This document shows, one piece after another, positions 1-64,000 of a stretch of DNA of 64,000 nucleotides. The notes beneath the pieces were generated by a model that saw only the letters and a list, made by a program, of their open reading frames with translations, ran no database searches and was not told the origin of the DNA. The first letter of the stretch is position 1. The number at the start of each line of letters is the position of its first letter. The position numbers were made by a program, and so were the translations under genes. Origin of the DNA: Corallium rubrum (Eukaryota > Cnidaria > Anthozoa > Scleralcyonacea > Coralliidae); the NCBI GenBank assembly GCA_964035015.1, contig OZ036010.1, positions 7,508,173-7,572,172 of the forward strand, given 5' to 3'.

Positions 1-343
1 GCTAAACGTTTGCGCATGCGTGAATTCGCTGAGTAAACATTGCAAGAGAAGTGGGAACTAGCCGTGGCAACAACAACCAGACAGTGAAGACTAAGTAAGA
101 CTCGACTATTCATTTGTGTTTTATAAAAAGGGTAAAGAAAATTACGAAGGGGTAATTTCAGAATATGTTACAATATTGACAAGGAAGCCATGCACAAATT
201 ACCTACCTTATCTTTTTGGTAGTATGCTTATAATTTTAACTTTTGTGTCGGACTCTTGGACAAGTCCAAATATTTCAGTGTTTTCCCGCTCTTTTTCTGA
301 GGACGAGCTCGGACGTCGCACATGAGCAAAACGTTTGGCAGCG
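1..343. other. No recognised feature
   Basis: I see no convincing exon or repeat here. A signal-peptide exon of the VWA gene was looked for and not found. Confidence 0.4.
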
Positions 344-656
344 GTGTTGCTTATATAATGATTGGGGATTTTACATATTTAGGATATTTGGAACCCTCTG
401 AGAAGATTTGTAATATGTCTTCCCTTTCTAAAATGTCATCTTCATGGACTTTTTCGCCGTTAAAGTTGACGGAAGTGACGTGTACGCAGGAATCTGAAAA
501 GTGGTTTTTATATAGACAAATTCCTGCGTCCAAATTTAACAGGGAAAAAGTCCATGAAGATGAAATTTTAGAAAAGGAAGATATATGACAAATCTTCTCA
601 GAAGGTTCGAAATATCCTAAATATGTAAAATCCCCAATCATGATAGAAGCACTTTA
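344..656. repeat. Palindromic MITE, family TAAAGTGC
   Basis: Two arms of about 130-140 bases are inverted copies: GATTGGGGATTTTACATAT on the left pairs with ATATGTAAAATCCCCAATC on the right. The right end reads GCACTTTAA. The same family occurs at 43119-43453. There is no coding capacity; the open frames on both strands are caused by the palindrome. Confidence 0.8.
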
Positions 657-990
657 AATGGGGAAAATTAGAGTAGTGAAAAGGGAAATAGAACAAAGTG
701 AAAAGGTAGTCAACTGCTGAGATTATAGTTTTAATGACGAAATACTAGCTAACGTTCCGAGTGGAACCCTCGCTGTCGTTTATCAGTTTCAACTTCCACA
801 TTTTACTCCGGTAAAGGTCAGTTGACTGTATGAGCCACAGGATAATGCTAAAATAAAGAGATTTTGAGTGGAACGCCAAAAAGAAAACGTTGTTTGAACA
901 CGAGCAAATTTTCCACTGATTACTGTAAATATGGCGGATTCAACATTTGTATAGCATAATAAAAGTAGCGTGCTGCGTAGGCAGTGTAGA

Positions 991-1178
991 AACAACAATC
1001 GAAATATAGTAAGGTTAGACATACTACCGAAACAGAGAACGTAGGAGTCTAACGTTTCGAGTGAAGGCCCTTCGTCAGAACAACGTTTCTCTCTGACGAA
1101 GGGCCTTCGCTCGAAACGTTAGACTCCTACGTTCTCTGTTTCGGCAGTATATCTAACCTTACTATGTTTCGTTTGTGT
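991..1178. repeat. Palindromic element with two opposed hammerhead-like motifs
   Basis: Left and right arms are inverted copies around 1080 (ATAGTAAGGTTAGA... on the left, TCTAACCTTACTAT on the right). Each arm contains CUGACGA, a stem and GAAACGUU. Related copies lie at 47165-47287 and 54733-55045. Confidence 0.7.
1093..1121 (+). ncRNA. Hammerhead-like ribozyme motif, type B
   Basis: CTGACGA at 1093-1099 is followed by an extra A, a GGGC/GCTC stem II with one G-U pair, GAAA at 1113-1116 and CGTT, then AGA which can pair with TCT before the core. Stem III could only be the self-complementary ACGT, as in dimer-type hammerheads. A second copy lies on the minus strand at 1055-1078. Confidence 0.4.
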
Positions 1179-1295
1179 AGCATACCTACCTTCATAATTC
1201 TAATTTCAGTTTAATTATCTTTTGATATGTTTCTCAACTCCCAAATGATCATGAAAAGTTTGTTGATTTTATGAGCTACACCATACTGCTAAAAT

Positions 1296-1758
1296 AAGGG
1301 CTTGTTTATATGGAGGCGAGTTACTCGGCACCTGGCGAGTTCCCGGTCGGTAGAACAAACATTGTTTTTTCCCACCGCAGTGTCTACATGATACAGACGA
1401 GTAACTCACCTTGGCGAGAACTCGGCACTGGCAGCCGGGATCTTGGCAAGGCGGGATAAACATTTCCCCATATAAACACTTTTACCCGGGTAACTCGGCA
1501 TAGCGGGATGAATTTTCTATATTCGTTGTTTATGTCACTTTTGTTGATGCTAATTATCTCAAATATTACAACTTGCCAGGTAACTCGCTTCCATATAAAC
1601 AGAACGTAAAGTTTATCCGGGCAAACCGGTGTAACAGGACCAGATGCCTCCCCTTCAGAATGCCCCCCGGGACATTTGGTCCTAGTGCCAGATGCCCCGG
1701 GGGGCATTCTGAAGGGGGGCATCTGGACCTGTTACACCGGCTCCAAATAAACAGGCCC
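1296..1758. repeat. Dispersed repeat with an inserted hairpin
   Basis: The segment matches 56408-56735 over almost its full length (shared ATATGGAGGCGAGTTAC, CGAGTAACTCACC, GGGATAAACATTT and so on). It differs by an extra perfect hairpin at 1626-1740. Confidence 0.75.
1626..1740. repeat. GC-rich perfect hairpin
   Basis: Arms of about 43 bases begin with CCGGTGTAACAGG and end with CCTGTTACACCGG. The other copy of the host repeat at 56.7 kb lacks this piece, so it is probably a small inserted element. Confidence 0.7.
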
Positions 1759-2115
1759 TGAGAAGGTTTTGAGTGGTACGCCAAAAAGTTCTAGGGTTTT
1801 GAGCATTCACCGAAAATACTACCCTGCGAGTCAGAGCCCCTTTCCGACCTACACAGCCTTCGGGGGAAAGTGGGCACTGCCAACAAACTCGATGTTTCTT
1901 TTCGAGCATGCGTGAACGGTTGCCAAGACACTATTTTGGGCCCAGGCTCTAACGCGTTACTTGCTATTTTCCTGCTTGTGGGTGCTCATAAACTAGAACT
2001 TGTTTGACCAGTTCAAACCTGACTGTCTCGCTCAAACTTGGGGTACGAAAATATACGTGAAATAAAAAAAATTCTCTTCTTAATTCATATTTTCCCGATT
2101 TTTTCCAATTTCCAG

Positions 2116-16248
<14,133 letters not shown>

Positions 16249-16285
16249 AACCTTAAATTATCAGAAAGTCTGAGCATTCAAATAG

Positions 16286-16291
16286 AATAAA
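16286..16291 (+). promoter_or_regulatory. Polyadenylation signal of the VWA gene
   Basis: AATAAA lies 38 bases after the stop codon. It is the nearest canonical signal downstream of the terminal exon, so the 3' UTR would be very short. Confidence 0.5.
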
Positions 16292-16676
16292 AACGACAGA
16301 TATTGAGCGCGAAAGCCGCGACCAGAATTGACTTGTATAGTGTAGTGTAGTCTGTAGAATAGAGGAACGAAAATGCTCGATTTATTTAGCGTCGCGTCAA
16401 AAAAAAGCGCACTTTCCATATGAGAGAATTTTCTTTGCGACCATAAAACCAGTTCTCGTTGGATTGGATTATGAAATAACCATAATTATAAAATAACTCT
16501 TTGATTGGCCCTATGGCCGTGTTTATAGAAGAGTATATAAACACGAAATTCTCCCTCGCCTTTATGAAATTGTTTAAAGTGCCAGTGAAAGAACACTTAA
16601 AATGACAGAGTAACATCTTTTGCAGGTTTTTTGTTTCGTTTTTAGAATATTTAAGTTTATCTAATATGCATATTAA

Positions 16677-17140
16677 AGTGCTTATGGAGCGAAAATAAAG
16701 TTTTGTCTTATTTATAAAATGATAGAGTAACATCTTTTGCAGTTTTTCGTTTCCTTGCTTCGTTGATGAGATATTTCAGTTTGTTTGAAATGTAAATTAA
16801 CCATCTTGACGTCACACGTGCATGAGTTATCGGAGAATGTTATATATTTTTGCTATTATCAAATATAATCACTTGAAAATTCTACATGTTTGGTGTTGTG
16901 GTATAAACACATCAACATGCTTCCTTCAAATTAATTTAGTTTGATAATAGCAACGATGTATGACCTTTTCCGTTAACTTATTATGACCATGTGAGTCAAG
17001 ATGTAATTTGCATTTTAAACAAACTGAAGTATCTCAAAAACGAAGCAAGGAAACGAAAAACGGCAAAAGATGTTACTTTGTCATTTTAAGTGTTCTTTCA
17101 AATAAGACAAACTTAATTTTCGCTTCATAGACACTTTAAT
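16677..17140. repeat. Palindromic MITE, TTAAAGTG family
   Basis: Left end TTAAAGTGCTTATGGAGCG and right end CGCTTCATAGACACTTTAA are inverted, with GTAACATCTTTTGCAG and GCAAAAGATGTTAC further in. It begins about 390 bases after the VWA gene's poly(A) signal. Confidence 0.75.
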
Positions 17141-17144
17141 TAAA

Positions 17145-17480
17145 CTTTTTGACATCGCACGTGCATGAGTTATCAAAGAAGGTTATATATCTTGGCTATT
17201 ATCAAGTATAATGACTTGAAAATATAACTGTTTGGTGTTGTGGTAGAAACGCATCTACATGTTCCTTCGAATTCATTTGGTTTGATAATAGCGACGATAA
17301 TCTCACCTTCTCCGATAACTCATTATGCACATGTGAAGTCAAGATGTTTAATTTACATATCAAACAAACTGTGAAATTTCTCAAAAACGAAGCAAAGAAA
17401 CGAAAAACTGTAAAAGATGTTACTTTGTCATTCTAGAAGTGTTCTTTCAAATAAGACAAACTTTATTTTCGTTCACAGAC
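17145..17480. repeat. Second TTAAAGTG-family MITE copy, abutting the first
   Basis: The segment repeats the inner and right part of 16677-17140 (GACATCGCACGTGCATGAGT, AAAACGAAGCAAAGAAACG, GATGTTACTTTGTCATT) but lacks the left end. Confidence 0.65.
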
Positions 17481-17664
17481 ACAAATAATTAAATTTTCAA
17501 TTTTGGCCTTGATGTTGTTTTATAAAAAAATATAAAATGATTTTCATTTCATTATTTCAAAACCAGTTTTCATTTCTTACTCCTAAATAAGCGCCGCCTT
17601 TGATTAAACACCGTACTATACAGTTGTATTGCAATTCTGGATAAACGACGAAGCGTTAAATCGA

Positions 17665-17905
17665 ACATTTATACAACACAGTCATAAATGTAAGTATATA
17701 CTACTTACAGAATGGTGCCAATGTTTTTTGTTGCAGTATGGCAATGAATTTACCTAACTAACTCTTTCTCTATACTCTGGGTCCTAAAAATATTGAATGT
17801 TATCCATCAGTCTCTCGACCGTTTATACAACAGTCGTAAATGTAATCATATACTACTTACAGAATGGTGCCAAAGTTTCTTGTTGCAGTAAACAGTTTAA
17901 TTTAC

Positions 17906-17963
<58 letters not shown>

Positions 17964-18165
17964 CTTTCTCTATACTCTGGTTCCTAAAAATATTGAATGT
18001 TATCCATCAGTCTCTCGACCGTTTTAAAACAGTCATAAATGTAATCATATACTCCTTACAGAATGGTGCCAACGTTTCTTGTTGCAGTAAACAGTTTAAT
18101 TTACCTAACTCTTTCTCTATACTCTGGGTGCTCAAAATATTGGATATTATCCATCAGTCTCTCTT
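17665..18165. repeat. About 180-base tandem repeat, three copies
   Basis: The unit contains TACAGAATGGTGCCAA, CTTTCTCTATACTCTGG and TTATCCATCAGTCTCTC. The second copy has expanded a TAAC tetranucleotide run at 17900-17963. Confidence 0.8.
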
Positions 18166-18689
18166 TATTTCTCTATCTCAGTGCTATAACTATGACTTGT
18201 AAAGCATGGGGTAAAGAAATGGCCATTTTTTAGTAGCCATATAAGTGAATAAAATATAACACCAAATGTTTCTGTTCGCTAGATGTCATTTTACTCTAAT
18301 GAAGGGCTCCACACGAAACGTCTATTTCGTTATCAAAACCGCTAATCTCGGTAGTGTACCACCTCTTCACTTAGCTTAATTCAAAATACTGTAGCTTTGA
18401 CCATTAGCAGTTACCATACAGTCGGCGTGTTTCTCTCTTGTCTTGGACGATGCAACGTCATTACTCGGTAATCATCGCCGAAGATTCGAAAAATGCTCGT
18501 ATGGTCAATGGAAATTTAAGTATGCATGAGAACTGGCAATCAAAATATGTCGCATAAGTGATTTTTGACATAACGCAAGGGTTTTTAAGAATTTCAAAGC
18601 ATTGCTTATTTTAAATATAATGTTCTGCATTAATCATTCATGTCTGTCTCGTACGTACTGTATTTAGTGTTGCGCGCTTCTTCGTGTCA

Positions 18690-18766
18690 GGAAACACAAC
18701 TGGTAATTGCACATTGCATTGTTATATTACCTTGTGTTTCTTGACACGAAGAACGGGTGGACACAT
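18690..18766. repeat. Hairpin CTTCTTCGTGTCAGGAAACA
   Basis: CTTCGTGTCAGGAAACAC pairs with GTGTTTCTTGACACGAAG about 45 bases later. Confidence 0.6.
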
Positions 18767-18934
18767 GCATGCGTAGCGTGTCTATTTTTTCACATTCTAT
18801 AAGATAGAGGGGGCTTTATACAGGGACTGTATGACGCGCACACGAAAGACGACGATTCGTTCCATCACTTCTATATCGCATAGAACTTGTTAATGACGAC
18901 TTGAAGTTTCAGTTGTTTTTGCTGTACAAGCTGT

Positions 18935-19225
18935 AGCTCCAGGCGCGACTCCAACCGACAACCTTCCGATAGCCTGCGCTGCAGACATCCAAACCCGGTT
19001 TGTCAGACCTGGTTTGGATGTCTGCGGCGCAGGCTACTTTCCAAATGCTAGCCATATCTATAACTGGGAACGAGTCAAACTGGACGCGTGTGTCACAAGT
19101 ACTTTTTAGACTCCAAGTCGCATTGTGTCAGTTAATTTTCAGTTAAGTTTAACCGTCCAGCTAGTACTCGGAAGGTTGTGGGTTCCGGTCCCATCTGGAG
19201 CTTGGACTTTCTGAGTTTAACCACT
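18935..19225. repeat. Inverted pair of tRNA-like repeat fragments with an inner hairpin
   Basis: GAAGGTTGTGGGTTCCGGTC (19171 onward) resembles a Pol III box B region; an inverted relative lies at 18938-18970. Between them is a hairpin at 18971-19036 (GCAGACATCCAAACC and GGTTTGGATGTCTGC). The + copy matches 24780-24950. A tRNA-derived SINE is possible. Confidence 0.45.
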
Positions 19226-19356
19226 TAGTGTGAAATAATCTGGTGTGAGAGTAAAATAAAAACGACCGCCTTTGGCCGGCTCAGCCAGGAATGGTTAACC
19301 ACAATGATCATAAAACATTTTCTAAAGACAGTGCCGATTATAGCAGACTATGTCTA

Positions 19357-19790
19357 CGGCCCTGTTCACACGAAGCGGATTGAGTGTTTAACTTGAACAG
19401 TTCAAGTCAAATCTCCCATGTTCTTTCCCCTTGTTGTGTTTACATGAAGAAGATTGAAAGTTTTCGATCTGATCGAAACGAATGGCTGAAGTCAATCCAC
19501 GCAGTGGAGGGGATTGACTTGATATTCAAGCTTGAACGACTTGAATGTCTCCAATCTGATTCATGTAAACGGAAAAAAAAAAAAATGACTTGATACGCAT
19601 GAGTGAAGTTGGTGCGTGTCGTGCTAAATGGAAGATAATTGAGGGAAGCACAGAAAATAGTGTTCCAAAACCGAAAACAATGTTCCAAGCAGATCGGATT
19701 CCCCATGTTATAAACATGTGCCTGGATTGACGTTTTTCGATTGGACTGTCATCGATTGGACTGTCACGCTTCATGTAAACAGGGCCTAAG
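19357..19790. repeat. MITE with CCCTGTTCACACGAAGC-type ends
   Basis: GGCCCTGTTCACACGAAGC at the left pairs with GCTTCATGTAAACAGGGCC at the right. Inner words GATTGACTTGA and CAATCTGATTC are also partly inverted. There is no convincing coding frame. Confidence 0.6.
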
Positions 19791-22500
19791 CCAATAAGCT
19801 TATTACTCGGGCTACCTGTGGTAGCCGAGTCTAGGTTTCGCGATTTTCCTTAGCTTTTTTTGCGACGCGTTATTAGTCCTCTGGCGGCCACTGGCGATAT
19901 TGACCAATAAGCTTTGCGAAACTGAGGCATGTGACTTATGGCCTTTTACAAAAACTTGCCAGGATCTGTTGAAGTAAAGGTAAGCTGTTTACGTAACTCG
20001 TAAGCTTATTTAGATAGCCGTTGTCTAAATTTAGTTTATAGAACAAAGTTTTTATACCATGTTTAAACGATTTTGTTTGAGCAGTTTGAAATCGCTTATC
20101 CGTGTATGAATTAAACATTTTGAAAAGTTGTTGAACACAATAGGCGAGTTCCAGGGTGTTGCGCGCGCATCATTTTTCAAAAAAACTGGCAAGCTCCACT
20201 CAAAGTAAACATACTGTTTAAAATAAACAAAGTGTAGATACAGTTTCTGGATATAAAACATTGTTATTCTGCTGTTGTTGGCTCGCTAGCAAGTCTGTTT
20301 GCCATGCCTTACTTTGTGGGGAGCCCGCCAAGAGCCCGCCAATTTCTTTCCAAAACGATGCGCACGCAACACCCTGAAACTCGTCTATTAACTTAAGCTC
20401 ATTTGGATAACCATAGTCACATAGACATGGATACATGTAAACAAATCTCTTAAAAATTGACATTGTGATTACTATACTGGTATAGCTTCATGGGTTTGTT
20501 CATGTAATGACTCATGTAATCACTCAAGATTTTGAGCCTTGGACCCTTAGGGTTGTCCACATTATGTCAACATAATTTTGAGCATAATAGTGAGGCAAAA
20601 GTATAGTTCCACTCTTTGTGTTCTTGAAAAAACGTTTGACAAAACTGTATTAAAGATGGATTCCCACACAAGACACCAGTCTGGGGACCAAGGACCTGGC
20701 CAAGGCACAGCACTTTCTCGATACATAACATGCACAATGCAAACCATAACCCACAACCACTTTGGTTGTACATATACTGTATCGAGAAAGAGCCCTAGGC
20801 ACCTCATTTTAAGACCATTCCTGGTTACAATGATGTCCAGACATACATCGCTTCCAGTATATCCAGTTCTAGATGGCTACTCGTACAAGTTTTAATGCTT
20901 CAGTGTCAGCTGCCTCCTGTGTTTACTGTCATCTACTAATTCATTTTACCTGTCTTTATGCTAATCATAATGGAGCATAATAGATAGTGATGCTACAGTA
21001 TTTGAACAAGGTTTAAAACACATGTTCTCTTTAGTTCATCCACGTGATATTTGATTGAAATTCCACTTTTATACCCCAGGCTAAATTACTGTAACTGTCA
21101 CGAACCCATACCCAGGGTCTTTATTACTTGCCGTGTATGTACCTAACATGTAGAATTAGTGGGTCAATCCCTTTTTATCTGCCACCATCATCAACTTTGG
21201 CTGATACTCATGAAAATCTTGGACCATGGCTCTATTTTCTCTTATACAGTACTTTTTTTGCTAATTTTTGTTTTATAATCTGTAGATCCAGGCCCAGAGC
21301 CAGGTTTGACAATCACTACCTGTCGTGATCAGTGCTGGTAAAATCTGATGTTTCTGATATATTTCTGGAAGATAAATCTAAAAACCTGGAAGTTAAATTT
21401 ACTGTCACAGCTGTCAGCATGTACACAGAATGTTGGTGGAGTCACATTGTTATCATGCATGTACTGTATATCAATACTATAGAACAATCATGCTGTCCTT
21501 TCATTGAACATTGTTTACACTGATGGTCTGCAAACTATGGTCACAACCCAAAAGCAGGGTCGAACGACTTAGTTTTTCAGCATTTGCCGACAAACATTGG
21601 TCAAGTTAACCCAGTTGTCTGTTACACAATGTTAGTAGACATGAAATCCCCAAATGCAAAAGTATTTTTTGTTCACTACTTTCACAAGTTCATGTAATTA
21701 TAGTAAATGGTTACATATGTACAACAAATAATGTACTAAATTTATCATGAAATCAATCATGGCACAATGCTTGAAATTGTGCAGTGGGTCATCAGCCTAA
21801 AAGTTTGTGGACTGTTGGTCTACACATACAAATAGCTCAGCAAAAACAATTTCAACAACTTTCTAATCACTAATTAATGCTGTAATTAGTAGTCAGTGCT
21901 TGCGACATCAATAACTTTTTTTTGGAAATCAATGTTTAAAATGTTCTTCATCCCAACCTGTAACATACTCTCTTCTAAACCTTACTGCTACTGACCTTAA
22001 TCACTTAATCTATTGTATTTGTTTACATGATTATCCTGAATTGTGAAGTGGTCTAGAATTCCAGATAATCCTGAATATTAAAGAAATGAAACCCAACCCA
22101 ACCCTGACCCCCACCTCACAGCAACCCTAAATGTAACCACAACCCCCCAGGGAGAAAGTTCCACCTCTCAGACCCTGACCACAACACCACTACTGTTTTT
22201 TGTTACATGTATATGCTTTTAGTTTAACATCCCACATGTGGGACAGAGAAGTCCCCTAGGCATCTGGATCACCCTGAATTCTAGACACTTTAAATTGACA
22301 ATTCAGGATAGTCCTGCACCACATTCAGCGTTCGATCTGATCTTCCTCAGCCCACTCCCACCTCTTTGCTCATGCGTTATAGAGACCTATGCACTTTCCA
22401 GTAGCCCGAGTGCACACCTGATCCAGGTGTCTTGTTATAGATAACTTTCACGAAGTTTTTTTTTCTTTAACTCGACATCGATCGTTCCCGAAATCCCATA
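19790..22500. other. No supported gene
   Basis: I see scattered short inverted words (for example TTTCTCGATACA and TGTATCGAGAAA at 20717 and 20776) and ordinary AT-rich sequence. No exon with good splice sites and a recognisable product was found. Confidence 0.4.
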
Positions 22501-22804
22501 AGCCATTTCCGATGGCGTTACCGATATATATATATACGATATATAGTTTCAGAAAAAAGGCGCGGATTATGTACTAATAAGCTTCAAATTCTGATTAGCT
22601 CTGCCAGTTTCGCTTTTAGTGGGCTACTAGTATGGGCTACTAGCCAAGTTGCGAAATTGAATTCTGTTTAGTGGTAGACCAAAAGAGGAAATTTTAAAAT
22701 AGAATTATATTTATTTAGCATGACTTCGTTTCTAATATCCAGTAAACCATGACCATGCAAATTACACCCCACTAGCTTCCTGACGTAATGACGTTGCGCA
22801 AACA

Positions 22805-23690
22805 ATATAAGCCCACGGCCAAAATTTAAGCGGGATCTGAGCCACATCTGACTTTAAAACAGATCGGGGTAAATTAATCGCAATTAGGCCAAATAAAAAA
22901 GTATCCCGGTTTCTCATCAGCGCCCGAAAATCGCGCCGCATTTTCATATTTTTTTTTTTTAAATATATTCAATAATTTATTTTATAAATATATTAAAAAA
23001 TTAGTTTGGCTTCCATTTGGTGGAGGATTTATTGGAACAACAGGGATACTATCCCATTTGCCAGGGCTGTATGGCAGCTAAAAAAGGGTCTTGTCAGCTG
23101 ACGGACCAAAACATTTCAAGCCAAAAACAAAGACTCTGTTTTATATCGAACTGGTTTATATTATATTTAGTTCCGTTTTACATTTTATATCCGTTTTTAA
23201 GTTGGGAATAAAATTTAATAAGGAGAAATAAAAAAAAAAAAAGCGCATGCCTCATTTACTTTTTGAATAAGTTCTGATGAGAAACCGGGATATTTTTTTA
23301 TTTGGCCTTAGTTTGCACTGCACCTCAAGGAGGTGCATTAAACTGAGCACGATCAGTTATAATACGGTGTTATTAATACGATAAAATGCATTTCTTTGCC
23401 CTGCTGTAGAAGCTTCCATCTCGCTATTCTTTGTTCCTTTGTTTGTTTGTTTCTTTCTTTCTTTTGCTATTACTCTTTCTCGTCTACCGATGTCTTCCGT
23501 TGTTCTTTAACGCCCGCTACCATACGAAGCTTCCAAAACCAAAAATATAGCTCGTCCGCCATGTTGAATAATGATGTACGTGTTTTAGTAAGGGGTTATT
23601 AAATGACCGTGTAAACGCACCAATGTGGCGCATTTTAAGCCGCTTAACTTAAGCGTGCTTAAATTTTGGCCGTGTAAACAGGGCTATAGT
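22805..23690. repeat. TIR-type element with nested inverted repeats
   Basis: CGGCCAAAATTTAAG near 22818 pairs with CTTAAATTTTGGCCG near 23660, and GTATCCCGGTTTCTCATCAG near 22902 pairs with CTGATGAGAAACCGGGATA near 23276. No transposase frame is seen. Confidence 0.5.
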
Positions 23691-24400
23691 TTCTGGAAAA
23701 TAGCACGATTAGGCCGTTTATGGGCATTTAACTTACTTATCAAATTCTAAGTTACGTAAGTGTACATATTAAATAAATACTTTGTTCAAGAGTCGTAGGA
23801 AAGCTTAGATAAGATCATTTTAAGTCAGAATTTGAGCCACTAGTGTTTTATTAATCAATAGTTTAACAGATTAAATCGAGGATTAGAAAAATATTCATTT
23901 CTTTTGAATTTTCCTATGAATTATAAAGATTATAAAGATTATTCATAATATTTCAAAAGCATTAATAATTCATGAGGAAAACACAAAGGAAATCAGTACC
24001 ATGTCCGTGGTTTTATATTTAATAAAAATCCTGATTTACAAGATTTTACATGCACAAACTTTAGCTTTGATTTTCTCGGCTTAGACAACGTTGTTTTTCA
24101 AAATAACTACGTCACTGAACTTACCAAATAGGTCATTATTCTGAAGCTGATGAAACACTGCTTCTCATGCTATAAATATTACGTAAACTCTGATGAGTGG
24201 TTAACCACAATGATCATTAAACATTCTCGGATTACGAGCTTGCTGCTGTGCGAATAAGCTTATTCATAGGTAACTCGGATTAGCTCTTTCAGTTTCGTTT
24301 TAAGTTTATAATAGACTATTAGCCAAGTTGTACAACTTAATTCTCTAGAAGGAAATGTCAAAATGGAATTATATTTCTTCAATGGCATGTTGTAAAACGC

Positions 24401-24530
24401 GGACTGGACTGGACTGGACTGGACTGGACTGGACTGGACTGGACTGGACTGGACTGGACTGGACTGGACTGGACTGGACTGGACTGGACTGGACTGGACT
24501 GGACTGGACTGGACTGGACTGGACTGGACT
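24401..24530. repeat. (GGACT)n minisatellite
   Basis: About 26 copies of the pentamer GGACT, followed by three to four copies of a 22-base unit around GTAAAACGCGGACTCG (24530-24630). Confidence 0.95.
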
Positions 24531-24779
24531 CGTAAAACGCGGACTGGACTGGACTTGTAAAACGCGGACTCGAAAATCTGTAAAACGCGGACTCGAAAAT
24601 CTGTAAAACGCGGACTCGAAAATCTGTAAAACGCGATTTGATTTCGTTCCGGAAATCCAGAATAAGCCACTTCGAACTCCACTCCACTTCCTGACGTTTC
24701 TGGAAAACAGCGCTAATAAGCTACTTCAGTATACAGGAAACTACGACAGAAAAGCCGTGTGTTAATACGGTGTCTATAC

Positions 24780-24950
24780 CTGGGCACGAGTCCAAATCGG
24801 ACGCGTGTGTCAGAAGTACTTTAGTTTACGCTACAAATTGCATTGTGTCAGTTAATTTTCAGTTAAGTTAGCGTACAGCTATAGTACTTGGAAGGTTGTA
24901 GGTTCGAGTCCCATCTGGAACTCGGACTTTCTGAGTCTAACCACTTACGA
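24780..24950 (+). repeat. tRNA-like dispersed repeat
   Basis: GAAGGTTGTAGGTTCGAGTC contains a good Pol III box B (GGTTCGAGTCC). The flanks match 19065-19225. No clean cloverleaf can be drawn, so this is more likely a SINE fragment than a tRNA gene. Confidence 0.45.
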
Positions 24951-25512
24951 CGGCTTGTACAACAGAAACAACTAGAGCTTTAGCAACTTCAAACCGAAAA
25001 TACTTTACTAATTGTGAAGGACTTGTTAACCAATTTGCGTCTAAACTAAAAGCTGATGGTTGCGGATTAGACAGTGTGAAATAATCTGGTGTGAGACTAA
25101 AATAAAAAGATACCGCCTTTGACCGGCTCTGGCAGGAATAACCATTCCTGCCTGAGCTGGTCAAAGGTTAACCACAAGTATTAATCATAAAAATTATCTG
25201 TTTTACAATATGAACGGCCTTGAGTTGTATCAGATATACAACTGACTCGAGCTGAAGGCGAAAGGTTGTATGTCCGCATGGATGTAAACGTTCAATAAAT
25301 AATCTCAAAGATAGGAATGATTTTTTATGAGAGAATCAAATGAAAAGTTCATGTAAATGAGCAGGAATTTGCGTCAGATATACGGCAACTACTGATTAAA
25401 CATTCATTTCTTTCGTGTTTTTTTTGCCATGAATTAATGATATTCCAACCAAATTACCAATATACTAAAATACAACTAATACAGTGTGACTACAAATATA
25501 GTGGGAGTAATG

Positions 25513-26400
25513 TTAAAGGACATTGGCATTAAAAATGAAGTTTGTCAAATTTGAAAGAACTCGTAAAATTGTAATAGAAGATCTTTTGCAACTTTTTTGT
25601 ATCTTTCTTCGTTTGTAAAATATTTCAGTTGTTCAGTTTGATATGTAAATTAGATGATCTCTGACGTCAAGAGCAGGGTACAGTATTTTCATACATTACA
25701 AAATCACTTACACCTCTATGATTGCTCATCATAAAATGTTTATTGTCACAAGGCGTTTTTATGTGCACATTTTATGAAATATTTGCACGCGAATAGAATT
25801 TTTATGTTTCCTCCCTGGCTGATTGTTTGTGTAATTGTGACGTGGCACATCCGAGCACTGTAGGGGGTCAAGGAAAGGCAATTGGGAGTACCCCCTCCAA
25901 GAACACAAGTCACGTGAGTGCTGGAAACGCGGGCATTTACTTCAGTTTCTCGGTGAATCAAGACGATTTTGTCTCCCACCTCCTCCCCTTGGTCCTCCTC
26001 GCATTGCCTGGATGTTGTGACAATTTTTGTTAAACATGTTGGCGTTTTTTGTAGCCCCCACCTTTACTGGGCCAGAAAAATTTGATGAATATTGTAAATA
26101 TCAGATTTGATTGACAAATTGATAATTGATTAAAGCGGCTATGGTTTTTCATAGCCATATCAAACAAACTGAAATATTTTAAAAACGAAGAAACGGATGC
26201 AAAAAAGTTGTAAAAAATCTTCTATTACAGGAAACGAGCATCAGAAAAAGCAGCACCCTTTATATAATTTATTGAATAGCCAGGGGGAAGCATAAAAATT
26301 ATTTTGTTAAACGAACTTAAAGATATAACTGATTTTACTAGGTGTGAAAATACTGTACCCTACTCCTGACGTCAGAGACCATATAATTTACATAATTTAA
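25513..26400. repeat. Large rearranged palindromic MITE
   Basis: AAAGGACATTGGCATTAAAA, CATCTCTGACGTCA-like and AGGGTACAGTATTTTCA in the left half have inverted partners at 26155-26365; the end piece GCCAATGTCCTTT appears at 26788. The right half is partly displaced by an AT-rich insert. Confidence 0.6.
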
Positions 26401-26577
26401 TTAATTAATTAATAATTAATAATAGTTAAATAACTATTAATAAAATAATTAATAATTATTAATTTAATTAATAATTTTTAAATTTAATTTTTAATCTCTT
26501 ATAATTTGACCGTTTGTAATTTAAATTGTTTTATCCCCTTTTGACCGTTTTTTATTCGCAATATGACACTATATTAT

Positions 26578-26612
<35 letters not shown>
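26395..26612. repeat. AT-rich stretch and (TA)n run
   Basis: ATTAATTA-type sequence at 26395-26500 is followed by a TA run at 26580-26611. Confidence 0.85.
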
Positions 26613-26613
<1 letters not shown>

Positions 26614-26643
26614 AGTATACCATTTGTAATTCTTTCATTCACT

Positions 26644-26682
26644 CTGAAGATGTTACTGGTTAAGTAACGAAACGTCAGTAAA
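26644..26682 (+). ncRNA. Hammerhead-like ribozyme motif, type C
   Basis: CTGAAGA (26644-26650), an extra T, a perfect GTTAC/GTAAC stem II, GAAA (26669-26672), CGTC and then AGT that can pair with ACT before the core. ACGT is self-complementary, and GTC is the preferred hammerhead cleavage triplet. Confidence 0.42.
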
Positions 26683-27345
26683 ATCAATTTATATTTTTTA
26701 CTCTTGTGTTATGGCTCTTCATTTAAAAGTTTTGAGCTGGGCTCTTATTTTTAACCTACGTTTAGACAAACTTAATTTTTATTGCCAATGTCCTTTCAGT
26801 GAATTATAATTAAGCAGAAATACGTTTTTTCAGTGTTTGTTATGAAAAGTCACTTCTTGTTACGTACATGTGCATGATTTATCGGTTATTAAATTTTGCT
26901 ATTGCCAAACGAAATCACTTAAAATTATACACTTTCGGTGTTGTATAGGACAGTAGAAGGAACACACGCACGCCCTTCCTTCGAATTAATTGGTTTGATA
27001 ATAGAAAAGATTATAACGCAAATGTACGTCACAAAATGTGACATTTACATAATAAACCTGAAATATCCCGACAACAAAGCAAGTGATATACATACTCTAT
27101 TTTTTACACTCTGTGATATCTGGCGGAAATCAAGGTCTAGAAAGAAGAATTTTGGCGCAACAAACAGTGGTCAGAATTAAAAATCTTGCGTTTAGTGGTG
27201 AAAACCCAGAACAAGAATCCAATATAATCATAAGTTTGGCAAATTTAAGCAGTCGGCAAGCTTCACAAACGTACACAAAATAAATGTGTTATTCAAGATC
27301 GTTGCGATTGAAGTACCAGGCGGGAAGCGAAGTCTTGCTAAAAAT

Positions 27346-28212
27346 ATGATAGCCCAGCAAATAGCTTTGAGTAAAGGCATATTAGACACATAATATTTTT
27401 AAAGAAAATTTTAATACTAACGTTTCGTTAAGACACGTAACATCATCAGAGTGATAATATTTACAAAGTAAGATCGGCTTAAAGTGTCCCTAACCCCAAA
27501 TATTTTTTTTAAAAAAATCAAATTAGTGGTTTGTTGAGTACCTCAGTCCAAAAATGTTTTGATTTGGATGAATTCTCGAGTTTCTGTGCCCTGTTGAAAT
27601 GTTAATGAGGAAAACCTAGGTGTGAGTCGAGGTGAGATGTCGAGAAAGTGGGAGAAGTAAGATAAAGAGAAAAAAAAAATTAAAAAAAAATTAAATAAAA
27701 AGCCCAGAACTGAAAAAGTGTCAAAGGGAAAGATCGAATGTTAACATTAAGAGATGGATTCATTTTAGCAATGAGAAGGCTCTCGAAGAAGAAGAACTTC
27801 GAGTGCTGAAGAAGCAGAGGTTAAAATTGAAATCAAAAGAAACTTCATGACCAGTTGACTTAGTGTGTGCGAGAACGCTAGATAATTGTGTGTGTGAGAG
27901 GCTTTCCTGTGTAGGCCAAAACACTCATATGATCCGAGATTCTCGTGTGTAAAAGACGGCAAGTTTCGCCTATATACGACGCCTCGTATATAGGCGAAAC
28001 TTGGCAGCCTCACACCTAGGTTTTCCTCATTAACAATTCTCATTAACACATTCCTTTCTCACACCTCATCATCTTCTATTTATGTAACAGTTTTGCTACT
28101 TAAGCCGATCTTACTTTGTAAATATTATCACTCTGATGATGTTACGTGTCGTAATAAAAATATTATGTGTCTAATATGCTTTTACTCAAAGCTATTTGCT
28201 GGGCTATCATAT
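27346..28212. mobile_element. Nested palindromic element
   Basis: Outer arms 27346-27483 and 28101-28212 are inverted copies (GATAGCCCAGCAAATAGCTT and its complement; AAGTAAGATCGGCTTAA and its complement). Inside, AATGAGGAAAACCTAGGTGT and ACACCTAGGTTTTCCTCATT form a second inverted pair (27602-28030). Confidence 0.7.
27418..27449 (-). ncRNA. Hammerhead-like ribozyme motif, type C, minus strand
   Basis: On the minus strand: CTGATGA, extra T, GTTA/TAAC stem II, GAAACGTT, AGT pairing with ACT before the core. The opposite arm at 28133 keeps CTGATGATGTTACGTGTC but has lost the GAAA. Confidence 0.38.
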
Positions 28213-28479
28213 TTTTAACAAGAATACATGTGGTTAAATTAAAAATCAAATTATCGAAGCACTCAAAAAACATTCCCTCTTTGGCAGTCTTCGAATAGGG
28301 CGCGAATAGTCTGGGAATAGTGTGACGTACGTAAAGGGGTAACGCCTTCGCTAAACAAAGTGGAACTGATGTTTCAAAACTTATTTACGTTTTAAAAATA
28401 TATTGTTCGTAAACGTGGATCATACGAGAACAAGTTTGCACGTTTTAGCCCATGCCTTGTTTGACCACCAACTGGCCAT

Positions 28480-28755
28480 GACTTGCGCAAACCAGTGATG
28501 ACTTGCGCAAACTAGCGATGGTCTTGCACAAACTAGCGATAGCTTGCGTGAACTAGCAACGACTTGCGCAAACTAGTGATGACTTGCGCAAACCACCGAT
28601 AACTTGCAGAAACTAGTGATGACTTGCGCAAACTTATATAGCAATAACTTGCGCAAACTAATGATAACATGCGCAAAGTTATATAGCAATAACTTGCGCA
28701 AACTAGTGATAACTTGCGCAAACTAGCGGCGGTCATGCGCGATAACTAGCGACGA
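28480..28755. repeat. About 20-base tandem repeat
   Basis: Roughly a dozen copies of AACTTGCGCAAACTAGTGAT, with small changes and two TATATAGCAATAACTTGCGC variants. Confidence 0.85.
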
Positions 28756-28879
28756 CTTGCAACAACTTGTGACCAATCAGAGCTTGTTCAAATCGCATCA
28801 CAAGTTTGTTTCAACTTGCCACTACCCACATCTCGTGCCGCTGTTTTACTAGTAATTTTTAGAATACTTTATTAACCCT

Positions 28880-29860
28880 TTACCGGGCAGATTACCACGA
28901 GTAAAATCGTCTGTCGTTAGCCAGAGTATTAAAAAGTATCACTATAAAGGGTTAAAGAAATCCCAGAAACGGGAAAAAGTAATTTTCACTTCAAAGTTCA
29001 AACGTTTGTCATCTTATTAAAATTATACGTGCTTTGCTGTACGTATATGAAGTACCAAAAGTTCTTTGCGCCTTTTCCAGTTTGCCTAGAGCTGACGACC
29101 TTTAAATAACCGCGACCTTCAATTATTGGTAAATTATATCCGTCGACCGTCATTCAGATCGTTTAGACATTCCACAATTTCAAATCTTGTTAGCTTTGAC
29201 CGTGCTTTGACACCACACAAGTTGGGCGCGTTCCCAAGTAATTAATTGTTAATTAATTTGGGAAAGTAAACTAATTATGACAGACTATCACAGGCTATGG
29301 TACTTTAGTCTCAAGAGTAGTTCTCTTAAAAACATTGATAAGACATGGCTGTGCAAAGATAATATGGAAATTACCTTCAAGAGTTCAAGTGCTTGATTTC
29401 TGCCAACACCAGAAGATAAACTCCGTATATGTCCAAGCGCGCACAATGTACTAACACCAACAATCCAAATTGCTCGAGGTTCAATTTTTACTGAAGATAA
29501 ACAAATAGAATTTTCATAGGATCGTTGAACCGATATCTTTACATGTAAAAATATCGTTCTTTTACATGTGTTTAAACTTTAAACATGGTTTAAGTATATG
29601 ACTTTTCTCTGTAGCCAAAAACCTTATATATCATACACGTTTCAACGATTCGTATATTAATAATATCTCGGTCTCCGAAGTAATTAATAAGGTTTCTAAA
29701 ATACACTGAAAACAATTAAACAAAAATAAATAATATAAAGCACAATCAAAAGGTGTACATCTATGCAGAACAAAAACAAAATGATGAAATGGTAATATTT
29801 CGACTTTATTCCAAAGTTTCGACTTTATTTCATAAGATAATGAGTGGTGCGGGGAATATT
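28880..29860. other. No supported gene
   Basis: A fragment of the GAGTAAAATCGTCTG repeat lies at 28898-28930. Nothing else was recognised. Confidence 0.4.
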
Positions 29861-29864
29861 AGAC

Positions 29865-29975
29865 AGGAAGATTAGAGGAGAATATTAATATTATAGCAAG
29901 GAATGGTAGAGGGGAATATTAGATCCTTAGAGGGGAATATTAGAGCCTTAGAGGGGAATATGAGAGGGGAATATT
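29865..29975. repeat. GAGGGGAATATTAGA repeat
   Basis: Five or six imperfect copies of GAGGGGAATATTAGA, of irregular spacing. Confidence 0.75.
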
Positions 29976-30289
29976 AATCTATTTATTGTTTTGCCAGTGG
30001 CTATTGAATATATTCCCCTAAAAGAACAAAGGAAACCGAGGCATGCGAAAAATAAGTTCTGTAGATATCAGTGCGTGTAAATGTGATCCAAACCACTTAG
30101 TGCTTGTTACAGAATACTAATAGAGTTAAGAGACCTCTAACAGCTGTATCATACGTGCATATCAGGGCAATCTCAACTCTCAAACAGTGAAGTTGACCTT
30201 TCTCTAACTAAATCCAAACAACTATTACTTCTAATAATACCGCAGACTCAGAGTATTTTCAGATTTTTTGTATCATTGTTTTATAACAC

Positions 30290-31430
30290 TACCGGCCGCT
30301 TCGCTTAGCGCATACAAGCTGAATGCCAAAATAAACATTTGATCTTAGCCTTTCTCTTAAGATGCACATATCCCACATAAAAGACTAAATATTTAAAGTG
30401 AAGACCTTTATAAAAGTGGTCTATATCATCATTTATATTTATAACACTACCTGTCTGGCTTAACACTTCGAAGCAAGAATGGACCAGCGCAGGGGGAGGA
30501 CCAGGCCTTAAAGTGTTAAAACCTATCTCTTTAACACTTTGAAGCCTGAAAACAAGTCTTTAATAATTTAATATTCTGGCTAACGCCAGCACAGGGAGCG
30601 GTCCAGGTCTCTGTCAGGTCGCTTTGGACTAAGAAAATACATCAATCACCTAAGCCTTTTTAATATTTTACACTTGTGTATAATTATGTACTTATATAGA
30701 TATACTTGATAATACCTATAACTATGTATTTCTATCTAATCTATATCATCATTTATATTTATAACACTAACCCCGCCTATAGCTTGAAGGTCTAATTATT
30801 TAACATACACGCGCTAAATCATCTTAGCCTTTTATCATCCTTAAAATTTATATACTTGTATATATCTACTTATATAGATATACTTGTTAAAATTTGTTAA
30901 TACCTATGACTATATTCGCTTCCTATCCTATCTCTAATCTAATCTATCATCATTTTACGCACTAGCTGAATGTATACCTTAATAACTTAACACTTTGAGG
31001 CCTGGACCTCTCCCTGTGCTGAAATAAAATACTAAAGACTCGTCTTCAGGCTTCAAAGTGTTAACTTAACTTAATTTATACACACTAGCTAGCTTAACGT
31101 ATGTATGCTAAATACCCAAATGAACTTTCTATCGTCTTAATCTTTTTAATAGTTTATACTTGTTTATGTTGATACCTATCTCTAGCTAATCTAATCTATC
31201 ATCGTTTATAACACTACCACCTTAACTAACGTATGTGTGCTAAATGCTATCTATCGTCTTACCCTTTCTTTCAATATTCTATACACTTGTATGTATATAT
31301 CAGATCTACTTGTATATATATACTTCATGATATAACTATGTATTTACCAATCTGGATTCCTCTCTCTCTAATCTATCATGAACCCCTCTTTCACGAAAGT
31401 TCTGTTTGGCAGTGTGCCGCTACTGACTAA
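30290..31430. repeat. Degenerate dispersed and inverted repeats
   Basis: Words such as TTAACACTTTGAAGCCTG, TATCATCATTTATATTTATA and TCTAATCTAATCTATCATC recur in both orientations. Pieces at 30455-30620 pair with 31000-31075. No coding sequence was recognised. Confidence 0.6.
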
Positions 31431-31702
31431 TGGGTGTGGTTAAAATACTTTCCAAGTTGCTGTTTATTTAAAAATCGTACGTGTGGTTTCCCTTTCCTGC
31501 CACTAACAAAATGTCTACATCAACCGCGCAGTAACCGTGCTATATTTTTATATTTAAGGAAGTATACATCTGGTTTTCAACCAAACCGTCTTCAGTCGCA
31601 TGTCAAAATAGTGTCAAGTGTTAAATTTGATGACAGAGAAACAAATTTTAAAGGGGAGAAAAACTGATAGTTTTGAATTGTATTGTTAATTCAGCTAAAT
31701 AT

Positions 31703-33649
31703 ATGGGTGGAGGTGGAAGGGGTGGGGGAGAGGGGAGAGGGGGAGAGGGGGAGAGGGGAGAGGGGGAGAGGGGGAGAGGGGGAGAGGGGGAGAGGGGAGA
31801 GGGGAGAGGGGAGAGGGGAGAGGGGGAGAGGGGAGAGGGGGAGAGGGGAGAGGGGGAGAGGGGGAGAGGGGGAGACGGGGAGAGGAAGAGAGGGGAGAGG
31901 GGGAGAGGGGGAGAGGGGAGACGGGAAGAGGGGGAGAGGGGGAGAGGGGAGAGGGGAGAGGGGGAGAGGGGAGAGGGGAGAGGGGGAGAGGGGGAGAGGG
32001 GGAGGGGAGAGGGGAGAGGGGGAGAGGGGAGAGGGGGAGAGGGGAGAGGGGAGAGGGGAGAGGGGGAGAGGGGGAGAGGGGGAGAGGGGGAGAGGGGAGA
32101 GGGGGAGAGGGGGAGAGGGGGAGAGGGGAGAGGGGGAGAGGGGAGAGGGGGAGAGGGGGAGAGGGGGAGAGGGGGAGAGGGGGAGAGGGGGAGAGGGGGA
32201 GAGGGGAGAGGGGGAGAGGGGGAGAGGGGAGAGGGGGAGAGGGGGAGAGGGGAGAGGGGGAGAGGGGAGAGGGGGAGAGGGGGAGAGGGGAGAGGGGAGA
32301 GGGGGAGAGGGGGAGAGGGGGAGAGGGGGAGAGGGGGAGAGGGGGAGAGGGGGAGAGGGGGAGAGGGGGGGGGGAGGGGGAGAGGGGAGAGGGGGAGAGG
32401 GGGAGAGGGGGAGAGGGGGAGAGGGGGAGAGGGGAGAGGGGGAGAGGGGGAGAGGGGGAGAGGGGGAGAGGGGAGGGGGAGAGGGGAGAGGGGGAGAGGG
32501 GAGAGGGGAGAGGGGAGAGGGGAGAGGGGAGAGGGGGAGAGGGGAGAGGGGGAGAGGGGGAGAGGGGGAGAGGGGAGAGGGGGAGAGGGGAGAGGGGAGA
32601 GGGGGAGAGGGGGAGAGGGGGAGAGGGGGAGAGGGGAGAGGGGAGAGGGGGAGAGGGGGAGAGGGGAGAGGGGGAGAGGGGGAGAGGGGGAGAGGGGGAG
32701 AGGGGAGAGGGGAGAGGGGGAGAGGGGGAGAGGGGGAGAGGGGGAGAGGGGGAGAGGGGGAGAGGGGGAGAGGGGGAGAGGGGGAGAGGGGAGAGGGGGA
32801 GAGGGGGAGAGGGGAGAGGGGGAGAGGGGGAGAGGGGGAGACGGGGAGAGGGGGAGACGAGGAGAGGGGGAGAGGGGGAGAGGGGGAGAGGGGGAGAGGG
32901 GAGAGGGGGAGAGGGGGAGAGGGGGAGAGGGGGAGAGGGGGAGAGGGGGAGAGGGGGAGAGGGGGAGAGGGGGGAGAGGGGAGAGGGGAGAGGGGGAGAG
33001 GGGGAGGGGGAGAGGGGGAGAGGGGGAGAGGGGGAGAGGGGGAGAGGGGGAGAGGGGGAGAGGGGGAGAGGGGAGAGGGGGAGAGGGGGAGAGGGGAGAG
33101 GGGGAGAGGGGGAGAGGGGGAGAGGGGGAGAGGGGGAGAGGGGAGAGGGGGAGAGGGGAGAGGGGGAGAGGGGGAGAGGGGGAGAGGGGGAGAGGGGGAG
33201 AGGGGGAGAGGGGGAGAGGGGGAGAGGGGGAGAGGGGAGAGGGGGAGAGGGGGAGAGGGGGAGAGGGGGAGAGGGGGAGAGGGGGAGAGGGGAGAGGGGG
33301 AGAGGGGGAGAGGGGAAGAGGGGGAGAGGGGGAGAGGGGGAGAGGGGAGAGGGGGAGAGGGGGAGAGGGGAGAGGGGGAGAGGGGAGAGGGGGAGAGGGG
33401 GAGAGGGGAGAGGGGAGAGGGGAGAGGGGAGAGGGGGAGAGGGGGAGAGGGGGAGAGGGGGAGAGGGGGAGAGGGGGAGAGGGGAGAGGGGGAGAGGGGG
33501 AGAGGGGGAGAGGGGGAGAGGGAGAGGGGGAGAGGGGAGAGGGGGAGAGGGGGAGAGGGGGAGAGGGGGAGGGGAGAGGGGGAGAGGGGGAGAGGGGAGA
33601 GGGGGAGATGGGGAGAGGGGGAGAGGGGGAGAGGGGGAGAGGGGGAGAG
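31703..33649. repeat. 1.95-kb purine-only GGGGAGA minisatellite
   Basis: The + strand is almost purely G and A: units GGGGAGA and GGGGGAGA in an irregular mixture. The very long open frames on both strands (arginine/glycine/glutamate and proline/serine/leucine) follow from the lack of stop codons in such sequence and are not genes. Such tracts can form triplexes or G-rich structures in vitro. Confidence 0.97.
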
Positions 33650-34516
33650 AATAAATTGCAATGGCTGAATGGCTTGGAATAACAATCCTCCCCCCTCCCT
33701 CCCCCAAGTTGCTCCACGGATTTGGATTAGTAAAATGTCGGTCTGGATGAGACATGGGGTTTACCCCGTAACGCCGCCACTGCACGCAATTGTTCACAAA
33801 CGAAGAAAAAATCAAGAGATGTGCCCCTGCATGTCCACGCAATTCAAAATACCAGTGCATGACTCGTGTCAAACCAAGCAAAACTTAACAATTTCAGAAA
33901 TCAACTCTGTCAGCAAGAGTGTACTCTTGTTTTCCGCAAAGAAGAGCCTGAATAACAAGTTGAGTGGTATTTTGAAGTGGTCTGAGAGCAGATCTATTTT
34001 GATATTTTAACGCCTGGTTCAACATGTGTGAGGAGGGGGGGGGGGGTGTAAGCAGCCGCTCTCCTCCACGCTTTTTCAAATGTTTAATTTTTCTCCAAGT
34101 ACTCTGCATGGTTTCCTCCTGTAGTAACATGGATCAATGAGGGATGGCCTATACAGGACCGCTAGGGAGAACAGTTTAGATAAGACTGATATAGAGTTAT
34201 CCAGTATAAATAAATTTGGTTTAGTTTACTCTGGTTTCCTCCCGTAATAACACTGGACCAATGAGGGATGGCCCTTACTGGATCTCAAGCTTTCACCTGA
34301 ACAAAAGAACCGCCAGTGGGATTATCTCTAGTCCCAGATTTATACCTCATGTGAAACAGACCCTCAGACGAGTTTAATTGCCGGACGAATTTAATTGAGT
34401 AATACCATGATCGCCTCGGATTCTTTTGTTCTCCGAGGGAATTGCTCACGCAAGAGGGAAATTTATCCTTTGTCTTCTAATTTTCCCGTGCATGTTGATG
34501 AGGGAAAATTAGAAGA
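33650..34516. other. No supported gene
   Basis: There is a repeat of CCAATGAGGGATGGCC-like sequence at 34133 and 34258 and a small hairpin (CTTCTAATTTTCCC and GGGAAAATTAGAAG) at 34477-34515. Confidence 0.45.
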
Positions 34517-34617
34517 AAATTATTCGCCAAAGGCTCAGTGAATATCGGTGTATAATAAACGAGACGAAGTCGAGGTTATTATTCACCGATATTCACTGAG
34601 CCTGAGGCGAATAATTG
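34517..34617. repeat. Hairpin
   Basis: GGCTCAGTGAATATCGGTG pairs with CACCGATATTCACTGAGCC; arms of about 35 bases with a short loop. Confidence 0.75.
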
Positions 34618-35234
34618 TTTTAGTATAAATACACATTTTCGTACTTTTAGGAACAACATTTTCTTTAAAATTGTTAATTTCCTCGTCTGTTTTATTGACA
34701 ACTTTGCTGGCGGCCATTTTGAATAAATGCTGTAGGTGATTATCGAGAAGTAATCCGAAGTACCTCGACCAATCAGCGCGCGTGATTTTCTATAATCACC
34801 TGTGTATTCATACTAAAAACTAATAACATGACTTTTCGGGAAATTAGCGAAAGATTTGTAAAAAACGCATTCGCTATACTATGATGAATGGCAACGTTGC
34901 CGGAAAGATCTTAGAACTGTTAACTGGAAACCTCATGCATGGATTAAGATTTTTTTTTTTCAAGATTTTTTATTGATCTGCACTATTTACCAAAACCCCC
35001 AAATATTTAATATATTCGTATTGTAAATAATTGTATTAAAAAGGAGTTGAAGTGTTGAATAAATTAAATGAGTATTCGTGCACAGTGATCAAAGGAGCAA
35101 AAGCTTTCGAGTTGATCACTGATCGAGTTGATATATAGTCTTTTTTATATCGTTTTAATCCACTTCTGTTTTTACCCTAAATAAGAGCTTTCCAACATTG
35201 CCATTCGCAATGGTAAATGCGTTTTTCAAAGCTC

Positions 35235-35921
35235 TTTTTAAGGTGGCTCCATACAGTTTCTTGAAAAATGGAAAATATAAGTTTGAGAGTCCGAAACACG
35301 TACATAAACAATTCGGGAAAAGAATAAAACTAAATGTTATGCATAATTAAACAGTCTGACAATCAAAAACTGTTACCAAATAAATACCAACAGTTGTTGC
35401 TGATGGCAACAATGACGTTTCAAAATGGCTGCCAATTACCCTTCAAACTAATTTAATTCGAAAAATACTATGGTGACGCCCAATTTTTTTTTCATTAAAA
35501 CTTTTCTTGTAGTATGAATAATCAATAGGCCGATTTTGAAAAAATTCTGTAGAACAAATAATTTTTTCCCGGAAAAATCATGTTTATTAATGTTAAAAAA
35601 AATTTCGTTTAACAGGATTTTTTTAAAACCGGCCTATTGATTACTCATACTTCAAGGAAAGTTTTAATGAAAAAAAAATTGGGGTCACCAAAGCTTTTTC
35701 CGAATTAAATTAGTTTGAAGGGTAATTGGCAGCCATGTTGAAACGTCATTGTTGCCATAGCAACAACTGTTGCTATTTATTTGGTAGTAGTTTTTGATTG
35801 TCAGACTGCTTAACTATGCATAACATTTAGTTTTATTATTTTCCCGAATTGTTTAATCACGTGTTTTGAACTCTCAAACTTGTATTTTCCATTTTTCAAG
35901 AAACTGTATGGAGCCACTTTA
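35235..35921. repeat. 687-base palindromic MITE
   Basis: The two arms of about 310 bases start GTGGCTCCATACAGTTTCTT and end AAGAAACTGTATGGAGCCAC. Inner words (GCCAATTACCCTTCAAACTA; CAATAGGCCG) also pair. No coding capacity. Confidence 0.8.
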
Positions 35922-36237
35922 AACTGATATAATCAGTCTGAGTTCTTCACTTGACAAAGATGTCATGTGCATGCGACCAAAAAATGGAGACTATGCGGAA
36001 ACAGAATAAAAAAAATCCATTCCTGCCTGAGCTGGCAAAAAACGGCCTCTTCATTGTTTTACTGACGATTTTACTCGCCAAAGAGAGAACACTAGATGAC
36101 ATCCTCACTCCTCAGGCAAGAATGGGTTAACAAGTACTTAAAACAACCCCTTTGATGTTTTACTTTGTATAATGCCAGACGATTTTGCTCGTTAAAGAGA
36201 GAACCATCAGACATCCTAGGAAGCAATGGATTAAATA

Positions 36238-36385
36238 GAGAATAATACATAGATGTGTGGAAATATGAAATTTATTTCGAGTATTGGTGCAGGATATCTC
36301 ACAAGTGAGCAAAGCGAACGAGGGAGATATCCTGTTCAACACGAGAAATAACTTTATGTTTCCAAACATCCATGTATTAATTCTT
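36238..36385. repeat. Short palindromic repeat
   Basis: GAAATATGAAATTTATTTCG and GGATATCTC on the left pair with GAGATATCC and the complement on the right. A relative is at 51812-51907. Confidence 0.6.
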
Positions 36386-36394
36386 TTAACATTC

Positions 36395-36513
36395 ATGTAT
36401 TAATTACGTGAGCCAACAACTTGTTGTCATTGCTCTGACGAAGGCCTGAGTCAACAGGCCGAAAGCTTAGCAAAGAAATATTTTACGTGGTGTTTCCACA
36501 AACTTATTTATAT
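36395..36513 (+). mobile_element. Element fragment with a type A hammerhead-like motif
   Basis: Matches the right half of the 12303-12500 element. CTGACGA (36435-36441), extra A, perfect GGCCTG/CAGGCC stem II, GAAA (36461-36464), GCTT and AGCAA that pairs with TTGCT before the core. This is the best preserved copy. Confidence 0.5.
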
Positions 36514-36593
36514 TACAGCCATGTATTATTAATTATTCTATTTATTACATAAAAATAGTTGTATTTCCCCACAAAAGTAGAGCAGTAAATTCC

Positions 36594-36712
<119 letters not shown>

Positions 36713-36816
36713 TTTATTTAATAACGGTAATTTCATCAATTTACAAAATTGTTTTTCAAGAAAGCCGTTAAATTAGAAAAAAAAAAAAATTAGATAAAAG
36801 TATAATATATTTACAT

Positions 36817-38099
<1,283 letters not shown>

Positions 38100-39414
38100 T
38101 TTAGTTAAAGTGTATTGCAAAAAAAAAAAAACCCACAAGACTTGTAATAGATCGGACATATTTTTAAAGAAAAATAGAAAATTGTAAAGTGATGTTTTGG
38201 AGAGACCATTCAACCCTGGCTTACACTTCCATTGTTATTGGGGGATAACCTTTTACTCTGTCTAACACCAAATGATTTTGCCCGTCAAAGGAAAACGTTT
38301 CGAAAAGCCATAGGCATGCATAGGGCAAAAGGTTAAACACATTGTTGAGTACAGGGGGGAAAGAGTTATACCAATTTTAAAGCTAGGATTGGCTCATCTG
38401 GACAATTTAAAGAGATAGAGAAGCTCATGACCGAATAATGCCGACCTACCTGCCCTTGGAGAACCTCAGACTATAATCATTGGAACACTCAAAGCTATGA
38501 TATCCTCAACTCCTTGCTAGTTCACTTCAATGTTGAAAAGTTCCATGCGTTTAGACCTTTTGCAGCTGATGAAAAGTAAAAATTTCATTACTGAACAACA
38601 TTTAATCAACTTTTAATTGAGCAGCAGTGTTTTGACCTTATTCGAATTTAACCTTTTTTTCTTTTACTTTCGATTAACCTCGTTACACCGTGGCACGATA
38701 GACTAAATTTCCCCATAATAAAACTTATTATACAGATGCGAGTGTTTTACTAGGAAATATACAGTGTCGTATTTTCCATATCCTCCCTAGTGAAGATATC
38801 GATGACGTCATTTAGAATTTTACCGCTTTTTGCATTGAATCTATATAATAAAAAGAACATTACACGGTGGCTTGAAGATAGGAATTTTATCTTCTCGTGG
38901 CAAAAACAATATCTTACTCATTCGCTACGCTCATTCGTAAAATATCGTTTTCCCCCACTCAAAGATAAAATTCATATCTTCATGCCGCCGTTCTATATAC
39001 AAGACACAAGTGTCAAGCCTATGACATTTTACACATATAGTCGAAATCAGCTCTAATTCTTCTGGCGGGGCATTGTCACAAACTCACAGTATAGGCTACA
39101 GCATATATACACACATATGGCTGGAGGAAAACTAGCTATTCTAAAGATTTTCACATTTTCACTTTTTTTATACTAAAAACGTAGTATCCTTGTAGCTGGA
39201 GAAACGTGATCACATGCATGCATATATACAATCACTTCAAGACACTAGCTATAGTTCAAGAGTCAATTGAAAGAAACTAGATGTTTCGTACTTCTCTTTA
39301 CAATTCGATGAAAACTGACGTGGATTATGAGGAATTATTTAATATAATCAACTCCAATGAAATTGAATGAAAATGTTGACACGCTATTTTTACTATTTCT
39401 TTTTTGTCACACTG
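38100..39414. other. No supported gene
   Basis: AT-rich sequence with a short TCTAACACCAAATGATTTTG fragment of a repeat also seen near 46050 and 56290. Nothing else was recognised. Confidence 0.4.
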
Positions 39415-39712
39415 CTAAGTTACAATGCGCACGATACAGTTACGACAATGCGCACGATACAATAGTACAATACAATGCGAACGATATATAAAGTAGTACA
39501 ATGCGCATGATGTAGTAGTGCAATGCGCACGATACAGTAGTACAATGCGCACGATACACTCGGTAGTACAATGCACAAGATGCAGTAGTGCAATGCGCAA
39601 GGTACAGCAGTGACGATGCACAAGATACAGTAGTGCAATGCGCAAGATACTATATCTTAATTGCGCATTGCACTACTGTAGTACAATGCGCACGATATAT
39701 TAAGTAGTAAAA
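39415..39712. repeat. Satellite, left block
   Basis: Copies of TACAATGCGCACGATACAGT in variable 20-26 base units, ending in an inverted stretch at 39655-39680. Confidence 0.85.
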
Positions 39713-40093
39713 GGGAGCACGGGTGGCGTGTGCTGTTAGCGCGTTGCCTCTCACCAAAAAGTTAAGCCCGGTTAGATGGGGTTAGTACTTGGGTGGGTGA
39801 CCGCTTGGGAATTACCCCATTGTCGGGCTTGGACTCATGTGAGTAGAGTTGTAGTTGATCTCTCCTGTGCTTCGAGGGTTTTTCGCCGGGTTCTCCGGTT
39901 TTCCTCCCTCCATAAAATCAACACCTAACATCTTAGCTGTGATCCGTGGTCTGAACTGTGTCGTTGCGGCTGCTTCGAGCGCCTTTGATATGCCTCGACA
40001 CGGCCACGTTAATAATCTGCGTCCTTCGCAATTCAGCCGCTGGCTGCAAGTAAGGATGATTAGCCACCCAGTCCTTTATCCCTTTATCCCTTG
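39713..40093 (+). mobile_element. 5S-rRNA-derived SINE-like element
   Basis: The part 39761-39832 resembles the 3' two thirds of a 5S rRNA gene, including box C: GGTTAGTACTTGGGTGGGTG, then ACCGCTTGGGAAT. The start (GGGTGGCGTGTGCTGTTAGC) looks like a tRNA box A region. About 250 bases of non-RNA tail follow. A 5S head with an unrelated tail is the plan of SINE3-type elements. It is not a functional 5S gene because the first third is missing. Confidence 0.7.
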
Positions 40094-40094
40094 A

Positions 40095-41768
40095 TATAGT
40101 AGTACAATGCACACGATATATTGAGCAGTAAAATGCGCACGATATATTAAGTAGCACAATGCGCACGATATATTAAGTAGTACAATGCATGCGCACGATA
40201 TATTAAGTAGTACAATGTGCACGATATAGTAGCACAATGCGCACGATATATTAAGTAGTAAAATGCGCACGATATAGTAGTAGTACAATGCACACGATAT
40301 ATCGAGTAGCACAATGCGCACGATATATTGAGTTGTAAAATGCGCACGATATATTAAGTAGCAAAATGCGCACGATATATTAAGTAGTACAATGCGCACG
40401 ATATACTAAGTAGTACAATGTGCACGATATAGTACAATGCACACGATATAGTAGCACAATGCGCACGATATATTAAGTAGTACAATGTGCACGATATAGT
40501 AGCACAATGCGCACGATATATTAAGTAGCACAATGCGCACGATATATTAAGTAGTACAATGCGCACGATATATTAAGTAGTAAAATGCGCACGATATAGT
40601 AGTAGTACAATGCACACGATATATCGAGTAGCACAATGCGCACGATATATTGAGTTGTAAAATGCGCACGATATATTAAGTAGCAAAATGCGCACGATAT
40701 ATTAAGTAGTACAATGCGCACGATATATTAAGTAGTACAATGTGCACGATATAGTAGCACAATGCGCACGATATATTAAGTAGCACAATGCGCACGATAT
40801 ATTAAGTAGTACAATGCGCACGATATATTAAGTAGTACAATGTGCACGATATAGTACAATGCACACGATATAGTAGCACAATGCGCACGATATATTAAGT
40901 AGTACAATGTGCACGATATAGTAGCACAATGCGCACGATATATTAAGTAGCACAATGCGCACGATATATTAAGTAGTACAATGCGCACGATATATTAAGT
41001 AGTACAATGTGCACGATATAGTAGCACAATGCGCACGATATATTAAGTAGCACAATGCGCACGATATATTAAGTAGCACAATGCGCACGATATATTAAGT
41101 AGTACAATGCGCACGATATATTAAGTAGTACAATGTGCACGATATATTAAGTAGTACAATGCGCACGATATATTAAGTAGTACAATGTGCGCGATATAGT
41201 AGTACAATGCGCACATATAGTAGTACAATGCACACATATAGTAGTACAATGCACACGATATATTAAGTAGCACAATGCGCACGATATATTAAGTAGTACA
41301 ATGCGCACGATATATTAAGTAGTACAATGCGCACGATATATTAAGTAGTACAATGCGCACGATATATTAAGTAGTACAATGCGCACGATATATTAAGTAG
41401 TACAATGCGCACGATATAGTAAGTAGTACAATGCACACATATAGTAGTACAATGCACACATATAGTAGTACAATGCACACGATATATTATGTAGTACAAT
41501 GTGCACGATATAGTAGTACAATGCGCACGATGTAGTAGTACAATGCACATGATATATTAAGTAGTACAATGTGCACGATATAGTAGTACAATGTGCACGA
41601 TATAGTAGTACAATGCACATGATATATTAAGTAGTACAATGTGCACGATATAGTAGTACAATGTGCACGATATAGTAGTACAATGTGCACGATATAGTAG
41701 TACAATGCACATGATATATTAAGTAGTACAATGTGCACGATATAGTAGTACAATGCGCACGATATAGT
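40095..41768. repeat. Satellite, main block with higher-order repeats
   Basis: Units of 22-26 bases such as GCGCACGATATATTAAGTAG followed by TACAAT. Longer blocks repeat: the segment at 40255-40435 recurs at about 40579-40755. Short frames read as repeated YLIYRAHC-like peptides are artefacts. Confidence 0.93.
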
Positions 41769-41939
41769 TATTGTTGTTTGTTTGTTTGCTTGTCCCCGAG
41801 CCTGGACGTAGCGACGAAGGCCCGGAACCCGGTGAGGGTGGTACTCTCGGCATGCGTGGACACCATTTACACGCGAAATTATACGCGAGATGAAAACCTG
41901 AAAGTAATTCTGAAACCTATTTATATACCAAATCCAGTT

Positions 41940-42232
41940 CCGATAGCAGGGTGGCCGTGTCGAGGCATATCAAAGGCGCTCCAGGCAGCCGCCACCACGG
42001 ATCACATCTAAGATGTTGGGTGTTGATTTCATGGAGGGAGGAAAACCGGAGAGCCCGGCAAAAAACCCTCGAAGCACAGGAGAGGTCAACTACAACTCTA
42101 CTCACATGAGTCCAAGCCCGACAATGGGGTAATTCCCAAGCGGTCACCCATCCAAGTACTAACCCCATCTAACCGGGCTTAACTTTTTGGTGAGAGGCAG
42201 CGCGCTAACAGCACACGCCACCCGTGCTCCCT
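41940..42232 (-). mobile_element. Second 5S-derived SINE-like element, inverted
   Basis: Inverted copy of 39713-40093: CCAAGCGGTCACCCATCCAA and AGTACTAACCCC are the complement of box C at about 42135-42165. It differs from the first copy in its tail and in several substitutions. Confidence 0.7.
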
Positions 42233-42345
42233 TTTACTACTTAATATATCGTGCGCATTGTACTACTATATCTTAATTGCGCATTGCACTACTGTATCTT
42301 GCGCATTGCACTACTGCATCTTGTGCATTGTACTACCGAGTACAT
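42233..42345. repeat. Satellite, right block
   Basis: The same satellite words as 39600-39712 but inverted (TGCGCATTGCACTACTG), so SINE and satellite together form large inverted arms. Confidence 0.85.
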
Positions 42346-42360
42346 ATACACATACACTAG

Positions 42361-42612
42361 ATGAAGTACAGCGCTATTTCGGCGAGGAAACAGTCGACTC
42401 TTAATTTTTCTGGCAAAAATGTTTTGCCCCTCCCCCCCAAACGTAACTGGTCAGGTACGCCTATTGGGGAAGAGTCGTCACTCTTAGCCAGCGACAAGCA
42501 ATACTTCACTCGAAGAACAAGGGAGTTTATTGAGATTGCAAACCATCACACTATTTCTCAGGAAGGACAGCCATTAAACAGCATGTGGTGTGCCCTTGAT
42601 TTTGTTTTCTAA
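42361..42612 (+). pseudogene. Possible retroelement ORF tail
   Basis: An 83-codon frame ends RRTREFIEIANHHTISQEGQ and a few residues more. The TREFIEI...N..G pattern weakly resembles the C-terminal end of GIY-YIG ORFs in Penelope-like elements. A type A hammerhead-like motif follows about 100 bases later. The assignment is uncertain; the upstream part of the frame is not recognised. Confidence 0.3.
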
Positions 42613-42664
42613 TTAATAAAATTAACGTGATACGCCATTGTATTCTTACGTGATTTAATTGATC

Positions 42665-42796
42665 AGTTGCTTAGTTTATAAATGACGTGAGCCAACAACT
42701 TGTTGTCATTGCTCTGATGAAGGCCTGAGTCAACAGGTCGAAAGCTTAATAAAGAAATATTTTACGTGGTGTTTCCACAAAACTTATTTATCTATA
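42665..42796 (+). mobile_element. Element fragment with a type A hammerhead-like motif
   Basis: CTGATGA (42714-42720), extra A, stem II GGCCTG/CAGGTC with a G-U pair, GAAA (42740-42743), GCTT, then the repeat end ACGTGGTGTTTCCACAAAA. Stem I is weaker here (AATAA in place of AGCAA). Confidence 0.45.
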
Positions 42797-42924
42797 ATAA
42801 CAATTTTTAAAAATTTTAAAAACAACCACACTAGTACAATAGTATAAAATATTATTCACAACAAAAGTTTTGTTCAAAACGTTTTTACCAATAATCAACC
42901 CTTAATTTCTATGTTCTCTTTTCC

Positions 42925-43905
42925 TCGTTACCGGGTAGGGCATTCCAGATCACGGAAGCTCTGTAGCTGAAACTTTTTTCTAAGGCATTAGTGTTAGGTT
43001 TAGGTAACGAAAGTATGCAATTGTTACTTCTTAAGTTATAACAATCTCGATTTGTTATAGAAAATAACGGAGATAAGTTACCTGGATTTGATTTGCCAGT
43101 TGTCTGATTTCCTTAAAGTGCCTATCTCAGGGTTGGGGATTTTACATATTTAGGATATTTGGAACATTTTAAGACGATTTGTAATATATCTTGTCAGACG
43201 AAAATTTCATCTTCATGGGCTTTTTCGCTGTTAAAGGTTCCGGAAGTGATGTCAAAGCAGGGATTTAGAAATAGGGTTTAATATACACATATTCCTGCTT
43301 TGACGTCAAAATGACATCACTTCCGGAACCTTTAACAGCGAAAAAGCCCATGAAGATGAAATTTTCGTCTGACAAGATATATTACAAATCGTCTTAAAAT
43401 GTTCCAAATATCCTAAATATGTAAAATCCCCAACCCTGAGATAGGCACTTTAACAAGGTGCGTCAGTTGTTCATCCCTTCGTGTTTGTAAATCTTCCACC
43501 CGAGTTTTGTTTGGGTATTTGTAGCTGACTGTATAATAACTATCACCTGTTATTATACGACCGGCTTTGTTTTTAAGTTTTTGTATCCGATCAATTTATC
43601 CGATCTTTTAAATTGTTTGAGCAATTGTCCCATACCAAAGAGCAATAGTCAAAATAAGGCATAACAGTGCTTGGTATAATCGTTACAGACTTTCGATGCT
43701 AATAACGTTTTTGACTCTTCGGAGTCTTCCGAGTAATCCAATTGCTTTTGAAACTTTTTCATGTAGCGTCAATATGATTCTTCCAAGAGATATTTTCATC
43801 AACCAACACGCCTAGCGTTTTTGTGTACTTTACACGATTAATATTTTGAGGACCAATTGAAATTTCTGGACCTCTGTCGAGACCCAATAATCAATCCCCT
43901 TTTTT
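42925..43905 (-). pseudogene. Degenerate LINE RT remnant, split by a MITE
   Basis: On the minus strand, pieces such as KYTKTLGVLVDENISW (near 43800) and PYFDY (near 43650) resemble the RT region of the LINE at 36817-37990. The frame is broken repeatedly. A palindromic MITE (43119-43453) sits inside it. Confidence 0.6.
43119..43453. repeat. Palindromic MITE, same family as 344-656
   Basis: Ends TTAAAGTGCCTATCTCAGGG and CCCTGAGATAGGCACTTTAA are perfect inverted repeats; inner arms GGATTTTACATATTTAGGAT and the complement match the copy at 344-656. TTAA at both ends may include a target duplication. Confidence 0.85.
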
Positions 43906-44033
43906 TTTTTTTTAAATATTGACTTTGCATGTTCTTTCTTACATGACTAGTCTACATGACTACAGACGAACTTTTCTAATTAATTTTCTGGGGTGCTTTC
44001 TGTGTGCTAGCAATAGAACAAAAACCAGAAATT

Positions 44034-44110
44034 ATGTGTGTGTGTGTGTGTGTGTGTGCGTGCGTGTGTGTGGTGGTGGTGGTGGTGGTGGAGGGGGGGG
44101 GGAGGGGGGT
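44034..44110. repeat. (TG)n, (GGT)n and G-rich run
   Basis: TG dinucleotides pass into GGT trinucleotides and then G-rich sequence. Confidence 0.9.
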
Positions 44111-44659
44111 GTCACAAAAATGCATGTAAAGCGGGCGAGGGGTTGTTGCGTTCATGTATTTCTAGTTAGATTGTTTGTTTGATTGTTTGGTTGTTGTTTG
44201 TTCTAAACGTTCTTAAAAAAACAGCTGGCATAACCTTACGACCTCATACGTTTTGACTACGTTCACATGCTGATAAATAAGAACTAACTAGCAATGGAAC
44301 AGTGCCTAACTGTAACCGCAATGATGCTGCACGTTTTACTGACGTTGTATAGCTAACGTCAACAGTGAGTCTGCACGCAGGCTACAACCCCGCCCAAGTA
44401 CTTGAAACGTAGATGTGAGCCATGTTCCAGACCCGATTCCACCAAACAGATGTCCACGCGATAAAACCATGAATGTATCCACGGCAACAGGATGTACGCT
44501 TCCTGCTTTTAATCAATCAAGAGGTTAGTTTCTTCGCCTGGGAGGTTAATGAAGACTTTTAAATTATAACCGCGTGATGTTTGGCGTTATTAGATTACAG
44601 ATCCGTGCTAATCAGTCAATAAATACGTCTCAATTAGCCGTTGACGTGACAGTGGTCTT

Positions 44660-44667
44660 TATATAAT
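44660..44667 (+). promoter_or_regulatory. TATA-like box of the second host gene
   Basis: TATATAAT lies about 130 bases before the ATG of the signal-peptide exon, a spacing that fits a short 5' UTR. Confidence 0.35.
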
Positions 44668-44793
44668 CCGAGGGTTTTCTGAATTAAGTTAAAAACATTT
44701 CTGATACCGCCAGTATTCACAGCCTCTCGGCATTGTCTATGCGAAGCAACTGAAGGACTGAAAGCTCTGATTATAGGGGGAAAAGACGAGAAT

Positions 44794-44866
44794 ATGTATT
44801 GGTGGACATTCCTTGGTGTCGTAGCCATCTCGACGTTAACTTCCACAGCAAATGGATTTATCCAAG
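44794..44866 (+). CDS. Signal-peptide first exon of a second secreted-protein gene
   Basis: The ATG at 44794 opens 24 codons reading MYWWTFLGVVAISTLTSTAN and GFIQ, a typical secretion signal with a hydrophobic core and small residues before the likely cleavage site. The exon ends with one base of the next codon (phase 1) before GTTTGT at 44867. Phase 1 after the signal peptide is the phase at which VWA modules of the 2116-16248 gene begin, so a VWA paralogue is plausible. I found no matching downstream exon in the window. It could also be a chance frame; the combination of TATA-like box, signal peptide and donor makes a real exon likelier. Confidence 0.5.
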
Positions 44867-44867
44867 G

Positions 44868-46249
44868 TTTGTGACCTATTAAAACTTGTTGATGGTTGTC
44901 ACAGCAGTAATGTCTTAGAAGTTAAACAGTATCGAATCATGTGCGCGCGTCTTGCGTTTTTTTGGGCACAATCTTGCCAAAATTCATTTCACCGTCACCA
45001 CCATTCTAAGCTCGGGGTATTTCAATCGGCAAAAGATTGTATTTTATGTACGGCCCGGAAAGGTAGATATATGTCTTCGACTGCTTGAGAGCTTTTGAGA
45101 CTGGCTCGTTTTAAGCGAACGTCTATCTGCACGCGAAGCGCATCGTTTTTTCCGGTTGAATCTCTTGTTTAAAGATAAGATTTTTTGAGTCATGTGGAAT
45201 AACTAGCAGGTTTTGCAGGCAAAACAGACATTGCACGCCGTAGAAGAATTTGTGGTATTCAAAAAGGTTTTGAAGAGTGTTGGGCATTTGGTGTAAGGTT
45301 GTATTAACACTTTGGTACTATTAATGAAACGATGGAGGGGATTGTTAACAGGGATCGAGCTATGTAATAGTTGCTATGGACGATTGTACACGTATATCTA
45401 GAAAAGCATTAAGTCTTTATATAAGAAACACTTTTCTAAGACTTCATTGCGCGAACTTATATTACAAGACTTCTCTACTTGGTCAAGAGTTCACTGCAGT
45501 TATTAACATAGTTACATGTATTCGTTTCATATCATCATTAATTTTATGTACTGTGAGTGTTTTACGAAGAACGTAAATACTTGTACATTGTACTATCGAC
45601 AATGCACCTCCAGCCAAGCGTGTTTTCAATTTATCCGGTCAGTCTTCCGACTTAATAATAAATTTTATAATGAATCGCATTTAGAGTTAGGTGCTAGCAT
45701 ATATACGAGTGTCATGACAGGGTCAATTTCATTTGGTCCAAAATTCTGATTGTGAATGGCCCAATATATAGATGTATCGTCACTCTGATCTGCCTATAAG
45801 TAGACGGAAAGTGTGAATATGATTCTTAAATAAGAGTGTCTTATATTTTCTTTCCAAATTCCAATATACTCTCACTCTCACTCTCACGAGTGGTTTATTG
45901 ACAAACGCCGCCAAAATTTCTTTTTTTTTACAATCTCTTATCTAACTGAATTATAATTATACTCTGGTATTCTGATAACCCTCAGGATGAGTTTTTACTC
46001 ATTCCTGTCCCACTCTTTCCTGTCAAAACAAGTGTTAAATTTGGTATTTTACTCTGGCCATATTAACGTCAAACGATTTTGTTCACTTCTGGGGGAAGCC
46101 TTTGGACAGGAGTGAATTAATATCATCATCGCCACCATTAACAGCTTTATTTTACACGACTTATTAGAAGTCGTTTTTCCAAACCTTTTTTTTTAAATGT
46201 ATACTATTATTGCACTGATCAATTGTATTTCACCTGTTCCCAACCTGAC
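44868..46249. other. Possible first intron of the second gene
   Basis: No exon was recognised. A short CTCACTCTCACTC run occurs at 45868-45888. Confidence 0.35.
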
Positions 46250-46330
46250 CATATAACTCAGTAGGTAAATCACTCAGTTGGTAAAGCGTCGGGGTAGTAA
46301 ACCAAAGGGGTTCGAACCCCACCCGCGGTC
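46250..46330 (+). repeat. tRNA-like sequence, probably SINE head
   Basis: CTCAGTTGGTAAAGCG resembles a tRNA D-arm/box A and GGGGTTCGAACCCC is a perfect box B. The D-arm word is duplicated (CTCAGTAGGTAAATC just before) and the anticodon arm cannot be drawn, so a working tRNA gene is unlikely. Confidence 0.4.
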
Positions 46331-46486
46331 AATTAGAGTTTTTCTCTACTTAGCCGGTATGGTTGGTCACTATATTTTAAAATATTCTATATTTTAGCAC
46401 CTAAATCATAATTTATCTTTGTACATTCCAAGCCCGGTTGTACATTGCACAATAAACCGATTTTATCACTACTTATAATATGTGTT

Positions 46487-46570
46487 AGATAAAGCAGAGA
46501 CCAAAACTAAACATCTACAAAATATAAGATAAAGCAGAGACCAAAACTAAACATCTACAAAATATAAGAT
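46487..46570. repeat. 40-base tandem duplication
   Basis: AGATAAAGCAGAGACCAAAA and the next 20 bases occur twice in a row with no change. Confidence 0.9.
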
Positions 46571-47164
46571 AAAACAAGACCACATGCAAAACGGTGACGA
46601 TTCGACTATATACTACCGTACTGGTATTACAAAATCATAATCGGAGATTTGCAATTTGGCTTGTGCTTCACCTGTTTCGTATTTTTTTAACATGTGTCAG
46701 CTGAATATGTTGTTTTTGTTTATTATAGTCTGACGTTTCGGGACATGTCTGTCTGACAGTACATTTTTCAAATTCATTAATTATTCATGAGATAAACAAA
46801 AGGAAATTAGCATACGGCGCAAAGGATATGCGAGTATGTTGTAAGTGCATGCAGTGGGGTTAGTTTTTGCGGTGGATCTCGTCAAAATATAAATGCATCA
46901 TTGTTTGTGTGATAAGAGAAGATAAACTAATAGACTGAGTGATTGATGACATTGAGCGAATGACAGCATGAATCGTTTTGGATCATTCAAGAAGCTTGCA
47001 TGTGTAACTTTTTCCTATCCACACTTTTAGACTTATCTACTCATGAGCATGTCTGCCGCCAGACAATTGCATTCACTAAAGAAAAGCTTCGGACAGGGCC
47101 GAGAAAAGTCTCGGACAGGGAGGAGATAGGATGTAATCCGAAGAGTGAAATCAAAGTAGTGTGC

Positions 47165-47287
47165 TGTGTTGAAACACAAATCGGAAATAGTAAGGTTGAA
47201 TATACAGCCGAAACATGGAACGTAGAAGCCAAACGTTTCGAGCGAAGGCTCTTCAGTATATGCAACCTTACTATATTTCGAGATAGG
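47165..47287. repeat. Degenerate copy of the 991-1178 palindrome
   Basis: AGTAAGGTTGAATATACAGC on the left and TATGCAACCTTACTATATTT on the right are partly inverted. AAACGTTTCGAGCGAAGG keeps the GAAACGTTT side on the minus strand, but the CUGACGA core is broken. Confidence 0.6.
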
Positions 47288-47436
47288 ATGTAGACTGTAG
47301 ACAGAGCAGAATTAAGCCATATTCATGATACAAGATATAACAAGATAAAGCGAAAAAAGGAGAGGAAGAGAAAAAAAGAGAAAGAAGAGAAGCGAGAGAG
47401 AGAATTGTACATATAGAGAGAATGAAAGGTTGTGGA

Positions 47437-47461
47437 GGGAGGGGGGGGGGGGGGGGGGGGG
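47437..47461. repeat. Poly-G tract
   Basis: About two dozen G with a single A near the start, followed by a GA run. Confidence 0.9.
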
Positions 47462-47599
47462 TTGGGGAGAGAGAGAGAGAGGTTGTGTAATGTCGGTTTA
47501 TAAACTATGTACACATGCTCTTCGGGCTATTCTACTCGAAAAAATCTCTGAGTTACCAAGTGGGACCCATAACCTTCATGGCTTCAGATCCTGGGCGAG

Positions 47600-47845
47600 A
47601 CGCTCTAATACATGGATCGCGAATCTCAACTGCGCATTAGAATGACGCGTTCCGAGTCGGGATAAAACTTAATTCCCTTTATCACATAAGGCTAAAACTG
47701 CAGTTTCATTTTCATTTTCATTTCTGAACTCATTGTACTGAATTCCTCAGCCCTAATGTTATAAATTGAAGTAAGTTTTATCCCGACTCAGAACGCGTCA
47801 TTCTGATGCACAGTCGAGATTCGCGATCCATATATTAGTCTCTAA
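47600..47845. repeat. Palindromic MITE
   Basis: GATCGCGAATCTCAACTG and GACGCGTTCCGAGTCGGG on the left pair with GACTCAGAACGCGTC and GTCGAGATTCGCGATC on the right. Parts of the family recur at 48808-48970. Confidence 0.75.
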
Positions 47846-47879
47846 TATACTGAGCTACATAGGGTGAATTCAGTGTATC

Positions 47880-48954
47880 ACATTATATGTTATGTAACAT
47901 TTAAAACATAAGCAGCTGTGTTTTATTAGATTTATAGACACGAGGCGATAGCCAAGTGTTTTATATCTGATAAAACACGTACTGCGAATGTTTTATTTAA
48001 ATAACTTCTAAAACGAATCTATTTGGTATTAAGTTCATTGGCGTAGTAATTTTTAAAAAGAACGTTGTCTAAATCGAGAAAATTAAAGCTAAATTTATGT
48101 AAATCAAGAGGAATCTATATATCACAAATATAGACCCTCATTAAACATGGATTTTCTTTGTGTTTTCCTCATGAATTATTAATGAGTTTAGAATATATAT
48201 TTTTATACTGCTATGTGTAGTATTACTGTAAGTTTGATTTTTATGCCCATTTCATTGATTCAGCAAGTGCTAGTTTTATCTATGTTGTAATGTATCGTAT
48301 ATAATGTTCTTAATCGTCTGGAAACATTTGATTAGCGCGCGAGACCGAAATTTAAAGTTGCTCAATTCTATATTCAACCAATACATTAAAAACGAAACTC
48401 ATCCTACGGATATATTTGCCGGAAAACACTACAGATTTGAACCTATATGGCGCAAATATCGAATTACGCTACTCTACCTCTTATCCAAACACTGGCACAA
48501 AGCCCATCTCAAATCAATCCATTTCTTCACGCTTAATCAGGTGTGAGGTGTCCCTATCAAGTTTTAGATTAAAAATAATGCCATGTGGCATTGTTTTAAT
48601 TTTAGATTAAGAACTTTTAACCAAGATCAACATTGACGACCACATCGACGTTGTTCTTTAAACCACGTTCAGAAAAAAGTATATACTACTACTTAGTCCA
48701 AAGGAGTAACCTCACCATCGTCCTCGTTCTGGATACAAAACCACTATACCCTTACATCTGGTAAAACACTCCTGCTCGTTTATTAAACAGTACATCAAAA
48801 CAACGCTGAGTCGGGGTAAAACTTATTTCAATCCATAACGTCGTCCTAAGGCCGCAGGACTCATTTGTATTTTCATTTACACTTCCGAATTCGTTATACT
48901 GAATTCATCAGCCTGATGTTATTAATTTATGTATATTTAATTTAGGTTTTATCC
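47880..48954. other. No supported gene
   Basis: Fragments of the TGATAAAACACTCCTGCTCG repeat and of the GTCGGGGTAAAACTTA repeat occur. Short frames here show no recognisable domain. Confidence 0.4.
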
Positions 48955-49450
48955 CGACGCATAACGCGTCATTTTGATTGATTGATTTATTTGGTTTTCG
49001 TGTTTACGCACAGGAGGCAAGACACAACAGGGATGCTCAGGCCTAGTTATGGTAACTTGCCCTAAGAATTAACAAATATCAAATTACATATATACTATCA
49101 TAACATATTACTGTATCACATCTACTGTACTATATACTATATCGCTTATTATATCACTTATTACAAATACTGACTTCACAAATACATTACATTAACACAC
49201 TCACATACGCACGCACAGTTAATATTAACAACAAATTCTGAAGTTCTGCAATTCAAGATCTCTAACAGAACTACATTTTAAACATATTGAGCGCCAAGTA
49301 GATATAATATCAGTATTGAATGTGTTCTGGGGAGCAACAGAATATCTTGATTTTAAATATTTTTTAAAGAGACTATATGTGTTAATTTCTTTTAATTTGT
49401 TTGATGAGAGTGTGCTCCAAAGTCTGGATGATCTTATGAAAAAACGTTTT
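48955..49450 (-). mobile_element. Possible LINE 3'-end remnant
   Basis: A TTGATTGATTGATT run (the tail on this strand reading) is followed by about 450 bases whose minus strand keeps short open pieces such as FSKTFFHKIIQTLEHTLIKQ. A TGATT-type tail is common in non-LTR elements. Weak evidence. Confidence 0.25.
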
Positions 49451-50600
49451 TGAAAATGATGCGCAGGTCGATAAAATTACGAGCTGGCGCCAGTATTGCC
49501 CTGAAATTGCACAAAACCTCACAATAACTGTTTTAAAAGATATGAAAACATAAAACCATAAAAGAGATACTAGAAATCTGCACATAAGTGCGGATGGTCA
49601 AAATTAAAGCGAGATTGTAAATGTAAAATTTTGACTTCTGTTGGCCTGGCAGAAATCAAATTTAGGTCAGTTTGTGTGAAAACTTGGCCATGGATGTTTA
49701 GATCCTGCATAATTTTTAGTTGAGTTGTATTTCATTACAAAGCTCAGGATTTTAATATAAAACAGTTTTAGCTAAAAATAGCTTAAACAACGTTGTGCTG
49801 GCAAGCGTGCATATGAACAACAGTTGTCAACAATGCTGTTCAGTTATCAGTTTACAACACTAATACTATATATATTTATGAAACATTAATAACAACAATA
49901 GTAAACATGGTTGTTTTATCAATACGATTTTTCCTTATTCCTACAATTCAATTCAATTCTAATCAATTTTTGTGACGAATTACATAACATGTATACACTA
50001 TTCCTACAAAATAAATCCGTATTTCCCTATTTACAATTCACTTCATAGCATGTACACACTAATTAGCCTGCGTGCAGACGCTCGAACGTCTATGCGTAGG
50101 CTACACACTAATCCGCAAATAGCTCAGCTAATCGAAGTGGATTGTGTAGATCATTAAAATTAGATTAAAATTATAAAGCGCTCTTAAACAGAAAATTAAA
50201 GTTTTTTAAAATTAATTATAAGAAATATTTCTTTCTCAAACGTACTGTTTTTACCAGAAAGAGTATTAAGTTTGTGCAATCAGTACAAAGAAATGTTACT
50301 GTATTTGAGTATTAACTCAAAGCCAGAGTGTTTTACTTGTCGAGTGAAAATACGGACCATATATTTTGTATAAACACACACGATAATCGTGTTCCTTCAT
50401 CATTGTAACCAAATAGTATATTGTCGAAACAATGTTCAAAAACTCAATAATAATTCATGAGGAAAATTCAAAAGAAATTAAAGTTTAATCAGTGTCTTTA
50501 TATGTGATAAAGAGATACGTCCTGAGTTACATAAACTTTAGCTCTGATTTTCTCGGCTTAGACAAGGTTATTTTTCAAACTTACTACGCCAATGAACTTT
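49451..50600. other. No supported gene
   Basis: A hairpin-like pair TAGCCTGCGTGCAGACG and CGTCTATGCGTAGGCTA is at 50064-50103. Nothing else was recognised. Confidence 0.4.
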
Positions 50601-50700
50601 CCAAGTGGTTTCGTGTTTTATCAGATATAAAAAGACTCGGCTTCGCCTCGTGTCTTTATATCTGATAAAACACTCCTGCTCGTTTATTAAACAGTACTTA
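50600..50700. repeat. Hairpin and dispersed repeat
   Basis: GTGTTTTATCAGATATAAA pairs with TTTATATCTGATAAAACAC. The following CTCCTGCTCGTTTATTAAAC also occurs at 48768. Confidence 0.75.
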
Positions 50701-51195
50701 AACAATATTGTTAGTCCAACACTGCATGCCGGTTCCTCACGAATGATAATGTTTTTCTTCAAGCATTGTATTCAACAGTATTCAGTACTGTAGACAGTAT
50801 ATATTCAACCTTGTAATCCACTTATGGAATTCTTATTCAGCTAATAAAAAATTCAACTATTAAAAACAAATTAATAAATTTGGCCTGTCGCCCGATTTGA
50901 AAGCGCTTAACAACCCAAATAAAGGGCTATTCATATGAGGCGGGCTTTGCCCAGTCACGAAAATCTTATTACGATTATTTGAGAAATGCAAAGTCACACA
51001 ACGAAGCAAAATTGGGTTTGTTTTTCTGTAGGTATAGCACACGGAGTATTATAATTCCTTTTTGTAGTCATACATACATATTTTAATGATATGCTCCCTT
51101 TTGGGCTTTTCAGCATAAAATTACAAGTTACAAAAATACAAGTATTAAAATTATTAAAATAGTTACCATTATTACAAACTTCAATTTTAAAATCT

Positions 51196-51395
51196 AATCC
51201 AGTCCAATCCAATCCAATCCAATCCAATCCAATCCAATCCAATCCAATCCAATCCAATCCAATCCAATCCAATCCAATCCAATCCAATCCAATCCAATCC
51301 AATCCAATCCAATCCAATCCAATCCAATCTAATCTAATCTAATCTAATCTAATCTAATCTAATCTAATCTAATCTAATCTAATCTAATCTAATCT
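51196..51395. repeat. (AATCC)n to (AATCT)n minisatellite
   Basis: About 26 AATCC pentamers turn abruptly into about 14 AATCT pentamers at 51329, so one array holds two homogeneous blocks. Confidence 0.95.
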
Positions 51396-51570
51396 ACAAG
51401 TATTATAAAACTGTTTTAGACTTATTTTTATTCAAATCTTGCATAATGCGGGTGTGATAATCGTGGGTTGCATATCGGTGATTAAATTTCTCACTTAAAT
51501 AGTAAATCCCACTTAATATCGTTATTTCAGGAAGATAGTAGTACTCACTCTAATATACACTAATACTGTA

Positions 51571-51657
<87 letters not shown>
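51571..51657. repeat. (GA)n microsatellite
   Basis: About 43 GA copies, followed by three copies of a GATAATC(T/G)CACATGTG unit at 51660-51730. Confidence 0.95.
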
Positions 51658-51661
<4 letters not shown>

Positions 51662-51811
51662 TAATCTCACATGTGCAATTATTTATGATAATCTCACATG
51701 TGCGATTATTTATGATAATCGCACATGTGACGATTATCGCTGGATTAGCATTATAGTTTAATGCAATTTTTGCAAGGCAATAGGACAATTTTATATAATA
51801 AACAGAACAAT

Positions 51812-51907
51812 ACATGAATGCTTGGAAATATGAAATTTATTTGTCGTGTTGAACAGGATATCTCACTCGTATACCCTGGTCAACACTTGAAATAAATTTC
51901 ATATTTT
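51812..51907. repeat. Copy of the 36238 palindrome
   Basis: GGAAATATGAAATTTATTTG and GAAATAAATTTCATATTTTC are inverted with a shortened centre. Confidence 0.6.
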
Positions 51908-52110
51908 CGCCAGGGACGTAGCCAGGATTTTGAAAGGGGGGGAGCCGAAATCAAAATAAATTTTTAGGGGGGTCCAGGGGCATGCTCCCCCGGGAAATTT
52001 TGAAATCGAGAGTCGCTGAAATGCCATTTCCTGGCTTTTGGAGGAAGATTTTACAGACTCTAAAGGTTAAAAAACGTCATATAAAATACACGCAAACGTC
52101 ACATATATTC
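51908..52110. repeat. Fragment related to the hAT-type element at 59054
   Basis: Shares GGCATGCTCCCCCGGGAAAT and GAAATGCCATTTCCTG with that element's right half. A third relative lies at 52420-52620 (GCATGCCCCGGAAAATTTC). Confidence 0.6.
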
Positions 52111-52229
52111 TCAAAATGCATACACTCAGTAGATTGAATACACTGTTTACAGTTTATTTCCTGACACAATTCATATTGCATCAGTTTTGTAGTTACATGT
52201 CTGTTGTTTTATATCAAAGGGGGGGGGGG

Positions 52230-52372
52230 GGAGCCGCTGCATGACTGTTTAGTTGTCAGTTTATAAATTATGACGTACAGACGTAAGCTGTTGGTATTTG
52301 CTCTGATGAAGGCCTGAGTCAACAGGTCGAAAGTTCAGTAATAAATTATAAACGTGGTGTTACCACAAATTC
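52230..52372 (+). mobile_element. Element fragment with a type A hammerhead-like motif
   Basis: CTGATGA (52303-52309), extra A, GGCCTG/CAGGTC stem II, GAAA (52329-52332), GTTC then AGTAA. Stem I pairs with TTGCT through a U-G wobble, a pairing-preserving change. The end reads ACGTGGTGTTACCACAAAT. Confidence 0.45.
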
Positions 52373-53509
52373 TCGCTTCTATTGGTTTTAGAAATGTCAT
52401 TTTTGGCAAGCAAGTTAAATCAGTGGAGTGGCCAGGGTTGACCAGTTGGACGGGCATGAAATGACATTTCTAAAGAAGGGGGTAGCATGCCCCGGAAAAT
52501 TTCTGAAATTTAGGGGTTTTGAAATGCCATTTCCTGCATTTTAGGGAAAGAATTTGTAGAATTCTGAAGATTATAAAATACGAAAATTAAATATTTACAT
52601 TATTTTTTTTTGGAGGATTGCGGCAAACATTTTAGTCAGTTTGATTATGTATTTATTGTGCATACAAGTATGTTAGTGAAAATAGCGTGCGGTATAGATT
52701 CTTTAATCACGAGTACACAAAACACGCATGGAAAACGCGTGGCTAGGTCACGGACTAGCGTTGGAGATTAGAATGAATGACGTCATGCATTAACTCTTGG
52801 CTAAGCCACTGAGTTAAATTAGCGATAGTTTTAAAATTTGGCAAATAAATAGTTTTGGCGCTTAATATAATTTTTTTTTGCGAAATCCTATTAGAAAAAG
52901 AACGATAATTTACCTTTCTAAGCACGTACGATACCACAGGCGTTCTCAATTTTCTATGAAAGCCAAAGAAAAAAAAGAATGTTGGAGCAAAGGGCCAGAG
53001 GGAAAAATCACAAAATTTCAATATGTAGCCAGTGGCGTGCTTAATGCACCTATCATCGTCTTCCACGGGGGTGGTAACCCTGGGCTAACCCCGGGCGATC
53101 CCGGGGAATGCAAAAAATGCAATAAACAAATGAAATTTGCCCGGGGGTAAAGATGCTATACCAGAAGTGTATATTAAGTAGATATTACAGATGCCAATTT
53201 GCTCAGTCGCCTTTTATTTTTTCAACAGTACTATTTAGGAACAATAAACATAATATTAATACACATAGAGCCAATGAAGTGTTCACTAGACCTTTATAAT
53301 AAGGATAGACTATAGTTACATCATTTTCCGACACCTGATGTGAAACTCCACTTTTAAAATTCTATTAAAAATAGAGAAACGCCGAAAACAACATACGGTT
53401 CATCGTCAATTACCATATCTGACCAGTAACTAGTCTACCTAAAAAGTAACTGTGTGGTGACTCAAGTTTATATAAGTAGACAATATAAATTACAGGACAA
53501 ACACAAGTC

Positions 53510-53758
53510 ATACTACCATTTGCGGTTTAAGCTTGAAGCGTGAACTATTTCGCACGTTTGTTTACGTTTGAAAAGCTACATTTGACTAATTAACTTACAT
53601 CGTTTTGACCAATTAAAAGCATTTGTTCACGTGAAATTCACGTGTGAAAAAAACAAATGCATTTCATTGGTCAAAATGACGTAAGTTAATTAGTCAAGCG
53701 TTAGCTTTTCAAACGTAGAGAAACGTGCGAAATAGTCCATGAACGCAAATGGTAGTAT
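53510..53758. repeat. Palindromic MITE
   Basis: CTACCATTTGCGGTTT and AACGCAAATGGTAG are the ends; ACTAATTAACTTACATCG and CGTAAGTTAATTAGT pair further in. Confidence 0.75.
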
Positions 53759-53759
53759 A

Positions 53760-54127
53760 CAGTAAAACCCCGCATATAAGAACCTGTATTTTTCAAGTTA
53801 GCCTAAAAAGGTTCTTATATAATTGGTGCTTACTGGGAAATTAGGCTATTTAGGTTCTTAAACAGGTTCTTATTTTCTTAAGGGGAAAAATGTGGTTGTT
53901 CCTGGAAGAATATTGGTACAGCCTATTATTTATACAAAAAATGCATATAATTATGTCTAAATGACTTCAATCTTAAAAAATACAAACCTAGTCTTGGCAG
54001 TAAATTATAAAATAAGAACCTTTTCAAATTTTAGGCTAAAACAGGTTCTTATGTAAGGGGGTCTAAATGGACAATCTTAGCCTAACAGGTTCTTAAAAAC
54101 CAGGTTCTTATATGCGGGGTTTTACTG
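53760..54127. mobile_element. Tc1/mariner-type (pogo-like) MITE with TA duplication
   Basis: TIRs CAGTAAAACCCCGCATATAA and TTATATGCGGGGTTTTACTG are perfect, and TA flanks both ends. The 368-base interior is made of GGTTCTTA-containing repeats. CAGT-type ends with a TA target are typical of the Tc1/mariner/pogo group. Confidence 0.8.
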
Positions 54128-54732
54128 TATGATATAAAGAACAACGCTAAATACAATATTACAGCTAGAACTCAAGAAAAACAAAATTGGCAGTAATAGT
54201 TCAGCCTCTTCTTCTGTGATGTCCGAGCATCGATCCTGTTAATTTAAACATGCAAACCAAACTCGAGTCCTGATGAAAGTACAAAGATTTCGAATTCTTA
54301 CTAGTGGATGGCTAATCTTGAGGAGAAAATAACAAGGATTACCTTTTATGAATTCGCTTCGCTGAGGCGCAATCAGGCAAGACTGTTGCGAGCCTGAAAT
54401 AAGGAAATCCAGCGGTATTCGACGCTACGCACAATCTGACAATTCCCCCACCCACCATTGCAGTAGTTATGAAATCATTGCAAATTTCCCCAGGCCGGGG
54501 GCTAAACATTATTTGCAATCCCCCTATATTCCACCACATTTACCCGCCCCTATCCCGGGATTACCCCCCTCGTGGAAGACGATGATAGGTGCTTAAAGCT
54601 ATAAAGGCCGTTTATTATAAGGTCTCGTATACCGATTATAGTGCGAGATTGTAGGTCAGACCTTACTGGAGTGGACCTCTAAGGAAAACAGTTTAGATGT
54701 GACTGATAGTGTTATCCAGTAGAAATAGATTA

Positions 54733-55045
54733 ATACAAATCGAAATATAGTTATGAGGTTGTATATACTGCCGAAACATGAAACGTATTGCTGGTGTGCA
54801 TCTTACGTCATTGCCGCCATGTTGGTTGACGATTTCAGAAGATTTTCATCATCTGCAATTATAATATCATCCAACATGGCGAAAATATCTTTGTCCTTCG
54901 AATCTCAAGGGATTGGTTGCACACAACCTATAGAAGTCTAACGTTTCGGGCGAATTTTCTCTCTGACGAAGGGCCTTCGCTCGAAACGTTAGACTTCTAC
55001 GTTCCATGTTTCAGCAATATATCCAAACTTACTATATTTCGATTT
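54733..55045. mobile_element. Palindrome of the 991-1178 family with an insert
   Basis: Outer arms AAATCGAAATATAGT and ACTATATTTCGATTTGTG are inverted. An extra 140 bases (54787-54930), itself partly inverted around CGCCATGTTGG and CCAACATGGCG, separate the arms. Confidence 0.65.
54963..54991 (+). ncRNA. Hammerhead-like ribozyme motif, type B
   Basis: The same core as at 1093: CTGACGA (54963-54969), extra A, GGGC/GCTC stem II, GAAA (54983-54986), CGTT and AGA pairing with TCT before the core. Confidence 0.4.
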
Positions 55046-55049
55046 GTGC

Positions 55050-55799
55050 TTCAACACTGCTTGCCTAGGCTGCGATTATAATTCTCCATTATGAATGTTC
55101 GCTCAAGTTCAATTTACCACCATTCTCCCACGAACACCAGTGTACGATCAAATTTTTTTAATTTTTTTTAATTTAAACTTATTTCAATACGGTAGCCCTT
55201 CAAAACACAGGTTTTGTTTTCCAAGGGGCCGTATTTAAAAATAAAAATTATACTATCAACTATTTGCAAACAATCAAATCTACATTACCTATCTATCAAT
55301 GAAAAGCTTAGCATGCATAATGAAAGGGACCACACCAAATGTACACTACAAAATGCTTTTAAAAAAAGATTTACAAAAAAAAGCTTTTACAAAACGCTTT
55401 TAAAAAAAGCTTTTCAGCTATTTGACAGCTTTACATAAAGCTGTTACATATAGCATCGAGTTTTTGCAGACGTAACCGAGATGGTTCGGTCAAGGTTAGA
55501 CCTGCAAGCGATTGTGTTACGCTATTCTTTATGTTAAGTATTAAATTCCTGTCAAAACAGCCAAACTGATTACAAGAGGCAGTCTGGACAGAAATGAATT
55601 AACTGATAGCCATTCCTGATGATAATCTAAGCTTAAGTTTGTGAAAGGCGTTTCAGAAAGACCAGCCAGACTATATAGTAAAGGCGACGTAAAAATATCT
55701 GGGGACTGGGGAAGATCGTGTTTCCAACAAATAAAGAAAACCTAATTTAAATTCAATCTTCCGCTTATCATAACAATTTCTATATATATGCAAACACTA
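55050..55799. other. No supported gene
   Basis: At 55355-55415 AAAGCTTTTACAAAA-like words are repeated. No exon was recognised. Confidence 0.4.
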
Positions 55800-56222
55800 C
55801 AAGTATAAAACTTTTTCACTACTGATCAAGACGACTTAATCTCAGTTTACACTATAAAACTTTTCAATAATCAAGACCACCACTAGAGCTATGTAAAGAA
55901 CTAGAGTAAAGCTCAGATTTATTTATACACTATAAAACTTTTCAATAATTAAGACCACCACCAGAGCTATGCAATGAACTAGAATGAAGCTCAGAGTTAT
56001 ACACTATAAAACTTTTCAATAACCAAGACCATCATGCATTACAGCTATGCAATGAACTAGAATGAACCTCAGATCTACACTATAAAACTTTTCAATAATC
56101 AAGACCACCACTAGAGCTATGCAATGAACTAGAATAAAGCTCAGATCTGTACTATATTAACGTTTAAAAAAATCAAGACCATTATTAGAGTTATGCAATG
56201 AACTAGAATGAATCTCAGAAGA
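55800..56222. repeat. About 75-base tandem repeat, five copies
   Basis: The unit starts ACACTATAAAACTTTTCAAT and contains GCTATGCAATGAACTAGAAT and CTCAGAT. Copies begin near 55849, 55927, 56001, 56077 and 56151; a degenerate one precedes them. Confidence 0.88.
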
Positions 56223-56407
56223 ACGCTCGTTAAAGAAAGCCAGCCTGGGCAGCAATTCAATATTTTACGCCAGATTCATAATTTTACTCTGCCTAACGCC
56301 AAACGATTTGACTCGTACACTTTCCTTCCTCGCCAAAAATTAATCCCGTAGACGTAACAATCGCCAATACAATTACAAACCATTAAACACACCACAAATG
56401 CCAGGCT

Positions 56408-56735
56408 TAAAGCTTATATGGAGGCGAGTTACCCGGCCCGTCGGTAGAACAAACACTGTTTTTCCCACGGCAGTGTTTATATGAGACAGACGAGTAACTC
56501 ACCCTGGCGAGAACTCGGCACTGGCTGCCGGGATCTCGGCAAAGCGGGATAAACATTTCTCCATATAAACACTTTTCCCCGGGTAACTTGGCATAGCAGG
56601 ATGCATTTTCTATATATTCGTTGTTTACGTCACCTTTGTTGATGCTAATCATCTCAAATATTACAACTCGCCAGGTAACGCGCTTCCATATATAAAACAG
56701 AACGTAAAGTTTATCCCGGCAAACCGTATAAACAG
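56408..56735. repeat. Second copy of the 1296-1758 dispersed repeat
   Basis: Matches 1303-1630 closely (GGCGAGTTAC, GAGAACTCGGCACTGGC, CATATAAACACTTTT). It has no hairpin insert. Confidence 0.75.
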
Positions 56736-56739
56736 CCCC

Positions 56740-58000
56740 CAAGTGATACTATGGAATTGTTTGTTGCTGAAGATTGTAACGGTGCATATCCTATTAAATC
56801 CTGTTTTAAGTATTAAAAGCGCCACCTATGGTCACTGCATGGAGACAGGAAATCTAGCCTTTATATATATACAGATATTTTCTTATGCTCTAATTTCAAC
56901 CTTCTTTGCCAGTCAGATTATCAAAAAAGCTTAAAAGTGAACTGCCAGGGTGTTATCTAGAAAGGATACGTTCGAAGCTAAACCTCTTATCAGAGATAAG
57001 GAATTCCAATTCCCTGTAGGATTATTTCGTAAGGGAATAAACGTGGTGTTACCACAAATTCTCGCTTGTATTATTTATTTTCATATATGTAGTATAGGTT
57101 TATGCTTTGTTTGGTTAGTTCATACTGACTGTAGTAGGTATATTAGTTGAACGAGCTACCCTTTGTAAATAGAGGTGTATATCTACATTTCACATGCATT
57201 CACCTTCTTAAAGCCTTTTTATCCGTAGTAAGTCGTAACACGCTGTCTGTGCTGTATTTACATGTACGCCATAACACCAGACGGTTTTACTGCACAAAAG
57301 AAACGTGTTGGGAGGTAAAGGATGAAAAGATTGTGAATTCAAGACGATTTTTTTAGTTCATTTTGGATGTCGTAATCTTTTAAGACTGATTTGTATTTTG
57401 AAAAGTAGTGGGCCCCGGAAATTGCGCCCAGAACTTGAGGCAAAGCTGGATCCTTATATGTAGATATACGCGCGTGTGTGCATACTCAGACTTTTTTCAA
57501 ATCCTAGTGTTGAACATAAGATTTAATAGTTTTTCTGTGTGATCTATCGTGATGTATACACTATAAAATGTATAGCATGGTTTTTAAATGGCCCAAGATT
57601 TAAAATGTTTTGAGAAGCGCAGGTAATTCTATAGGGATTGCGAGTATCTGACTTTCTACACAAGTGACAGTGGAAGTGTCCAAGTCGGTTTTCCACTTGC
57701 GAATAAATTTGCGCGATACCAGTTGGGGGGGGGGGGGGGGGGGTATACGAGCTCTCGGCTGGAACTAATTAGAAATCTAATCAATTTTTTACAATAGAAA
57801 TGTCGATATGCGAAAGTCAAACAAACCAGCGCAAGTCTGTATTAGCAGGCTAGCTTGGGGTCTTCATTAAGGGCAGGTCTTCAATAATATAGATATCGTT
57901 AGAAAGCTATTAATTTGTGGAATTGATTTTGCGATAAACACAAGCCAAATTTTTGCAAGTAAATTAAAACCAGAGGACTTCGCTCGGGGCGACTTAAGGG
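56740..58000. other. No supported gene
   Basis: A short AACGTGGTGTTACCACAAAT repeat end lies at 57040-57060 and a poly-G run at 57726-57742. No exon was recognised. Confidence 0.4.
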
Positions 58001-58004
58001 GCCG

Positions 58005-58336
58005 TTTACATGAATCCGGATTGAGTTTCAATCCGGATTGAACTCATTCCGTCTGATCAATCCCCTTTATCTGTTTACATGAATCCGGATTGAGATTAGC
58101 TCATTCCGGATTGAGTTCAATCGGATTTAAATTTCGTTCCAGAATCATGTAAACGCGGTGCGAATTTCATTCCGAAATGAAAAACGTGACAGAGGGACTA
58201 GAACAAACAATGCATGCGTGTTTTCAAATATTTACGAATTTCAGATTCCAGGCGGATTTCAATGCAGAAACCCAATTCCACGGATTGACTTCGCTTTTCA
58301 TTCCGGACTGAAACTCAATCCGGATTCATGTAAATC
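58005..58336. repeat. Palindromic MITE with TTTACATGAATCCGGATTGA ends
   Basis: The left CATGAATCCGGATTGAGTTT has its inverse AAACTCAATCCGGATTCATG at 58314. The CATGAATCCGGATTGAG word is also repeated directly near 58078. Confidence 0.75.
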
Positions 58337-58514
58337 AAAAGTTTTTCGCAGTTTGATTCCGAGATAAATTTCCAGCAAAACAGCGTCAACGTTTTTTTAT
58401 TTATTGCCCGGTTTTGATTTTATGACTTTTTTGTCCGAATGTTGGTCGAAAAACAGCATTTTCAACTTTTGATGGTATTAGACACAGTAAAATAAATAAC
58501 AGAAGCCGTTTTGC

Positions 58515-59640
58515 CATAGTAGCCCAAGCACAATGTGTGATTCTATTTTATAATTGATTTACTTTTTATGGCATAGAAATGCATACTCTTTAATAGCATG
58601 TTAAGATCAATATGTAAATATATGACTTGTTCATTTGACCATAAAATTGAGCAGTGTTTTAATAATGTAAATAAATATACATTTAAATCTACATTACCCC
58701 CTGCTGTGTTCACCTCGCTTAACCGTCGGATAAACATTGTTATATTACTATTTTTACCGTAAAATATACAGGAAAATCAAATTTACTGTTCAGACTAACT
58801 GCTTACTTAATATACCATGTAAGAGGGAAAATTCACACATATACTTACAACTGTGAATGTGTGAATTTTCCCTCTTACATGGTATATTAAGTAAGCAGTT
58901 AGTCTGAACAGTAAATTTGATTTTCCTGTATATTTTACCGTAAAAATATAGTAATATAACAATGTTTATCCAACGGTTAAGCGAGGTGAACACAGCAGGG
59001 GGTAATGTAGATTTAAATGTATATTTATTTATATTATTAAAACACTGCTCAATCAGGGGCGTCGGAAGCGGGGGGCCCCGGGGAGGGGCCTGCCCCCCCC
59101 TCCCCACTTTTTTTTTTTGGGGGGGGGGGGCAGAATATGTTTGGGCCCCCCCCCCCCCCCCCCCACTTTTTAACAAGGCCAGTAATAAACAAGGCCAGTA
59201 ATAAATTTATGATTAACAAAATCACTAACCCTAGCTAACCCACGACTTTGAATAAGGATATAATAAAGAAATTTGAATGCAGATATTCAATGTCCGGAAA
59301 AGTGTTGTCTTTTGAGTATTTTATGACGTTTTTCGACCTTTAGAATTCTGTAATCCATGTCCAAAAATGCAGGAAATGGCATTTCAGAGACTCTAGATTT
59401 CAAAATTTCCCGGGGGAGCATGCCCCCGGATCCCCCTAAAAAATTTGGGCCCCCCCACTTTTAGTGTCGCTCCGACGCCACTGTGCTCAATTTTATGGTC
59501 AAATGAACAAGTCATATATTTACATATTGATCTTATGAAAGAGGGTATGAACAGTTACATGCTATTAAACAGTATGCATTTCTATGCCACAAAAAATAAA
59601 TCAATTATAAAATAGAATCACACATTGTGCTTGGGCTACC
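58515..59640. mobile_element. Large palindromic element, right arm split by a hAT-type insertion
   Basis: Arms of about 340 bases centred near 58850: GTGAATTTTCCCTCTTACAT and its complement flank the centre, and ACAATGTGTGATTCTATTTT pairs with AAAATAGAATCACACATTGT at the outer ends. The right arm is interrupted at 59054-59483. Confidence 0.82.
59054..59483. mobile_element. Non-autonomous hAT-type transposon with 8-bp target duplication
   Basis: Ends CAGGGGCGTCGGAAGC and GCTCCGACGCCACTG are near-inverted. TGCTCAAT directly flanks both sides (59046-59053 and 59484-59491), and removing the element restores the palindrome arm. An 8-bp duplication and CAG...CTG ends are typical of hAT. The inner part is G/C-homopolymer rich. 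Confidence 0.85.
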
Positions 59641-59644
59641 TATG

Positions 59645-60096
59645 GTTTTGCATTTTCGGCTGGCACAGCCAAGATAGATTAGAGCCTTGTTAATCCATTG
59701 CTGACTAGACTGTTGATTAAAGTAATTACTATAAACGGTGTGTAGACACAGTAAAATAACCAGACTCAGTTGGCGGTGTCGTGCCTATTGATTCGGCACA
59801 AATGAACGAACAGAACGAACAAACGAACGAAGAAACGAACGAAGCAACAAGCAGGGAGAATATAAAGCCTCCTCACAGCACCGCAACAGAGGTCGTTTCA
59901 CATTTTCGGCTGGCTCAGACACTATGGATTATTTAATAACTTAACCTGTATTGCTGCCAAACGGGGCTGAGAGTTCTCTCTTTGACGAGTAAAACGGTTT
60001 GGCTGTAATTAGAGTAAGATAATCTTTCGTTGGACAGATTTTAAAACAATAAAGAAACCGTTTTTGTGGTTCTACAAAATTACAGGTATATGTACC
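59645..60096. other. No supported gene
   Basis: CATTTTCGGCTGGC occurs at 59650 and 59898 with similar following bases; a degenerate GAACGAAC run is at 59805-59845. Confidence 0.45.
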
Positions 60097-61397
60097 TCAC
60101 GCTTCAGCCCCCCTGCTGCAGTACAATATGACGATTTTGCAATTGTTATTGACATTAACAATCAACAGTCAGCTTATACGTCAATGTTATGTTTCATGAC
60201 TTACAACAAGTTAAATGCCTGTGTATGTTTTGAGGTACAGAACTACAGGTATATGTACCTCAAAACATACACGAAATTTACTTTTTGCATAAATCTGAAA
60301 GAAATTTTCTTTAATTTTTTTGGTGTTATTGTAGTAAGATAAGTTAACGTACTTCTGAATGCTATTGAAGTTTCCCATATTGTTGTAATGTGTACCTCAA
60401 AACATTCATGGACATTTTCAGCCATATTTCAAATATATAGTTACTCCTTTTTCAATGCACTAAATTGTCGCATTGACGCTGCAGAAACTGCAAACTTATA
60501 TTGAAGGTTTATACCTCGTGCACTACAAAACTAGCACTACATGTTTACCTCGAAACATGCATATAGAAAATTGGATGTTGGTATATAAGGTAATTGGACA
60601 AGTGAAAAGCAATGTATTTCACACATGTTAAGAAGGTATTGATACACTATACATGGTAATGCATGAACTTCTATATACCTAACAATACGTTTGTGTGATG
60701 TCGTTAAGTCATATGATAAATTTAGGCCTAATCATATGGCCTAATCATATGCCCAATCCACTATACCCAATCTTACATAAAGTATATTACTTTCACTTGA
60801 TCTACTCTGTATAAATTGTGGGCTCATTAGATTTGACTTAACATATGCTGTACACGTGGCACATGCAGTATTGTGTGTTATATTCTGAAGTATTGTCTGT
60901 GTTGTGTGACATTATTTAATGCAATGAATGATACTTCTGAATTGTTTATATCTTGTGATATTATTATTTATTGCAATGATTCTTGTGTTTTACAACATTT
61001 GCAAGCTTGATGTGCGACTTACACGTTTTTAACTTTTTTTACCTCAAAACAAACAAAGACAGTGCTTTTTATGTTTCCTATATACCACTCAATTATTCGA
61101 TAATGTCGACTTTTAGGTGGATCTCTTGTTTTAAGACATAATGATGATATATTTTCCTGTTATAAAATACCTAACTTGCAAACTTAATATATTTAAGTTC
61201 ACAACATTTAGGAGCTGTTCCGTGAAAAATTTCATTCTTATAACATAACAAGAAACACGCTTCAGCCCCCCTGTTGCAGTACAATATGACGATTTTGCAA
61301 TTGTTATTGACATTAACAATCAACAGTCAGCTTAGACGTCAATGTTATGTTTGATGACTTACAACAAGTTAAATGCCTGTGTATGTTTTGAGGTACT
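60097..61397. repeat. 140-base direct repeats 1.16 kb apart
   Basis: CACGCTTCAGCCCCCCTG and the next 125 bases at 60097-60240 recur at 61257-61397 with only a few substitutions. The segment between has no coding frame. It could be a tandem duplication or a remnant with terminal direct repeats. Confidence 0.7.
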
Positions 61398-61421
61398 GCG
61401 TTATTTTGAGGTACACAGGGG

Positions 61422-61510
61422 CCGCGGAACCGGGGGGGCATTGGGGGCAAGTGCCCCCCCACTTTTTGTACCTGGGGAAAATGTGCCCTTTTTCTGGAAT
61501 GAAAGTGCCC
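61422..61510. repeat. Fragment of a CAGGGGC-type element
   Basis: CAGGGGCCGCGGAACCGGGG followed by GCATTGGGGGCAAG and a C run resembles the left end of the hAT-type element at 59054. Confidence 0.45.
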
Positions 61511-61574
61511 TTTTTTCATGGAATAGATGTGCCCTTGTTTCGGGAACTATTGAACTAACGACGTTTTTCTTAGA

Positions 61575-62060
61575 TACAACCGTTTGCGTTCAAGCACAAA
61601 CCGCAAACATTTTCACGCGTTTGTTTACGTTTGTAACGTGACATTTGCCGTTTGAAACGGAAGTCATTCAGATGCGAAATTGAAAATATACTAATTAGAA
61701 TGGAAAACCCGACGGTTCTGGTGCTGTAACTGTCATGTTACTGTATGTCATGTTTTGATGCACGTTTTATCAATTTTAATTTAAAACATTAAACATTTAA
61801 ACATACCAGTTTAGACTTAGTCGAAATTCGTGAAGTAGAAGCTTGTATAGGTTTTCAAATGATACAAGAGCGGCGAAACTTGTTAGTAATCGTTTCTTAC
61901 AACGTCAGTTAAACTGACTCAGTTGTGATAATTTAAAACAATAAGAATGGTTTCCGTTTTAAACAGCAAACGTCGCGTTTCAAACTTTCAAACGGCAAAC
62001 GTCACGTTATACAAACGTAAACAAACGCGTGAAAAAGTTTGCGGCTCGGTCTTGGACGCA
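61575..62060. repeat. TIR element or MITE
   Basis: CGTTTGTTTACGTTTGTAAC and ACAAACGTAAACAAACG are inverted, as are GTGACATTTGCCGTTTGAAA and TTTCAAACGGCAAACGTCAC. About 240 bases of unrelated sequence lie between the arms. Confidence 0.65.
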
Positions 62061-62525
62061 AATGGCTGTAAATGCCCCCTTAAGCTAATAAGTGCACTGC
62101 TGGCAGAAGTAAATATACCGTTTGGGACCACTTGGAGTCTTGGAGTGGTATACGCATAATACGCTAATAGGAAAAAAAAATTAGTGCAAATAGTTGCGTA
62201 TTATGCGTGTAAAAATATGTAAAACAAAGTCAATCCATGACACCATGCAAAATCGGCTACAGCTTGGTTTTTGATCTTGATTGCCCAGAAGGATCAAAAA
62301 TTGTGATTTGTCGAGTGGGATTGTCTTCGCAGAGGTCCACCCCCTAGTTAACCAATCAGAAATCGCAATTTATGATCCACATGAGACTATAAATTCTACC
62401 GCTACGCATTGCTCCCGTCGTATTGTTTCTCGGACCATTGTTCTTACAGGACTGTTGACAAATCACAATAATAATAATAATTACAAATTTACAATATTCA
62501 ATCAGGAGGTCTACTCAAAATCATC

Positions 62526-64000
62526 ATGCCTAGAGCTGCTAGGCGAAAACGAGAAAAAGAAAAAGAGCTTGTAGAAACAGCTAAAAGGATGCGGAAACTG
62601 ACAAGTTTCTTTAGTAGCGCTCCAACTAAAGATGTTGTTGAACCCGACATTGACTCTGGGTCTAACTCGACACTGCCGTCAACTACGGAAACTCCACCAA
62701 CCTGTTTATCTCATCATTCTGATTCCGAATCAAATTTCAGTGATCCTGGCCCTGGGGCCTCTTCAGAGATACCAGTCGCGCCGCCGACCGAGCCATCTAC
62801 TCCCAGAGCTTCTGACAACCTAGCGTCTTTGCCAAGTTCTACGACTACCGTCCCATTTGTAGGACCTATGCCAATTGAATCAACAGATTGTTCGCTAGGA
62901 CTGGAGTGTCAGCGTTTGTGCTGTACAGACAGAAAGCCTTACCGTCCTACCCAAGAAGAAATAAAGCGCACATCTACAAAGCAAACCACTAAACTGACTA
63001 AAGGAGGATCGTCGAATGTACGAACTTGTCCATCCTCTATATTTTTGAAGTACGCTTGGGTCACATATTGCGTGACGAAAGGTACCATTGGCTGTTACTT
63101 CTGTAAAAGAGCGATGCGTCAAGACCTTATTACATTCAGTCATAACGGTGAAAAGGCCTTTCTCTTAGGGGAATTCAGCGACTGGAAGAAGTGCCAAGAA
63201 AAACTTAAAAAACACTCTCAGTCTAAATTTCACGCGGAGGCCACTGAGAAAGTTTTATTATTTGATGATTCGAGAAGCGATATCGGAGCGAAATTGGTCG
63301 GTGAATTTAAAAAAACCCAGGAAACTCGAAGACGAATGTTGTTAAAACAACTTAGTAGCATTAGGTATTTGGCACGCCAGGCCCAGAGCTTGCAAGGAAA
63401 AACTGACATTGAGAGTAACTTACACCAGCTGCTAAAATTAAGAGCAGAGGATGTCCCTGGATTATTGGAGTGGATTGACAACGGAAGATATCTCAGTCAT
63501 GACATTATAAACGAGTTGATTAACATGATGGGCAACGCAGTCCTGAGGTCTATAGTTGCAGATCGACCTACGCAAGGAATCACAATTATTTAGCCTTATT
63601 GCAGATGAGTCTAGAGACATAAGCAACAAGGAACAATTAACATGTGTTTTACGCTGGGTATCTACAACCGACTTATCCGTCCACGAAGATTTCCTCGGTA
63701 TGTACGAGCTAGAGAAAACCGATGCTGAAACAATCACCACTTCGCTGAAGGACATTTTGTTGCGATGCAATTTGACGATAGACGACTGTCGGTGGCAAAC
63801 ATATGATGGCGCAGCAAATATGGCTGGAAGCAGAAGTGGAGTTGCAGCCCGAATATCTTCAGAGAATCCCCGCGCCCTGTACATTCACTGCGGTAACCAC
63901 AGTCTTGATTTGGCTTTGCATGATTGTGTGAAGGAAAGCGAAATTATCAGCGATACGTTAAAGGTCGTGCAAGACTTGGCCGTGTTTATTCGATCTTCAC
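62526..64000 (+). pseudogene. hAT-family transposase (TTF zinc finger, DUF4371-type), frameshifted, continues past the edge
   Basis: The ATG at 62526 opens 355 codons to a TAG at 63591. The product has a basic N-terminus (residues 1-25), a Ser/Pro/Thr-rich linker (35-120), and a TTF-type zinc finger with C190, C193, H230 and H236. Coding then resumes in another frame from about 63589 to the window edge: SLIADESRDISNKEQL, then TYDGAANMAGS and IHCGNHSLDLAL. These blocks are the catalytic DDE-like core of hAT transposases of the ZMYM1/DUF4371 type. One missing T in ATTATTTAG accounts for the frame change. The C-terminal dimerisation domain is outside the window. It may be a single-mutation-old element or a sequencing error; a domesticated gene is less likely with the break. 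Confidence 0.8.

Follow-up and report, generated by a model that had tools for sequence, protein, structure and literature searches.

Minimal hammerhead-like motifs in the pLTRs of a Penelope-like element of Corallium rubrum and an excess of 5' junctions at their predicted cut

The window analysed here, a stretch of 64,000 nucleotides from the red coral Corallium rubrum, contains four copies of a short motif that the initial annotation had read as a family of hammerhead-like ribozymes. This raises the question whether the motifs are hammerheads, what element carries them and whether their cleavage has left traces in the genome. All four copies are found where they had been placed (12426, 36435, 42714 and 52303, plus strand) and share CTGAYGA (with T or C as the variable base), GGCCTG and GAAA; the hammerhead core CUGANGA ... 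GAAA ... H17 is present in each. Their consensus reads TTGCT / CTGAYGA / A / GGCCTG / six-base loop / CAGRYC / GAA / AGYT / H / ARYAA. In the family A copy at 36430..36473 (+), stem I is formed by TTGCT and AGCAA, the core CTGACGA is followed by an inserted A (36442), stem II is GGCCTG/CAGGCC, and GAA leads into the stem III strand AGCT (36464-36467) and H17, which is T36468; the predicted cut lies between 36468 and 36469. The other two family A copies, at 12421..12464 (+) and 42709..42752 (+), close stem II with CAGACC (one C-A mismatch) and CAGGTC (G-U), and their predicted cuts lie between 12459 and 12460 and between 42747 and 42748, respectively; stem I of the latter uses AATAA, again with one C-A mismatch. 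The fourth copy, at 52298..52341 (+), was assigned to a diverged subfamily B in an alignment of 25 rows that included it. It has AGTT in stem III, C52336 as H17, AGTAA in stem I and a predicted cut between 52336 and 52337. The usual form of subfamily B is AGCT, then C as H17, then AGCAA. A U at H17, as in family A, is a poor cleavage base.

The structure originally described holds in part. AGCU, attributed to every copy, is the stem III strand of three, while 52303 carries AGUU, which is self-complementary only through two G-U pairs. Stem II has its six pairs in three copies, the C-A mismatch of 12426 having gone unmentioned. AGCAA, said to pair with TTGCT, occurs in two of the four, but TTGCT has a downstream partner in all of them, and the AGTAA of 52303 does pair through G-U as described. 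The C-to-U change in stem II exists, but is located at 42738 and 52327, two bases off the assigned 42740 and 52329. That the differences keep the pairing is true of the G-U cases, but not of stem II of 12426 and stem I of 42714. With C-A mismatches in two copies, the four alone are weak evidence for the variation expected of a folded RNA, for which the class-level covariation reported below speaks instead. The palindromic setting was recovered for 12426 (arms 12303-12349 and 12453-12499), but its inverted partner is decayed (CTAATGA). Taken as a whole, the original observation is partly confirmed.

The suggested check against the Rfam hammerhead models turned out negative: release 15 reported none of the four window copies even at E 10, and no hammerhead was obtained for these motifs in the window (gathering score and E 10) or in nine loci (E 10). 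We disregarded a match of Hammerhead_HH10 at 58776 (E 0.58), which coincides with a long palindrome. By contrast with resampled sequence, the window is rich in a generic form of the motif (CTGANGA, A or T, a stem II of 4 bp or more, GAAA, stem III strand and H): it has seven matches, whereas 100 resamplings under a first-order Markov model produced one in total. Three of the four copies are among the seven (12426 is missing because of its stem II mismatch), and the others belong to other families.

We then turned to the whole genome of 474 Mb. The exact 23-nt core has 2,186 genomic copies versus none for the reversed pattern. The core-only pattern CTGANGAN{8,26}SGAAACGTH gave 12,201 matches versus 88 reversed controls, CTGAAGAN{8,26}CGAAACGTH gave 1,898 versus 8, and CTGANGAN{8,26}SGAAARSYTH, which covers the R-S-Y-T forms, gave 2,942 versus 129. 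Since the core-only patterns fix core letters and not stems, testing the stems among their matches does not presuppose pairing; H17, on the other hand, is built into the patterns, and its generality is therefore not an independent result. The 100 listed places of the 12,201-match pattern comprise 39 distinct strings, 22 of which allow four or more pairs in stem II with one unpaired nucleotide after CTGANGA, compared to one string with no and none with two unpaired nucleotides; 1,000 shuffles of these strings gave a mean of 0.9 and a maximum of 4.

A larger sample with flanks consisted of 52 short loci, hand-picked from the listings for distinct strings, which together with the window and the loci L030 and L091 yielded 68 distinct rows. 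Among the 57 distinct inner sequences of this sample, 37 reach a stem II of 4 bp or more if one nucleotide is inserted, and not one does if the number inserted is zero or two; dealing the 3' strands among the families gave a mean of 11.9 and a maximum of 21 in 5,000 shuffles. Stem I has at least 3 bp in 31 of 48 distinct contexts (mean 12.0 and maximum 22 in 20,000 shuffles), and because the families are related, none of these shuffle figures is a probability. The first pair of stem I is T-A in 36 of the 48; C-G, A-T, G-C and T-G were also seen, and six are unpaired. Among 14 sequences of equal length, 96.4% of the cells are paired (83.8% after shuffling), 18 cells show two-sided change (6.2 after shuffling), and neither value nor the covariation score was reached in any of 500 shuffles. 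Two of the five measures applied to this alignment did not favour structure, namely the number of pairs with two-sided change (236/500) and of further pair types (500/500). On the sequence comparison, covariation of stems I and II above background across the hammerhead-like families of this genome is supported. The covariance check proposed earlier thus succeeds at the class level only, because the family A copies themselves differ too little. A lower substitution rate in the motif (∼0.003 versus 0.017-0.026 per site in the flanks; 49 copies, 14 distinct) was not used, because a tolerance for the motif had guided the choice of copies and because truncation affects the flanks.

Canonical hammerheads have stem II abutting on A9. 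The motifs studied here do not; one nucleotide is inserted, which is A in all four window copies. The initial annotation had listed this extra A as a departure, which is correct, but it is not peculiar to these copies, since an inserted A or U is found in most of the sampled families (A or T in 54 of the 57 distinct inner sequences, G in three). The form with inserted C or G followed by G gave 102 matches versus 5 in the control, many of which look like decayed A/T forms. The (+) hammerhead of chrysanthemum chlorotic mottle viroid (CChMVd) is similar in that an extra A10 is tolerated at the same place, between A9 and G10.1; A10U cleaves three to four times faster, whereas A10C and A10G are badly impaired, so that there, too, A or U is accepted as the one extra nucleotide (PMC3705267). 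The difference is that this hammerhead belongs to a viroid, in an unrelated setting, and that its loops 1 and 2 interact.

What carries the motif? A protein search gave at least 65 matches, and ten of 30 loci that we cut out contain an uninterrupted frame of 701-834 amino acids. At L009, a 705-aa ORF is followed by the hammerhead motif and preceded by an inverted copy of it. Its protein, the only one scanned, matches Pfam RVT_1 above the cut-off (E 4.7e-9), and its last 174 amino acids, scanned alone, match GIY-YIG (E 7e-5; 23.5 bits at a curated cut-off of 22.6), a domain that the Pfam scan of the whole 705-aa protein did not list even at E 10. A search of PDB sequences with the PLE protein gave no match at E 0.01, and a predicted structure of the endonuclease end was set aside at a mean pLDDT of 49. 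At L030, L031 and L035, an uninterrupted ORF lies between two direct pseudo-LTRs (pLTRs), with the motifs 2592-2594 nt apart; L038 has the same direct arrangement but a broken ORF, which brings the direct tandems to four of the 30 loci. One end of the element is often extended by a 35-nt tail (TTACTTTATCGCCATGAAAACG...). The features of a Penelope-like element (PLE) are therefore present: reverse transcriptase (RT) and GIY-YIG in one ORF (L009), direct and/or inverted pLTRs, and an optional tail. Among the 100 listed places of the 23-nt core, 28 pairs of neighbours lie less than 5 kb apart, and 24 of these pairs face outward, which is explained by motifs sitting in the repeats of a retroelement. 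Judged by sequence and arrangement, the motif-bearing repeats are the pLTRs of a PLE. Similar pLTRs, with an inverted 5' pLTR and an optional 31-bp tail, have been described for Penelope of Adineta vaga (PMC3846280), and in the Anolis PLE the tail corresponds to the sequence that separates two RT start sites (PMC11167929).

All four window copies fall into the pLTR of the L030 unit by BLAST. The 36435 motif lies in a truncated pLTR (36398..36516, +; 96% identity), 12426 in a pLTR with tail (12378..12545, +; 93-94%), which is joined head to head to a decayed inverted copy (12291-12381, -; 77%), 42714 in the longest pLTR stretch of the window (42467..42791, +; 90%), and 52303 in the diverged subfamily B fragment (52251..52369, +; 77%). 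With this homology and the covariation of stems I and II across families, the annotated reading as minimal, dimer-type PLE hammerheads is supported. Two further stretches carry pLTR sequence without the ribozyme: in 14353..14396 (+), pLTR homology starts 2 nt past the predicted cut position, and 10768..10838 (+) is a pLTR end plus tail lacking the core. A fragment at 57041-57070 (+) resembles the 3' end of subfamily B (ACGTGGTGTTACCACAAATTCTCGCTTG), also without ribozyme. Near the (AG)n run that follows the 36435 copy, a long RT frame at 36818-38104 (-; Pfam RVT_1, E 5.4e-21) probably represents a non-LTR element.

The window also contains other elements and hammerhead-like families. A different PLE-like element at 2740-5515 consists of two head-to-head truncated copies, the arms of which are 99% complementary; GIY-YIG was found in it only below the cut-off (17.3 bits). 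By eye, it appears to have a minimal hammerhead of its own at 2766-2808 (-) and 5447-5489 (+), with stem I TCTGC/GCAGA, CTGAAGA, a stem II of U-U plus 3 bp, GAA, the near-palindromic ACAGCCTGT and A as H17; a stem II with a basal U-U mismatch has been described for an axolotl hammerhead (PMC7229834). Elements of this type form head-to-tail arrays with a period of ∼2.4 kb elsewhere in the genome (G000 C116:67634-85788, C9:1127876-1136227 and C20:448556-469590), and a few array members lie inside listed open frames of 2,118-2,222 aa that span units. The abundant hammerhead-like family CTGACGAAGGGCCTTCGCTCGAAACGTT↓AGACTCC occurs at 1051-1078 (-), 1093-1120 (+) and 54963-54990 (+), the stretch 995-1176 being a head-to-head pair of it, and a U-inserted class (CTGAWGAT-GTTAC...) with stem I ACT/AGT is found at 26644-26676 (+) and 27419-27449 (-). 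Inverted arms at 39678-39950 and 41994-42266, 97% complementary, surround a 22/26-bp tandem array; they show sub-threshold matches to 5S rRNA (Rfam, 30.9 and 29.1 bits, gathering 38) and are perhaps a 5S-derived SINE. Finally, the frames at 2061-2441 and 6136-6627 (+) encode von Willebrand factor A domains (Pfam VWA, E 2.7e-15 and 1.1e-15), and those at 11510-11875 and 15805-16248 resemble them in appearance.

Minimal PLE hammerheads as a class lack loop-loop contacts. Such minimal type I hammerheads (Cervera & de la Pena 2014; Lunse, Weinberg & Breaker 2017), as summarised in PMC7761336, PMC6155905 and PMC7229834, resemble the motifs described here in their location in pLTRs, their core, the very short, dimer-suited stem III and their thousands of copies in metazoans. 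Family A differs in having AGCU in stem III, whereas in this genome ACGU is the more frequent strand. Of the more than 6,000 type I motifs reported for Acropora millepora, only 1,508 are canonical (PMC7229834). The element itself resembles Penelope/Poseidon elements (the Adineta vaga families, Anolis PAc and Drosophila virilis Penelope), which share the pLTR-ORF-pLTR tandems, the inverted 5' pLTR, the optional tail of 30-40 bp and the combination of RT and GIY-YIG (PMC3846280, PMC11167929). Metazoan non-LTR retrozymes also carry type I hammerheads in repeats, but are 170-400 nt RNAs from non-coding tandem repeats with canonical hammerheads (PMC7229834); with a coding unit of 2594 nt and a minimal ribozyme, we rejected this assignment.

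The stem III strand is ACGT or AGCT in 56 of the 57 distinct inner sequences, a choice restricted by the search patterns. A double hammerhead formed through the self-complementary AGCU has fully nested pairs. The computed energies do not favour the dimer, the stem III of which is only 4 bp long, over two monomers: values are -30.9 versus -32.0 kcal/mol for 36435 and -13.6 versus -22.2 kcal/mol for 52303. Dimer cleavage would therefore need help from a protein or the closeness of two motifs in tandem transcripts. This would be in line with Anolis, for which protein-assisted cleavage has been reported: in vitro, PAc cleavage requires protein, and mutation of the ribozyme has no effect on insertion; RNA-seq gave no reads beginning or ending at the cut (PMC11167929).

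To look for a trace of cleavage, we determined where the homology of genomic copies begins. With a genome-wide pattern, 192 copies start at -4 to +3 of the predicted cut GCUU↓AGCAA, compared to 53 junctions in a control window of equal width upstream (-26 to -19) and 128 downstream (+9 to +16). The downstream count is only 1.5-fold lower, and the three windows use different 21-base anchors, the counts not being normalised by anchor copy number. The 100 listed of the 192 cut junctions fall into 91 distinct 100-bp bins and are distributed, from -4 to +3, as 4, 11, 21, 15, 28, 6, 6 and 9, with uniform expectations of 16.7, four times 12.5, 12.3, 11.7 and 9.4. Thus, 64 of the 100 listed start at -2 to 0, where 37.5 would be expected if uniform (chi-square p 7e-7, eight bins). 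Because of the T-rich context upstream of these junctions, some cases at -1 and -2 are probably starts at 0 preceded by a chance T. Upstream, the 53 junctions show no peak (6, 4, 7, 8, 3, 10, 7, 8). The 100 listed downstream junctions are uneven (5 at +9, 9 at +10, 11 at +11, 38 at +12, 5 at +14, 8 at +15 and 24 at +16) and lie over a T-run with a wildcard base. Some of the cut junctions are perfect head-to-head pairs (ATTTCTTTGCT joined to AGCAAAGAAAT).

Low numbers upstream, a peak at the cut and intermediate numbers downstream are what is expected from a fixed RNA 5' end combined with ordinary 5' truncation. This junction excess at the predicted cut suggests cleavage in vivo. An earlier look at 55 pLTR copies from the fetched loci and the window had revealed a few junctions near the cut, in a sample biased by the choice of loci. 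For family G (ACGTT↓AGACTCC), the junction pattern gave 124 matches. Removal of 43 of the 100 listed, which were internal deletions or intact cores shifted by indels, left 57, and 35 of these lie at -2 to 0. Unfiltered, 48 of the 100 listed are at -2 to 0 and 33 at +3, the latter largely a recurrent deletion form, so that this test is confounded by recurrent deletions and also by repeated upstream contexts. The portions of the Penelope/Poseidon papers covered here (PMC3846280, PMC11167929) do not report junctions at the ribozyme cut, nor did the covered parts of the wider PLE literature state such a footprint. The footprint is the new part of these results; the class of minimal PLE hammerheads is already known.

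The anatomy of the motif, the pLTR-ORF-pLTR tandems at a few loci, the tail, the class-level covariation and the 5' junction excess can all be read from the genome. As a whole, they are best explained by a minimal type I hammerhead in the pLTR of a PLE, with putative steps of dimer cleavage and reverse transcription, a reading to which we assign a probability of roughly 85%. A double hammerhead would arise by pairing between the AGCU strands of two motifs, acting in trans or, across a single 2.6-kb unit, in cis. It would cleave after H17 (GCUU↓AGCAA) and release an RNA with its 5' end 58 nt upstream of the ORF ATG (L030). Reverse transcription of the freed RNA would begin in the next pLTR, at sites ∼46 or 80 nt beyond the cut, and the downstream ribozyme of the template would accordingly stay uncut. 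cDNAs reaching the 5' end of the RNA would stop at the cut, and head-to-head joining of copies at this end would produce palindromes of the sort that the genome contains. We extend this only tentatively, at somewhat less than even odds, to the notion that animal-type PLE hammerheads form a class with one inserted A or U at the position of the viroid A10 and a palindromic four-base stem III, that they cut in vivo, and that genomic 5' ends, including head-to-head palindromes, are footprints of RNA 5' ends made by the ribozyme.

The motif could instead be a hammerhead by descent, the cleavage of which is unused in transposition, and which is kept mainly as an RNA structure or binding site of the PLE protein near the RT starts. 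This would agree with the Anolis PLE, where ribozyme mutants insert normally and cleavage needs protein (PMC11167929), and with copy 3' ends ∼46-80 nt past the cut (L030 coordinates), which imply that the downstream ribozyme of the template remained uncut. A binding site, however, would not require the exact hammerhead core, and the 5' junctions peak at the predicted cut; we therefore regard unused cleavage as unlikely, if the most serious competitor. The junctions might also reflect a transcription start that coincides with the predicted cut base, since any fixed RNA 5' end predicts the identical signature, and a putative TATA box and initiator have been described in the Adineta vaga pLTR (PMC3846280). 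But the start would have to be located exactly at the ribozyme cut, and family G, with a different sequence, also has junctions at -2 to 0. The latter argument is weak because both sites read TT↓AG, and we consider a coincident start quite improbable.

Two further explanations are less likely still. The outward orientation of 24 of the 28 close neighbours (<5 kb, among 100 listed places) could suggest a DNA transposon or MITE with terminal inverted repeats and a palindrome at the DNA level, but because of the enclosed ORF with RT and GIY-YIG and the direct tandem loci we rejected such a reading of the inverted pairs; 5' truncation at many places and the one-sided tail also argue against it, leaving it a very small probability. 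A chance resemblance to hammerheads inside an ordinary repeat would account for the missing Rfam match. Given the covariation across families and core-only counts more than 100-fold above the reversed controls, it is the least credible of all and close to negligible.

The hammerhead in the PLE pLTR thus remains the favoured reading, and the junctions bear on what it does. What PLE hammerheads do for their element, and whether they are active in it, has been called 'still a mystery' in one review (PMC7761336). If genomic copies begin at the cut, cleavage would make the 5' end of the template, which would be testable from genome sequence alone in any PLE-bearing species. Head-to-head palindromes of PLE insertions have been read as self-priming (PMC3846280); the junction footprint could also account for them.
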